Below are positions 1 to 54,894 of a stretch of 54,894 bases of DNA, in pieces. Each line of letters starts with the position of its first letter. Position 1 is the first letter of the stretch. The translations under genes were made by a program, and so were the position numbers. Source of the DNA: Lachnospiraceae bacterium. Lineage in GTDB: Bacteria; Bacillota; Clostridia; Lachnospirales; Lachnospiraceae. The notes under the pieces are model-generated. The model had not been told where the DNA came from. It did not search any database and saw nothing but the letters and a program-made list of their open reading frames with translations. Where the stretch lies: the NCBI GenBank assembly GCA_017440045.1, contig JAFSIA010000052.1:1-54894 (forward strand), in the 5' to 3' direction.

Positions 1-379
1 CCATTCTTGTATCAGCGTTTGCACCACAGAATGCATCTACTACGAATAATCTCTTGTTTGAGAGCTCCTTCACAGCGATATCCTTAAGTGTGTTCCAAAC
101 CTCTACTGACATTGGATGGTTGTCGTTCTTATACTCATCTGTTGTCCACCATACTGTATCCTTTGAATTCTCATCCATAACGATGTACTTATCTTTTGGT
201 GAACGACCTGTATAAATACCTGTCATAACATTAACAGCGCCAAGCTCTGTATTCTGGCCTACCTCATAACCTTCTAAGCCAGCCTTTGTCTCTTCCTCGA
301 ATAAAACTTCGAATGAAGGGTTGTAAACGATCTCAGTGCTACCTGTGATACCATACTTTTCCAAATTGATCTTTGACAT
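1..379 (-). CDS. pckA: Phosphoenolpyruvate carboxykinase (ATP), N-terminal part, cut by window edge
   Basis: Interconverts oxaloacetate plus ATP with phosphoenolpyruvate, CO2 and ADP in the cytoplasm. In fermentative gut Clostridia it often runs in the carboxylating direction; that direction is inference here. Only the first 126 residues lie in the window. They carry the family motif [15 protein letters not shown] with substrate-binding Arg59, and end at the [14 protein letters not shown] stretch typical of ATP-dependent PckA. The ATG at 379 has AGAGG about 9 nt upstream. The gene is divergent from the GH43 gene at 655. A promoter with an inverted repeat in its spacer lies just upstream (see the entry at 405-433). 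The identity is firm, although the nucleotide-binding core lies outside the window. Confidence 0.95.
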
Positions 380-404
380 ATGTTCTTAACCTCTTTCTTT
401 ATAT

Positions 405-433
405 ATTTTAATTTATTTGTTAATAAATTACAA
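405..433 (-). promoter_or_regulatory. Predicted pckA promoter with an inverted repeat in its spacer
   Basis: On the minus strand TTGTAA (428-433) is followed after 17 nt by TAAAAT (405-410). A 9-bp inverted repeat TAATTTATT/AATAAATTA with a 4-nt gap occupies 409-430, between the boxes. On the plus strand the region reads TTGTTAA-N4-TTACAAA, which resembles the redox repressor Rex site TTGTTAA-N4-TTAACAA with two mismatches in the second half. The boxes are seen directly. A Rex or other repressor role is inference. Confidence 0.45.
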
Positions 434-526
434 AGTCACCTATGACATTATACAAGATACCAGTTCATTCCGTCAATATTTTAACAAAAAATTATAAGAT
501 TTTAATGTCATATTTTGTCCTAATAC

Positions 527-556
527 TTGCCCGAAAGCTCTACTCTATGATATACT
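527..556 (+). promoter_or_regulatory. Weak candidate promoter for the GH43 gene
   Basis: TTGCCC (527-532) and TATACT (551-556) are separated by 18 nt, about 100 nt upstream of the GH43 start. An alternative is TTGAGA-like sequence just downstream. The rest of 380-654 shows no RNA gene or further operator that I can support. Confidence 0.3.
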
Positions 557-654
557 TGAGAATAAGTTTAATATTTTAATGATACATTTTCTCAAATCAA
601 AGATTACATCTTTTATTTTTATAGGATAATGTTATCGGAAAGGCAGGTAAAATT

Positions 655-1599
655 ATGAATTCAGATTACAGACAGCCACTTGTATTACAGAGAGCTGATC
701 CATACGTTTACAAGCACACAGATGGATATTATTACTTTACAGCTTCTGTACCTTCATATGACTGTATAGAGCTTAGACGTGCTAAGCACTTAAATGACTT
801 ACAGGATGCTGAAACCTTCGTTGTATGGAGAAAGCATGATGACGGCGAGATGAGCCAGCATATTTGGGCTCCAGAGCTCCACTACCTTGATGGAAAGTGG
901 TTTATCTACTTCGCTGGTTCAAAGGTTGACGATATTTGGAGACTTCGTCCATATGTACTTGAATGTACAGGCCAGGACCCACTTCACGATCAGTGGATTG
1001 AGCACGGTATGATGCAGTGTGCTGATGATGACCCAAAGACATTTATCGATTTCTCACTTGATGCTACTATCTTTGAGAACAAAGGCAAGAGATATTACTG
1101 CTGGGCTGAGAAGACAGGCGGACAGTTCGCCGCTTCAAATCTCTATCTTGCAGAGATGGAATCTCCTACAAAGTTAAAGACTCCACAGTTTATGCTCACT
1201 ACTCCTGACTACGATTGGGAAAGAGTTGATTTCTGGGTAAATGAAGGACCAGCTGTTATAAAGAATAATGGAAAGATTTACATTACATTCTCAGCAAGTG
1301 CCACCGGCGCATGCTACTGTATGGGTATGATGGAGGCTGATGAAGATTCAGACTTACTCGACAGAAACTCATGGAAAAAATCAAGATATCCGGTACTTCA
1401 GACAGATTACGAAAAGAAAATTTATGGACCAGGTCACAACAGCTTCACTGTAGATGAAAATGGTAATCCACTTTGCATCTACCACGCAAGACCTTATGAG
1501 GAAATCGTTGGTGATCCACTTTACGACCCTAACCGTCACGCAATGGTTATGGAAGTTAAGTTTGATGCAGACGGCAGACCAGTGTTCAGCTTTGATTAA
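655..1599 (+). CDS. Intracellular GH43 family glycosidase (alpha-L-arabinofuranosidase or beta-xylosidase type)
   Basis: Five-bladed beta-propeller inverting glycosidase of family GH43. The expected catalytic triad is visible: general base Asp15 in RADP, pKa-modulating Asp136 in the FSLDATIF strand, and general acid Glu197 in VNEGPAV. A conserved GHNS motif sits near residue 260. At 314 residues it is a single-domain enzyme with no signal peptide, so it probably cleaves short imported arabino- or xylo-oligosaccharides in the cytoplasm. The exact linkage cannot be read from sequence. Given the GH127 enzyme and the endo-arabinanase-like lipoprotein in the same window, arabino-oligosaccharides are the likeliest substrate (inference). 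It is a monocistronic plus-strand gene with its own terminator. Confidence 0.85.
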   Translation: MNSDYRQPLVLQRADPYVYKHTDGYYYFTASVPSYDCIELRRAKHLNDLQDAETFVVWRKHDDGEMSQHIWAPELHYLDGKWFIYFAGSKVDDIWRLRPYVLECTGQDPLHDQWIEHGMMQCADDDPKTFIDFSLDATIFENKGKRYYCWAEKTGGQFAASNLYLAEMESPTKLKTPQFMLTTPDYDWERVDFWVNEGPAVIKNNGKIYITFSASATGACYCMGMMEADEDSDLLDRNSWKKSRYPVLQTDYEKKIYGPGHNSFTVDENGNPLCIYHARPYEEIVGDPLYDPNRHAMVMEVKFDADGRPVFSFD

Positions 1600-1619
1600 T
1601 GATTATACTAAATATTACA

Positions 1620-1655
1620 AAGACCTGTGGGGTTGTATCCCACAGGTCTTCTTTC
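1620..1655 (+). terminator. Rho-independent terminator after the GH43 gene
   Basis: A perfect 12-bp stem AAGACCTGTGGG/CCCACAGGTCTT (1620-1631 with 1639-1650) has a 7-nt loop and is followed by CTTTCATTT. It lies between convergent genes and could act weakly in both directions. Confidence 0.8.
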
Positions 1656-1709
1656 ATTTACTTCTAATTCTCTAAGCTAAATAAATCTTTTGCCACACTG
1701 ACCCTACCT

Positions 1710-2714
1710 TTAATATTCCGGTCTCATCAGACTTCCCTCTTTGAAGGTATACTCCGGTGTCACAAACGGATATTTTATTTCATCTATATAATACCATGGG
1801 TCATCCTCATGATTTGGATTCTTTAGTATATGGAATTCCTGGGCAGGCATAAATCCCTGTGCCAACAGGAATGCCTTGTTTCCATCTGCATCCTCACAGA
1901 CATCGACAATCATAGCCACATGTCCCGGGCTTCCTCCATATATAAACACGTCACCAATCTGAATCTCTGAAGGTTCAATGGCCTCACACTCTGATTTCAT
2001 AGAATAGCTGCCAGCATAGGCAAATACTATTCTCATATATTCCTGAAAAATCTCGTAAGAATCATTGTAATCCTTCTTCTTCGACCAATAGCTTCCGCTG
2101 TCGCTAAATACAATTCTATTTCCTTCACGCCACTTTGCATAATCAGCATAAAAACCATCTGTCAGATGGAATCCTATCTTTTCGTATTGATTTGTACTAA
2201 GATAATATTCTGCATACATTCTCATAACAGAATCTGCACAATGCTGTAAATCTCTAGCCTCCAACGGAAGAGCAAACACAGCCACATGGGCATCCTGATT
2301 TTCCTTCTCTGTTCCATCATATATGAGAACCTTAGCGCCATCTTCCTTCACCTGATAATTTCTTACAAACTCTCCAAGACTTCCATCTGTGACTTCAGTT
2401 CTCATATAACCTGATGGTGTATTGATACGTGTCATAAGCGTCATTCCATCAGGATTAATTATAGCCTCATTTTTCTTATGGTCAGAATTGTCATCTTTAT
2501 TATTACCAGACTGATTATCTCCAGCATCAGTTCCATTTTCACCGCCATTAGATGAACCCGTCTGTCCGTTTTCTACCATATTATAGGATTCATTAGATGT
2601 ACCGCTTTCACTTTCAATACCGTTATCTATTCCGGTAAATACATCAACAAGAGTTATGGCAATCAATATAGCCGCCACAACACTTATTCCTCCCATTATC
2701 ATCTTTTCTCTCAT
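1710..2714 (-). CDS. DUF4846 family membrane-anchored protein
   Basis: 334 residues. An N-terminal membrane anchor (about residues 5-27) is followed by a Ser/Asn/Gly/Asp-rich linker to about residue 85, then a globular domain matching DUF4846: ALPLEARDLQHCADS, the FHLTDGFYADYAKWREGNRI segment, and the C-terminal GDVFIYGGSPGHVAMIVDV block. The GDVF...GHVAMIVD pattern recalls NlpC/P60-type papain folds, but no enzymatic function is established and I assign none. The domain should face outside the membrane. It follows cdd by 30 nt and probably shares its transcript. The ATG at 2714 has GGAGGGG upstream. Confidence 0.75.
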   Translation of the reverse strand: MREKMIMGGISVVAAILIAITLVDVFTGIDNGIESESGTSNESYNMVENGQTGSSNGGENGTDAGDNQSGNNKDDNSDHKKNEAIINPDGMTLMTRINTPSGYMRTEVTDGSLGEFVRNYQVKEDGAKVLIYDGTEKENQDAHVAVFALPLEARDLQHCADSVMRMYAEYYLSTNQYEKIGFHLTDGFYADYAKWREGNRIVFSDSGSYWSKKKDYNDSYEIFQEYMRIVFAYAGSYSMKSECEAIEPSEIQIGDVFIYGGSPGHVAMIVDVCEDADGNKAFLLAQGFMPAQEFHILKNPNHEDDPWYYIDEIKYPFVTPEYTFKEGSLMRPEY

Positions 2715-2744
2715 CTATACATGCCCCTCCGTTCACTACGGTAC

Positions 2745-3122
2745 TTATAATGAAAATCCGTGTGGGAACAATTCGCTTAAATTTGTAACCACCATATTTC
2801 CAGCTTCATCTTCGTAAATAACTTCCAATTCCTTGTTAAATTCGGACATAAATTGTCTGCATATACCACAAGGCACCAAATTTCTTATAGAGCCTGCCAC
2901 AGCTATCTTTTTAAACTGTCGCTCACCCTCTGAAATCGCTTTTACAAATGCCGTTCTCTCAGCACATATTGTACCACCATATGAAGAATTTTCAACATTT
3001 ACACCTGTATATATTTTTTCGTTTCCCACTAAAAGCACAGCCCCCACCTGCACCTTTGAGTAAGGACTGTATGCCTTTTTTGAAACCTCTTTTGCTAATT
3101 TCAACATCTCTTCATTTGTCAT
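2745..3122 (-). CDS. cdd: Cytidine deaminase
   Basis: Deaminates cytidine and deoxycytidine to uridine and deoxyuridine in pyrimidine salvage. At 125 residues it is the usual size of the homotetrameric enzyme. The zinc-binding and catalytic signature is complete: C53-A-E55 (Glu55 the proton shuttle) and P-C85-G-I-C88. The substrate-binding FxxNVENSSYG-type segment is visible as VNVENSSYGG. It lies 51 nt downstream of trxB and 30 nt upstream of the DUF4846 gene, all on the same strand. Confidence 0.95.
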   Translation of the reverse strand: MTNEEMLKLAKEVSKKAYSPYSKVQVGAVLLVGNEKIYTGVNVENSSYGGTICAERTAFVKAISEGERQFKKIAVAGSIRNLVPCGICRQFMSEFNKELEVIYEDEAGNMVVTNLSELFPHGFSL

Positions 3123-3173
3123 ACGCCCTCTCCTTATATCCCTTACATAACTTTTATTCTTCTACGCTTATTC

Positions 3174-4088
3174 TTATAATAAGTTTAGATACTTTTCCAC
3201 TGATGCCACACAGTTTGCACCGTCAGCTACAGCTGTTATAACCTGTCTTAAATTCTTAGTTCTGGCATCTCCAGCCACAAATATTCCGGCCCTGCTTGTA
3301 ATGCCATCCTCCAGTGCCTTTATATATCCTTTCTCATCCATATCCACAAAACCATTTACAAACTCTGTATTCGGTTTCATACCCACAGCTATAAACACAC
3401 CGTCCACCTTTATTTTACAGGCTTCTTTACTCTTAACATTCAATACATCTATGTCTGTAACTTTTATCTCACCATTAATTGCTTCAACTACCGTGTCTTT
3501 GACAAATTCAATATTATCTGCAGCAAACACCTTATCCTGCAACGACTTTGCACCTCTAAGCTCATCTCTTCGATGTACAAGATACACCTTTGAAGCTATT
3601 TTTGATAGGTAGAGTGCATCTTCTAATGCCACGTCTCCACCACCAATCACTGCGACCTCCTTGCCCCTATAAAAGGCTCCGTCACATGTGGCGCAGTATG
3701 AAACGCCTTTTCCTGTATACTTATCCTCGCCTGTTACGTTAAGCTTGCTATGATTTGCTCCTGTTGCAAGGATAACTGTTTTAGTTAAAATATCATCTCC
3801 GCCAGATGTACTTAATCTATAACCTCCTGTTTCCTCAGCTATATTTGTGACCTCTACATCCTTAAACAAAACATCAAGCTTATCAGCATGTTCTCTGAAG
3901 CTCATAGCCATATCATAACCTGATATTCCGGAAAGTCCCAGATAATTGTCTACATCATCAGTATTTATTATTTGTCCTCCACTATATCCAGCCTTCTCAA
4001 TGACTACTGCATCAAGCATAGCCCTTTTAGCATATATCGCGGCACCTAATCCAGCAGGTCCACTTCCTACAATAACCACATCAAACAC
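3174..4088 (-). CDS. trxB: Thioredoxin reductase (NADPH, FAD)
   Basis: FAD flavoprotein that passes electrons from NADPH to thioredoxin. The 304 residues contain the FAD-binding GSGPAGLGAA motif (8-17), the redox-active CATCDG disulfide (Cys132/Cys135), the second dinucleotide motif GGGDVALEDA (about 149-158) and the C-terminal FVAGDART FAD motif. Translation starts with GTG at 4088, supported by GGAGGG 7-8 nt upstream; no ATG is as well placed. It is the first gene of a probable trxB-cdd-DUF4846 transcript, 59 nt after the EAL gene stop. Confidence 0.94.
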   Translation of the reverse strand: MFDVVIVGSGPAGLGAAIYAKRAMLDAVVIEKAGYSGGQIINTDDVDNYLGLSGISGYDMAMSFREHADKLDVLFKDVEVTNIAEETGGYRLSTSGGDDILTKTVILATGANHSKLNVTGEDKYTGKGVSYCATCDGAFYRGKEVAVIGGGDVALEDALYLSKIASKVYLVHRRDELRGAKSLQDKVFAADNIEFVKDTVVEAINGEIKVTDIDVLNVKSKEACKIKVDGVFIAVGMKPNTEFVNGFVDMDEKGYIKALEDGITSRAGIFVAGDARTKNLRQVITAVADGANCVASVEKYLNLL

Positions 4089-4147
4089 TGATTATCCCTC
4101 CAAAGCATTACAAATATAATAAATATTATGCCTGCTTGTTAAAGCTT

Positions 4148-6058
4148 TTATGACATCTTCTGCTTATTATTTTCAGCTATCAAAAACTGTACAAATTCTT
4201 CCTGTGGCAATGGTTTTGAAAAATAGTATCCCTGAATGTAATCAATACCAAGGTCTTTCATTGTTTCATACTGCTCAGGTGTCTCTATACCCTCTGATAC
4301 TATTTCAAGCTTCATACCCTTTATCATACTCATTGCTGCATCCATAACATACTGAGCCTTATCATTTTCAAAATAAGACTTTGTCATATCTCTGTCAAAC
4401 TTAACTATATCTACCGGCATCTCAGCTATATAGTTAAGATTTGACTGACCCGTTCCAAAATCATCAAGTGAGAACTCCACGCCGTAATCAATAAGGTCCT
4501 GCATATTTTTAATAAGCAAATTCTTACCTTCTATTGATGCAGACTCTGTAATTTCCAGATTGATTTTACTTGGGTCGACATTATACTTCTTCATTATTCT
4601 CTTATAGTCTGATGCCAGATGTCTATAACAGCACTGCACAACGGACAAATTAATCTCAACATAGTCCAGTCCTAATTCTTCAAAGGAATCACTGCTTATA
4701 AACTCACATACCTTCTCAAAAATAAGCTCACCCAACTTTATAATCATACCATTCTCTTCAGCAACACCTATAAACTTTGCAGGTGGCACAATAGTTCCCT
4801 CCTCGTCTCGGATACGAACAAGTGCTTCAGCTGATGTGAATCTTTTCTTATCGGTTGAATAAATCGGCTGATAATATATCTCTATTCTGCCGTTTGATAT
4901 AGCGTCCACAATAAGCGCTTCCACAACACTTTCGCTCACCATATCATCAAATATCTTTCTATCGATTGTAACAATTCGTCTTCTTAAATCATCATTATTA
5001 TTCTGTCTTGCATATCTTAATAGCTTCATAAATGAATATACATCATTTGTGAAGCTTCCATCTGGCACATAGAAGTACTCAGCCTTGGCATATATACTAT
5101 ATTCCTTGCCCCACTGCTCGTGTATCTCTGCATCTAGACGTTCTCTACCAGCTTTACCATGCTCATTATCATCAAATACAAGCATAATCTGATCATCCGA
5201 ATCACAAAATCTCATAGTTCCGGGCAGTTTGTTTAAAAATGCCACAAACTCTTCCTGTCTTTTTTTGTCAGCTTCAGACAAGTTACCTTCCTTCAGATCA
5301 GACAAATCTTCAACCACGATAAGATAAACAGAAAATTTCTTATTCTCTGCATACATTGTTTTGATATATTCCTCAAATCCCTTTTGATTAAAGAATCCCG
5401 TTCGTTTATCAATATATGAATCCGGATTTTCCAGCATCAAATATATTACAAATACACCTATGGCGCCTGCATAGCTTACAAGAAGAAGCCACTTAACAAA
5501 GAACTGTACCGCTGCTGCGACCACCCACAGCATAACCCACATAGTCACTGCATTTCTTCGTCTTGTATTCATATTATTCCAATTTTTAAATACAAGGTGA
5601 ATTATTTTCCACATACAATACAAGCATATTGCATATGTAACATAGTTTGCCGGTCCCTCAGAATATACATATCTTCCTTCATGTACCCACTCAATAGGAA
5701 CAATCATTATGATGACTTCAGCAATCATAAAAATACTTCCCTGACGTAGAGCCTTCTTTCTTCTTAATGCAGTTCTTGCATATATATCACAATAGATATA
5801 ATCCAATGTTGAATACGCTGTTGACACCAATGCTACCAAATATAACTTACAAATTATATCTACAAAGGTTTTCGAAAATAGATGACTGTTCGTAATAACA
5901 AAAACAGATAATATGTCAAGCACAATACATACTATCGCAAAAGCAATCATTATAAAAAAAGCCTTACTCGTCTTTAGCTTCAAAGGCTTAGTCGTCAATG
6001 AGAAATATAAAATTACGAACAGAATCAGCAATCCACAGCATTGCGCAATTATGTTCAT
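4148..6058 (-). CDS. Membrane EAL-domain c-di-GMP phosphodiesterase with degenerate GGDEF domain
   Basis: 636 residues. About six membrane helices fill residues 1-210, a GGDEF-fold domain about 215-345, and an EAL domain about 370-630. The cyclase signature is replaced by SDDQI near residue 287, so this half is unlikely to make c-di-GMP. The EAL half keeps its catalytic set: EAL (411-413), Asn470, Glu502/Glu505 in LEITES, Asp532-Asp533 in DDFGTG, Lys553, Glu589 in SEGIET and Gln609 in QGYYFSKPL. It should therefore hydrolyse c-di-GMP to pGpG under control of the membrane region. The ATG at 6058 has AGGTGG upstream. It is preceded by its own promoter and the GH127 terminator. Confidence 0.92.
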   Translation of the reverse strand: MNIIAQCCGLLILFVILYFSLTTKPLKLKTSKAFFIMIAFAIVCIVLDILSVFVITNSHLFSKTFVDIICKLYLVALVSTAYSTLDYIYCDIYARTALRRKKALRQGSIFMIAEVIIMIVPIEWVHEGRYVYSEGPANYVTYAICLYCMWKIIHLVFKNWNNMNTRRRNAVTMWVMLWVVAAAVQFFVKWLLLVSYAGAIGVFVIYLMLENPDSYIDKRTGFFNQKGFEEYIKTMYAENKKFSVYLIVVEDLSDLKEGNLSEADKKRQEEFVAFLNKLPGTMRFCDSDDQIMLVFDDNEHGKAGRERLDAEIHEQWGKEYSIYAKAEYFYVPDGSFTNDVYSFMKLLRYARQNNNDDLRRRIVTIDRKIFDDMVSESVVEALIVDAISNGRIEIYYQPIYSTDKKRFTSAEALVRIRDEEGTIVPPAKFIGVAEENGMIIKLGELIFEKVCEFISSDSFEELGLDYVEINLSVVQCCYRHLASDYKRIMKKYNVDPSKINLEITESASIEGKNLLIKNMQDLIDYGVEFSLDDFGTGQSNLNYIAEMPVDIVKFDRDMTKSYFENDKAQYVMDAAMSMIKGMKLEIVSEGIETPEQYETMKDLGIDYIQGYYFSKPLPQEEFVQFLIAENNKQKMS

Positions 6059-6112
6059 ATTATCACCACCTATCCACAGTTACTAAAAAGCACGAATCTT
6101 TTCATAGTAAAC

Positions 6113-6141
6113 ATTTTACCTTATATTGGCTTTTTTTTCAA
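6113..6141 (-). promoter_or_regulatory. Predicted promoter of the EAL gene
   Basis: Minus strand TTGAAA (6136-6141), 17-nt spacer, TAAAAT (6113-6118). The spacer ends in GG. The boxes and flanks closely match the promoter predicted for the GGDEF gene at 52564-52592. Confidence 0.6.
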
Positions 6142-6192
6142 CAAAAAAGAGCATATTCTAAATAAAAATCGCAATTATTTTACTATTATACC

Positions 6193-6218
6193 AAAAGAAA
6201 AGAGGCTTACGCCCCTTT
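6193..6218 (-). terminator. Terminator of the GH127 gene
   Basis: Minus-strand stem AAAGGGGC/GCCTCTTT (one G-U pair) with a GTAA loop at 6199-6218 is followed by TCTTTT. It starts 16 nt after the GH127 stop codon. Confidence 0.7.
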
Positions 6219-6233
6219 CCTTAAAATTTAAAG

Positions 6234-9200
6234 TTAGTTAGCTTTCTTGCTCTTCTTTTTCTTTAATACAACAAATGCACCTGCTGCTACAACTACTACT
6301 GCTACAACAATAATAACTATCGTCATTGTGTTACCACCTGGCTCTTCGCCCTTAACAAGAGAAAATGTGTATGTCTTTTCTGTCTCGTGATCCTCTGCAA
6401 CTACCTTTACAGTAACCTTTGTCTCTGCATCTGAAAGTGTGATTACCTGCTCCTTTGTATCATCTACAAGCTTGCCATCAATATAAAGAAGACCATAATC
6501 GTCAGTCAAGTCAAACTTTACGCTTACCTCTTTAAGAGTTTCATCTACATATGCTGTAATCTTATCACCATCAATTTTATCCTTAATACTGTCTCCAGCA
6601 ACTACAATATCATCAAATGATGTATTGCTATTATATGCCTTAACCATCTTTAAAATGTCAAAGATACCACCAGCATAACCTACCTTATCAGCAGCAAACT
6701 TAACTACAACACTTTCCTTACCCTTTGTAAGTTCTTCAGGAATCTCATATCTAGCCTCATAGAAATCAGCCGGATCTGTACCTTCGATTGTTACATCAGC
6801 TAAAAGTGTATCATCTACATAGATGCTGAATGTTCTTCCGGCATCACCACTGTAGTATTTAGCGATAAGGACATTCTTTCCATCTCCATCAACCTTCATT
6901 GTGTACTGGAAGTAGCCACCCTGTGCTGCATCTCTGTACATAAGACCGCCAAATGAGCCTGTTGCAGAGCTCTGTGACTGAAGACTGTGTGAGTTCTCAT
7001 ACTGGTCATTAGATACAGGAATCTCATCAATAATAGAAGCTTCAACTCTATTCTTATCCTTTGAGGAAATAAGTGCGCTGTCAGCAGCTTCACCATCAGC
7101 TGTCACAAGATAGAAATATATACCATATCTGTCTGTGTACTGCTCATAATGAGGTGTAAATACAAGCTCGCTGTCTGTTCCCTCTAATGTAAACTCCATC
7201 TTTCCTTCTGCTTTTACAACATTAGAAGCCACATTAGCAACCCAATCTTCCACTGTACCATCTACTACTGCAATATCTTCGTCAATAGTAATAAGCTTTG
7301 TAGGAACTGTTACGCTTACACCTGTTGTAGAGTTTACCATATCTTCTGTTCCAAGTGATGCACTGAGAACAACCGGACCATACTTAAATGCGATTACGTT
7401 ATCGCTATCTGGTAATGTGTAAGAAACCACTTCAATATCAAATGTTACAACAATTTTATCTCCATCATTCCATGGACCGGCAAGTGAAATAAGACCACCT
7501 GCTACTACCACCTCTGTAGCCTTACCATTCACAGTAACTGTAGGAGTGCCTACTGCCCACTCTGGAACTCTAATCTTAATACCTGCATCAGATGTGCCGC
7601 CATCAAGTGTTTTAACTGTAAGAGTTGTTGTGTTTACATTTGGAATATCTGTATCCTGTGTAAGCTGTATGTTCTTCTCATCCCATGTTACCGATGAGCT
7701 AAAGAACTGCATTACATAAATATCTTTATCATTGTGATAATATAAGCTGTCTCCAAGCTTTGAGAAGCTCTCCATACCTGAACCTGTACAGCACCAGAAG
7801 TTTGTCTCCGGAGTACTGTATACCTTGTAGAAACCAGTTGCCATTGGCTGGAAGTATGTTGTCATACCTGTCTCTGGGTTCTGTGAAGAAAGAATAGCAT
7901 TGATAAATGTTGTCTCATAGAAATCAGCATACTTTGCCTCACCTGTTATCTTATAAAGTTCTCTAGAAAGCTTGAGCATGTTGTATGTATTACATGTCTC
8001 ACAGTTGCAGTTTGTTCTCTCACCGTCAAGTATCTGTGACTTTCCAAAGTGCTCCCACTCACTGTTACCACCTGTAACATATGTGTGGTTATTTATAACT
8101 ATCTGCCAGAAATTCTCAGCTACCTGAAGGTAGTAATCTCTGTCCTCAGAATCTGTCAATGTAATATATCTGTTTAACGCACCAACAATCTTTGGAATTG
8201 TTGTATTTGCGTGTAAACCATCAAGAATATCATCACCATTATAAAGTGACTGGAAAAGCTTCATCTCGTCAAATGAATGAGCTGCCTTAGCATGATTCTC
8301 ATCACCTGTAATGCTATATAACTCATAGAGACAATCGTTCATTCCGCCGTACTCTACTGCCAATACTGTTAACTGTGTAGCCTCAGACCATGTGCTTGTT
8401 CTGCTGTATACCCAGTCACCAAGTCTCTTTGCCACTGTAAATGCATCTTCGTTTCCTGTTACCTTATATACATCAATAATACCTGCAAGTATCTTATGCA
8501 TTGTATACCAAGGAACCCATGTACCGGCTGTATTTCCTGCCTCGATTCTATCATAATGTGCCTCTGGAATGGCAGCTAAGTATCCGCTTTCAGCCTGATA
8601 CTCTAAAAGCTTTTCAGACATATAGTTAAGAATATCTAAAAGCTCGCTGTCACCTGTAGCCTCATAAGCCTGTGCAACAGCTGTAAGATAGTGGCCAAGT
8701 GTGTGACCCTTAATATCTGATGATTCCCAGCCTGCATAAAGCTCAGCATCTAAATCTGCATCTGCAATATCTGCAAAGCCTCTTAAAAGTCTGTCAGCCT
8801 CTAATGATTTCAAGTACTCAATCTCAAGCTTTGTAGCATTTACGAGATAGTCATCTATAAGCTCTATATCTGCCTTTGAGAAATCCTCTAATGTAGTGAA
8901 ATCTGTAATAGCTGGAACAGTAAGCTCAAATGTTTTTGTCTTTTCTTCACCACCAAACTTTAATGTTGCTGTAAGTGTAACTTTTGCATCAGCCTCTCCT
9001 AAAGCCGGTCTTGTAACAACACCTTCGTTAGAAAGAGCTGCTTCGTTTGTAGACGACCATGTAATCTCACTACCTGCTCCACCAACTGTAGGAAGTGCTA
9101 AATCATATTTTACAACAGATACCGGAAGTGTAAGATTTGCATAATCAGCATCAATTACTGATGAAGCATCAAACTCTTTACCATACTCTGTATATAAATC

Positions 9201-9932
9201 AATGACATCAGAAGCACTAGCAACCTGACTATAGATTCTAAAATCATCTAAGTATACCTTTGCAAAACCACCGTTATAGCCTGGTGAGTTGAATCCAATA
9301 TACTTATTACTTTCGCCATCCTGAGAAATGTATGAAGCAACATTTAAGTAAAGAACCTCCTGTGCCACACCATTTCTAAAAATCTGAACTGTCTGTGTCT
9401 CCTTATCGAATGTAACCGCAATATGTACCCATTCTCCATCAGGGAAAAATTCACTTCTAGAACCTGATACATATGCTTCCATTGGCTGTCCTGTAGACTC
9501 ACCAATAGAAATCTTTAATGGTGTACTATCATCAAGGCTTGATAAATACCAGCCTTTTCCCTGATATCTTCCACTTGGCTTAAACCATGTAAGCATGTTC
9601 TCGCCTGCCATTTTGCCGTCAGCCTTAACCCACATAGAAACTGTAAGGTTTTCTGGCTGCAAGTCAGTGGACTTACCTAAATCAATGTAAGATGAGCCAT
9701 CAAGATAAACTGCCTGACCACTTACACCTTCAACGTATGTCAAATCCTTATTTCCAGTTCCCGAATAACCATTACCGGAAGCATCATCCAAGTTATTATC
9801 AAACTTCAAATCCACAACTAACGAATCGTCGATTTCTGCTGCATGAACATTTGCTGCCGGATTAACCACAACCATACCACTTGTAGCAAGAGCTACTGCA
9901 GTAAACAATGCTGCAATCTTCTTAAGTCTCAT
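6234..9932 (-). CDS. Secreted, membrane-anchored GH127 beta-L-arabinofuranosidase, multidomain
   Basis: 1232 residues from the ATG at 9932. That start has GGAGGG 5 nt upstream and begins a signal peptide (residues 1-32, VHAAE). An in-frame upstream ATG at 10079 would bury the signal peptide and is rejected. Domain order: LamG/concanavalin-like (about 38-250), bacterial Ig-like (about 262-340), GH127 catalytic region (about 345-900), beta-sandwich domains, a C-terminal membrane helix (about 1200-1222) and a KKKKSKK tail. GH127 zinc and catalytic residues are present: Glu645 and Cys647 in ETCNTYN and Cys714-Cys715 in FWCCTGSG, matching Glu338, Cys340, Cys417 and Cys418 of the Bifidobacterium enzyme HypBA1. 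It should release beta-L-arabinofuranose at the cell surface. No LPXTG motif is present. Confidence 0.9.
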   Translation of the reverse strand: MRLKKIAALFTAVALATSGMVVVNPAANVHAAEIDDSLVVDLKFDNNLDDASGNGYSGTGNKDLTYVEGVSGQAVYLDGSSYIDLGKSTDLQPENLTVSMWVKADGKMAGENMLTWFKPSGRYQGKGWYLSSLDDSTPLKISIGESTGQPMEAYVSGSRSEFFPDGEWVHIAVTFDKETQTVQIFRNGVAQEVLYLNVASYISQDGESNKYIGFNSPGYNGGFAKVYLDDFRIYSQVASASDVIDLYTEYGKEFDASSVIDADYANLTLPVSVVKYDLALPTVGGAGSEITWSSTNEAALSNEGVVTRPALGEADAKVTLTATLKFGGEEKTKTFELTVPAITDFTTLEDFSKADIELIDDYLVNATKLEIEYLKSLEADRLLRGFADIADADLDAELYAGWESSDIKGHTLGHYLTAVAQAYEATGDSELLDILNYMSEKLLEYQAESGYLAAIPEAHYDRIEAGNTAGTWVPWYTMHKILAGIIDVYKVTGNEDAFTVAKRLGDWVYSRTSTWSEATQLTVLAVEYGGMNDCLYELYSITGDENHAKAAHSFDEMKLFQSLYNGDDILDGLHANTTIPKIVGALNRYITLTDSEDRDYYLQVAENFWQIVINNHTYVTGGNSEWEHFGKSQILDGERTNCNCETCNTYNMLKLSRELYKITGEAKYADFYETTFINAILSSQNPETGMTTYFQPMATGFYKVYSTPETNFWCCTGSGMESFSKLGDSLYYHNDKDIYVMQFFSSSVTWDEKNIQLTQDTDIPNVNTTTLTVKTLDGGTSDAGIKIRVPEWAVGTPTVTVNGKATEVVVAGGLISLAGPWNDGDKIVVTFDIEVVSYTLPDSDNVIAFKYGPVVLSASLGTEDMVNSTTGVSVTVPTKLITIDEDIAVVDGTVEDWVANVASNVVKAEGKMEFTLEGTDSELVFTPHYEQYTDRYGIYFYLVTADGEAADSALISSKDKNRVEASIIDEIPVSNDQYENSHSLQSQSSATGSFGGLMYRDAAQGGYFQYTMKVDGDGKNVLIAKYYSGDAGRTFSIYVDDTLLADVTIEGTDPADFYEARYEIPEELTKGKESVVVKFAADKVGYAGGIFDILKMVKAYNSNTSFDDIVVAGDSIKDKIDGDKITAYVDETLKEVSVKFDLTDDYGLLYIDGKLVDDTKEQVITLSDAETKVTVKVVAEDHETEKTYTFSLVKGEEPGGNTMTIVIIVVAVVVVAAGAFVVLKKKKSKKAN

Positions 9933-9954
9933 AAATCCCTCCAAAAAAGTGTTA

Positions 9955-10005
9955 ATTTTAACGTACCAATTGGTTAATAGTATACTTATGAGCATATTGT
10001 AACAA
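9955..10005 (-). promoter_or_regulatory. GH127 promoter with AraR-like operator
   Basis: Minus-strand TTGTTA (10000-10005) and TATACT (9979-9984) are 15 nt apart, a short spacer. Just downstream, at the expected start site, 9955-9970 reads ATTTTAACGTACCAAT. This matches 13 of 16 positions of the Bacillus subtilis AraR operator consensus ATTTGTACGTACAAAT. A perfect 10-bp palindrome ACCAATTGGT (9965-9974) overlaps it. The location suits an arabinose-relieved repressor. The protein that binds is inference. Confidence 0.5.
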
Positions 10006-10061
10006 TTTCTTAATATGTGGTAAATATTCAAAACAACACACAAGGTGTGAAAAAGTACGAT

Positions 10062-10095
10062 AAAAAAGGAAAGAGGCAAAACCTCTTTCCTTTTT
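10062..10095 (-). terminator. Strong terminator of the chemoreceptor gene
   Basis: Perfect 14-bp stem (10063-10076 with 10082-10095) with a 5-nt loop. On the minus strand it ends in CCTTTTTT. It lies 13 nt after the MCP stop codon and insulates the GH127 promoter. Confidence 0.85.
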
Positions 10096-10107
10096 GCATT
10101 ATATATA

Positions 10108-11811
10108 CTAGTTAATTTTAAACACTTTTATACTCTCTTCAAGGTTATCTGCAATTTTACGTAAGTGAGCCGCATTTTCGCCCATCTCCTGAATAGTTGC
10201 ATTAACCTCTGTAGCTGAAGCTGATGTCTGCTCTGTAGAAGCTGCATTCTCCTCTGCTATAGCTGAGAGATTCTGAACAAGGTCTATAACCACAGCTCTT
10301 GATTCATCAAGCTTCTGCGCTATCTCAGCGATTGTCTTAATCTCATCTCTTGAAACGGAAATTCCATGGATAACATCCTTAACAGCCTGACCGGTCTTAC
10401 CAACCATATCACTCTGTTGACCCATAATTTCCTTAACCTCCTCCATGATTTCAACTTCCTTCTGAGAATCATTAATAAGAGCGGTTACAATAGCCTCAAT
10501 CTGTCTTGCAGAATTATTTGACTGCTCAGCCAGCTTCTGAATCTGGTCTGCAACAACTGCAAAACCTCTACCCTGCTCACCGGCCCTAGCCGCCTCAATA
10601 CTAGCATTAAGCGAAAGAAGATTTGTCTCTTCTGCAATTGAACTGATAATATTAACAGCCTCACTAATCTGCTTAACCGATTCATTTGTTATATTTGTCT
10701 GGTTGTAAATAACTTCAATAGACTCTTTACACTTATCATTAACATTTTGAAGCTCATTTAAGATTTCTGTAGCTACACCACCCTGAGCCTCCATACTGTC
10801 AGCATTATCATTAAGTCTCGCCACATTATCTGTTGTCTCCTCTATCAAATCGCCCATCATAAGAACATTTTCTGTAGCCTTCTGAGTATCATTTGCCTGT
10901 GCACCTGCACCGTCAGCCATCTCGTTAACAGCTCTCTCAACCTGTTCTACAGCAATAGTTGTTTCTGCAGTAGCATCACCTAACATATTTGAACACTCAT
11001 TAACTTCTGAGCTCTTCTCAAAAATGTTTCCTACAACTGTAGTAAGCTTGTCCTTAAGGTTTATAATTGCCCTTATGATATCGCCTGTTTCATCTTTTGA
11101 CTTAGACACCTTTTCATCAATCTGTACTGTAAGGTCTCCATCTGCCACACTTCCAAGTGTATTAACTGCATATTTAATACGCTTTGTTATCTTTGATGCT
11201 ACGAATAATATTACACCAAAAGCAGCAAAGCAACATACAATCGCTATAATAAACATACCAGATACGATAGATGTAACTGAAGAATCTACATCCTCACGTT
11301 CCATAGCTGAACAAACCATTCCAACCGGTTCTTGTACTCCCATATTGTAAATTGGAACAAAATATGCAAAATACTCTACATCATTAATCACTACACTTTC
11401 AGAGAAATATTCTTCACCAGCCAATACTGTCTCTGCAATAGCAGCATCCATCTGCTCCTTTAACAATCTGTTTCCATCGGCATCTTTCATAGTTGTCATA
11501 TAACATGTGTCACCGTAGTAAACCGAATTATGTATATCACTTGCTTCTAAAATCTTGTCAACATTCTCAACTGTTTCAGTAATATTTATGGCTGCTCTGT
11601 TCCACATAATTCCGTCTTCGTTTACCGAATAATAATCTCCCTGAGACAGCATAATACTCGCCTTTTCACTAATAGCCATCGCCTGCAAATCAGCCCTAAT
11701 TAAGCTTCTCATAGAATCCCCAAAAGAAATCGCTGATGTAATACAAATTAAAATTGCTGTAAAAAACAATGGAAAAAGTGATAAGTGAACCATTTTTGTA
11801 CGTATTTTCAT
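10108..11811 (-). CDS. Methyl-accepting chemotaxis protein with extracellular single-Cache-like sensor
   Basis: 567 residues. TM1 at about 10-32, an extracellular ligand domain of about 150 residues ending in FAYFVPIYNMGVQEPVGMV (single-Cache style), TM2 about 184-207, HAMP about 208-262, then a long coiled coil. The tip carries the invariant signalling hairpin EETNLLSLNASIEAARAGEQGRGFAVVA (given in part), which binds CheA/CheW. It should report an extracellular solute to the flagellar motor. The ligand is unknown. The ATG at 11811 has AAGGAGG upstream. It has its own promoter and a 110-nt structured leader, so it is transcribed separately from the histidine kinase behind it. Confidence 0.93.
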   Translation of the reverse strand: MKIRTKMVHLSLFPLFFTAILICITSAISFGDSMRSLIRADLQAMAISEKASIMLSQGDYYSVNEDGIMWNRAAINITETVENVDKILEASDIHNSVYYGDTCYMTTMKDADGNRLLKEQMDAAIAETVLAGEEYFSESVVINDVEYFAYFVPIYNMGVQEPVGMVCSAMEREDVDSSVTSIVSGMFIIAIVCCFAAFGVILFVASKITKRIKYAVNTLGSVADGDLTVQIDEKVSKSKDETGDIIRAIINLKDKLTTVVGNIFEKSSEVNECSNMLGDATAETTIAVEQVERAVNEMADGAGAQANDTQKATENVLMMGDLIEETTDNVARLNDNADSMEAQGGVATEILNELQNVNDKCKESIEVIYNQTNITNESVKQISEAVNIISSIAEETNLLSLNASIEAARAGEQGRGFAVVADQIQKLAEQSNNSARQIEAIVTALINDSQKEVEIMEEVKEIMGQQSDMVGKTGQAVKDVIHGISVSRDEIKTIAEIAQKLDESRAVVIDLVQNLSAIAEENAASTEQTSASATEVNATIQEMGENAAHLRKIADNLEESIKVFKIN

Positions 11812-11850
11812 AAGTTCCTCCTTAGTCTGTCTTAAATTTCGTCATAAATT

Positions 11851-11906
11851 TTGAAGTCATAAGCCAACTATAATTTGATAAAATTATGGCTGTCCTACAA
11901 CTTCAA
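11851..11906 (-). promoter_or_regulatory. Structured mRNA leader of the chemoreceptor
   Basis: Within the roughly 110-nt leader three nested helices can form. The outer is TTGAAGT/ACTTCAA (11851-11857 with 11900-11906), the middle AGCCA/TGGCT (11862-11866 with 11887-11891), the inner TAATTT/AAATTA (11871-11876 with 11881-11886) with a 4-nt loop. The internal loops are asymmetric and hold a purine-rich GTAGGAC segment. It lacks a U-tract, so it is not a simple terminator. I do not recognise a known riboswitch class. Confidence 0.5.
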
Positions 11907-11929
11907 GTGCACTAAATAATCATATTGTG

Positions 11930-11958
11930 ATTATACCTTATTTTACGTTAAAAATCAA
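11930..11958 (-). promoter_or_regulatory. Predicted promoter of the chemoreceptor gene
   Basis: Minus strand TTGATT (11953-11958), 17-nt spacer, consensus TATAAT (11930-11935), 8 nt after the stop of the histidine kinase gene. Confidence 0.65.
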
Positions 11959-11966
11959 CTTAAACC

Positions 11967-14153
11967 CTACTGAACTTCAATCAATTCATCCGGTATAAGA
12001 TTATACAAAACCTCTTCTATTTTTCTTCCGTCAACAGGCTTAGTTATGTAATCATTAAAGCCTGCTGCCATATACATTTCTCTTGAACCAGCTACTGCAT
12101 TGGCTGTGAGAACAATCACCGGTGTATCCTTGTTTAGATTATCTTCCATCGCCTTCATAGCCTTCAATGTCTCTATACCATCCATCTCCGGCATAAGGTG
12201 ATCCATAAATATGACATCATACTTATTGTCTCTTACATGGCGCAAACATTTCTTTCCACTGTCAGCCATATCCACCTGCACCTTCGTCCTCTTAAGAAGA
12301 CCTTTCACAACTGCCAGGTTTACAGCATTATCGTCAACCACCAGCACTTTTGCCTCTGGTGCCACAAATGTTGTATCAAGCTTTATGTATTTTTCTTTCC
12401 TTTGCTCACTGTCCGAAAGCTCACCGATTGGCTCACTATCTATTATCTGCTGCTCTACTGTAAAGAAAAATCTCGTACCTTTTCCATATGTACTTTCAAC
12501 CTGTATGTCGCTTCCCATAAGCACAAGAAGATTTCTTGTAATATTTAATCCCAGACCTGTTCCTTCAATATGACGATTCTTTTTCTCGTCAATTCTTTCA
12601 AACGTCTCAAACAATCTTGCAATGTTTTCTTCCTTTATACCAATACCCGTATCTTCCACAGAAATATTCAACCTATAAGTATTATCCGCCTTCTCGCCGG
12701 TCACTTTAAGTGTTACGCTTCCTTCTCGTGTGTATTTGCAGGCATTACTTAAAAGATTCATTACAATCTGCTTAAGACGAACCTCATCTCCCTTTAGAAC
12801 TGATGGAATATCTTTATCAGCTTCAACGATAAATGATAATCCTTTTTCATTCATCCTTATGGAGAAAACCGTTGATAAATCCCTTATAAGCTCTGCAGTA
12901 TTGTAACTTTCATTTATAAGAGTCATTTTTCCTGACTCAATTTTTGAAAAATCAAGTATGTCACTTACTAGAGATAACAGCGTCTCACCTGCACGTTTTA
13001 TATTAACTGCATACTCTCTTATATCTTCATTTTCAGCCTCTCTAAGAATCATTTCATCCATACCAAGCACTGCATTAATTGGTGTTCTAATCTCATGAGA
13101 CATATTGGCAAGGAAGCTGCTTTTTGCCTTATTAGCATTGTCAGCAGCAAGCTTTAGTTTCTCCATTTTCTTGCTGTTTTCTTGAATCTCTGTTACATCG
13201 AAGAAGGTAATCATCTGTCCTACCTCTTCTTTTTCATCAATAAGTGTTCTAACCTTTATCTGATAATAGCTTCCACCAAACATAACTGTATCAGTTTCTC
13301 TATTGTTCAAAATAGTATCAATCGTATCTCTTACTATCTCAGCCTCCGCTGTAACAAGCGCCGGTATAAGCTCAGATGCCTTCGGATTAGCATAGGTCAC
13401 TTTACCCTCTACATCTCTTACTATCACACCTTCCTCGATACTTGTTATAAGGTTTTCCTTTGCAATCATCACCGCAGAAAACAGTCCATACTTTTTAATC
13501 AATATTGCTATAACTACTGTGTATATAGTTATAATAAGCGGAACCATATCATATGGTCGTGATATGCCAAATATAGAAGACGAAACTCCAAGTACTGTTA
13601 ACACAGAAGCTACAGCCAACTTTCTCAGTATCTTTCGCTGTCTACCTACTGATTTTTTCCAGTGCTTGTAACATAAACATGCAAAAGTAATAACAGTTCC
13701 CATCATATATATCATAAACAGCACATATAGTGGTGACTTATCTACTTTAAAGAAAAAGTTCCCGTCTACTTCTATAACATTCATGCTTGTATAATATAGA
13801 TTATGGTGGTCAATGCCCAAAATCACCACAAACATTGCCATATCTATAAACCAGAATATCTTCATAAGAGTTTTTGGAAAATCCCATTTATAATATCTTA
13901 CAAAGGTAAACAGCATAAATGTTCCAACAAAGCCTTTGCCTAGATACTGCATCTTTGCTGCTACTATCATTCCTGACAAATCATTTGCCATAAGCTCACA
14001 TATATAACCGACCAAAGATATAATGTTACAAACAATAGTAACAACCATATAATTGGAGTCCTGTTTACTTTCACTTTTTCCCATAGAATATATTGTCGCA
14101 AAGCAGAACAACAATCCTATAAAATGAATCAATATTACTATTTCGTGTAACAT
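11967..14153 (-). CDS. Hybrid sensor histidine kinase (7TM sensor, PAS, kinase, receiver)
   Basis: 728 residues. Seven membrane helices (about 1-222) of the histidine-kinase 7TM sensor type, a PAS domain (about 235-325), HisKA with phospho-acceptor His353 in MSHEIRTPIN, a catalytic domain with N-box NLLSNACKYT and G2 box GTGLGLNI, and a C-terminal receiver (from 603) with acidic pair Asp607-Asp608, phospho-acceptor Asp651 in FMDHLMP and Lys705. All catalytic residues look intact. No separate response regulator or HPt gene is adjacent, so the output partner lies elsewhere. The ATG at 14153 has AAGGAG upstream. It follows aspS by 41 nt and has a TATAAT in that gap. Confidence 0.93.
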   Translation of the reverse strand: MLHEIVILIHFIGLLFCFATIYSMGKSESKQDSNYMVVTIVCNIISLVGYICELMANDLSGMIVAAKMQYLGKGFVGTFMLFTFVRYYKWDFPKTLMKIFWFIDMAMFVVILGIDHHNLYYTSMNVIEVDGNFFFKVDKSPLYVLFMIYMMGTVITFACLCYKHWKKSVGRQRKILRKLAVASVLTVLGVSSSIFGISRPYDMVPLIITIYTVVIAILIKKYGLFSAVMIAKENLITSIEEGVIVRDVEGKVTYANPKASELIPALVTAEAEIVRDTIDTILNNRETDTVMFGGSYYQIKVRTLIDEKEEVGQMITFFDVTEIQENSKKMEKLKLAADNANKAKSSFLANMSHEIRTPINAVLGMDEMILREAENEDIREYAVNIKRAGETLLSLVSDILDFSKIESGKMTLINESYNTAELIRDLSTVFSIRMNEKGLSFIVEADKDIPSVLKGDEVRLKQIVMNLLSNACKYTREGSVTLKVTGEKADNTYRLNISVEDTGIGIKEENIARLFETFERIDEKKNRHIEGTGLGLNITRNLLVLMGSDIQVESTYGKGTRFFFTVEQQIIDSEPIGELSDSEQRKEKYIKLDTTFVAPEAKVLVVDDNAVNLAVVKGLLKRTKVQVDMADSGKKCLRHVRDNKYDVIFMDHLMPEMDGIETLKAMKAMEDNLNKDTPVIVLTANAVAGSREMYMAAGFNDYITKPVDGRKIEEVLYNLIPDELIEVQ

Positions 14154-14194
14154 ACCTTCTCCTTTCGTATTATATAATGCGCTTTATCTTACCA

Positions 14195-15985
14195 CTACTC
14201 ACTAAGAGGTCTTAAATCTATAAACAGTTCGTCAAGCTGCTTTTCATCAACCACATTAGGCGCATCCGTCATCATACATGATGCATCCTTTATCTTAGGG
14301 AATGCTATAACTTCTCTGATACTATCTTCCTTTGCCATAAGCATAATCAGACGGTCAAGTCCATAGGCGAGACCGGCATGTGGTGGAACTCCGTACTTAA
14401 ATGCATTTAAGAGGAAACCAAATCTCTCATAAGCCTCTTCCTTTGTAAATCCTAAGACTTCAAACATCTTTTCCTGAACATCACTCTGGTAAATTCTAAC
14501 AGAACCACCACCGATTTCTGTTCCATTTAAAACTATGTCATATGCCTTTGCCCTAACTCTGCCCGGATCGCTGTCAAGATACTGTAAATCCTCGTCCATA
14601 GGCATTGTAAAAGGATGATGCATAGCAACAAATCTATTTTGTTCCTCATTCCACTCGAGAAGTGGGAACTCTGTAATCCACAAGAAGTTAAACTGATTCT
14701 TATCTAAAAGTCCTAATTCCTCAGCAATATGAAGGCGAAGAGCTCCAAGAACCGCCCATACTACACTATTCTTATCTGCCGCAAAGAGAAGTAAATCTCC
14801 CGGTTTTCCTCCCATCGCATTAACAAGAGATGCTAACTCATCCTCTGTCATAAACTTAGAGAATGATGACTTATATGTTCCATCCTCATTTATGGCAAGG
14901 TAAGCAAGACCCTTTGCCCCATATGTCTTTGCCACCTCTACCAACGCATCTATCTTCTTTCTAGGCATTGCACCCTGACCTTCTGCGTTGATACCACGAA
15001 CAGAACCACCATTTTCAATAGCTCCGGTGAATACTCCAAAGCCACATCCCTTAACTACATCTGTTACATCCTTAAGCTCCATACCAAATCTTGTATCTGG
15101 CTTGTCCGAACCAAATCTGTCCATAGCCTCCTGCCATGTCATTCTCTCAATTGGAAGCTTTATATCTACATTAAGAATCTCCTTGAACATCTTGGCAAGA
15201 AGTCGCTCATTTACATCAATGACATCATCTACATCCACAAATGACAATTCCATATCTATCTGAGTGAATTCCGGCTGTCTGTCTGCTCTTAAATCTTCGT
15301 CTCTAAAGCACTTTACTATCTGGAAATATCTGTCATATCCGGAACACATAAGCAGCTGCTTAAACAGCTGTGGAGACTGTGGTAATGCATAGAAATTGCC
15401 CGGATGTACACGGCTAGGTACAAGATAATCCCTCGCTCCCTCCGGTGTGCTCTTTGTAAGCATTGGTGTCTCTATTTCCAAAAATCCCTCACTGTCAAGA
15501 AATGTTCTGACTAATGTAGCTGTCTTGCTTCTCATAATGAGATTTTTCTGTAGTTCAGGACGACGAAGGTCTAAATATCTATACTTAAGTCTCAAATCGT
15601 CTTTTGTTGTTATGCCATCCTCAATTGGAAATGGTGGTGTCAATGCCTCTGACAATATACGAAGCTCTGTAGCACGTATTTCTATGTCACCTGTCTTAAG
15701 GTTCTCATTTATGGCTCCACCGCGCTTTGTCACCTGTCCCTTTACTGCTATAACAAACTCTGAACGGAGTGTCTCGGCCTTTTCAAAGCCCTCCTTTAAC
15801 ACATCATTCTCATCGAATACTATCTGAAGCAAACCTGAACGGTCTCTCAAATCTATAAATATAAGACTTCCTAAGTTTCTTCTTTTCTGTACCCATCCCA
15901 TAACAGTGACTGTCTCACCTATATTTTTATTGGATACCTCTGTACATCTGTGGCTTCTCTTAAGCCCTCTCATTGATTCTGCCAT
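14195..15985 (-). CDS. aspS: Aspartyl-tRNA synthetase, bacterial type
   Basis: Charges tRNA-Asp. 596 residues with an N-terminal OB-fold anticodon-binding domain (GWVQKRRNLGSLIFIDLRDR), a class II core with motif 2 (FRDEDLRADRQPEFTQID), the bacterial GAD insertion (about 290-430), and motif 3 (GLAYGLDRLIMLM). Its start codon overlaps the hisS stop by one base (TAATG), implying translational coupling. AAGGAAG in the hisS tail serves as ribosome site. Whether it also aspartylates tRNA-Asn cannot be judged without knowing whether gatCAB is present. Confidence 0.97.
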   Translation of the reverse strand: MAESMRGLKRSHRCTEVSNKNIGETVTVMGWVQKRRNLGSLIFIDLRDRSGLLQIVFDENDVLKEGFEKAETLRSEFVIAVKGQVTKRGGAINENLKTGDIEIRATELRILSEALTPPFPIEDGITTKDDLRLKYRYLDLRRPELQKNLIMRSKTATLVRTFLDSEGFLEIETPMLTKSTPEGARDYLVPSRVHPGNFYALPQSPQLFKQLLMCSGYDRYFQIVKCFRDEDLRADRQPEFTQIDMELSFVDVDDVIDVNERLLAKMFKEILNVDIKLPIERMTWQEAMDRFGSDKPDTRFGMELKDVTDVVKGCGFGVFTGAIENGGSVRGINAEGQGAMPRKKIDALVEVAKTYGAKGLAYLAINEDGTYKSSFSKFMTEDELASLVNAMGGKPGDLLLFAADKNSVVWAVLGALRLHIAEELGLLDKNQFNFLWITEFPLLEWNEEQNRFVAMHHPFTMPMDEDLQYLDSDPGRVRAKAYDIVLNGTEIGGGSVRIYQSDVQEKMFEVLGFTKEEAYERFGFLLNAFKYGVPPHAGLAYGLDRLIMLMAKEDSIREVIAFPKIKDASCMMTDAPNVVDEKQLDELFIDLRPLSE

Positions 15986-17256
15986 TAGTTTGCGCTTCCT
16001 TTCAATGCTTCCTTATAAAACTCTTCGAATTCCTCGTATCCCTCAGCTGTCAGCTGCTCCTTCTGGAATTTCTTATTCTTATTCATACGTGCAACTAAAA
16101 CCTGTGTACCATCTGCTCTTGTTGCCTGAGCCTTTGCGATGATTTCACAAAGCTTCTCTCCTGATACACCCTTCTCAATGAGATAAGCAACCTTCTTACT
16201 CTCATTTGGAATCTTAAATCCATTCTCCATCATAAGTAGAATGATTCTTTCAAATCCAATTGAAAAACCGCAGGCTGGAACTTCCTGACCTGTAAACTTT
16301 CCTACCATCTTGTCATATCTTCCGCCACCACCGCAGCTTGCACCAAGCTCCGGCATAACAATCTCAAAAATTGTACCTGTATAATATGACATACCTCTTA
16401 CAAGTGTAGGGTCAAATATTATCTCAAAATCTGCATTCTTTGTTGCTTTTACACTGTCAATTATCTCGCTTAAGCCAGCCTCTACCTCAGGCTCCATAAA
16501 GTCCTTTATCTGGTCTGCTAAGAACTTAAGTGCATTATCAGCACTTTCCATTCCCTTAAAAAGACTCATATACTTATCTACAAAAGAGCCTTCAAAACCG
16601 CTTTCCTTAAGCTCTCTCTCCACACCTTCCATGCCAATCTTGTCCATCTTGTCAAGGATGATGAATACTGTATCAAAATCCTCCTCATTAAATCCGCTAT
16701 ATGCAGCCATAGCCTTGAGAATTCTTCTGTCATTAATATTAATGCGGAAATTTTTAAATCCAAGCTTTCCGATAGTAGTTGTCGTGGCTAAGATAAGCTC
16801 TATTTCAGCCAAATTGCTTGGCTCACCTAAGATATCAATATCGCACTGCATAAACTGACGATATCTGCCTCGCTGTGGTCTGTCCGCTCTCCATACATTA
16901 CCCATCTGCAATGACTTAAAAGGATTTGGTAAGTTTGCAGAGTTATTTGAATAAAATCTAACAAGTGGAACTGTCAAGTCGTAACGCATACCAAAATCAA
17001 CAAGGTCCGCCTCACTGCCTGCAGTCTCAAGATTCAACTTCTCGCCTCTCTTTAACACCTTAAAGATGAGCTTCTCATTTTCTCCACCCTGCTTACTGCT
17101 GAGATTCTCAATGTGCTCCATACATGGTGTTTCAATTGATGAGAAACCAAATTTTGCATATGTCTCCTTTATAACACTTATAGCGTAATCTCTTATTTTC
17201 ATCTCTGCCGGCATAATCTCTTTCATGCCATTTACAGGCTTCTTTGTTAACTTCAT
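15985..17256 (-). CDS. hisS: Histidyl-tRNA synthetase
   Basis: Class II synthetase, 423 residues. It has the motif 1 region near GMKEIMPAEM, motif 2 (VWRADRPQRGRYRQFMQCDIDI), the HisA-box GMSYYTGTIFE with GGGGRYDKM, motif 3 (ACGFSIGFERI) and a C-terminal anticodon-binding domain. It follows the HemZ fusion gene by 9 nt and overlaps aspS by one base. No T-box leader fits in the 9-nt gap, so expression comes from the upstream operon promoter. ATG at 17256 has AGGAGG. Confidence 0.97.
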   Translation of the reverse strand: MKLTKKPVNGMKEIMPAEMKIRDYAISVIKETYAKFGFSSIETPCMEHIENLSSKQGGENEKLIFKVLKRGEKLNLETAGSEADLVDFGMRYDLTVPLVRFYSNNSANLPNPFKSLQMGNVWRADRPQRGRYRQFMQCDIDILGEPSNLAEIELILATTTTIGKLGFKNFRININDRRILKAMAAYSGFNEEDFDTVFIILDKMDKIGMEGVERELKESGFEGSFVDKYMSLFKGMESADNALKFLADQIKDFMEPEVEAGLSEIIDSVKATKNADFEIIFDPTLVRGMSYYTGTIFEIVMPELGASCGGGGRYDKMVGKFTGQEVPACGFSIGFERIILLMMENGFKIPNESKKVAYLIEKGVSGEKLCEIIAKAQATRADGTQVLVARMNKNKKFQKEQLTAEGYEEFEEFYKEALKGSAN

Positions 17257-17265
17257 ATCTTCCTC

Positions 17266-19407
17266 CTACTTGTCTGAACCTACAGACACTTTCTTTATAT
17301 CTTTATCTAAATCAATCTCGTGGACAACCTTTAAGAATGCTAAAAATACCTTCATATCGAAGTTTTTAACCTCATCAATCATCAGCGTCACTGCCGAATC
17401 CTTGTCAAAGGCTTTTCTATATGGTCTGTCTGAGGTAAGCGCTATAAACACGTCACACACACGAAGTATTCTGGCTCCAAGCGGTATGCTCTCTCCAGCC
17501 AGATTGTCAGGATATCCTGAACCATCATAGTTTTCATGATGGTAAAGTATACTCTCTATAACGAAATCAGAATAATCCTTTTTCTTTAAAATATCTGCGC
17601 TAAGCTTAGAGTGCATACGCACATATCTTAACTGCTCCACAACGAAGCTCTCTTCATCCCTGCCATACATATAATTTGACAAACGAAGCTTACCGATATC
17701 ATGTAATACTCCTGCTACCGAAAGCTCATATATCATCTTTTCCGGCAATCCAAGCTCTCTGCCAATAAGCCCGGCTAGATTACTTACATATATTCCATGT
17801 TCAATGGCATCCGGCACATCTTTTTTAAGCGCCTGTCTCACAATATATGAGTCACTTCTCAATCTCTTTCCCTGAGCCTTGCTAAAAACCTTGTCAAAAA
17901 AGTCAGCCTTTCTCTCTATCATCTCATCGATTCTTTCAATGTATTGGTCAACATTTTTAACACTGTCTACTCTCTCTATCTGTTCACCATCCGGATAAAC
18001 AAACTTTGTAACTGAGCCTGCACCCAGAGCAACTATAGTCTGCTTTTCCTCCATAATGAGAATGTTGTAAATACCTGCCTTGCCATCTCTGGCATATCCA
18101 ACATTTTCCATATTCCCTGCAATATTCTTCTGTCTGTACAGATAATATGGTGTCATTCCCATCTTAGCTGCATATTCTGCTGTAAGCTTCATTATCTCCT
18201 GATTGTTCTCAATTGATAATTCCTTATACTCATCCTTAAACATATTAAGTCTCGCTGCTCTCTTTATGGCTAACGAGTGGACTGTTATGCTGTCCGGATT
18301 AAGCTTTAGCGTCTCCTCCATAGTGTATCTCACATCATCGATACCCTCATTTGGGAGACCTACAATAAAGTCCATATTTATATTGTCAAAGCCCTCTTCC
18401 CTAGCCATAGCAAAGGCTTCCTTAATCTGCTCTACTGAATGTTTTCTACCTATAATATCCAAGGTCTCCTGCTTCATAGTCTGAGGGTTTATGGAAATCC
18501 TTGTTACACCATTCTTTTTCAATGTTTTAAGCTTATCTCTTGTGATACTGTCAGGTCTGCCTGCTTCTACAGTAAACTCCTGAACGTATGTAAAATCAAA
18601 TGAAGCTTTCACCTTTGTGATAAGTCTGTCAAGCTGTTCTGCACTAAGTGTTGTCGGTGTGCCTCCTCCAAAATACACAGTGTTAAGCTTTTTATCTTCA
18701 AATCTTTTAGATACATACTCTATCTCTTTGATAACGCTGTCTATGTACATATCAACTTTATTTTTATATGCATCAATATTGTATGATGTAAATGAACAAT
18801 AAAGACATGTGCTAGGACAAAACGGTATGCCTATATACAAGCTGTATCCGTCCTTATAATCAATATCCTTTAATATCTTAATCTCTCTTTTAGCTATGTC
18901 TGTACTGAGACTAATCTTTTCGTCAGAAACGTAATATGTGTCTCTCATATATTTATGTACTGCATCATCAGAAAGAGGTTTTTTCTTCTCTAAAAGGGCC
19001 ATTGGTATTTTTGTAGGTCTAATACCCGTAAGAGTTCCCCATGGCAGTTCTCTGCCTGTCATCTCCTTCATAACCTTATACACCAGACGCTTTGCCGCAT
19101 TCTTTGTAGATTTCCTGTCTAAAAAATCTGCCTCTCCATGATGACTTACAAGCTTTTTCATCTTAGCCTGACAGTCCTCCATGTCCACACATTTGCTGTC
19201 ATCACCAGCTAAAAGGCCATAAAGATCCACACAAATCTTCGATGAAACCTCGTCAAAAACCACACTAAGCATGTTCTTAATGCTGTCATTTTCTGCAAGC
19301 TTCTCTGTAGAATTTGTGTAAACCTCTGTCCCCGGGCAAAACTCCCTGACCAAAGTCCATATATCATATTCAAAATCAGTTCTCTTTAAATCAATTAATA
19401 TTGCCAC
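17266..19407 (-). CDS. hemZ: HemZ-type radical SAM coproporphyrinogen dehydrogenase fused to an HD-GYP domain
   Basis: One uninterrupted frame. The N-terminal part, about 500 residues, is HemZ-like: its own N-terminal region, GTLTGIRPTK, the radical SAM motif CPSTCLYC, YFGGGTPTTL and the HemN-like C-terminal part. The last 200 residues form an HD-GYP domain with H-D in VLHDIGK, HHENYDGSGYP and RILRVCDVFIALTSDRPYR, all metal ligands present. HemZ members usually end near the junction (coordinate about 17900). The HD-GYP part may cleave c-di-GMP or another cyclic dinucleotide (inference). I chose GTG at 19407: GAGG lies 8 nt upstream over the stop of the preceding gene. An in-frame ATG at 19440 would add 11 residues. 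The substrate of the HemZ half is not proven. Confidence 0.88.
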   Translation of the reverse strand: MAILIDLKRTDFEYDIWTLVREFCPGTEVYTNSTEKLAENDSIKNMLSVVFDEVSSKICVDLYGLLAGDDSKCVDMEDCQAKMKKLVSHHGEADFLDRKSTKNAAKRLVYKVMKEMTGRELPWGTLTGIRPTKIPMALLEKKKPLSDDAVHKYMRDTYYVSDEKISLSTDIAKREIKILKDIDYKDGYSLYIGIPFCPSTCLYCSFTSYNIDAYKNKVDMYIDSVIKEIEYVSKRFEDKKLNTVYFGGGTPTTLSAEQLDRLITKVKASFDFTYVQEFTVEAGRPDSITRDKLKTLKKNGVTRISINPQTMKQETLDIIGRKHSVEQIKEAFAMAREEGFDNINMDFIVGLPNEGIDDVRYTMEETLKLNPDSITVHSLAIKRAARLNMFKDEYKELSIENNQEIMKLTAEYAAKMGMTPYYLYRQKNIAGNMENVGYARDGKAGIYNILIMEEKQTIVALGAGSVTKFVYPDGEQIERVDSVKNVDQYIERIDEMIERKADFFDKVFSKAQGKRLRSDSYIVRQALKKDVPDAIEHGIYVSNLAGLIGRELGLPEKMIYELSVAGVLHDIGKLRLSNYMYGRDEESFVVEQLRYVRMHSKLSADILKKKDYSDFVIESILYHHENYDGSGYPDNLAGESIPLGARILRVCDVFIALTSDRPYRKAFDKDSAVTLMIDEVKNFDMKVFLAFLKVVHEIDLDKDIKKVSVGSDK

Positions 19408-19411
19408 AATA

Positions 19412-20044
19412 CTATCCTCGATACCATTTCTTTTCATCATCTATAGTTGTCATCATGCCATGTCCAGCAAAAACCTCTATATCCCCATCAAGAACAAGCA
19501 GCTTATCTATGATAGAATCAAAGATTTTCCGCTCACTTCCTGTAGGCAAATCCGTCCTTCCATGGCTCTGATAAAACAATGTATCTCCACTAAAAAGTCT
19601 ATCCTTTTCCTCGTCACTGACAAGATAGCAACAACTTCCTTCTGTGTGTCCCGGTGTGTGTATCACCTTTATTTTAAAACCACACAAATCAAAGGTCTGA
19701 CCATCCTTAAGTGCTATATCTACTGACACACTGTCTGCAAATCCAAATATGGCTGATGCATTTAACATACCATCCTTAGCTAAACCGACCTCTGCCTCAT
19801 GGGAATATACATTAACACCATAAAGTTCCTTTAGCTCTGTAGCTGCTCCTATATGGTCAAAATGTCCATGTGTCAAAAGAATTGCCTTAATAGTAATCCC
19901 CAATTCCTTAACAGCTGCATCTATAGCTTTAGGATTATCTGCCGGGTCTATAATAAATCCTTCTTTTGTAAGCTTATTATAAAGAATGTAGCAATTTGTA
20001 CCACATATGCTAAGTATAAGCGTCTTCATAGACATAATCGCCAT
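19412..20044 (-). CDS. Metallo-beta-lactamase-fold hydrolase (glyoxalase II-like, YqgX type)
   Basis: 210 residues with the metal-binding motif THGHFDHIG, the downstream His in HTPGHTEGS, Asp in FSGDTLF and the C-terminal GHG. This is the single-domain hydroxyacylglutathione hydrolase-like family, common beside relA and hisS in Firmicutes. The natural thioester substrate is unknown. It follows relA by 28 nt, and its stop codon lies inside the ribosome-binding region of the HemZ fusion gene, indicating tight coupling. The start may be any of three nearby ATGs (20044, 20035, 20029); 20044 is best placed relative to GAAAGG. Confidence 0.88.
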   Translation of the reverse strand: MAIMSMKTLILSICGTNCYILYNKLTKEGFIIDPADNPKAIDAAVKELGITIKAILLTHGHFDHIGAATELKELYGVNVYSHEAEVGLAKDGMLNASAIFGFADSVSVDIALKDGQTFDLCGFKIKVIHTPGHTEGSCCYLVSDEEKDRLFSGDTLFYQSHGRTDLPTGSERKIFDSIIDKLLVLDGDIEVFAGHGMMTTIDDEKKWYRG

Positions 20045-20072
20045 AATACACCAAACCTTTCAATCAGTTTAA

Positions 20073-22343
20073 CTAGTTTGTAGAACGTACAATATCAATA
20101 ATAGAATCAACCATACGCAACTTATCAATAAGCTTTGTAAGCTCCTCTTTACCTGCAACCATAAATGACATTGATATAGTTGCAACCCCCTGCTTACTTG
20201 TACGGCTGTTGATACTCTGTACATCTATATTTCTCTCAGTGAAAATCTTTGAAATATCTGCAAGCAGTCCGGTTCTGTTTTTACTGAATATCTGAATCTC
20301 TGCCAGATATTTCTCGCCATCTTTTCTGTCAATCTGCCAATCAGCCTCCATAAGACGGACTCTCTCGCTCTCCGGAAGATACATAATATTGACACAATCT
20401 GTACGATGTATTGATATTCCTCTACCTCTGGTGATAAAGCCTACTATCTCATCTCCAGGCACAGGATTACAGCACTTTGAATATCTTACAGACACATCAT
20501 GAACACCCTTTACGATAATGCCACCCTTAGATTTTTGAACATCTTTCTTAACCTTTGAATTTTCAGCAATCTCTTCAAGAATCTGCTCATTTGTAAGTGT
20601 CTTTTTATTCTTCTTCTCATATTCATCAATAAGGCGGTTTACCACCTGACCTTCCTTGATGCTTCCATGACCAATAGCAGCCAGAATAGCATTCCACTCT
20701 TTTAAATTAAATTTATTTAATACCTTAACAACATATTCATGCTTTGTAAGCTCACTTATATTTACACCCTTTGCCTTGCAATAACGCTCAATAAGTTCCT
20801 TACCCTTTATGATATTGTCTTCCTTATACTCAGACTTAAACCACTGATTAATCTTGTTTTTAGCCTGAGAACTCTTAACAATATTAAGCCAGTCCCTGCT
20901 TGGTCCCTTTGAGTTTTGAGAGGTAATAATCTCTATTCGGTCACCGTTTTGAATTTTATAATCAATGTTCACTATCTTTCCATTAATTCGTGCCCCTACC
21001 ATCTTGTTACCTACAGCACTGTGAATGCTGTAAGCAAAATCGATTGGAGTTGAACCACTTGGAAGATTCTTCACATCACCTGATGGTGTGAAGCAATATA
21101 CATCATCTGTAAACAGGTTGAAATCACTCTTAATAACACTGAGGAATTCCTTATTATCTGACAGGTTACTCTGCCACTCAAGAATTTCTCTAAGCCAGCT
21201 AATCTTCTCTTCCTCTTTATCCGGAGTATACTTTCCATTTGGGTCTTCCTTGTACTTCCAGTGAGCTGCGATACCGTTTTCTGCAGTTTTATGCATCTCC
21301 TCTGTACGTATCTGAATCTCAAACGGCTGACCATTTGGTCCGATTAGCGTTGTATGCAATGACTGGTACATGTTTGATTTAGGCATTGCAATATAATCTT
21401 TAAATCTGCCCTGAATAGGCTTGTAATTCTCATGGATAATACCTAATGCAGCATAGCAATCCTTAACAGAATCCACGATAATTCTTACTGCAAACAAGTC
21501 TAAAATCTGGTCAAATTCCTTGCTTTGGTTAATCATCTTTTTGTATATGCTAAAGATATGCTTCATTCTTCCATATACTCTAGACTTAATTTTCGCCTCT
21601 TTCATGAGACCATCAACCTCTGCCACCAGGTCCTTTATCATCTTCTCACCAGAGCTTAACTTAACATTTCTCTGATATGAAATCTCATTAAACTTTTCCG
21701 GTTCTAAGTACTTTAAGGATAAATCATCAAGTTCAACCTTAATCTTAGATATACCTAATCTGTCTGCTATAGGCGCATATATATCCATAGTCTCTCTTGA
21801 TTTTTCAATCTGCTTAGCCGGACTCTGGTATTCCATAGTTCTCATATTATGAAGTCTGTCGGCAAGCTTAATGAGGATAACTCTGATATCTTTACCCATG
21901 GCAAGAAACATCTTTCTTAAGTTTTCTGCCTGAATCTCTATTTTATCTGCCTGATAAGACACCTGGGTCAACTTTGTAACACCATCAACCAGCAATGCCA
22001 CCTCAGCTCCAAACATAGCTGTAAGCTCTTCTAGTGTAAGCACTGTATCTTCCACTACATCATGCAAAATACCTGCCACAATAGTCTCTTTATCCATCTC
22101 AAACTCAGCCAGGATAATTGCTACAGAAAGAGGATGTATAATATAAGGCTCTCCTGAGCGACGTTTCTGCTCCTTATGAGCCTCAGCCGCAATTTTATAA
22201 GCCTTCTCGATTGTCGAAATATCATCTGATGGATGGTACTTCTTTATAATCGAAATAAGCCTCTCATACAATTCGGTAGGATTATCATATTCCTCCGGCG
22301 ATTTAATTTTCGGAACTAATATTTCAATTTTCTCATCTGCCAT
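20073..22343 (-). CDS. relA: Bifunctional (p)ppGpp synthetase/hydrolase
   Basis: Rel-type stringent response enzyme of 756 residues. The HD hydrolase domain is intact (GILHDVVEDT). The synthetase domain has VYGRMKHIFSIYKKM, the YQSLHTT loop and EIQIRTEEMH. TGS (VYCFTPSGDVKNLP), a zinc-finger/helical region with RYSKCCNPVPGD and a C-terminal ACT domain follow. It makes and degrades (p)ppGpp in response to uncharged tRNA. The ATG at 22343 has GAGG 8 nt upstream; a longer start 7 codons earlier lacks a site. It lies 37 nt after apt. Confidence 0.96.
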   Translation of the reverse strand: MADEKIEILVPKIKSPEEYDNPTELYERLISIIKKYHPSDDISTIEKAYKIAAEAHKEQKRRSGEPYIIHPLSVAIILAEFEMDKETIVAGILHDVVEDTVLTLEELTAMFGAEVALLVDGVTKLTQVSYQADKIEIQAENLRKMFLAMGKDIRVILIKLADRLHNMRTMEYQSPAKQIEKSRETMDIYAPIADRLGISKIKVELDDLSLKYLEPEKFNEISYQRNVKLSSGEKMIKDLVAEVDGLMKEAKIKSRVYGRMKHIFSIYKKMINQSKEFDQILDLFAVRIIVDSVKDCYAALGIIHENYKPIQGRFKDYIAMPKSNMYQSLHTTLIGPNGQPFEIQIRTEEMHKTAENGIAAHWKYKEDPNGKYTPDKEEEKISWLREILEWQSNLSDNKEFLSVIKSDFNLFTDDVYCFTPSGDVKNLPSGSTPIDFAYSIHSAVGNKMVGARINGKIVNIDYKIQNGDRIEIITSQNSKGPSRDWLNIVKSSQAKNKINQWFKSEYKEDNIIKGKELIERYCKAKGVNISELTKHEYVVKVLNKFNLKEWNAILAAIGHGSIKEGQVVNRLIDEYEKKNKKTLTNEQILEEIAENSKVKKDVQKSKGGIIVKGVHDVSVRYSKCCNPVPGDEIVGFITRGRGISIHRTDCVNIMYLPESERVRLMEADWQIDRKDGEKYLAEIQIFSKNRTGLLADISKIFTERNIDVQSINSRTSKQGVATISMSFMVAGKEELTKLIDKLRMVDSIIDIVRSTN

Positions 22344-22380
22344 ATGTATCGCCTCGTTTCGCAAAAATTAGTGTATATAA

Positions 22381-22905
22381 CTATTTGCCAGGATATATAA
22401 TCACTGACTGAATATTCTCGCCCTTAAGTTTATCTCTACCCTTTAATCCTGCAAGCTCCATAAGGAACACGCTGCCGACAACCTGTCCACCCAACTGTTT
22501 CACAAGCTTTATGATTGCTTCTATTGTTCCACCTGTAGCCATTAAATCATCAACAATCAAAATCTTCTGCCCAGACTTAATAGCATCCTTATGAATCTCA
22601 ATAGTCGCTGTGCCATACTCTAATTCATACTCCATAGCTACTGTTTCGCAAGGAAGCTTTCCTTTCTTTCTGACAGGCACAAATGGTTTATGAAGATTAT
22701 ATGCGATAGGTACACCAAAGATAAATCCTCTAGACTCCGGACCAACAACCACATCAAAATCTAAATCCTTTATCTTTTCCTGCATCAAATCAATAGCTAA
22801 ATGTAAACCGTCCGCATCCTGCAAAACGCTTGTTACATCTCTAAATATAATGCCTTCCTCTGGAAAATCCGGTATACTTCTAACATATTCTTCAATCTTT
22901 TTCAT
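22381..22905 (-). CDS. apt: Adenine phosphoribosyltransferase
   Basis: Converts adenine and PRPP to AMP in purine salvage. 174 residues with the PRPP-binding loop ILIVDDLMATGGT and the VVGPESRGFIFG segment. The ATG at 22905 has GGAGG 6 nt upstream and matches the family's usual start (MKKIEEYVRSIPDFP); an upstream in-frame start at 22950 is rejected. It sits 98 nt after recJ and 37 nt before relA, the common Firmicutes order. Confidence 0.96.
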   Translation of the reverse strand: MKKIEEYVRSIPDFPEEGIIFRDVTSVLQDADGLHLAIDLMQEKIKDLDFDVVVGPESRGFIFGVPIAYNLHKPFVPVRKKGKLPCETVAMEYELEYGTATIEIHKDAIKSGQKILIVDDLMATGGTIEAIIKLVKQLGGQVVGSVFLMELAGLKGRDKLKGENIQSVIIYPGK

Positions 22906-23003
22906 AGTCCGCCTCCTACTGTAGCTACTCTTTTTTAAATCAAGATACACTTACCCTAATTTTAAATATAAATAATTATATATTTTATCATTATTCTTAC
23001 GAT

Positions 23004-24794
23004 TTAACAATAGTTGTTGACAATTATTTGCGTTGTTCTTCTGCCATTATACTCATTAATATCGGGATAATATACGATGGATAAATTAATATCGTTAGTC
23101 ACTCCCATTTTTGCTTTTCTAAGCTGTTCTTCACCGAATTTTTCTATGACAAATTGCATGAAACCCGGATAAACAGATGCAAATACCAACGCATCTACTG
23201 TTTTACCAGAATCATCTACCACCTGAAGCTTGCACATATTCTGATTTGCGCCCATTATTTTTAACAGCTTTATTTTTACATTCTTTGTAGCAAATACGGG
23301 CTTCTCATTCCCTTTACCGAAAGGTTCAAGAAGGTTTAACTGCTCTACCAGCTCCTCTGTGGCATACGCCAACGGCATCGGCACATCTATCCATACCTTT
23401 CTTATAAAGTCATCATCAGTCAGTCTGCATTTTTCGTTCAAGTCACTTATAAAATGATTTAATCTGCTTTTCTCCAATGATAGTCCTGCAGCCATCTCAT
23501 GACCACCGTACTTTAGCAAATGTTCATCACACTCAACAAGGGCTTCAAACATATTGTATCCCGGTATAGAGCGACCGGAGCCTTTAATAATCACCTTTTC
23601 TTCCTGTTCCTCGCTATCAGTTAATACAATTACCGGCTTATTAAAATATTCTCTCACTCTGCCTGCTATAATACCTGCGATACTTTCATGCACATCAGGA
23701 AGGTATATTACTAATACCTTTTTATCCGATAATTCCTCCCCCTGCGCTATTCCAAGCTTCACGCCTTCCTCTGTCATAGCCTTTCGCTGATTATTTAACT
23801 CTGCTAATTCTACTGCCAATTTTTCAGCCACGGTAAAATCATCGCACAACAAAAGCTCTAAGCCCTTTTTTGCAGTTTCAAGTCTACCTGCCGCATTTAA
23901 GCACGGTCCAATCACAAATCCTATATGGTAAGATGACAGCTTATCTCTGTTCACACCACATACGTCAATCAATTTATCCAAGCCTACATTTGATGTATAT
24001 TTAAGCCTCTTTAAACCTTCAGCTGCAATTATACGATTCTCACCTACAAGGTCCACCACATCTCCTATAGTAGCTATGGCTGCGTACTCCAAAAATGCTT
24101 CTGTTTTTTCCTTATAGTCCTGTAGCTTTATTTTTTTATAAATGTATTCTATGAGTTTATAAGCTATGGCACCACCACATAGCAGCTTAAACGGATAAGC
24201 ACAATCCGGTTGCTTTGGATTTACGACTGCATCACCTGAAACTCTTTTGTATACAACCTGCCCTGTTACCTCATCTCTGCCAAAAGGCACCTCATGATGG
24301 TCAGTTATTACAACAGTCATACCAAGACTTTTTGCATAATCAATCTGGTCTATTGCCGCTATACCATTGTCACATGTGACTATGGTATCAACACCGTCAT
24401 CATAAGCTCTTTTTATAATATTCTCGTTAATTCCATAGCCATCCTTTATTCTATCAGGTATATCATAACTTACATTTGCTTCAATATTTTTTAATCCCTG
24501 ATACAGAATGTATGTAGAACAGACTCCATCAATATCGTAGTCTCCTACTATCCTTATAGCTTTCTTCTCCTCTATTTTGGACACAATAATGGAAGCAGCC
24601 TTATCCATATCCTTCATAAGACCGGGCTCATAAAGGTCATCCAAGCCACCATAAAGAAACGCTCTCTGATCATCTATCGTCTCTAAATCCTTATTTCGCA
24701 TTATTCTGGCCACAATAGGACTAACGCCCAGCTCTTTTCCAAATCGGTCGAAATCGGCTTTCTTACTGTGTATCATCCATTTTTCTTCAACCAT
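23004..24794 (-). CDS. recJ: Single-stranded-DNA-specific 5'-3' exonuclease RecJ
   Basis: DHH-family nuclease of 596 residues used in recombination and mismatch repair. Motifs: VGDYDIDGVCS, VTCDNGI, the DHH triad VITDHHEVP, CGGAIAYKLI, the GPCLNAAGRLE block, the DHHA1 region KGSGRSIPGYNMFEAL with HLLKYGGHEMAAG, and a C-terminal OB-like part. ATG at 24794 has AAGGTGG 5 nt upstream; a start 9 codons earlier would lie in the preceding terminator. First gene of the recJ-apt-relA-MBL-hemZ-hisS-aspS run. Confidence 0.95.
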   Translation of the reverse strand: MVEEKWMIHSKKADFDRFGKELGVSPIVARIMRNKDLETIDDQRAFLYGGLDDLYEPGLMKDMDKAASIIVSKIEEKKAIRIVGDYDIDGVCSTYILYQGLKNIEANVSYDIPDRIKDGYGINENIIKRAYDDGVDTIVTCDNGIAAIDQIDYAKSLGMTVVITDHHEVPFGRDEVTGQVVYKRVSGDAVVNPKQPDCAYPFKLLCGGAIAYKLIEYIYKKIKLQDYKEKTEAFLEYAAIATIGDVVDLVGENRIIAAEGLKRLKYTSNVGLDKLIDVCGVNRDKLSSYHIGFVIGPCLNAAGRLETAKKGLELLLCDDFTVAEKLAVELAELNNQRKAMTEEGVKLGIAQGEELSDKKVLVIYLPDVHESIAGIIAGRVREYFNKPVIVLTDSEEQEEKVIIKGSGRSIPGYNMFEALVECDEHLLKYGGHEMAAGLSLEKSRLNHFISDLNEKCRLTDDDFIRKVWIDVPMPLAYATEELVEQLNLLEPFGKGNEKPVFATKNVKIKLLKIMGANQNMCKLQVVDDSGKTVDALVFASVYPGFMQFVIEKFGEEQLRKAKMGVTNDINLSIVYYPDINEYNGRRTTQIIVNNYC

Positions 24795-24810
24795 AGTTAC
24801 CACCTTAATA

Positions 24811-24853
24811 AAAAAATTCAAAAGTAGCTTAGGAAATCTCCTAAGCTACTTTT
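24811..24853 (-). terminator. Terminator of the GH43 lipoprotein gene
   Basis: Perfect 15-bp stem (24820-24834 with 24839-24853) with a 4-nt loop, followed on the minus strand by TTGAATTTTTTT. It starts 22 nt after the GH43 stop and ends just upstream of the recJ ribosome site. Confidence 0.88.
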
Positions 24854-24875
24854 ATTTAATAAATCTTTCTACGAC

Positions 24876-26555
24876 TTATTCATTACCTAAATACATTACA
24901 CCCCACATAGAGTTGTTCTGATTTGATAACGCTGTAAATACCATTACATTATTTCCAGCTTCATCAACCATCTTACAGAATACGCCCTTGTACTCTACAT
25001 CATTAAGTGTATATGTCATATATGGTGTGCCTTCTTCTACAGACCACTCACCTAAAATTGTATCAAGGTCAGACTCTAAAGCGATCATTCCGTTGCTATC
25101 AAATACATATGCCTCTGATTTCTTTGCTGTAGTGTTAATGTCAATACCATGATCCAAAACATGATAAATACCATCAAGAGTATCCTTATCATATCCTGTC
25201 TCAGATATTTCTTCACCCTGATACTGGAATGGCAATGCACATAACCAGCCATCCTTGTTTGCAAACATCTGATGAATTCTCATCTGATGACGCTCGCCTA
25301 AATCTTCAAATCTTGTATGATAGAAGAGATAGTACTTTCCATCCTCTACCAAGAATGAATTGTGTCCTGTAGATAAGTATCCTTTGTATAATGATGGAAG
25401 ATGGTATCCACCCATCACCTTAACACCAATACCTTCGTTATCTTTTCCCTTCATAGATGTTGCCATCTGTCCTGCTGCATCATAATATGGTCCATCTGGA
25501 TTCTCAGATCTAAACATTCTCATACTATATCCACCATCAGCACCAAGCCAACCTACTGAAGCGAACAACCAATAGTAACCTGTATTTTCATCATATCTGA
25601 TATATGGACCCTCACCTGATACGCCCAAACCATATACAAGTCTCTTGCCAAAATACTTATCTGTATAGTTATTTACATCTGTTGACTGCTCTTCGTCATG
25701 AATTGTCATACCAGTTGCCGGATCAAGCTCTATAATCCAAAGACCACCTGACCATGAACCATATGTCATCCACATTCTTCCGTCTTTATCGAAGAAAACA
25801 CTTGGGTCAATCGCATTAGGAAACTGATTTGTATTGTAATCTGCTCCCTGGAAATACTTCTGATTAATATCAGCAATATCAGTTGTGCCCCATACTTCTA
25901 ATACGTTTGTATTTGTAACAAGTTTATTAACTTCTGATTTTCTATCAAAAGCTTCAAATTTTGTAAAGCCCGAATAAATAAGTGTATCAACATGCTTATA
26001 ACCACTCTCTACATTCTTCGATACTGCAAATCCAATAACCGAACGGCAATATGTAGAAGATGTGCTGTAATACATCATATAGGCACCCTTTGTACCATCT
26101 TCCCACACATAATTCTCATTGTATACAATGTCCGGAGCCCATATTGCGTATCCGCCGTAGCAATCACTATCATTGTATCCCGCCCACTTAAATGGCTCCT
26201 CGAGGCCTTCTGTTAACACTCCGTAAATACTGCTGTTACCATAGCCCTGCACTCCGAGAGGCTTCCATGTTAAAAGGTCTGATGATGAACCCTGCGCCAT
26301 ATGAGAACCAAACACATAGTACTTTCCACTCTTTGGATCCTTGAAAATCGAAGGGTCGTGACACTCATACTTCATTGTAGTATTTGTATACAATGCTGGC
26401 AATTCATAACTGTTTTCCTCGTATGACAAAGCACTTGTTGGCTTGTCTTCGCCGCCGTCTTCACCGCCTTCACCACAGCCGGCTAACATAAGGCTGCTGG
26501 CCATAACGCTGATAAGACCGAGACTTAAGGTTCTCTTAAAAAAATCTTTTCTCAT
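24876..26555 (-). CDS. GH43 lipoprotein, endo-1,5-alpha-L-arabinanase type
   Basis: 559 residues with a lipoprotein signal peptide ending in the lipobox LAGC (Cys27), so it is anchored on the outer face of the membrane. A GH43 beta-propeller follows: base Asp in HDPSIFKD, second Asp in NAIDPSVFFD, acid Glu in VSGEGPYIRY, and the GHNSFLVEDGKYYLFYHTR block with the His expected near the metal site of arabinanases. A C-terminal beta domain (about 440-559) resembles that of Bacillus Abn2-type enzymes. Likely cuts arabinan backbones into oligomers for import and for the GH127 and cytoplasmic GH43 enzymes. ATG 26555 has AAAGGAG. Own promoter and terminator. Confidence 0.87.
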   Translation of the reverse strand: MRKDFFKRTLSLGLISVMASSLMLAGCGEGGEDGGEDKPTSALSYEENSYELPALYTNTTMKYECHDPSIFKDPKSGKYYVFGSHMAQGSSSDLLTWKPLGVQGYGNSSIYGVLTEGLEEPFKWAGYNDSDCYGGYAIWAPDIVYNENYVWEDGTKGAYMMYYSTSSTYCRSVIGFAVSKNVESGYKHVDTLIYSGFTKFEAFDRKSEVNKLVTNTNVLEVWGTTDIADINQKYFQGADYNTNQFPNAIDPSVFFDKDGRMWMTYGSWSGGLWIIELDPATGMTIHDEEQSTDVNNYTDKYFGKRLVYGLGVSGEGPYIRYDENTGYYWLFASVGWLGADGGYSMRMFRSENPDGPYYDAAGQMATSMKGKDNEGIGVKVMGGYHLPSLYKGYLSTGHNSFLVEDGKYYLFYHTRFEDLGERHQMRIHQMFANKDGWLCALPFQYQGEEISETGYDKDTLDGIYHVLDHGIDINTTAKKSEAYVFDSNGMIALESDLDTILGEWSVEEGTPYMTYTLNDVEYKGVFCKMVDEAGNNVMVFTALSNQNNSMWGVMYLGNE

Positions 26556-26598
26556 ATTTATCTCTCCTTTATAATCAAGTTCAATAACAATGAAAAAA

Positions 26599-26627
26599 TT
26601 ATATCATAAAAAAGTGAATAAAACAAC
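26599..26627 (-). promoter_or_regulatory. Predicted promoter of the GH43 lipoprotein gene
   Basis: Minus strand TTGTTT (26622-26627), 17-nt spacer, TATAAT (26599-26604). No AraR-like site is visible here, unlike the GH127 promoter. Confidence 0.6.
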
Positions 26628-26664
26628 CTCATTAACCTATTATTAATGTTTTGTTAATCTTTTT

Positions 26665-28863
26665 TTAATCATCATCCTCGTCATTTGGCTTCATTCTTCC
26701 TTCTGCGTATTTCTTTTTAGAAATAACATACCAAAGTGAACCTGCAATACATACTGAAGAGTAAGCTCCCGCCATAATTCCAACTATAAGTGGAAGAGCA
26801 AATTCCTTCATGGCCGTAACGCCCAGCACATAGAGAGCTGCTACTGTTACAAAGGTAGTAAGTGATGTGTAAATAGAACGTGTCAAGGTGTCTGTTATAG
26901 CACTATTTACATGCACTTTCAAATCGCCTTCATAGTTCGCCTCTCTGATTTTTTCTCTAATTCTGTCAAATACTACAATTGTTGCATTTATAGAATATCC
27001 TAAAATCGTAAGTATACATGCAATAAATGTATTTCCTACTGTTGTCCATGATGCTGCATAGAAAATTATTACAACCATAATATCGTGAACAAGTGCCATA
27101 ATTGAGCTGGTTGCAAAGCCAATATCCCTAAATCTTATAAAGATATAAAGAAGCATACATACTATTGCCACGGCAGCTGCAATAATGGAATTCTTCCACA
27201 TTTCATCGCTTACTGTAGCACTAACCTTAGATTCATCAAACTTACCTTCAATGGCACCGAACTTTTCCACCAGCATATTTTTTATGTCTTCCTGAACCTG
27301 CGTACTAAGCTCTCTTGTTCTTATAACATACTCATTTGTGCCATCTACTGCATTAGCCAACACATCTCCACCGCCTACAATCTTCTCGATTTCAGGAAGT
27401 ATCTCCTTGTTGAACTCTGCGATTGGATAATTCTTTTCAAATTCTACACTTGTAGAAACACCACCCTGGAACTCTACACTGTAGTTAAATGTGTTTTCTC
27501 TATCACCAATAACACCATTTGTGTTAAGCAACATAATCACTGCACCAGCTACAACTATAATTGATGAAATAGCAAAGAAAATCTTTTTCTTACTAAGGAA
27601 ATCAATGATTTTTCTATCCTTTTGGACACCATACATACTTGGCTTATCAAGTCCCATAGCATAGAGAAGATATAAGAGTCCTCTTGTAACAAACATAGCT
27701 GTAAACATCGAAATAACAATACCAAATGCAAGTGTCTTAGCAAATCCCTGAATCGGACCTGTACCCATAATCCAAAGTACTGCCGCTGCTATAAGAGTTG
27801 TAATATTTCCGTCTAAGATAGCCGATGTAGCCTTGCTAAAGCCCGTCTTTATAGCACTCTTAACATCCATACCCGAACCAAGTTCCTCCTTGATACGTGC
27901 AAAGATAATAACATTGGCATCGACAGCCATACCGATAGATAAGATAACACCTGCTATACCCGGTAATGTCAGGGTTATGTCAAATCCGTTTAATGCCAAT
28001 AAGTCCATGGCTGTATATGCTATAAGAGCAAGTCCTGCTGCGAGACCCGGTACTCTGTAAATTACAAGCATAAACACAAATACAAATGCCACGCCAATTA
28101 CACCTGCTAATAAGCTTGTATTAATAGCGTCATCACCAAGCTTTGCACCTACAACCTTAGAAGATATCTCTTTGAGCTCAAGTTTTAACGAGCCGATACG
28201 AATCATAGCAGCAAGCTCCTCAGCTTCCTCAATAGAATCCATACCACTGATAGTAGCCTTTCCGCCTGTAATCTGCTCATCTACCCTTGGGCTTGATTTC
28301 ACATCGCCATCATAAACAATATAAATTATTTTATATATATACTCTTTTGTTGCTTCTGCAAATATTTTTCCGCCTTCCTCAGTAAAATCAAGGGAAACAA
28401 CATATTCTATAGCACCACTATTCTGGTCCTGTAGTGCCTGAGCCTGGGCATCATCCACATCATCGCCCTCAAGCCACACCTTTTCTTTTTCTGTGTCAAG
28501 CTCTGTAATAAACTGTAATGTACCAGGTTTTCCCAACTTATCAAGTACTGCCTGGGCATCATCCTGACCCGGTATTTCTACAGTAATTCTATTGTCTCCT
28601 TCAGTATAGATGGATGCCTCATCACTAAGCTCGTATGCTCTCTTTTCCATCTTTAAAACAGTATCGTTAAAGTCTTCTGATGAGAACTCCTCCTCAACAA
28701 CCTCAAATGTGATACTGACACCACCCTTTAGGTCGAGACCCTGAGTAATGTTTTTTGCACTTCCCATACCTGTTTCATCTAATCCAAACATTGTGGCATA
28801 TACAAGACCAGCAATGAAAACTATGCTTAAAACGAAACAGATAATACTCTTCTTCTTGTTCAT
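26665..28863 (-). CDS. secDF: Fused protein translocase subunit SecDF
   Basis: 732 residues joining SecD and SecF, an RND-family pair that uses the proton gradient to pull secreted proteins across the membrane after SecA. SecD half: TM1, periplasmic P1 domain (GLDLKGGVSITFEV), then TM2-6 with DLLALNGFDITLTLPGIAGVILSIGMAVD (in part). SecF half: from about 420, with FNYSVEFQGGVS and SINATIVVFDRIRE. Six helices each are visible. The fusion occurs in Bacillus and many Clostridia. It is 44 nt after scfB and probably in the same transcript. No convincing terminator follows it. Confidence 0.96.
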   Translation of the reverse strand: MNKKKSIICFVLSIVFIAGLVYATMFGLDETGMGSAKNITQGLDLKGGVSITFEVVEEEFSSEDFNDTVLKMEKRAYELSDEASIYTEGDNRITVEIPGQDDAQAVLDKLGKPGTLQFITELDTEKEKVWLEGDDVDDAQAQALQDQNSGAIEYVVSLDFTEEGGKIFAEATKEYIYKIIYIVYDGDVKSSPRVDEQITGGKATISGMDSIEEAEELAAMIRIGSLKLELKEISSKVVGAKLGDDAINTSLLAGVIGVAFVFVFMLVIYRVPGLAAGLALIAYTAMDLLALNGFDITLTLPGIAGVILSIGMAVDANVIIFARIKEELGSGMDVKSAIKTGFSKATSAILDGNITTLIAAAVLWIMGTGPIQGFAKTLAFGIVISMFTAMFVTRGLLYLLYAMGLDKPSMYGVQKDRKIIDFLSKKKIFFAISSIIVVAGAVIMLLNTNGVIGDRENTFNYSVEFQGGVSTSVEFEKNYPIAEFNKEILPEIEKIVGGGDVLANAVDGTNEYVIRTRELSTQVQEDIKNMLVEKFGAIEGKFDESKVSATVSDEMWKNSIIAAAVAIVCMLLYIFIRFRDIGFATSSIMALVHDIMVVIIFYAASWTTVGNTFIACILTILGYSINATIVVFDRIREKIREANYEGDLKVHVNSAITDTLTRSIYTSLTTFVTVAALYVLGVTAMKEFALPLIVGIMAGAYSSVCIAGSLWYVISKKKYAEGRMKPNDEDDD

Positions 28864-28907
28864 TTCCTTTTACCTTTCCTTATTTAGCATCTTTCTTTTT
28901 ATCTACA

Positions 28908-30275
28908 CTATTCAGCGCACTCAGTTTCACTGAGTGCGGCCTTTATCATTATAGCGCATTCGATTCGTTTACGCTGCATCTCACAGCCTATATCATACGC
29001 ATCCTTAATATCTCCGTGGAAATTGTATGCGTTTGCTGCACAGCCACCACTACAGTAATATCTTGCAAAGCATTCCCTACATTTTGGCTTTGCATATACA
29101 TTACACATCTTAAACTCGTCCTGAATATCCGTTCTTGTAATACCGTCATATACGTTACCCATAAGGAAATCTTCGTTTCCTACGAACTGGTGACATGGAT
29201 AAAAATCACCCCATGGTGTCACTGCCAAATATTCTGTTCCGGAGCCACAGCCTGATAATCTCTTTGCTACACATGGACCCTGCTCTAAGTCGATATTAAA
29301 GTGGAAGAAGTTAAAGCCTTTACCCTCCTTCGCTCTCTTTATATATTCAACAGCAAGCTTGTCATACTCTTCTAAGATTTTTGGCAAGTCTTCCTCTCTT
29401 AAGGCATATGGCTCCTCAGGCAGTGCTACTACCGGCTCAATAGACATATGCTTAAAGCCTAAATCTGCAAAATGCTTTACATCCTCAGAGAAATCGAGAT
29501 GTTCTCTTGTAAAGGTACCTCTTACATAATAGCTCTTGTCAGCTCTCTTTTCTGCAACCTTTTGGAATTTTGGAACTATAACCTCATAGCTTCCCTTCCC
29601 GTTTCTAAAAGGTCTGTTAAAATCATTAACCTCAGGTCTTCCATCTAAGCTTAAGACCACATTTGCCATCTCTTTATCAGCAAATTCCATAATCTCATCA
29701 TTTAACAAAACACCATTTGTCGTAAGTGTAAAACGGAAGTTTTTGTTGCATTCCTTTTCACGTGAGCGACCGTACTTAACAAGCTCCTTTACAACATCCC
29801 AATTCATCAGTGGCTCTCCACCAAAGAAATCCACCTCAAGGTTAACTCTGTTTCCAGAATTTTCAATAAGAAAATCCAGTGCCTTCTTACCTACTTCTAA
29901 ACTCATAAGTGCTCTGCGTCCGTGATATTCTCCCTCTTCTGCAAAACAATATCTGCAAGCCAAATTGCAGTCATGAGCTATATGCAGGCACATAGCCTTG
30001 ACAACAGTCTTTCTCTTCTTGAAATCCATCATATACTTTTCGTATATGTCCTCTGTAAAAAGCTGTCCGTCTTCCTTTAAAGCCTTTACCTCCTCAATAG
30101 CTTCTGCTATCTCTGTATCAGCATACTTTGACTCCAACGCTTCAATAATCTGTTCTTCTGTTTTATCTTCAAACATAGCTATTACATCATATGTAACCTC
30201 ATCAACAACATGAACTGCACCGCTGTTCACATCCATAACTATGTTGTATCCGTTATTTTTATACTGGTGTATCAA
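28908..30275 (-). CDS. scfB: SCIFF peptide radical SAM maturase
   Basis: Installs a thioether crosslink in the SCIFF peptide encoded just upstream. 455 residues from a TTG at 30275 that has AAGGAG 7 nt upstream and starts MIHQYKNNGYNIVMDVNSG, the usual beginning of this family. Radical SAM motif CNLACRYC (Cys103, 107, 110), then SPASM/auxiliary-cluster cysteines: C in GCGSGTEYLAV, CHQF, CNVYAKPKCRECFARYYCSGGC and a final C near the end. The longer frame beginning at 30350 is intergenic. The function of the modified peptide is unknown in biology at large. Confidence 0.93.
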   Translation of the reverse strand: MIHQYKNNGYNIVMDVNSGAVHVVDEVTYDVIAMFEDKTEEQIIEALESKYADTEIAEAIEEVKALKEDGQLFTEDIYEKYMMDFKKRKTVVKAMCLHIAHDCNLACRYCFAEEGEYHGRRALMSLEVGKKALDFLIENSGNRVNLEVDFFGGEPLMNWDVVKELVKYGRSREKECNKNFRFTLTTNGVLLNDEIMEFADKEMANVVLSLDGRPEVNDFNRPFRNGKGSYEVIVPKFQKVAEKRADKSYYVRGTFTREHLDFSEDVKHFADLGFKHMSIEPVVALPEEPYALREEDLPKILEEYDKLAVEYIKRAKEGKGFNFFHFNIDLEQGPCVAKRLSGCGSGTEYLAVTPWGDFYPCHQFVGNEDFLMGNVYDGITRTDIQDEFKMCNVYAKPKCRECFARYYCSGGCAANAYNFHGDIKDAYDIGCEMQRKRIECAIMIKAALSETECAE

Positions 30276-30335
30276 AACGATTCTCCTTCCCATTTGCACC
30301 CTTTGCCAAGGCGCATCCTTGACCAAGTAACTATG

Positions 30336-30361
30336 AAGGCAGCGATACAAATCGCTGCCTC
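30336..30361 (-). promoter_or_regulatory. Hairpin between scfA and scfB
   Basis: Perfect 10-bp stem AGGCAGCGAT/ATCGCTGCCT (30337-30346 with 30351-30360) and a 4-nt loop. It has no U-tract on the minus strand, so it is more likely an mRNA 3'-end stabiliser, processing site or partial attenuator that lets scfA outnumber scfB than a full terminator. The surrounding 30276-30444 shows no gene. Confidence 0.5.
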
Positions 30362-30444
30362 CCTATCCAATCAAAGCACTATGTAACTCTGATTTAATTT
30401 TTAGTATAACCGTGACTTCTCATCAACCACGATTTATCAACTAA

Positions 30445-30588
30445 TTACTTCTGGCTCTCACAGCTCTGATTTCCAACTGTGCATGATGTCTTACATGCTG
30501 ACTGGCATGATGTCTGGCACTCGCCACATCCACCACTAACCATAGTATTCTTTAAAGTCTTCTTTGTTAATGTCTTAATATGTTTCAT
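30445..30588 (-). CDS. scfA: SCIFF (six cysteines in forty-five) ribosomally made peptide precursor
   Basis: 47 residues, with all six cysteines in the C-terminal half: Cys21, 24, 28, 32, 36 and 43, and the family signature CGECQTSCQSACKTSC. The N-terminal part (MKHIKTLTKKTLKNT) is the leader recognised by the maturase. ATG at 30588 has AGGAGG 6-7 nt upstream; the longer frame from 30657 is rejected. SCIFF is nearly universal in Clostridia, and its role is unknown. It has its own promoter overlapping the end of sigK. Confidence 0.95.
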   Translation of the reverse strand: MKHIKTLTKKTLKNTMVSGGCGECQTSCQSACKTSCTVGNQSCESQK

Positions 30589-30628
30589 CGTATTCCTCCT
30601 AAATTGCATTAGCATTACAATATATACT

Positions 30629-30657
30629 AGTCTACCATATGATAAAAAATTTGGCAA
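30629..30657 (-). promoter_or_regulatory. Predicted scfA promoter
   Basis: Minus strand TTGCCA (30652-30657), 17-nt spacer, TAGACT (30629-30634). The -35 box lies 3 nt past the sigK stop, so scfA can be expressed apart from sigK. Confidence 0.6.
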
Positions 30658-30660
30658 ATA

Positions 30661-31293
30661 CTATTTATACTGCTTGTAAAAATCTTCTTTTAATTTTTCA
30701 AGTGCCTTTTTTTCTATTCGGCTGACATAACTTCTCGATATGTTAAGCTTACTAGCCAGCTCACGCTGTGTTATCTCATTTCCACCAGCCAAACCATACC
30801 TTAGTGTAATAATTTCCTGTTCCCGCTTATCCAGTATCTGTTTAAATTTCTCTCCCAGCCACTTTAGTTTTAAAAACTTGTCATAATCGGCCACAACATC
30901 AAACTCTTCACATTCGATTATCTCAAGAAGATGAATTGCATTTCCTTCTTTATCCGTTCCTATAGGCTCGTAGAGACTGACTTCTCTCGCTCTCTTTTTC
31001 TCACTTCGAAGATGCATAAGTATCTCATTATCTATACATTTACTGGCATATGTGCCAAGTCGTATACCTTTTGAGTCATCAAAGCTATTAACAGCTTTAA
31101 TCAGTCCTATAGTTCCTATAGACAACAAATCCTCCGGCACGCCGTCTCCTTTGCCGTATTTTTTCACAATATGTGCTACCAGACGGAGATTTCGCTCTAC
31201 TAACACATCTTTTGCATGCTGGTCTCCATCTCTAAACCTTTCAAGCCACATAGCTTCTTCTTCCTTGGTAAGAGGTTCTCTAAACGCCTCCAT
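30661..31293 (-). CDS. sigK: Sporulation sigma factor SigK family, no pro-sequence
   Basis: 210-residue sigma-70 family protein with regions 2 (NLRLVAHIVKKYGKGDGVPEDLLSIGTIGLIKA, in part), 3 and 4 (TQRELASKLNISRSYVSRIEKKALEKL). It is closest in pattern to SigK, the late mother-cell factor. The gene is continuous, with no skin-type interruption. The N-terminus begins MEAFREPLTKEEE and lacks the hydrophobic pro-sequence of Bacillus SigK, as in some clostridia. ATG at 31293 has AGGTGG 5 nt upstream; a GTG 3 codons earlier overlaps that site and is rejected. It lies 55 nt after the U32 gene. Presence does not by itself prove sporulation. Confidence 0.87.
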   Translation of the reverse strand: MEAFREPLTKEEEAMWLERFRDGDQHAKDVLVERNLRLVAHIVKKYGKGDGVPEDLLSIGTIGLIKAVNSFDDSKGIRLGTYASKCIDNEILMHLRSEKKRAREVSLYEPIGTDKEGNAIHLLEIIECEEFDVVADYDKFLKLKWLGEKFKQILDKREQEIITLRYGLAGGNEITQRELASKLNISRSYVSRIEKKALEKLKEDFYKQYK

Positions 31294-31348
31294 AAAGACC
31301 ACCTGCTTATGTTTATTACATTTTATGCAGATGGCGGGTCCAAGGTGC

Positions 31349-32578
31349 CTACTGTTTTTCTTCTCTTCTTAGGATATCAAATTCCGAAAGCTCTATGCCC
31401 AAATCCACATAAAGAACCTGCTTTGGATGTGGAGCGTTCTCCTGAGCTTTTCCCTCTTCGTCATATATAGCTTTCACAGTAACTGTTATATTTTCACCGC
31501 TAGGCTTCATCACTTCTATAGTCTCACCTACAGTAAATTTGTTTCTCTGCTCAATCCTATATCCCAAATGATTTTTTTCACCTATTATTCCAAGATAAGT
31601 GTACTCTTTTACGTAGGTATTGCTATCATATATCTGAGTGTTCTCATCCGGCTTGCCAAAGAAAAATCCTGTTGTGTACTGTCTGTATGTACACTTGGCA
31701 ATCTCAGCCTTGTAGAATGGTATTCTCGATTCATAGTACTCTTTAGACTTTCTATAATCATCAATAGCCATTCTGTATGTTCTGGCAACAGTGGCCACAT
31801 ACAGTGCAGTTTTCATTCTTCCCTCAATCTTGAAGCTGTCAATACCCGATTCCATCATCTCAGGAATATGCTCTATCATACATAAATCCTTTGAGTTAAA
31901 TATATATGTGCCTCTCTCATTCTCATATACAGGCATATACTCTCCTGGTCTTGACTCCTCCATAACAGCATACTTCCATCTGCATGGATGTGTGCAAGCC
32001 CCCTTATTTGCATCTCTTCCTGCCATAAAACTGCTCAAAAGACATCTTCCAGAATAGGAAATGCACATAGCTCCATGTATAAAGCTCTCAATTTCCAAGT
32101 CTTTTGGAATGTTTTCCCTGATTTCTTTTATCTCTTTTAACGACAGCTCTCTAGCTGTGACAACTCTCTTCGCTCCAAGACTATGCCAAAAATTAAATGT
32201 TCCATAGTTTGTATTATTTGCCTGAGTGCTTATGTGTATCTCTATGTCAGGACAAACCTCTTTAGCTATGGTAAATATAGCAGGGTCCGCGATAATAAGT
32301 GCGTCCGGCTTTATATCTCTAAGCTCCTCCATATATTCTCTGACACCTGTCAAATCGTCATTATGAGCTAAAATATTAACTGTAACAAATACCTTTACAT
32401 CATGCTTATGAGCGAAGGCAATACCTTCTATCATCTCTTCTTTTGTAAAATTCTTAGCCTTAGCTCTGAGACCAAAGGCTTCACCGCCAATGTATACCGC
32501 ATCTGCACCATACATTACAGCAACCTTTAAAACCTCCAAGCTACTAGCCGGTATTAACAATTCTGGTCTGCTATACAT
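31349..32578 (-). CDS. trhP: U32 family protein, tRNA U34 hydroxylation (TrhP/YrrO type)
   Basis: 409 residues. The peptidase U32 signature is present: ESFIHGAMCISYSGRCLLSS with downstream CTHPCR cysteines, and the C-terminal EGRMKTALYVATV. In Bacillus subtilis and E. coli, U32 proteins of this group use prephenate to help make 5-hydroxyuridine at tRNA position 34, rather than acting as peptidases. The next gene upstream is a TrmR-like methyltransferase that methylates that same base, so the pair makes 5-methoxyuridine (known for the families, inferred here). The cysteines may hold an iron-sulfur cluster. ATG 32578 has AGAGGAG. Confidence 0.85.
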   Translation of the reverse strand: MYSRPELLIPASSLEVLKVAVMYGADAVYIGGEAFGLRAKAKNFTKEEMIEGIAFAHKHDVKVFVTVNILAHNDDLTGVREYMEELRDIKPDALIIADPAIFTIAKEVCPDIEIHISTQANNTNYGTFNFWHSLGAKRVVTARELSLKEIKEIRENIPKDLEIESFIHGAMCISYSGRCLLSSFMAGRDANKGACTHPCRWKYAVMEESRPGEYMPVYENERGTYIFNSKDLCMIEHIPEMMESGIDSFKIEGRMKTALYVATVARTYRMAIDDYRKSKEYYESRIPFYKAEIAKCTYRQYTTGFFFGKPDENTQIYDSNTYVKEYTYLGIIGEKNHLGYRIEQRNKFTVGETIEVMKPSGENITVTVKAIYDEEGKAQENAPHPKQVLYVDLGIELSEFDILRREEKQ

Positions 32579-32595
32579 TTTATCACTCCTCTAAA

Positions 32596-33240
32596 CTATC
32601 TCTTTACACTTATAGTTATACCATCTCCGATTGGGACTATGGTCGTTTCAAGCTCATCCATATGCTTTACCTGATACATATACTCCCTCATACGACTGTG
32701 TATAGTGCGATTTCGCCTTATAACTCCGTATCTTGACTCTATTATATCTCCATCCTGAAGTACATTGTCAGCTATGAGCACTGCTCCCGGCTTCATCAGT
32801 CTTAATACCTCAGGCAAAAAGTTTATATACTGCGCTTTCGCCGCATCCATAAATACAAAATCATAGGAACCAGACTCTAAATCCTTCATCACTTCCATAG
32901 CATCACCCTCCAAAAGAGTAATCTTGTCAGTTGCATTTGCCTTAGCAATATTCTCCTTCGCCTGCACTATTCTCTTGTCATAGTTTTCAATTGTTGTAAT
33001 ATGTCCGCCTTCCGGCATATATTCACTCATAAGAATTGCCGAGTATCCGATAGCACATCCGAGCTCCAATATGTTTTTAGGCTGCTTAATAGTAAGCATA
33101 ACCCTCAAAAAGCTCTCCATCTCTTTTCGGATAATCGGCACATTATCTTTTATTGCACACTGTTCTATTTCTTGTAAACACTGGCTATTAGAAGTCTCTA
33201 ACGAATGAATATATGACACTATTCTGTCATTTACTATCAT
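32596..33240 (-). CDS. trmR: O-methyltransferase, tRNA 5-hydroxyuridine methyltransferase type
   Basis: 214-residue class I SAM-dependent methyltransferase of the catechol-O-methyltransferase-like group (YrrM). SAM-binding motif ILELGCAIGYSAILMS, acidic residue in TTIENYDKR, metal-binding region FVFMDAAKAQY and IADNVL. In Bacillus, YrrM/TrmR converts 5-hydroxyuridine at tRNA position 34 to 5-methoxyuridine. The synteny with the U32 gene (17 nt gap) and the MltG-like gene (17 nt gap) supports that role over small-molecule methylation. ATG 33240 with GGAG 7 nt upstream. Confidence 0.85.
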   Translation of the reverse strand: MIVNDRIVSYIHSLETSNSQCLQEIEQCAIKDNVPIIRKEMESFLRVMLTIKQPKNILELGCAIGYSAILMSEYMPEGGHITTIENYDKRIVQAKENIAKANATDKITLLEGDAMEVMKDLESGSYDFVFMDAAKAQYINFLPEVLRLMKPGAVLIADNVLQDGDIIESRYGVIRRNRTIHSRMREYMYQVKHMDELETTIVPIGDGITISVKR

Positions 33241-33257
33241 CAGAATTCTCCATTCTA

Positions 33258-33698
33258 CTATTCTTTATCTTCACTGTCAGACTGAGTTTCTTTAGGCTTT
33301 GTTGTCTTCTTCTCGTCTTCATCCTCATCTTCTTTTGGAGCATTTGCATTAATAATCTCTACGATATCTTCCACATTATGTTCCGTGTTAAATTCATAAG
33401 TACCCGGTGTGATAATAAGCTCGTATAACAACGCTTGCACTTCAAAGATTCCTGCATCTTCAATGAGTCCGTTCTCTTTAAGAATATTACCCAACTCTGA
33501 TACAGTTGTATCCTTCGGTATAGTTACAACCACATCTACGCCCTCTCCAAAGTCAGCCATAGCCTCCTCTGAGAAAATTCTTGAACCATATTCAAATGTC
33601 TTTGAACAAACCACATAAAACACTGCAACAATAGCTGCTATAATAACCATCTTAATAGTTATTCGAAATATCATAGTGGAAGTTTTACGTAAACTCAT
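33258..33698 (-). CDS. Short MltG/YceG-like membrane protein lacking the catalytic domain
   Basis: 146 residues: TM helix (about 12-30), then an extracellular segment with the N-terminal YceG pattern VVVTIPKDTTVSELGNIL and PGTYEFNTEHNVEDIVEIIN, the LysM-like subdomain, and a Glu/Asp/Lys-rich tail. Full-length MltG has about 330-370 residues, with a catalytic Glu that is absent here. It occupies the yrrL (mltG) position of the conserved yrrK-yrrO cluster, so it is probably a natural short homologue. The stop is clean and the tail is compositionally biased, not a truncated enzyme core. Function unknown: perhaps peptidoglycan binding. Confidence 0.72.
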   Translation of the reverse strand: MSLRKTSTMIFRITIKMVIIAAIVAVFYVVCSKTFEYGSRIFSEEAMADFGEGVDVVVTIPKDTTVSELGNILKENGLIEDAGIFEVQALLYELIITPGTYEFNTEHNVEDIVEIINANAPKEDEDEDEKKTTKPKETQSDSEDKE

Positions 33699-33758
33699 CT
33701 GATTAACCTGCCTATCCTACAAATATATCTTTAACCAAATAGCATTATAAACAAAAGC

Positions 33759-34097
33759 CTATAAAAAGTCTAGTTCTAATTCTAAATCAGCCACAAGCAT
33801 TACATTTATCTGCTGCATCATCTTACAAAGAATTAACTCAGCATTTAAGAACTCTCTGACCACGCTGTTGGTAAGCAAGTCTGAATACTGCTCTGCAAGC
33901 TCCTGCATAGCATACCTGTTCTCGCCATTATTATTTATCTGCATATTTACATTGGCAGCTCTGAATTCATTTACTTTTGCTTTAAGTTCCGGCGTCTGGC
34001 TAAGCAGCCTTCTGTACATATCATAATTTCTGTACTCATCACTATCTAATATAACCTGCTTGAATTCCTCAGCCTTTGCTTTAACTGCTTCAGTCAC
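33759..34097 (-). CDS. YlbF family protein
   Basis: About 112 residues, all helical in appearance, matching the YlbF/YmcA-type family: the LKAKVNEFRAANVNMQ stretch and the C-terminal helix with LILCKMMQQIN. In Bacillus, YlbF and YmcA form part of the Y-complex that steers RNase Y and affects competence and biofilm. Here the gene directly follows RNase J, so a role in RNA decay is tempting (inference). I prefer a GTG start at 34097, one base after the rnj stop with GGAGG 9 nt upstream. A TTG at 34106 would abut GGAGG with no spacing. Confidence 0.78.
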   Translation of the reverse strand: MTEAVKAKAEEFKQVILDSDEYRNYDMYRRLLSQTPELKAKVNEFRAANVNMQINNNGENRYAMQELAEQYSDLLTNSVVREFLNAELILCKMMQQINVMLVADLELELDFL

Positions 34098-34098
34098 T

Positions 34099-35784
34099 TT
34101 ACTCAACCTCCATGATGATTGGAAGAATCATCGGATTTCTCTTAATCTTTCTCCAGAGGTAATCACTAAGTGTTTCCTTTACAACCATCTTAATCTTACC
34201 CCAGTCTGTTATATTTTTGTCTATACAATCAATAACAGCGTCATTTACAGTAGCTCTCGCTTCCTCTAAGAGATTCTCTGCCTCTCTTACATATACAAAT
34301 CCTCTCGATACAATATCAGGACCTGCAAGAAGCTGATTGCTATACTTCTCAAATGTCATAACCACAATAATAATACCGTTCTGTGCAAGGTTCTGTCTGT
34401 CTCTTAATACAATATTTCCGACATCACCTACACCAAGACCATCAACTAATACAGTACCGGCCTGCACTCTTGACTCCTCAACATATGCTTCTGCATTGCT
34501 AAGCTGCAATACATCTCCTGCTGAGAGAATAAAGATATTATCCTTATCTATGCCCATAGATTCAGCAATCTCTGCCTGCCCTCTTAAATGGCGATATTCA
34601 CCATGAAGCGGAATAGAATACTTTGGCTTAACAAGATTATATATAAGCTTAATCTCTTCCTGACATGCGTGACCTGAAACGTGAGCATCCTGGAATATAA
34701 CATTTGCACCAAGCATAGAAAGCTCGTTGATAACCTTTGTAACAGCCTTCTCATTACCAGGAATAGGGCTTGAACTAAAGATAATCGTATCTCCAGGCTT
34801 AATTGTTACTTTCTTGTGAATAGATGCTGCCATTCTCGATAAAGCAGCCATTGACTCACCCTGACTACCGGTTGTTATAAGTACAATCTGCTCGTCAGTA
34901 TAGCTCTTCATCTCCTCAATATCAATCAGGGTTCCCTCAGGAACATTTAAATATCCAAGTTCAGATGCAGTATTGATAATATTAACCATACTGCGTCCCT
35001 CGACAATAACCTTTCTGCCATACTTAGCAGCTGTTAAAATAATCTGTCTAACTCTGTCTACATTAGATGCGAACGTAGCAATAATAATTCTGTGCTTTGT
35101 ATTCTCAGCAAATATATGATCGATTGTCTTACCAACATTTCTCTCTGATGGTGTAAATCCCGGACGAAGTGCGTTTGTACTATCTGCCATAAGGGCAAGG
35201 ACGCCTTTCTTTCCAAGCTCACCAAATCTTGTCAAATCTGTTGTATCGCCAAACATAGGAGTGTAATCAATCTTAAAGTCACCTGTATGGACAATAACAC
35301 CTGCCGGTGTTGTGATAGCTAAACCTGCTGCATCCGCAATACTGTGATTCACTTTTATAAACTCAACCTTAAATGAACCGATGGTAACTGTCTGACCATG
35401 CTTTACAGTTTTCTTCTTAGCAACCTTTTCCAATCCATGCTCTTTGAGCTTTCCATCAATAACACCAAGTGTAAGCTTAGTTCCATATATTGGAGCATTT
35501 ATCTCCTTTAAAACATATGGAAGCGCACCGATATGATCCTCGTGACCATGAGTGATAATAAATGCTTTAACCTTGTCCGCGTTCTCCCTAAGATATGTTA
35601 TATCAGGTATAACAAGGTCGATACCAAGCATATCATCATCAGGGAATGACAAACCGCAATCAACTACAATTATCTCGTCCTCGTACTCAAACACTGTTAT
35701 ATTCATACCAATAGCTTCCAAACCGCCAAGTGGTATAATCTTTATCTTTGTTCTCTCGTCAACTGAAACCTTAGCTGTTCTCAA
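34099..35784 (-). CDS. rnj: Ribonuclease J
   Basis: Zinc-dependent 5'-3' exo- and endoribonuclease of the metallo-beta-lactamase/beta-CASP superfamily, central to mRNA decay and rRNA processing in Firmicutes. About 561 residues. Motifs: LGGLEAIGMN, THGHEDHIGAL, HTGDFKIDYTP, beta-CASP region with TFASNVDR and TGSQGE, HVSGHAC, and PLHGEYRHL. The likely start is TTG at 35784 with GAGG 8 nt upstream. The GTG at 35793 overlaps that ribosome site. It is placed between the DUF1292 gene and the ylbF-like gene. Confidence 0.95.
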   Translation of the reverse strand: MRTAKVSVDERTKIKIIPLGGLEAIGMNITVFEYEDEIIVVDCGLSFPDDDMLGIDLVIPDITYLRENADKVKAFIITHGHEDHIGALPYVLKEINAPIYGTKLTLGVIDGKLKEHGLEKVAKKKTVKHGQTVTIGSFKVEFIKVNHSIADAAGLAITTPAGVIVHTGDFKIDYTPMFGDTTDLTRFGELGKKGVLALMADSTNALRPGFTPSERNVGKTIDHIFAENTKHRIIIATFASNVDRVRQIILTAAKYGRKVIVEGRSMVNIINTASELGYLNVPEGTLIDIEEMKSYTDEQIVLITTGSQGESMAALSRMAASIHKKVTIKPGDTIIFSSSPIPGNEKAVTKVINELSMLGANVIFQDAHVSGHACQEEIKLIYNLVKPKYSIPLHGEYRHLRGQAEIAESMGIDKDNIFILSAGDVLQLSNAEAYVEESRVQAGTVLVDGLGVGDVGNIVLRDRQNLAQNGIIIVVMTFEKYSNQLLAGPDIVSRGFVYVREAENLLEEARATVNDAVIDCIDKNITDWGKIKMVVKETLSDYLWRKIKRNPMILPIIMEVE

Positions 35785-35813
35785 AATATGCACCTCTCTT
35801 ATATATAATTAAT

Positions 35814-36080
35814 TTATTTTTCGATATCTATATCATCCAAAATTTCTGAAAAAATCTTAGAAACAGATTCAAGCTCTGTATCATCTTCCACGATTTCATA
35901 GACAGCCTCTGCATCCTCAGGATTTGATGTATCCTTTAGAATATAAGCGTCTGCCTCCTCATCAGTCTCACTCTCAGTTACTAAAATATAATTTGTACCA
36001 TTAATCTTTGTCTCTTCTACGACAAAAAACTCTACCTCTTCACCGGTATCTTCAATCACAAAACTAATCTTCTCTGCCAT
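35814..36080 (-). CDS. DUF1292 family protein (YrzB-like)
   Basis: 88-residue acidic protein (ISFVIEDTGEEVEFFVVEET pattern) of the DUF1292 family, the YrzB position next to ruvX in Firmicutes. Function unknown. It starts 1 nt after the ruvX stop, with AGAGG upstream, so it is translated in step with ruvX. Confidence 0.85.
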   Translation of the reverse strand: MAEKISFVIEDTGEEVEFFVVEETKINGTNYILVTESETDEEADAYILKDTSNPEDAEAVYEIVEDDTELESVSKIFSEILDDIDIEK

Positions 36081-36081
36081 C

Positions 36082-36516
36082 TTACCTCTTTCCTTCCATT
36101 GCTAATTTGTCTAAGTACCCCTGCAAAATGAAAGTTGCTGCTATACTGTCCACATATTTCTTTCTGTCCTCGCGTCTCACACCAGACTCCATCATCAGTC
36201 TGTCCGCGGCTACTGTAGTCAATCTCTCATCCCACAATATAACTTCAAGCCCTGTTCTTCTCTCCAACATGGCCTTAAATTCCATAGTTTTTTCAGCTCT
36301 CTCCCCAAGAGAACCATCCATATTTTTAGGCAAACCAAGTACAAGCTTATCAACCTCATATTGGCTAATAAGTTCCTCTATCCTAGCCAATGTTCTTCTA
36401 AGCTTGTTTTCCTGCTCTCTTCTAACTATTTCAATTCCTTGCGCAGTAATTAAAAGTGCATCAGACACTGCTACACCAACTGTCTTCGAACCGAAATCAA
36501 GTCCCATTATTCTCAT
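36082..36516 (-). CDS. ruvX: RuvX/YqgF family Holliday junction resolvase-like nuclease
   Basis: 144 residues, RNase H fold. Motif [18 protein letters not shown] with the first catalytic Asp6, then [30 protein letters not shown] and a C-terminal DSIAATFIL acidic site. The family acts as a resolvase and, in E. coli, in 16S rRNA 5' processing. Conserved neighbour of DUF1292 and ireB. Confidence 0.92.
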
Positions 36517-36551
36517 ATAAAACCGTTCCTTATATTTTAATAAGTTAAAAT

Positions 36552-36815
36552 CTACTTTAACTTATTTTTAATGTAGTAATGAAGAGCCTCTTCTATAAGT
36601 TCATCTCTCTCTACCTTCATAATCATAACTCTGGCATTGTTGTGTGATGTAATATATGTTGGGTCTCCAGACATTATATATCCTACAATCTGGTTAACCG
36701 GATTATAACCCTTCTCAGATAATGCTTTATAAACATGCTCAAGAACTTGTCCAACCTCAAGCTTTGGCTCCTGTACTGTCTTAAAATATTGTGTGTTATT
36801 ATTTACTTCGCTCAT
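36552..36815 (-). CDS. ireB: IreB family regulatory phosphoprotein (YrzL, DUF965)
   Basis: 87 residues. Contains the family core [36 protein letters not shown] (in part). In Enterococcus, IreB is a substrate of the Ser/Thr kinase IreK and limits cephalosporin resistance; here the role is only by family. ATG at 36815 has AAGGG upstream; a GTG 6 codons earlier is less likely. It sits 35 nt before ruvX and 39 nt after mtaB. Confidence 0.9.
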
Positions 36816-36854
36816 CTTTTTACCCTTCCTCACGCACTTATAGATAATGTAATA

Positions 36855-38183
36855 CTAATACATTTCTTTCATCTTCGCAAGTAAAATTTCATTTTTTATT
36901 GTTTCAATTGTGTGAACATCAACAATCTCATTAATAAGTTTCTCATCACCCTTAAACACAACCTTTGTATATTCCTTTGTGTGACCTACAAGGTATATCT
37001 CTCCATCTATCTGTGTTTCTTCTTCAACTAAAACCTTCACATCTTCATTTACAAAGCTTTTTACATATTTTTCTCTCAAGCTTTCTCCCAATGATATAAG
37101 CTTGTCGCTCCTTACTATCTTAATCTCCTCTTTTATCTGATTTTCCATAGCAGCAGCTTTTGTACCCTGTCTCTTTGAATACTTAAAAATGTGCATCTCT
37201 GCAAACGCCACCTCTGTTAAGAACTCCTCTGTTTTTGAAAATTCTTCCTCCGTCTCACCTGGAAATCCAACAATAACATCAGTAGTTATAGCAGCCTTTG
37301 CAAATACCTTGCGTATCTTTTCACATCTGTCTAAATACTCTTTTGTAGTGTAATGTCTATTCATCCTCTTTAAAGTATCATCACATCCACTTTGCAAAGA
37401 TAAATGAAAATGCGGACAAAACTTCTTCATATCCTTTAACTGCAAAAGAAACTCATCAGTAATAATTCCAGGCTCCAGCGACCCAAGTCTGATACACTCT
37501 ATGCCTTTCACCTCATCAGCCACATTGATAGCATCCATAAGTGTGATTTTATTTTCTTCCGTTGACAAATCCTTGCCATAAGAGCTTAAATGAATACCTG
37601 TAAGTACTACTTCCTTGTAACCACACTGAGCAAGTTTTTCTAATTCTCCCTTTAAATCAGACAAACTTCTGCTTCTTATCCTTCCTCTTGCGTAAGGAAT
37701 GATGCAGTATGTACAAAACTGATTGCATCCATCCTGAATTTTTACAAATGCTCTTGTATGCTCACCTATTGTAGTCATCTTCATCTCATCATAATCACAC
37801 CCTTTGCTAATATCTTCAAGGTAAGTATGATTACTCTCAGACTTATAATATTCCTCTAAAATAGTCACTATATCTGACTTGTTATTATTTCCAACTATTA
37901 TGTCTATGGCTTCATCCTTCTTTAGTTCCTCACCTGCTGCCTGAACATAACAACCCACAGCCACAACTATAGCTTCCGGATTCATCTTCTTTGCTCGGTG
38001 AAGCATCTGTCTTGATTTCCTGTCTGCAATATTTGTAACTGTACATGTATTTATAATATATATGTCGGCTTTTTCATTAAATGACACAATTTCATAGCCA
38101 AATTCTTCCAAAGATTGTCTCATCGCCTCAGTTTCATAAGCATTAACCTTACATCCCAAATTGTGAAGCGCTACTTTACGCAT
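36855..38183 (-). CDS. mtaB: tRNA t6A37 C2-methylthiotransferase MtaB
   Basis: Radical SAM methylthiotransferase that turns t6A37 into ms2t6A37. 442 residues: UPF0004 domain with cluster cysteines in LGCKVNAYE, INTCTV and VGCYVQ; radical SAM motif CNQFCTYCIIPYARGR; C-terminal TRAM domain. The LGCKVN sequence marks the MtaB group rather than MiaB. ATG at 38183 has AAGGGAG upstream; a start 6 codons earlier overlaps it. Divergent from the HPr-like gene. Confidence 0.94.
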   Translation of the reverse strand: MRKVALHNLGCKVNAYETEAMRQSLEEFGYEIVSFNEKADIYIINTCTVTNIADRKSRQMLHRAKKMNPEAIVVAVGCYVQAAGEELKKDEAIDIIVGNNNKSDIVTILEEYYKSESNHTYLEDISKGCDYDEMKMTTIGEHTRAFVKIQDGCNQFCTYCIIPYARGRIRSRSLSDLKGELEKLAQCGYKEVVLTGIHLSSYGKDLSTEENKITLMDAINVADEVKGIECIRLGSLEPGIITDEFLLQLKDMKKFCPHFHLSLQSGCDDTLKRMNRHYTTKEYLDRCEKIRKVFAKAAITTDVIVGFPGETEEEFSKTEEFLTEVAFAEMHIFKYSKRQGTKAAAMENQIKEEIKIVRSDKLISLGESLREKYVKSFVNEDVKVLVEEETQIDGEIYLVGHTKEYTKVVFKGDEKLINEIVDVHTIETIKNEILLAKMKEMY

Positions 38184-38237
38184 AATTATCTCCCTTTTCA
38201 TAATATTTTATAACATTTATTTTTTACATATTATTCA

Positions 38238-38324
38238 TTGACTTTTTTACCAAATAAAGTTAAGATAGTTGCAGATTAGATGATTTTCATCTATCTGAGG
38301 TTTTTCATAATGGAGTTTACCTCA
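38238..38324 (+). promoter_or_regulatory. Promoter and hairpin leader of the HPr-like gene
   Basis: TTGACT (38238-38243), 17-nt spacer, TAAGAT (38261-38266). The predicted transcript begins with a hairpin at 38272-38297: TAGATGA/TCATCTA plus CAGA/TCTG around a one-base bulge, loop TTT. A second possible stem TGAGGT/ACCTCA (38296-38301 with 38319-38324) shares two bases with the first. The roughly 100-nt leader ends in AGGAGGG before the ATG. Confidence 0.6.
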
Positions 38325-38370
38325 AACATACAATTAATTCAAATACTATTTTTACTAGGAGGGTATTTTT

Positions 38371-38607
38371 ATGAAGACAGTTCAGATTTGCTTAAATTCA
38401 ATCGACAAGGTTAAGGCTTTCGTAAACGATATCACAAAGTTTGACACAGATTTTGATTTAGTATCAGGCAGATACGTTATTGATGCAAAGTCTATCATGG
38501 GTATTTTCAGCTTAGACTTATCTAAGCCAATCGATCTTTGCATTCATGCAGATGAGAGCAACATCGATGCTATCCTTGAAGCTTTAAACCCATACATTTG
38601 TCAGTAA
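38371..38607 (+). CDS. HPr-family protein lacking the phosphorylatable histidine (Crh-like)
   Basis: 78 residues with the HPr fold length. The active-site His15 context of HPr is replaced by LNSIDKVK, with no histidine near positions 10-17. The second half keeps the regulatory serine region AKSIMGIFSLDL (Ser41 corresponds to HPr Ser46). It thus cannot take phosphate from PEP via enzyme I, but could be a target of HPr kinase and a co-regulator, as Crh is for CcpA in Bacillus (inference). Strong RBS AGGAGGG 7 nt before the ATG. Single gene with its own promoter and terminator. Confidence 0.8.
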   Translation: MKTVQICLNSIDKVKAFVNDITKFDTDFDLVSGRYVIDAKSIMGIFSLDLSKPIDLCIHADESNIDAILEALNPYICQ

Positions 38608-38622
38608 TAAATGAATAGAATC

Positions 38623-38654
38623 AAAGGCGACACATTATCGTGTCGCCTTTTTTC
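38623..38654. terminator. Bidirectional terminator between the HPr-like gene and thiI
   Basis: Perfect 11-bp stem AAAGGCGACAC/GTGTCGCCTTT (38623-38633 with 38640-38650), 6-nt loop, followed by TTT on the plus strand. It starts 15 nt after the HPr-like stop and lies 10 nt beyond the thiI stop. Confidence 0.85.
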
Positions 38655-38663
38655 GTTATAATC

Positions 38664-39848
38664 TTATTCAACCTCAATGACTTCTACTGTATTTACAGCT
38701 TCCTCTATCATATCATCAATTTTATCGGCAATCTTAAGCTCCGAATGCTTTATCACATTGATATTTGGCTTTGTCACAGGGTGCTTCGCAACAAATGTTG
38801 TACAACAGTCCTCATATGGCTGCGTTGATATATCATATGTGTCAATCTTTATAGAGATATCAACTATATCCTGCTTATCAAAAGCGATAACCGGACGATA
38901 TACAGGTATAGTAGCGTTTTCATCTATAACTGCCAAAGACTGCATAGTCTGGCTTGAAACCTGTCCAATACTCTCTCCTGTCACCAGTCCAAGTGCGCCA
39001 TTCTTTCTTGCAAGCTTCTCTGCAATCTTATACATTACTCGCTTCATTATAATCGTTAGTTCCTCATGAGGACACTTCTCGAAAATATACATCTGTATAT
39101 CTGTAAAATTCACCACATTAAGCTTAATTGTACCGGAAAATGCCGCCACCTTCTTAGCCAGGTCCACAACTTTTTGCTTTGCTCTCTCGGATGTATATGG
39201 TGGTGTATGGAAGTATACTGCTTCTAACTCTACGCCACGCTTAGCAATCATATATCCTGCTACCGGGCTGTCTATTCCACCGGATAATAAAAGCATAGCC
39301 TTTCCAGCTGTTCCAACCGGCATACCACCCGGTCCCGGAATAATCTCCGAATAAATATTAATATGCTTTCTGATTTCAATATTTAACATAACCTTAGGAT
39401 TATGCACATCAACCTTTATCTCTGGGAAAGCATCGAGAAGTGCCTCTCCCATAGCGCAGTTAATCCCCATAGAATCAAGAGGATAATTCTTTCTGGCACG
39501 TCTGGCATTTACTTTAAAGGTTATATTTTTATCGGGATACATCTCATCCATATATGCTATAACCTTTGCCTTTAAGTCCTCAAAGCCCTCATCTTCAATC
39601 TGCACCATTGGACATATTCCAACGACACCAAATACATGTGACAATGCCTTAACCACTTCATCATAGTCGTATTCACTTAATGCATCCACATATATACGTC
39701 CATCCTCCTTGTGAACATTAAACTGTCCCTCAGCTGATTTTTTAAGAGACTTGGCAATATTTGACACAAGGGCATCTTCAAACAAATATCTGTTTTTACC
39801 TTTTACACCAATCTCTGCATACTTTATCAAAAATGACTTAAATTCCAT
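38664..39848 (-). CDS. thiI: tRNA 4-thiouridine synthase ThiI
   Basis: Adenylates U8 of tRNA and transfers sulfur to form 4-thiouridine; in some bacteria also serves thiamine synthesis. 394 residues: N-terminal ferredoxin-like domain and THUMP (about 60-165), then the PP-loop LLSGGIDSPVAG near residue 187. It lacks the C-terminal rhodanese domain of the E. coli protein, as in Bacillus, where a dedicated desulfurase supplies the sulfur. That desulfurase lies immediately upstream (21-nt gap). GGAGG 5 nt before the ATG. Confidence 0.95.
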   Translation of the reverse strand: MEFKSFLIKYAEIGVKGKNRYLFEDALVSNIAKSLKKSAEGQFNVHKEDGRIYVDALSEYDYDEVVKALSHVFGVVGICPMVQIEDEGFEDLKAKVIAYMDEMYPDKNITFKVNARRARKNYPLDSMGINCAMGEALLDAFPEIKVDVHNPKVMLNIEIRKHINIYSEIIPGPGGMPVGTAGKAMLLLSGGIDSPVAGYMIAKRGVELEAVYFHTPPYTSERAKQKVVDLAKKVAAFSGTIKLNVVNFTDIQMYIFEKCPHEELTIIMKRVMYKIAEKLARKNGALGLVTGESIGQVSSQTMQSLAVIDENATIPVYRPVIAFDKQDIVDISIKIDTYDISTQPYEDCCTTFVAKHPVTKPNINVIKHSELKIADKIDDMIEEAVNTVEVIEVE

Positions 39849-39869
39849 ATTTCCTCCATCTACCGCTAA

Positions 39870-41027
39870 CTATCTGCGCTTTGTAAACTTTCTTAAAAGT
39901 TCAATCATACCAGCAACTGTATCTACAGCATAATCAAGCTCTTCTTTAGTCGTGTCATAGCATAAGCTAAATCTGACAGTTGAATCAATTTCATCGTTTG
40001 ACAGCCCTATGCCCTTTAATGTAGCACTTACCGATGGCTTATTTGATGAACATGCTGAGCCTGATGATACATAAATCTGCTTATCCTCAAGAGAATGAAG
40101 CATCACCTCACTTCTTACACCATTAAAGCTGACACTTATAATATGTGGTGCACTTTCCATTCCCTTTTTACTGTTGACTGTAACATTTTCTATGGCAGTG
40201 ACTCTGTCAATAAAGTAATCCTTAAGCTCTACCATCTTTGTCATCTTATCTTCAAAATTCTCATAAGCTTCCTTAGCTGCCAGACCAATACCTGCTATAG
40301 CCGGTACATTCTCTGTACCTGAGCGCATTCCTTTCATCTGACCGCCCCCAAAAATAACAGGCTTAATTTTTACTTTATCAGACACATATAAAAAGCCTGA
40401 ACCCTTTGGTCCATGTATCTTGTGTCCGCTTACAGACATCATATCCACACCCATCTTCTTTGGATGAAGTACAAGCTTTCCAAATGATTGTATGGCATCT
40501 ACATGAAATACCACATTAGGATTAATGGACTTTATAACTTTTGAAATCTCTTCAACAGGCTCTATGGCACCTATTTCATTGTTAACATGCATAATAGAGA
40601 CAAGTATGGTTTCAGGTGTCATTGCCTCCTTTAAAGCCTCCATAGACACGTGTCCCGACTCATCCACCGGCAGGTACGTTACCTGAAAGCCCAAATCTTC
40701 AAGATATTTCATAGTAGCAAGAACTGACGCATGTTCAATAGATGATGTGATAATATGATTACCTGCTCTCTTATTTGCCATTGCACCACCGATTAAAGCC
40801 AAGTTATTTGACTCAGTTCCGCCCGATGTATAAATTATCTCCTTTGGCTCTATTTTCAAGAGCTTAGCTATAATCTCTCTTGATTCCTTTATATATTTTT
40901 CAGCCTCAACACCCTTCATATGAAGAGAGGAAGGATTGCCGTAATCCTCAGTCATCACCTTTACAACCAGGTTTTTGACACTGTCAGAAACCTTTGTTGT
41001 CGCCGAATTATCTAAATATGCTTCCAT
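39870..41027 (-). CDS. Cysteine desulfurase (NifS/IscS family), partner of ThiI
   Basis: PLP enzyme that takes sulfur from cysteine. 385 residues with PLP-binding Lys203 in SVSGHKIHGPKG, His99 in IEHASV, and persulfide-forming Cys326 in SSGSACSSN. Adjacency to a rhodanese-less thiI makes it the likely sulfur donor for s4U, like NifZ in Bacillus. Its ATG overlaps the rsmE stop by one base (TAATG). Confidence 0.94.
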   Translation of the reverse strand: MEAYLDNSATTKVSDSVKNLVVKVMTEDYGNPSSLHMKGVEAEKYIKESREIIAKLLKIEPKEIIYTSGGTESNNLALIGGAMANKRAGNHIITSSIEHASVLATMKYLEDLGFQVTYLPVDESGHVSMEALKEAMTPETILVSIMHVNNEIGAIEPVEEISKVIKSINPNVVFHVDAIQSFGKLVLHPKKMGVDMMSVSGHKIHGPKGSGFLYVSDKVKIKPVIFGGGQMKGMRSGTENVPAIAGIGLAAKEAYENFEDKMTKMVELKDYFIDRVTAIENVTVNSKKGMESAPHIISVSFNGVRSEVMLHSLEDKQIYVSSGSACSSNKPSVSATLKGIGLSNDEIDSTVRFSLCYDTTKEELDYAVDTVAGMIELLRKFTKRR

Positions 41028-41767
41028 TACATTTCCTCTATTCTAAACATAATAACTGACAAAATTGCCAGTCCAGCCGTCTCTGTTCTAAGTATTCTCT
41101 TTCCAAGAGATATTGGTTTTACTCCGTTTTCCATAGCATATGAAATCTCACTATCATCAAAGCCGCCCTCCGGACCAATAAAGATGCCTATCTTCATCCC
41201 CTTGTCCAGCTTAGACAGAATATTTCTGGTCTCTTCCATATCTTTAAAATTCTCATACGGAATAATGCCCAAATCAAACGTCTTTGCGAGATTTATTGCC
41301 TCTTTAAAGCTCATAACCGGCATTACCTCCGGGATAATCACTCTTCTGGACTGCTTTGCCGCACTCTCAGATATGGCCTGCCATCTCTTAAGCTTTGATG
41401 CTTCCTTCTTATCATCAAGCTTTACCACACATCTCTTAGTAGCCACAGGAACGATAGCTTTTGCGCCCAATTCTACTGCCTTTTGTATGATTAGCTCCAT
41501 CTTATCCGACTTAGGCAATCCCTGAAAAAGATATATTTCGCAAGGAAGCTCTGTCCCTGCAAACTCTTCGTTAAGTACTACTGCCACAATCTCATCATCA
41601 CTTATTGACTCGATTTTGCAATAATAGTCCATATCTATTCCATTGCTTATAAGAAGCTCCTCGCCAACCTTCATTCGAAGTACATTCTTTATATGATTTA
41701 CGTCATTGCCCTTTATAGTCACCTTTTCATCTAAAACCTGACTAGGGTCCACAAAAAAATGATGCAT
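41027..41767 (-). CDS. rsmE: 16S rRNA (uracil(1498)-N3)-methyltransferase RsmE
   Basis: 246-residue SPOUT methyltransferase. N-terminal PUA-like domain (HHFFVDPSQV...DVNHIKNVLRMKVG) and a C-terminal knotted SAM domain with IGIFIGPEGGFDDSE and the SLGKRILRTETAGLAIL motif. It follows prmA by 3 nt, a common pairing in Firmicutes, and no strong separate ribosome site is visible, so translation is probably coupled. Confidence 0.95.
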   Translation of the reverse strand: MHHFFVDPSQVLDEKVTIKGNDVNHIKNVLRMKVGEELLISNGIDMDYYCKIESISDDEIVAVVLNEEFAGTELPCEIYLFQGLPKSDKMELIIQKAVELGAKAIVPVATKRCVVKLDDKKEASKLKRWQAISESAAKQSRRVIIPEVMPVMSFKEAINLAKTFDLGIIPYENFKDMEETRNILSKLDKGMKIGIFIGPEGGFDDSEISYAMENGVKPISLGKRILRTETAGLAILSVIMFRIEEM

Positions 41768-41770
41768 CCC

Positions 41771-42727
41771 TTACTTCTTTCTGGCAGTGATAGACGACCA
41801 ATCCTTCTGCCTTGTTATCTCTATTATCTCAAACTCATCCATCGCCTCGATAGCCGCCTTTACTTCCTCTTCCTTTGTATCAATAATACCGGAAGTAATG
41901 TACAAGCCACCCTTCTTTAAATGGGCTGGCACAAGCGGTGTAAGTGGCAATAAAACATCTGCCAAAATATTTGCTGCAACTATATCGTAGCACTCATAAC
42001 CGATTTCATCCTCGATAGCTTTATCCTCCAGGATATTTCCTGTGATAACCTTGCACTTATCCAAAGGAATATTATTAGTTTCAAGATTCTCTCTTGTAGC
42101 CACTGTGGCATTTTCATCAATATCAATACCTACAGCATCTGCTGCCCCCATCTTCAATGCAATAATAGAAAGAATACCGCTACCACATCCAACATCAAGA
42201 ATCTTTGTATCTTCCTTTACGTATTTTTTAAGCTGCTTCATACAAAGCTGTGTTGTCTCATGTAAACCTGTACCAAACGCAATACCTGGATCTATCTCAA
42301 TAAGCATCTTTCCCTCGTACTCAGGCTTTGTCTCCTCCCATGTAGGCTTAATGACAATGCCATCCACCTCAAATGATTTAAAGAACTCCTTCCAGTTATT
42401 TATCCAGTCCTTATCCTCAGTTTCTGACTTAACTATAGAGCCTTCTCCTACATTAGTAAAAAGTCTGAGTTCCTCTAAGCCTTCCTTTATACTAGGCATA
42501 AACTCATCCTCCTTAGAGTCATCCTCCACATAAAAGCTTACATAAGATACACCCTCGTCAATTGGCAATATTGGAAGAAAATCTATAAACATTCTTTTCT
42601 TATCTTCCTCTGTGATACCCACATTATCTTCAATCTCAACTCCATCTATGCCATTCTCTACAAGCATAGCAATAACAAGCTCTGCTGCCTCTGTAGTTGT
42701 CTTAATTCTATACTTTGTCCACTTCAT
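41771..42727 (-). CDS. prmA: Ribosomal protein L11 methyltransferase PrmA
   Basis: Trimethylates ribosomal protein L11. About 318 residues with SAM motif I ILDVGCGSGILSIIALKMGA, VGIDIDENA and the NILADVL motif IVAANILAD; the PGIAFGTGLHETT segment precedes motif I. ATG at 42727 has AAGGAAG upstream; a TTG 6 codons earlier overlaps it. First gene of prmA-rsmE-desulfurase-thiI. Confidence 0.95.
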   Translation of the reverse strand: MKWTKYRIKTTTEAAELVIAMLVENGIDGVEIEDNVGITEEDKKRMFIDFLPILPIDEGVSYVSFYVEDDSKEDEFMPSIKEGLEELRLFTNVGEGSIVKSETEDKDWINNWKEFFKSFEVDGIVIKPTWEETKPEYEGKMLIEIDPGIAFGTGLHETTQLCMKQLKKYVKEDTKILDVGCGSGILSIIALKMGAADAVGIDIDENATVATRENLETNNIPLDKCKVITGNILEDKAIEDEIGYECYDIVAANILADVLLPLTPLVPAHLKKGGLYITSGIIDTKEEEVKAAIEAMDEFEIIEITRQKDWSSITARKK

Positions 42728-42812
42728 AATTTCATCTTCCTTCAATACATATTTTATTATGAAAATCTATAGTTTTATTTCAAGAAATATATAACATATT
42801 ATAGAAAAAAGA

Positions 42813-42837
42813 GCAAGCAGACAATAAATCTGCTTGC
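42813..42837. promoter_or_regulatory. Hairpin in the divergent prmA / zinc-ribbon promoter region
   Basis: Stem GCAAGCAGA/TCTGCTTGC (42813-42821 with 42829-42837) with a 7-nt loop. On the minus strand it is followed by TCTTTTTTC and then TATAAT 8 nt beyond the stem. It could be a terminator against leftward transcription or sit in the prmA leader. On the plus strand its right arm contains the -35 box of the zinc-ribbon gene. Confidence 0.5.
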
Positions 42838-42862
42838 ACTTTACATGTGTAAAATGTAGAAT
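42834..42862 (+). promoter_or_regulatory. Predicted promoter of the plus-strand zinc-ribbon gene
   Basis: TTGCAC (42834-42839), 17-nt spacer, TAGAAT (42857-42862), about 65 nt upstream of the ATG at 42928. Confidence 0.55.
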
Positions 42863-42927
42863 AGTAATGCAGAAAATAGGGATATAAATAATTTAAAATT
42901 AAATACAAAAGTTTAAGGAGGACAATT

Positions 42928-44394
42928 ATGTTTTGTTCAAAATGTGGTAACCAGTTACCTGATGGTATAGCCTTCTGTCCATCATGTGGTAACCAAATCA
43001 ACTCACAGCCAGTAGCTCCTACTCCTGTAGAGCCTGCCGCTCCTTTTATAGAGCCTGTCGTTCCTACCATAGAGCCTGTCGTTCCTACCATAGAGCCTAC
43101 TGCTCCTATCGTAGAGCCTACTGCTCCTATCGTAGAGCCTACTGCTCCTGTGATGCAGCAACCTATGATGCAGCAACCTATGATGCAACAGCCTGTAATG
43201 CCTACAATGCCTCAGGGCACTCAGCCTAAGAAGAGCAAGGCTCCTTTAATCATCGGAATTGTTGCTGCTACATTAGTAATCGCTATTATAGCTATTATAA
43301 TTATTCTGTTAGCAGGTGGCGATGACGAAAAACCGGCATCAGGTAAAGAACAGGAGACTACTACTGCAAATAATGAAGCAACAACTGAGGTACCTACAGA
43401 AGAGCCTACTGAGGAGCCAACTACAAATAAACCTGTTGTAGTTAAGCCTGACGTAGATGATGCATTAGATGTTGTTGAAGACTTTTTATCATACTCAGAT
43501 TCCGGAAAATATTCAAAAATACTTAAGCTCTTTTACCCTGCTGCTGTTGAATATTTAGTAAACGAGTACAATGTAAGTGATGAAGATGTTGCAGAGGAAT
43601 ACGCATCTTACTTTATGAATTCAGATAATGCTGTATTCTCATACGAATTGGACGACGTCGAGGAAGAAGATGGTGCTATATTTGAAGATAGCTATGAAGA
43701 CGATTATGTTGGCTTAGACTCATATATAGAGCCGGAGGCTTTTGCTTTAGTTTCTGTACTCTTTGATGTGTACGACACTGATGCTTACGGATATTTCTAT
43801 CTGGCATTTGCTGATGGTCAGTGGTTAGTATGCGATGTTGATACTTCTGAAATTAACGATGCAATAGAATCAGCTAATAATACTTCTGGCGGTGACGGTA
43901 CTGTTACACATTTCACATTAGATGCAGTTAATTCAGCACTTGCTATGAACTCAGTAGAATTATTAGGCGGATGCTTTGGAGATACAGTTGACTTGGGAGA
44001 AGTTTCTATTATTGCACCTGACAGCTGGGCAGTCAATGATGCAGTAGATGATGAAGGGGTATTATTTGAAATCTACAGTCCTGAAGATGTAGTCTATTTT
44101 GACATTATGGATTACACTAATGACTATGCGTCATTTAATTCCATAGAGGAATACCTTTTAGATTGGGCAAATTACGCTTTAGACGAAGGCATGACAGAGG
44201 TAGCTCTCGGACGTATTGATGGATTATATGAAGACGGATATGCTATGACATACGCAACATCCGATGGTTCTTCATATGTTATGACATTCTTTGAATCTAA
44301 CGGAACATTATATACCTTAACAGTAGGTGGCGATTATGATTCAGATTACTTTGAAGAGGGTCTTAACGCTGTTGGTACATTCGATATTAAGTAA
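42928..44394 (+). CDS. Zinc-ribbon, single-pass membrane protein with acidic ectodomain (paralogue A)
   Basis: 488 residues. A cytoplasmic zinc ribbon (Cys3, 6, 17, 20: CSKC...CPSC), a Pro-rich linker of heptads (IEPVVPT, VEPTAPI) and MQQPM repeats (about 30-97), a KKSK stop, a TM helix (106-130), then the juxtamembrane GGDDEKPASGKEQE, a Thr/Glu-rich stalk and two acidic outer domains. The first (about 170-290) looks NTF2-like, the second (about 330-488) has a PsbP-like strand pattern; both are weak structural guesses. The layout recalls TcaA-type envelope sensors. It faces a paralogue at 44495. AAGGAGG before the ATG. Function unknown. Confidence 0.75.
   Translation: MFCSKCGNQLPDGIAFCPSCGNQINSQPVAPTPVEPAAPFIEPVVPTIEPVVPTIEPTAPIVEPTAPIVEPTAPVMQQPMMQQPMMQQPVMPTMPQGTQPKKSKAPLIIGIVAATLVIAIIAIIIILLAGGDDEKPASGKEQETTTANNEATTEVPTEEPTEEPTTNKPVVVKPDVDDALDVVEDFLSYSDSGKYSKILKLFYPAAVEYLVNEYNVSDEDVAEEYASYFMNSDNAVFSYELDDVEEEDGAIFEDSYEDDYVGLDSYIEPEAFALVSVLFDVYDTDAYGYFYLAFADGQWLVCDVDTSEINDAIESANNTSGGDGTVTHFTLDAVNSALAMNSVELLGGCFGDTVDLGEVSIIAPDSWAVNDAVDDEGVLFEIYSPEDVVYFDIMDYTNDYASFNSIEEYLLDWANYALDEGMTEVALGRIDGLYEDGYAMTYATSDGSSYVMTFFESNGTLYTLTVGGDYDSDYFEEGLNAVGTFDIK
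43048..43196 (+). repeat. In-frame tandem repeats, 21-bp then 15-bp units
   Basis: Nearly five copies of a 21-bp unit (43048-43149) encode IEPVVPT twice, then IEPTAPI, VEPTAPI and a partial copy. Three 15-bp units then encode MQQPM. The first two 21-bp copies are identical, a sign of recent expansion. Coding, not CRISPR. Confidence 0.85.
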
Positions 44395-44398
44395 ATCA

Positions 44399-44467
44399 AA
44401 TCGAAGTTGCTTCGCAACTTCGATTATACCAAAAAGAGTTTCGCATTTTGCGAAACTCTTTCTTTTT
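44399..44467. terminator. Double hairpin terminator between the convergent zinc-ribbon genes
   Basis: Hairpin one: 12-bp stem AATCGAAGTTGC/GCAACTTCGATT (44399-44410 with 44414-44425). Hairpin two: 13-bp stem (44433-44445 with 44449-44461) followed by CTTTTT on plus, and on the minus strand ending CTCTTTTT. The second can stop transcription from both sides. Confidence 0.85.
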
Positions 44468-44494
44468 ATCTTATCTTTATCTTATCATATAAGA

Positions 44495-45997
44495 TTATTC
44501 AAATAAAATTGATGCGCCTGCGTAGAGAAGATCATCTGGATCTCCTGTTGTTGTGCTCTCTGCTGCCATAGTTATAACATATAACTTGCCATCATTTGCA
44601 AATATAAACTGAACAGCCTCTGCTGATGCTGTATCTGCCTCTAATGCATATTTTGTATAATATCCATTAAGTGAATTAGCAACTAAAGTACCACACTCTA
44701 CATCTTCCATACCCATTGCAAGAAGACTATTAAGAACTGCATTAAGGTATGTTACCATCTTCTCATCATCTGCTTCTGCCTCAACGATTTTTACCTGATA
44801 CTGAAGAGTTTTATCTGCTGTTGCTGCAGATAATTCTCCTGTAGAATCATCATAATTCCATCCTTCTGGAACTACAATTGAGTAACCATCGCACTGAACT
44901 CTAGTACCATCACAATCACCATCTACTGACTGACTGTTCTGCTGTAACATAGTTCTTATATCATCTTCTGTATATTCTGTTACATCATCTGTTGGGTCAT
45001 CTGTTGGATCTGTTGAATCATCATCTGCTGCTGCCTCAAGAGCTGCATCTACATCTTCCATGTTATTGTCACATACATACCATGTGCCGTCGATACCTAA
45101 TACATAAAGATAACCGCTTACATCTTCACCATATACATCAAACTCTACTTCTACCATAGCAAATGCATCTGGATACTTGTATGATGGATAGTTTTTAACG
45201 ACGTCGTCATATTCATCATCATATAATGATCCATCTTCTTCTTCTGAACCTACAACCTCAAACTCAAGATATTCAAAATCGTTATCTACAAATCCTAAAG
45301 AGAGAAGGCTCATAATTTCTTCCATTTCCATATCGTCGAAGCTTTCTTCATATGCCTCTAATAATGTAGGGATCATATAATCTGCTGCATCTTCAAATTC
45401 CTCTTCTGTCAATGCAGTAAGGAATTTATCTACTACATCCTCAGCATCATCAAGATCATATTCATCTGATGATGGCTTGTTTGTAGCCTGCTCCTCTGTT
45501 GGCTCTTCTGTTGGTTCCTCTGTTGTAACTTCCTGACCTGCTGTTGTTTTCTCCTGCTCTTTACCTGATGCTGGCTTTTCATCATCGCCACCAAGTACAA
45601 GAACCAAGATAATTGCTACAATTGCTACTACAAGAACTGCTGCTACAATACCAATAATTAATGGTGCCTTACTCTTCTTTGGCTTGTTAGCCTCTGGCTG
45701 AGCTGGCATTACTGGAGCTGCTGCAAATGGAGCTACAGGCTCTGCTGGCTGTGCTGGCTGTGCTGGCATTACTGGCTCTACTGGAGCTACTGGCTCTACT
45801 GCTGGAGCTGCTGGCTCTACCACTGGAGCTGCTGGCTCTACCACTGGAGCTGCTGGCTCTACCACTGGAGCTGCTGCTTCTACCACTGGAGCTGCTGGCT
45901 CTACTGGTGCTACTGGAGTTACATTTAACTGGTTACCGCATGATGGACAAAAAGCTGAGCCATCTGCGATCTGATTTCCACATTTTGAACAGAACAT
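44495..45997 (-). CDS. Zinc-ribbon, single-pass membrane protein with acidic ectodomain (paralogue B)
   Basis: 500 residues, same architecture as the gene at 42928: zinc ribbon (Cys3, 6, 17, 20), heptad linker of VVEPAAP units (about 28-100), KKSK, TM helix (111-136), the identical GGDDEKPASGKEQE segment, a Thr/Glu-rich stalk, an NTF2-like acidic domain (YLYVLGIDGTWYVCDNN) and a C-terminal domain beginning YSIVVPEGW. Conservation is high around the membrane and low in the ectodomains, suggesting divergence of what is sensed or bound. No clear terminator separates it from sbcC 88 nt upstream. AAGGAGG before the ATG at 45997. Function unknown. Confidence 0.75.
   Translation of the reverse strand: MFCSKCGNQIADGSAFCPSCGNQLNVTPVAPVEPAAPVVEAAAPVVEPAAPVVEPAAPVVEPAAPAVEPVAPVEPVMPAQPAQPAEPVAPFAAAPVMPAQPEANKPKKSKAPLIIGIVAAVLVVAIVAIILVLVLGGDDEKPASGKEQEKTTAGQEVTTEEPTEEPTEEQATNKPSSDEYDLDDAEDVVDKFLTALTEEEFEDAADYMIPTLLEAYEESFDDMEMEEIMSLLSLGFVDNDFEYLEFEVVGSEEEDGSLYDDEYDDVVKNYPSYKYPDAFAMVEVEFDVYGEDVSGYLYVLGIDGTWYVCDNNMEDVDAALEAAADDDSTDPTDDPTDDVTEYTEDDIRTMLQQNSQSVDGDCDGTRVQCDGYSIVVPEGWNYDDSTGELSAATADKTLQYQVKIVEAEADDEKMVTYLNAVLNSLLAMGMEDVECGTLVANSLNGYYTKYALEADTASAEAVQFIFANDGKLYVITMAAESTTTGDPDDLLYAGASILFE
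45772..45920 (-). repeat. In-frame tandem 21-bp repeats in paralogue B
   Basis: Repeats of a 21-bp unit (GCTGGCTCTACCACTGGAGCT on the plus strand, 21 bp with its last base) encode the heptad VVEPAAP on the minus strand. Several neighbouring copies are identical. Confidence 0.8.
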
Positions 45998-46085
45998 AAT
46001 TAAACCTCCTTAGTAAATATATATTCTTATGTAATTCAAAAACAAACCTATTTTATATCTAATAGTTAAAAAACGCAACTAAAAT

Positions 46086-48914
46086 TTATATACATACTAC
46101 AGCTGTACTTCCACCTGCCTGTGCCTTTGTAACACATATTTGTTTGTCTATTCGCTCTCTAAGACTGCCTACATGGGAAATTATTCCTACTAACTTGTTT
46201 CCCTCTGATAATCTGGCCAGAACCTTCATAGCCTGTTCCAGGGCTGCCTCATCAAGAGAGCCAAATCCCTCATCTATAAACATTGTGTCAATGGCAATTC
46301 CACTGGCCGATTCCTCTATAATGTCAGCCATCCCCAGAGCAAGAGATAACGACGCCATAAAGCTCTCACCACCAGACAGTGTTCTTACACTTCTTATTGT
46401 TCCATTATAGTGGTCATATACATTAAGCTCCAATCCTGAGCGACTACGCTTGTCTTCCCCACTTTGCTCACGCTTAAACTCATACTGACCTTCCGTCATC
46501 TCAAACAGCTTAATATTGGCTCGTCTTATAACCTGCTCGAAATAGGAAATCTGCACAAAGGTTTCAAGGTTAACTCTCTCCTTTCCCTCCAATGCACCAT
46601 TTAGTGTATCTGACAGGCTTTTTATCTCCCTAAGCTTTTCCCCTTCTTTTACCAGCGAGACCTCTTTACTTGCAATATTAGCTGCAATAGCTTTATTGGC
46701 TGATAATCTGGCAAATATTTGATTATTTAAGTCAATAAGCCCTTCATTTTCCTTAGAAAAATTATTAATTTTCTCATTCTGTGCAGTAATGTATTCTGAT
46801 AATTCTTCACACTGCTCTGTTAGCTTTTCCTCATTATCCGCAGATAAAAACAACTGAATCTCACTTGTATCAAATGATTTTATCTGCTTTATAAGCTGAC
46901 TTATAACAGCTTCTGTCTCTGTTTTTTTCTTTGAATGTGTCTGCCATGCTTCACTTACTTTTGTAAATTCATCTACCAATTTAGCATATATAGCTTCCTT
47001 TTCTCTTAAAAGCATTGCCGCCTCGTTGATATTAGTAGATGACAATTCATTTTTAAGCTGCTCCACTTGACCTTCCAAGGATTTGATATTTAGCTGACAC
47101 TGATGCCAATCAGCTTCCACAAGCTTTATATTGGAAGCCACTTCCTCCAGCTGCTTCTCCAAGGATGCAAACCTTGTAAGCTGATTACTTCTGACAGCAA
47201 TAGCTTTATTTATTTCCTCCCTTTCAGCCATAAGTTTTTCTTTTTTGTCACTATATTCATTATGACCTTTTCTTGCCAATTGAAGCGCGTCCTCTATCTG
47301 ACAGCTCATGCCGGCCTCTGCTATAGTCTCTCCTAGCAGCTGTTCCTCACGCTCCTTCTCCTTAGCTGCCGCTCCTGCTCTCTCACTTGCACTTACAGCA
47401 TCAGCTGTTGCCTCTTCCCATAGTCTTTTTGCATTATTTACATCCGATTCCGAGACCACTTTTGTCATAGACTCTGCCAGTTTGACATGCTCTGTAGAGC
47501 CACATACCGGGCAAGGCATAGTAGGATTATCCCTCAGTCTTTCTGCCATAATACCTGCCTGAGCATCTAAAAATCCCCTTAGAGCAATATCATATATTTC
47601 TTTCTTCTCTTCTGCAACAGCTCTCTTTTTCAAATATATTTCAGCCATCTTATTATGATTTTCTATTGCGTTTTTATATCTGCCACATAATTCTATAATC
47701 TTTTCATATTCTTTAAGCTGTAGCTCCAATTCTTTGATGACTGCTGCCACCTCTGATAATCTAAGCTCTAGCCCCTCAGAGTTTTTCAGGCTTTCTTTTA
47801 ATAATCCAAACTCTTTAGAAAGCTCCTTTTCTGTACTCTGTAGATTTTGAAGCTTCTTCTCAAGGGTCTTTTCCTTTATTTTACATTCATCTGCTTCCTT
47901 ACACTTATCACTATATACCTGATACTTCTTTACATTTTCCTTCTCTTTTTCAATCTGAACTAGAAGCTTTTCTCTTTTCGGCTGTTTTGCCAGCTCCTCA
48001 TTGTAAGAAGTCTCTATTGCACCTGTTCTCGCCATAATGTCTCTTTTTTCTTCGTAGGCATCTAAAAGCTGTCTTATCAGTGACAGCATAGCTTCCATGC
48101 TCGCCTTAATCCTGGCTGCATCTGTAAGTTTCCTCTGAACCTGTTCTATTTTAAGACTATTATCTTGTACTACGGCTTCATCTAAATCATTAAGCTTTGA
48201 TATTATCTCCTTCACTTCATCTATATCCGTAATAACTTCATAGGCTGCGATTTCCTTTAATCTGTCCGCCAGCTCAAAATCATCCCCATAAGAAATCCCC
48301 TGCACATACTGCTTTATTGAGTCGTTTATCTTTCCGTAAGCCTTATAGCTATCTAAAAATTGTGTTTTAACCTTTCGCTGAAGCACATCATAAGAGCTGG
48401 TTTTAAATATATCTCTAAAAATTTTTGAACGGCTGGCTGTGTCCGCCACTAAAAGCTCACGGAATTTTCCCTGAGCTATCATAACTATCTTTGAAAACTG
48501 TTCTGTATTTAAACCTAAAATATCCGTAATCTTTTGTGTGACAGCAGCATATCCAGCTATTACTTTTCCGTCCGGCAATATAAGCTCTCCGTCCGCCTTT
48601 GCTTCTGTATATCCCTCACCTCTAGTTTTAGGTCTCATATATTTAGGATTTCTCTTTATATAGTACTCCTGACCTCTAAGAGTAAATATAAGTTCCACGT
48701 ATGTAGAAATGGAACTTTCAGCATATTTACTTCTAAGCTCAGAAGAATCATCTCCATACAAGGCAAACCTTATCGCCTCGAATATCGTGCTCTTGCCTGC
48801 ACCAGTATTTCCAGAAATAAGATATAATCCTTTGTCACCTAAAAGGTCAAAATCTATATTAACTAAACCTGCATATGGCCCAAAAGCCGATATCACTAGT
48901 TTTTTTGGTCTCAC
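46086..48914 (-). CDS. sbcC: SbcC, ATPase subunit of the SbcCD nuclease
   Basis: Rad50-like SMC ATPase of 942 residues that clamps DNA for the SbcD nuclease to cut hairpins and blocked ends. Walker A ISGNTGAGKSTIFEAI near the N-terminus, two long coiled coils, the zinc hook CPVC (about 480), ABC signature RTLSGGESFMASLSLA and Walker B TMFIDEGFGSLDE. GTG start directly after the sbcD TAG stop, with GGAGGAG in the sbcD tail. Last gene of a six-gene run beginning at 52517. Confidence 0.95.
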   Translation of the reverse strand: MRPKKLVISAFGPYAGLVNIDFDLLGDKGLYLISGNTGAGKSTIFEAIRFALYGDDSSELRSKYAESSISTYVELIFTLRGQEYYIKRNPKYMRPKTRGEGYTEAKADGELILPDGKVIAGYAAVTQKITDILGLNTEQFSKIVMIAQGKFRELLVADTASRSKIFRDIFKTSSYDVLQRKVKTQFLDSYKAYGKINDSIKQYVQGISYGDDFELADRLKEIAAYEVITDIDEVKEIISKLNDLDEAVVQDNSLKIEQVQRKLTDAARIKASMEAMLSLIRQLLDAYEEKRDIMARTGAIETSYNEELAKQPKREKLLVQIEKEKENVKKYQVYSDKCKEADECKIKEKTLEKKLQNLQSTEKELSKEFGLLKESLKNSEGLELRLSEVAAVIKELELQLKEYEKIIELCGRYKNAIENHNKMAEIYLKKRAVAEEKKEIYDIALRGFLDAQAGIMAERLRDNPTMPCPVCGSTEHVKLAESMTKVVSESDVNNAKRLWEEATADAVSASERAGAAAKEKEREEQLLGETIAEAGMSCQIEDALQLARKGHNEYSDKKEKLMAEREEINKAIAVRSNQLTRFASLEKQLEEVASNIKLVEADWHQCQLNIKSLEGQVEQLKNELSSTNINEAAMLLREKEAIYAKLVDEFTKVSEAWQTHSKKKTETEAVISQLIKQIKSFDTSEIQLFLSADNEEKLTEQCEELSEYITAQNEKINNFSKENEGLIDLNNQIFARLSANKAIAANIASKEVSLVKEGEKLREIKSLSDTLNGALEGKERVNLETFVQISYFEQVIRRANIKLFEMTEGQYEFKREQSGEDKRSRSGLELNVYDHYNGTIRSVRTLSGGESFMASLSLALGMADIIEESASGIAIDTMFIDEGFGSLDEAALEQAMKVLARLSEGNKLVGIISHVGSLRERIDKQICVTKAQAGGSTAVVCI

Positions 48915-50036
48915 CTAAATCTCCTCCAGCATATCTTCAATAATTTTTCTTTGTCTATCTGACATTCCATCATTATTTTGAAGTATATATAACTCATTAA
49001 TATATTCCATAGGACTCTTTCTTTCTACAGCCGCCATAGTAGCTACCGACATATTCTGTCTAGTCCTTTTATTGTCATAATCGAGCTTTAGAATATTAGG
49101 ATAAATAACTCTAAGCTTTCTTAAGGCATCTGGTACATCCTCTTCATCAGTTAATACTATGTGCATATAGTCATCTACCCTTGTATTCTTATAATTTTCC
49201 CTATTAGTCAGTTCCATATATGTTCCACTTATTTTTCTCATATCATGTATTGGTCTAAAAGGAATTGTCTCTATGTTTACATTACCCTTATCCCTTATTT
49301 CCACCAATGTTATGGACTTAGTCTGATTAACCTCATCAAGGGCATACTTTATAGGTGCTCCGCAGTATCTTACCGTCTGTCTTCCCATAGGCTGAGGCTT
49401 GTGAATATGTCCCAATGCCACATAATCAAACTTATTAAACACATCATATTCCACATTGTCCAATCCGCCTAAAAATGATTCCTCAGACTGACTTCTCTCC
49501 GCGCCTGTTATAAACTGATGAACTAATACAACATTTCTCTCTTCTTTGTTTATATCCATATGGTTAACTACAGTTTTTAAAGCCGAATTGTAATCCTGTA
49601 CATCTACATCTTCAATATATCTCCTAACGTATGCCGGTTTAATAAATGGAATCAAATGCACCTTTAATACTCCATATTCATCTTCCATCTTCACACTTTG
49701 AATATTTCCATCATATGGTTTTGATATAAAAATATTTTCAGACACAAAAATATCAGCACCAAAAGCTATACGCTCTGCGCTGTCATGATTTCCACTTATT
49801 ATAAATACTTTAATTTGACGACTTTGCAGCTGTCTTAAAAAATCATCAAAAATATCCAGCGCCTCCACTGGTGGCACTGGTTTATCATAAATATCACCTG
49901 ATATAAATAATCCATCCGGTTTTCTCTCATCTATAACATCCAACACCTGATTCAAAGCGTTTCTTTGCTCCATAATCATTGAATGTTCATAGATTTTCTT
50001 ACCCAAATGCAAATCTGAGATATGTACAAATCTCAT
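48915..50036 (-). CDS. sbcD: SbcD, nuclease subunit of SbcCD
   Basis: Mre11-like metallophosphoesterase of 373 residues. Phosphoesterase motifs: SDLHLGKKIYE, GDIYDKP, SGNHDSAER, the VLVHQF strand and GHIHKPQ; C-terminal capping domain. Dual nuclease partner of SbcC. It starts 10 nt after a small cysteine-rich gene and ends exactly where sbcC begins. Confidence 0.95.
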   Translation of the reverse strand: MRFVHISDLHLGKKIYEHSMIMEQRNALNQVLDVIDERKPDGLFISGDIYDKPVPPVEALDIFDDFLRQLQSRQIKVFIISGNHDSAERIAFGADIFVSENIFISKPYDGNIQSVKMEDEYGVLKVHLIPFIKPAYVRRYIEDVDVQDYNSALKTVVNHMDINKEERNVVLVHQFITGAERSQSEESFLGGLDNVEYDVFNKFDYVALGHIHKPQPMGRQTVRYCGAPIKYALDEVNQTKSITLVEIRDKGNVNIETIPFRPIHDMRKISGTYMELTNRENYKNTRVDDYMHIVLTDEEDVPDALRKLRVIYPNILKLDYDNKRTRQNMSVATMAAVERKSPMEYINELYILQNNDGMSDRQRKIIEDMLEEI

Positions 50037-50046
50037 ATTTCCTCCC

Positions 50047-50250
50047 CTAATTCTGCTTTCTTACAATCGCATACTCATCATCATACTGATAGTATGGACA
50101 ATCATAGAAGGTGTCTGTCATAAACTTTCCCATCTCATCCTGGTCAAGATTCATATCACAGACATAATACTCACACTCTTCGTCATAAATATAATTTGAG
50201 CATGTATCACAGCAGCTTACCTGCTTTTTAGCCTTATTACTACCTGCCAT
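50047..50250 (-). CDS. Small cysteine-rich protein, possibly DUF6472
   Basis: 67 residues with Cys13, Cys14, Cys17, then C in DEECEYYVCDM and YDCPYY, interspersed with many Asp, Glu and Tyr. The CCDTC...C...C...C pattern suggests a metal site. It resembles a short Clostridia family that I tentatively equate with DUF6472. It lies 11 nt after the 76-residue gene and 10 nt before sbcD. AAAGGTG precedes its ATG. Function unknown. Confidence 0.65.
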   Translation of the reverse strand: MAGSNKAKKQVSCCDTCSNYIYDEECEYYVCDMNLDQDEMGKFMTDTFYDCPYYQYDDEYAIVRKQN

Positions 50251-50261
50251 TTTATCACCTT

Positions 50262-50492
50262 TTATTCGTCGAATTCTACTGTCACAAAGAAACCTCTAGG
50301 CGTTTCGTGAATATCCTTCACTATACCCTTAGTAGACTTAAGCCTCTCTCTAAACTCATAATTTGCCGACATAGCTATAGCCGGCTCCAATGTGTAATAA
50401 TAACTGCTTGGTAATTTTCCCTCAGACACTTCGTATTCTTTGCCGATTTCCACCAAGCCTTCTCTCTCCATCTTAAATTCCATCTGTCTCAT
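50262..50492 (-). CDS. Small hypothetical protein in the sbcDC operon
   Basis: 76 residues with no cysteines and a mixed charged composition; the C-terminal half ([21 protein letters not shown]) reads like beta strands of a small barrel. Not recognised. It starts 3 nt after the stop of the zinc-ribbon gene, with GAGG 8 nt before the ATG overlapping that stop region. The tight spacing argues that it is translated. Confidence 0.65.
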
Positions 50493-50495
50493 ATA

Positions 50496-50861
50496 TTACG
50501 CCTCTTTAAACTCAAGTGGACATTTATTTCTCATATTCAGAGGACAGTCATACATATTTTGTCCCTCTCTCTTTGTTATGTATGAAAGTGGACATTTTCT
50601 ACAATCAGACTTGGCAAAATCACCGGGTACCTCGAAAGATAATGTAGCCATCTTCATCCCCACTCTTGCATACTCTTCCTTGCTGATAGAACTCCAATTT
50701 AAAGCCTGTCCACATGAAGTACACTTGTCATTTCCACGTGATACCGGTCTCTTACATGTAGGACATGCATAATATACCTTATCTGGCGCTTCCGTAACCT
50801 CCACTACATCTGCCGCAAACTGCTTTATCAACTGTGCCCTTAAATCGTCCTGTAATGCCAT
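50496..50861 (-). CDS. Zinc-ribbon / cysteine-cluster protein in the sbcDC operon
   Basis: 121 residues. Central zinc ribbon CPTCKRPVSRGNDKCTSCG (about 33-51) and a C-terminal cluster CRKCP...CPLNMRNKCP (about 87-117), giving eight cysteines in two groups. The N-terminus is a short helix. It could be a metal-binding adaptor; no enzyme motif is visible and I do not recognise the family. It starts 12 nt after the GGDEF gene stop with GAGAGG before the ATG. Confidence 0.7.
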   Translation of the reverse strand: MALQDDLRAQLIKQFAADVVEVTEAPDKVYYACPTCKRPVSRGNDKCTSCGQALNWSSISKEEYARVGMKMATLSFEVPGDFAKSDCRKCPLSYITKREGQNMYDCPLNMRNKCPLEFKEA

Positions 50862-50873
50862 TTACCTTACCTC

Positions 50874-52517
50874 TCATCCTTCGTTTACTTTCATAGCAAT
50901 CTTATTCTTGTACATAAGCTTATCTGCTCTGCCTCTTGTATCCTTTAAATCATCATCTAAATTCGAATCATATGTGGCATATCCATATGCAATACTCATA
51001 TTTATCAACGGATGCTCTACATTATACTCTGCCACCATCTCATCCATACCACTGCAGCATATCTCTATGACATCTTCTGTCACATTCTTTGCAATTACAC
51101 AAAACTCATCGCCACCTATACGATAACAATGTCCTATACTCTCAAAAGATTCTCTGATAATCCTTGCACTGTTTAATATATATTCATCGCCAAAATTATG
51201 ACCATAAGAGTCATTACACTTTTTGAGATTATTTAAATCAAACATAAAGATTGTATATTTATCCTCGCCTATTTTTATGGCCTTCATATCATTATTGCAT
51301 GCTGTTCTGTTATACACGCCTGTAAGCTCATCCCTATATGCCAGATTTTCAAACTTCTGCGCCTGCTTACCCTTTCTCATAAGTCTCTGTGTCTCTTTCA
51401 TACTATAGTAACACAGAGATGTTATATGGATAAGTATCGCCAGCTTAGTCCACTGATAATTCTTTCCATTTACTGGATCAAGATAAAAATAAATTAGGTC
51501 AATAATTACACCAATAGCAGTTAGCGCACCACATATCATATTTATCCTGCTTATGTATGTAAGCTTATGCCAACCTACTGTGATAAAGTTCAAAACTACA
51601 AGTGTGCACAATACAATAACAGAAATTATCATTGAAACATGAGTAAGCCATAACGAATTTTTCATATCCATAGTTCCTGTTATCTGCAATACGGCTGATA
51701 TCACCTGAACAGTGATTATAAATATGCATAACCAGTCACATACCTTATTATATCTATTTGAGAGAATCTTTTTCTCAAATAATATAAGAGGTAACGCAAT
51801 AGAGCCCAACAAAATATATGATATGTATGTAAATATAGTACCTACATCTATAATCATATTTACTACCGGCATATTTATAACAAACCAAATTGACAATAAT
51901 ACTGCAAATATACCCAAATATATTAAGTCGTACTTGTTTGCCTTATTCTTTGTAACAATCCAGCTATATATAATTATGATAAAGCCCACTACAAATATAA
52001 ACACAGTAAGTAAAAATGAGACTATATCATTCATAAACTCATCTCGCACTATGTTAAGTCTATCACCTAAATAAAAGCTTGGAACATAGTCCACATATGA
52101 TTCATATTCTGTTTCCACTACAACAGTAATCTCATGAAACTCGTGCTCTTTAGGCACAAAAAGACAGTTCCATGCATCTCCGGAAACTGTGTCAAAAAAT
52201 GTATCTGACTTGTCCATAATTAAACCGTACATAAGGTCTTCACCACAGTACACATGAACGTCTGCATGATATGTATAAAACATCAGATAATCTCCACCGA
52301 CACCAATTTCACCCAAGGTGTTAGTATATGTGATTACATAGTTTCCATCCTCATTTCTAGCTTCACTTTTCTCTATTTTCCAATCCTTTATCTCTTCATA
52401 TTTAAACTCTTTGGTATTTCTACTTCTGTCGTTTTCTACCAATGAAGCATTCCAAAGAATAATAGTTAAGATAACAAACAAAACCGCTAACCAAACAAGC
52501 GCAATCTTCCTGCTCAT
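50874..52517 (-). CDS. Membrane diguanylate cyclase with 7TM sensor
   Basis: 547 residues from the ATG at 52517 (AGAGGG upstream). TM1 (about 8-25), an extracellular beta-rich domain to about 165, then seven TM helices (about 170-375), the 7TMR-DISM type layout, and a GGDEF domain (about 395-547) with intact YRIGGDEFCV, DLNNLKKCND and GHNFGDEYI. It should make c-di-GMP from two GTP. The RxxD product-inhibition site expected five residues before GGDEF is absent (ESIG), so feedback is probably lost. First gene of the run that ends in sbcDC. Confidence 0.9.
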   Translation of the reverse strand: MSRKIALVWLAVLFVILTIILWNASLVENDRSRNTKEFKYEEIKDWKIEKSEARNEDGNYVITYTNTLGEIGVGGDYLMFYTYHADVHVYCGEDLMYGLIMDKSDTFFDTVSGDAWNCLFVPKEHEFHEITVVVETEYESYVDYVPSFYLGDRLNIVRDEFMNDIVSFLLTVFIFVVGFIIIIYSWIVTKNKANKYDLIYLGIFAVLLSIWFVINMPVVNMIIDVGTIFTYISYILLGSIALPLILFEKKILSNRYNKVCDWLCIFIITVQVISAVLQITGTMDMKNSLWLTHVSMIISVIVLCTLVVLNFITVGWHKLTYISRINMICGALTAIGVIIDLIYFYLDPVNGKNYQWTKLAILIHITSLCYYSMKETQRLMRKGKQAQKFENLAYRDELTGVYNRTACNNDMKAIKIGEDKYTIFMFDLNNLKKCNDSYGHNFGDEYILNSARIIRESFESIGHCYRIGGDEFCVIAKNVTEDVIEICCSGMDEMVAEYNVEHPLINMSIAYGYATYDSNLDDDLKDTRGRADKLMYKNKIAMKVNEG

Positions 52518-52563
52518 ACAAATACCCTCTTTATAATACACGTTTTACCCAACTGTATCTTAC

Positions 52564-52592
52564 ATTTTACCAAAAACCAAACACAATTTCAA
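52564..52592 (-). promoter_or_regulatory. Predicted promoter of the GGDEF-sbcDC operon
   Basis: Minus strand TTGAAA (52587-52592), 17-nt spacer ending in GG, TAAAAT (52564-52569). About 40 nt before the ATG. It closely resembles the promoter of the EAL gene at 6113-6141. Confidence 0.6.
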
Positions 52593-52629
52593 TTAGCAAA
52601 ATATATTTATTATAAATGTGGTCATAAAA

Positions 52630-52662
52630 AAAACAAAGCCCCTACAATTAGCTTGTAGGGGC
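52630..52662 (-). terminator. Terminator of purL
   Basis: Minus strand stem GCCCCTACAA/TTGTAGGGGC (52638-52647 with 52653-52662), 5-nt loop, followed by TTTGTTTTTTTT. It begins 23 nt after the purL stop. Confidence 0.9.
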
Positions 52663-52685
52663 CTGTAACTATGCTTAGTTATATT

Positions 52686-54894
52686 TTATGAGAAATACTT
52701 AACACCTGACTCAAATATCTTAAGATCCTGATCTCCGTAGATATTCATTGCCACTGCGTCTCCCTTTCTCTCTGCATGAGCCATCTTACCAAAGCATCTG
52801 CCGTCTGGGCTTGTTATACCTTCGATAGCGCAGTATGAACCATTTACGTTCCACTCTTCATCCATTGTTGGGTTTCCATTTAAGTCAACATACTGTGTTG
52901 CAACCTGTCCATTTGCAAAGAGCTTATCAAGCCACTCCTTAGGAGCAACGAAACGTCCTTCGCCGTGTGAAGCAGGGCTTGTGTATGTTTTGCCAACTTC
53001 TGCAAGCTGCAACCAAGGTGACTTATTAGATACAACCTTTGTGTAAACCATCTTTGATACGTGACGGTTGATTGTGTTAAATGTAAGTGTAGGAGAATTA
53101 GCATCCTGTCCTGTAATCTGTCCGTTTGGAACAAGACCAAGCTTGATAAGAGCCTGGAATCCGTTACAGATACCAAGTGCAAGACCGTCTCTCTCATTAA
53201 GGAGCTTGTGTACAGCTTCCTTCATCTTCTCATTTCTAAATGCTGTAGCAAAGAACTTAGCTGAACCATCTGGCTCATCACCTGCTGAGAATCCACCTGG
53301 GAACATAATAATCTGAGATTTAGCAATGCTCTCCTCAAATACCTTAACAGAATCTCTGATATCATCAGCATTTAAGTTCCTAAATACCTTAATAATTGTG
53401 TTTGCTCCAGCCTTCTCAAATGCCTTAGCTGAATCGTACTCACAGTTTGTACCTGGGAATACTGGGATGAATACTGTTGGCTTAGCAACCTTATTCTTGC
53501 AAACATATACGCTACCACCTGTGTAGATAGGTGTATCAAGCATTGTCTTATCGTCTGTAGATGTTGTTGGGAATACCTTCTCAAGTGGAGCTTCCCATGT
53601 AGCAATAGCTTCATCGAGACTGATTGACATTTCGCCATACTTAACAGCCTGCTCCTCTGTCACACTACCGATTACCTTTACATAATCGCCAAGGTCAGCC
53701 ATTACTGCCTCTACCTCTGCAAACTTGTCAGCATCAACTTCTGCTACGATATTACCAAAGCCTGGTGCAAATAATTCTTCTGCTGATACACACTTATCAC
53801 AGATACTTACACCTAACTTATTACCGAATGCCATCTTTGAAACTGCTGCTGCAATACCCTTAGAATCAATAGAGTATGCTGCCACGATAGCCTTCTTCTT
53901 TGTAAGAGCATGAATAGCATCATAAAGCTTCATAACCTGAGCGTATACAGGCTTATCAAACTCATCCTTCTCTATGCTAAACTTAACAACCTTGTCTCCA
54001 GCCTTCTTAAACTCAGGAGTTACAATATCACCCTCCTTAGCCACATCTACTGCAAATGAAACAAGTGTTGGTGGAACATCAATATCATTGAATGTACCAG
54101 ACATACTGTCCTTACCACCGATTGATGGAAGACCAAATCCAAGCTGAGCGTCATATGCACCAAGTAATGCTGCAAATGGCTGGCTCCAACGTGTTGGATC
54201 CTCTGTCATTCTTCTAAAGTATTCCTGGAATGTAAATCTAATCTTCTTATAATCACCACCATTTGCAACAATCTTTGCAACAGACTCAACTACTGCGTAG
54301 ATTGAACCGTGGTATGGGCTCCATGTTGAGAGGTATGGATCAAATCCGTAGCTCATCATTGTAACTGTGTCGCACTTGCCCTTAAGAACAGGAAGCTTAG
54401 CTACCATTGACTGTGTCTCTGTAAGCTGATATTTTCCACCATGTGGCATAAATACTGAGCCTGCTCCGATAGAACCGTCAAACATCTCCACAAGACCCTT
54501 CTGCGAACATACATTGAGGTCTGATAATGTAGCCATCCACTGTGCCTTAACATCATCTACAGACTTTGCATTAAAGTAGTTATCTTCCTTAACAGGCATC
54601 TCTACCTTAACATCTGTCTCCTGATGAGCACCATTTGTATCAATAAAAGCTCTTGAGAGGTCTACAATAGTCTTTCCTCTCCATTTTAATGTCATTCTTG
54701 GGTCTTCCTTAACAACTGCAACTTCAACAGCCTCAAGGTTTTCCTCTGCTGCATACTTCATAAATTCTGCAACATCCTTAGGGTCGATAACTACAGCCAT
54801 TCTCTCCTGTGACTCAGAGATAGAAATCTCTGTTCCATCAAGACCTGCGTACTTCTTTGGAACCATATCAAGGTTAATATCAAGACCTGCTGCA
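52686..54894 (-). CDS. purL: Phosphoribosylformylglycinamidine synthase, single-chain PurL, 3' part
   Basis: Converts FGAR, ATP and glutamine to FGAM in purine synthesis. The window holds the C-terminal 735 or so residues of a protein usually about 1250 long; the frame stays open to the window edge. Visible: a PurM-like half with GSIGAGSVFMPHGG and PSIGGKDSMSGTF, and the C-terminal class I glutamine amidotransferase domain (PVFPGTNCEYD, FPGGFSAGDEPDG, nucleophile Cys in LGICNGFQAL, HGEGRF). This single-chain form is used by many Clostridia in place of PurLQS. A start at 54866 would be internal. Confidence 0.95.
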   Translation of the reverse strand, partial: AAGLDINLDMVPKKYAGLDGTEISISESQERMAVVIDPKDVAEFMKYAAEENLEAVEVAVVKEDPRMTLKWRGKTIVDLSRAFIDTNGAHQETDVKVEMPVKEDNYFNAKSVDDVKAQWMATLSDLNVCSQKGLVEMFDGSIGAGSVFMPHGGKYQLTETQSMVAKLPVLKGKCDTVTMMSYGFDPYLSTWSPYHGSIYAVVESVAKIVANGGDYKKIRFTFQEYFRRMTEDPTRWSQPFAALLGAYDAQLGFGLPSIGGKDSMSGTFNDIDVPPTLVSFAVDVAKEGDIVTPEFKKAGDKVVKFSIEKDEFDKPVYAQVMKLYDAIHALTKKKAIVAAYSIDSKGIAAAVSKMAFGNKLGVSICDKCVSAEELFAPGFGNIVAEVDADKFAEVEAVMADLGDYVKVIGSVTEEQAVKYGEMSISLDEAIATWEAPLEKVFPTTSTDDKTMLDTPIYTGGSVYVCKNKVAKPTVFIPVFPGTNCEYDSAKAFEKAGANTIIKVFRNLNADDIRDSVKVFEESIAKSQIIMFPGGFSAGDEPDGSAKFFATAFRNEKMKEAVHKLLNERDGLALGICNGFQALIKLGLVPNGQITGQDANSPTLTFNTINRHVSKMVYTKVVSNKSPWLQLAEVGKTYTSPASHGEGRFVAPKEWLDKLFANGQVATQYVDLNGNPTMDEEWNVNGSYCAIEGITSPDGRCFGKMAHAERKGDAVAMNIYGDQDLKIFESGVKYFS

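Follow-up and report, generated by a model that had tools for sequence, protein, structure and literature searches.

A HemZ-family radical SAM protein fused to an HD-GYP domain in a Lachnospiraceae genome, a variant of a wider hemZ and HD-GYP gene pair

The window, by which we mean the whole analysed stretch of 54,894 nucleotides from a Lachnospiraceae bacterium, carries on its minus strand a gene in which a HemZ half and an HD-GYP half share a single reading frame. The longest open frame spans positions 17266 to 19440, starts with ATG at 19440 and encodes 724 aa, and an in-frame GTG at 19407 would give a product of 713 aa. The GTG is probably the true start of the gene, since a Shine-Dalgarno-like GAGGA, found by sequence inspection at 19415..19419 (minus strand), lies 7 nt ahead of it, and since the stop-to-stop frames of two congeners, L009 and L011, open at residue 12 of the window protein. 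The initial annotation had paired 724 residues with positions 17266 to 19407; the frame is present, but 724 aa fit the ATG at 19440 while 19407 fits the 713-aa product. The fusion gene has an MBL-fold hydrolase gene as its upstream neighbour (19412..20044) and hisS as its downstream neighbour (15985..17256), which is followed by aspS (14195..15985, a name assigned without a family search), and a relA/spoT homologue (20073..22364) belongs to the same locus, all on the minus strand. Also on this strand, at 6234-10127, lies a gene for a GH127 beta-L-arabinofuranosidase-like protein of 1297 aa, which includes lectin-like and Ig-like domains. The genome of the window (G000) is a 1.9 Mb draft, 74% complete.

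The HemZ core lies at 17902..19104 (minus strand, residues 113-513), where the HemZ profile TIGR03994 matched with 624.6 bits (cut-off 321.4) over model positions 1-399 of 401. HemZ had been expected to end near position 17900, and the match stops at 17902. The radical SAM CxxxCxxC motif, which binds a [4Fe-4S] cluster, is present as CPSTCLYC (18796..18819, minus strand, residues 208-215), and its three cysteines, Cys 208, 212 and 215, occur in 178 of 178 HemZ rows. The window protein thus has the full core and the cysteines in common with TIGR03994 HemZ, from which it differs by the additional C-terminal HD-GYP domain. E. coli HemN (1olt) is 25% identical to it over the aligned part, and that match ends at residue 511, ahead of the HD-GYP domain. 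The window protein has Phe217, as do all 178 HemZ rows, where HemN has Cys71, an important residue of that enzyme. Several HemZ frames in other genomes are longer (L118, 703 aa; L192, 617 aa; L244, 633 aa; L235, 636 aa), with about 100-170 extra residues before the core. This extra part showed no match to the window's MBL, relA, hisS, aspS or HD queries, and in L235 it is an insert, because a HemZ-like start is kept there.

TIGR03994 bears the family name coproporphyrinogen dehydrogenase HemZ, and the initial annotation had accordingly proposed a link to tetrapyrrole chemistry. Our family sample comprised 200 genomes, one per genus except for the window's own genus with two. A HemZ-like match (E 1e-45 or better) was found in 194 of them, including a few weak ones, such as G096 (2.5e-49) and G122 (1.6e-52), which may be HemW or partial. 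HemB was found in only 64 of the 200 (G156 among them, with a weak and partial match), and a search of the two genomes of the window's genus in this sample (G000 and G001) found HemB in neither. A tetrapyrrole role of HemZ here is therefore doubtful, and the link lacks support in the form proposed. Given the rarity of HemB and the Phe217 at the place of HemN Cys71, we take coproporphyrinogen III dehydrogenase as a family label for a putative activity, one that is doubtful in the 136 of 200 genomes in which no HemB was found.

The two halves are joined by a linker of residues 514-534 (17839..17901, minus strand), which was modelled at lower confidence as part of one long helix (residues 504-562). 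In L123 and L027 the fused protein has an acidic, repeat-like linker of some 65 residues. The HD-GYP domain of the window protein (17347..17838, minus strand, residues 535-698) was matched by PF13487 (HD_5) with 117.5 bits. With both profile matches in one frame, the description of a HemZ half running into an intact HD-GYP half was borne out, as was that of a full metal-ligand set: H548, H580, D581, H610, H634, H635 and D663 are all present. The HD pair lies at 17698..17703 (residues 580-581) and the HHENYDGSGYP stretch at 17509..17541 (residues 634-644), both on the minus strand. Among 112 distinct sequences of HD-GYPs fused to HemZ or encoded beside it, hereafter called linked, H580, D581, H610, H634 and H635 occur in 112/112 and H548, D663 and K584 in 111/112 each; in the GYP stretch, G642 and P644 are found in all 112 and Y643 in 107. 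By its fold the window's domain is an HD-GYP.

Eight genomes of the window's genus, its own included, were available for judging whether the fusion is real. Five carry the fused frame, and the other three have hemZ followed by a separate HD-GYP gene in unchanged order. In these split congeners the ATG of the HD-GYP gene lies 19-20 nt ahead of the end of the hemZ stop, with additional TTG codons further up in L014. Compared with four fused congeners, both halves of the window's gene look constrained: pN/pS was 0.13-0.26 in the HemZ core and 0.085-0.20 in the HD part, against 0.51-0.74 in the linker. The two separate genes at this place in three of the eight genomes would suit an assembly error or frameshift that joins neighbours, but such an artefact is highly improbable and was rejected, as the fused frame is common to five of the eight genomes, fusions occur in five other genera and both halves look constrained. 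A stop or frameshift near 17900 that separates two genes is contradicted by the same five genomes. The HemZ-HD-GYP fusion is real. Release of a free HD-GYP from a second ribosome start was also considered for the window's gene and rejected, as a scan of residues 476-551 with lax motifs revealed no start codon preceded by a ribosome-like site. The same scan of the other nine fused genes found one near-junction start with a ribosome-like site each in L010, L106 and L172.

The fusion is one form of a more common arrangement. Among 143 Lachnospiraceae genera whose HemZ locus was read, 6 had the fused gene (the window's own genus, L099, L105, L106, L123 and L172), 52 had a separate HD-GYP gene directly downstream of hemZ, 83 had none and 2 were cut off, so that adjacency or fusion was seen in 58 of the 141 genera with a known state. 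A second locus from the window's genus, L013, is split. An HD-GYP was counted as just downstream when the start of the HD match lay less than 600 nt after or less than 400 nt before the hemZ end, and as absent when at least 700 nt of downstream sequence held no HD match; up to 16 candidates per genome were scored with PF13487. The loci read, from 142 other genera and the window's own, were taken from the best matches listed, and since the rest mostly carry more distant HemZ and some loci near contig ends were left out, the HD-GYP share may be overstated. Open-frame length is unsafe as a sign of fusion (G081, reported with 721 aa, is split). For the HemZ of G214 and G218, the open-frame lengths reported were 976 and 938 aa, a measure of imperfect reliability. 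When 55 split loci were inspected with lax motifs, 35 showed a start with a ribosome-like site, of which 14 overlapped the hemZ stop and 25 lay within 30 nt of it. A search across the class found HemZ in 119 of 148 genomes; among these, no HD-GYP was found beside hemZ in 25 loci outside the family or in 4 more inside it. The fused gene is thus one variant of a broader pairing of hemZ with an HD-GYP, in which two adjacent genes are the commoner form. The link between HemZ and HD-GYP, which had been put forward as new, is not peculiar to this genome, although we found no report of HemZ paired with an HD-GYP or HD domain in the open-access literature.

Mapping the one-chain forms on a HemZ tree, a check suggested in the initial annotation, did not place them in one clade. 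Five changes of the fused label are required both on a 178-row tree, where starred branches force 4 of them, and on a 53-row tree inferred under a better model, where 3 are forced. A single clade of all fused forms was rejected (p-AU 2.7e-5, 53 rows), and the five fused congeners as one clade were compatible with the data (p-AU 0.58). Since fused rows number 10 and split rows 55, repeated fusion accounts for the pattern more simply than one old fusion followed by several splits, to which the parsimony counts, being without direction, would apply equally. The presence or absence of a linked HD-GYP needs 13 changes on the 178-row tree, and together with the 83 of 143 genera that lack an HD-GYP beside hemZ this indicates that HemZ often does without it. 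Linked HD-GYPs were found in 30 of 56 HemB-positive and 28 of 85 HemB-negative genomes (HemB list of 63 genomes, the weak partial G156 left out); the p value of 0.023 lacks a tree correction, and we did not build on a tie between HD-GYP and HemB.

The gene order around the fusion was examined in the same manner. The order relA, MBL, hemZ, HD-GYP, hisS, aspS was present in 43 of 80 loci and the same order minus the HD-GYP in 6 of 80, with parts of it in the rest; outside the family, where short flanks were available, parts of the relA-MBL-hemZ-hisS-aspS order were seen. The initial annotation had read the locus as an operon with (p)ppGpp metabolism. The MBL, relA/spoT and hisS neighbours are indeed there, but their order is found with and without the HD-GYP and partly outside the family too, so that the nearness of relA is uninformative on the HD-GYP and a special tie between the two was rejected. 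Downstream of the fusion in L027 and L123, the gene at the place of hisS shares only about 26% identity with its counterpart in the window and encodes a different HisS-type protein, and aspS of L027 is 82% identical to that of the window. Such a stable order would also allow that the HD-GYP came to sit in a housekeeping operon by historical chance and that the two halves work apart, overlapping genes being fused occasionally through stop loss or a frameshift. The short gene overlaps, which ease fusion, the fast-evolving linker and the many hemZ loci without an HD-GYP agree with a bystander of this kind. We nevertheless consider it unlikely, because fused forms occur in separate lineages, a single HD-GYP clade was found beside hemZ, and the linked HD-GYP is maintained in genomes that no longer have other HD-GYPs, as described below.

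That single clade was recovered when 67 linked HD-GYPs were compared with 48 other HD-GYPs of the family, of which 40 were chosen from the best-scoring rows, 5 came from the window's genome and 3 from genomes without GGDEF, two of the 48 being long-branched. The two sets fell on opposite sides of one branch (SH-aLRT 99). They differ at residue 637, within the HHENYDGSGYP stretch, where Asn is the signature of the linked clade (67/67, and 111/112 in the larger linked set) and Arg or Lys stands in 45 of the 48 others. The linked clade also has R608 where others have Lys (41/48), C662 in place of Ala (41/48) and L668 in place of Met (38/48). PmGH (4mcw) reads HHER and V-cGAP3 (5z7c) HHEK where the linked clade reads HHEN, with Arg and Lys, respectively, at the place of residue 637, a position that may touch the substrate. 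Two further observations count against a role as a catalytic partner of HemZ. At the place of PmGH E185, where the window protein has Asp544, the 112 linked sequences have Glu in 40, Asp in 31 and other residues in 41, making the third-metal ligand variable in this clade. In L187 (genome G190), the linked HD-GYP has lost its R-x-Y-R stretch, with metal ligands kept.

Hydrolysis of c-di-GMP is the activity usually assigned to HD-GYP domains. Structural comparison of the window protein, which covered mainly residues 189-522 and 541-707, placed PmGH, DvhD and V-cGAP3 among the nearest solved relatives of the HD-GYP half, and the HD domain of the c-di-AMP phosphodiesterase PgpH (4s1c) gave a lower Z to the window's domain than HD-GYPs did. 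PgpH is described as a membrane protein in PMC12072042. The host, moreover, has c-di-GMP genes close by, as the window itself holds an EAL-domain protein (643 aa, 4148-6079) and a GGDEF-domain protein (556 aa, 50874-52544), both on the minus strand, and its genome has 11 GGDEF and 7 EAL matches. The fusion could accordingly be an ordinary c-di-GMP or cGAMP phosphodiesterase that is tuned by the HemZ half, for instance through the latter's redox or haem state or its iron-sulphur cluster. Its solved relatives, its conserved ligands and GYP stretch and the c-di-GMP genes of its genome agree with this, as does the statement in PMC8177086 that regulatory, sensory or catalytic domains can be joined to HD-GYPs. 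We regard such a tuned enzyme as rather unlikely, though less so than a bystander. The Asn at residue 637 sets the clade apart from most other HD-GYPs of the family, from PmGH and from V-cGAP3, and the distribution of GGDEF and EAL domains speaks against it as well.

GGDEF was found in 172 of the 200 family genomes; of the 28 without it, 20 were listed and 8 deduced from their absence among the listed matches. In the 20 GGDEF-zero genomes whose HemZ locus was read, all 5 HD_5 domains were HemZ-linked; for 121 genomes with GGDEF the corresponding count was 53 of 693 (Fisher 3e-6, kinship ignored). Eight GGDEF-zero genomes without a HemZ locus examined (G012, G037, G078, G116, G124, G152, G161 and G172) comprised five without HD_5, one (G078) with a match under the cut-off, and two (G152 and G172) with one each over it, not near HemZ in the available flank. 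Adding these two unlinked domains leaves 5 of 7 linked in GGDEF-zero genomes (p 6e-5, kinship ignored), and they indicate that HD-GYPs can outlive GGDEF in other ways. An independent-pairs test had too few informative pairs. The presence of a linked HD-GYP is itself rarer without GGDEF (5/20 against 53/121), which counts against a special retention but is not significant (p 0.14). The five GGDEF-zero genomes with a linked domain, two with the fused gene (G143 and G137) and three with split genes (G149, G025 and G190), fall at five separate places on the HemZ tree.

Two Blautia genomes extend this pattern. In Blautia glucerasea, with no GGDEF match, and Candidatus Blautia stercoravium, with one under the cut-off, the sole HD_5 is the HemZ-linked one, and other named Blautia genomes have GGDEF (Blautia parvula, for example, with 42 matches, and Blautia hansenii with 8). 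A search for EAL in these two genomes and the five above found it absent, an absence that, like that of GGDEF, rests on draft genomes that can miss genes (G025 is 78% complete); the metal ligands are kept in all seven. Under a tuned c-di-GMP or cGAMP phosphodiesterase, these cases would have to be recent relics or reflect missed cyclases. Against a close relative, Blautia glucerasea gave a pN/pS of 0.042 for the HD gene and 0.099 for HemZ, values unlike those of a relic. Against L085, which is more distantly related, pN/pS was about 0.46 for both genes with pS near saturation, which counts against the HD-GYP as a maintained partner. The persistence of the linked clade in some genomes that have neither GGDEF nor EAL, a feature that distinguishes it from PmGH, V-cGAP3, DvhD (9rbz) and PA4781 (4r8z), makes c-di-GMP doubtful as its main substrate. 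The cyclic dinucleotide breakdown suggested at the outset is thus weakened by these genomes, although the 11 GGDEF matches in the window's genome leave room for it.

Weighing these readings, we consider an HD-GYP that serves HemZ on something other than c-di-GMP most likely, followed by a phosphodiesterase tuned by HemZ and then by a bystander. In the preferred reading, a HemZ-family radical SAM enzyme would have its own dedicated metal phosphohydrolase of the HD-GYP type, usually as the product of a neighbouring gene that often overlaps hemZ or lies a few bases from it, and as one chain here and in other lineages. The HD-GYP would hydrolyse a phosphodiester or phosphate ester, not mainly the c-di-GMP made by GGDEF proteins, and may act on something else because it is kept where no recognisable makers of the usual signal remain. 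It would work with HemZ either within one pathway or through control of one domain by the other, exerted via the helix that they share. We give about an even chance to this reading, an active phosphohydrolase that acts together with HemZ on something other than the c-di-GMP of GGDEF proteins. We hold more tentatively the more specific proposal that the linked HD-GYPs are a subfamily kept after the loss of GGDEF and EAL, their new substrate being a nucleotide or phosphoester that HemZ's own pathway makes or uses.

With its intact catalytic residues and its tie to one radical SAM enzyme, the linked clade provides a direct test case for other HD-GYP substrates, and the pair offers a handle on the role of HemZ in gut clostridia, in many of which no HemB was found. 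If the clade does have a new substrate, clostridial HemZ, often orphaned from haem synthesis, would gain a partner that may reveal its real job.
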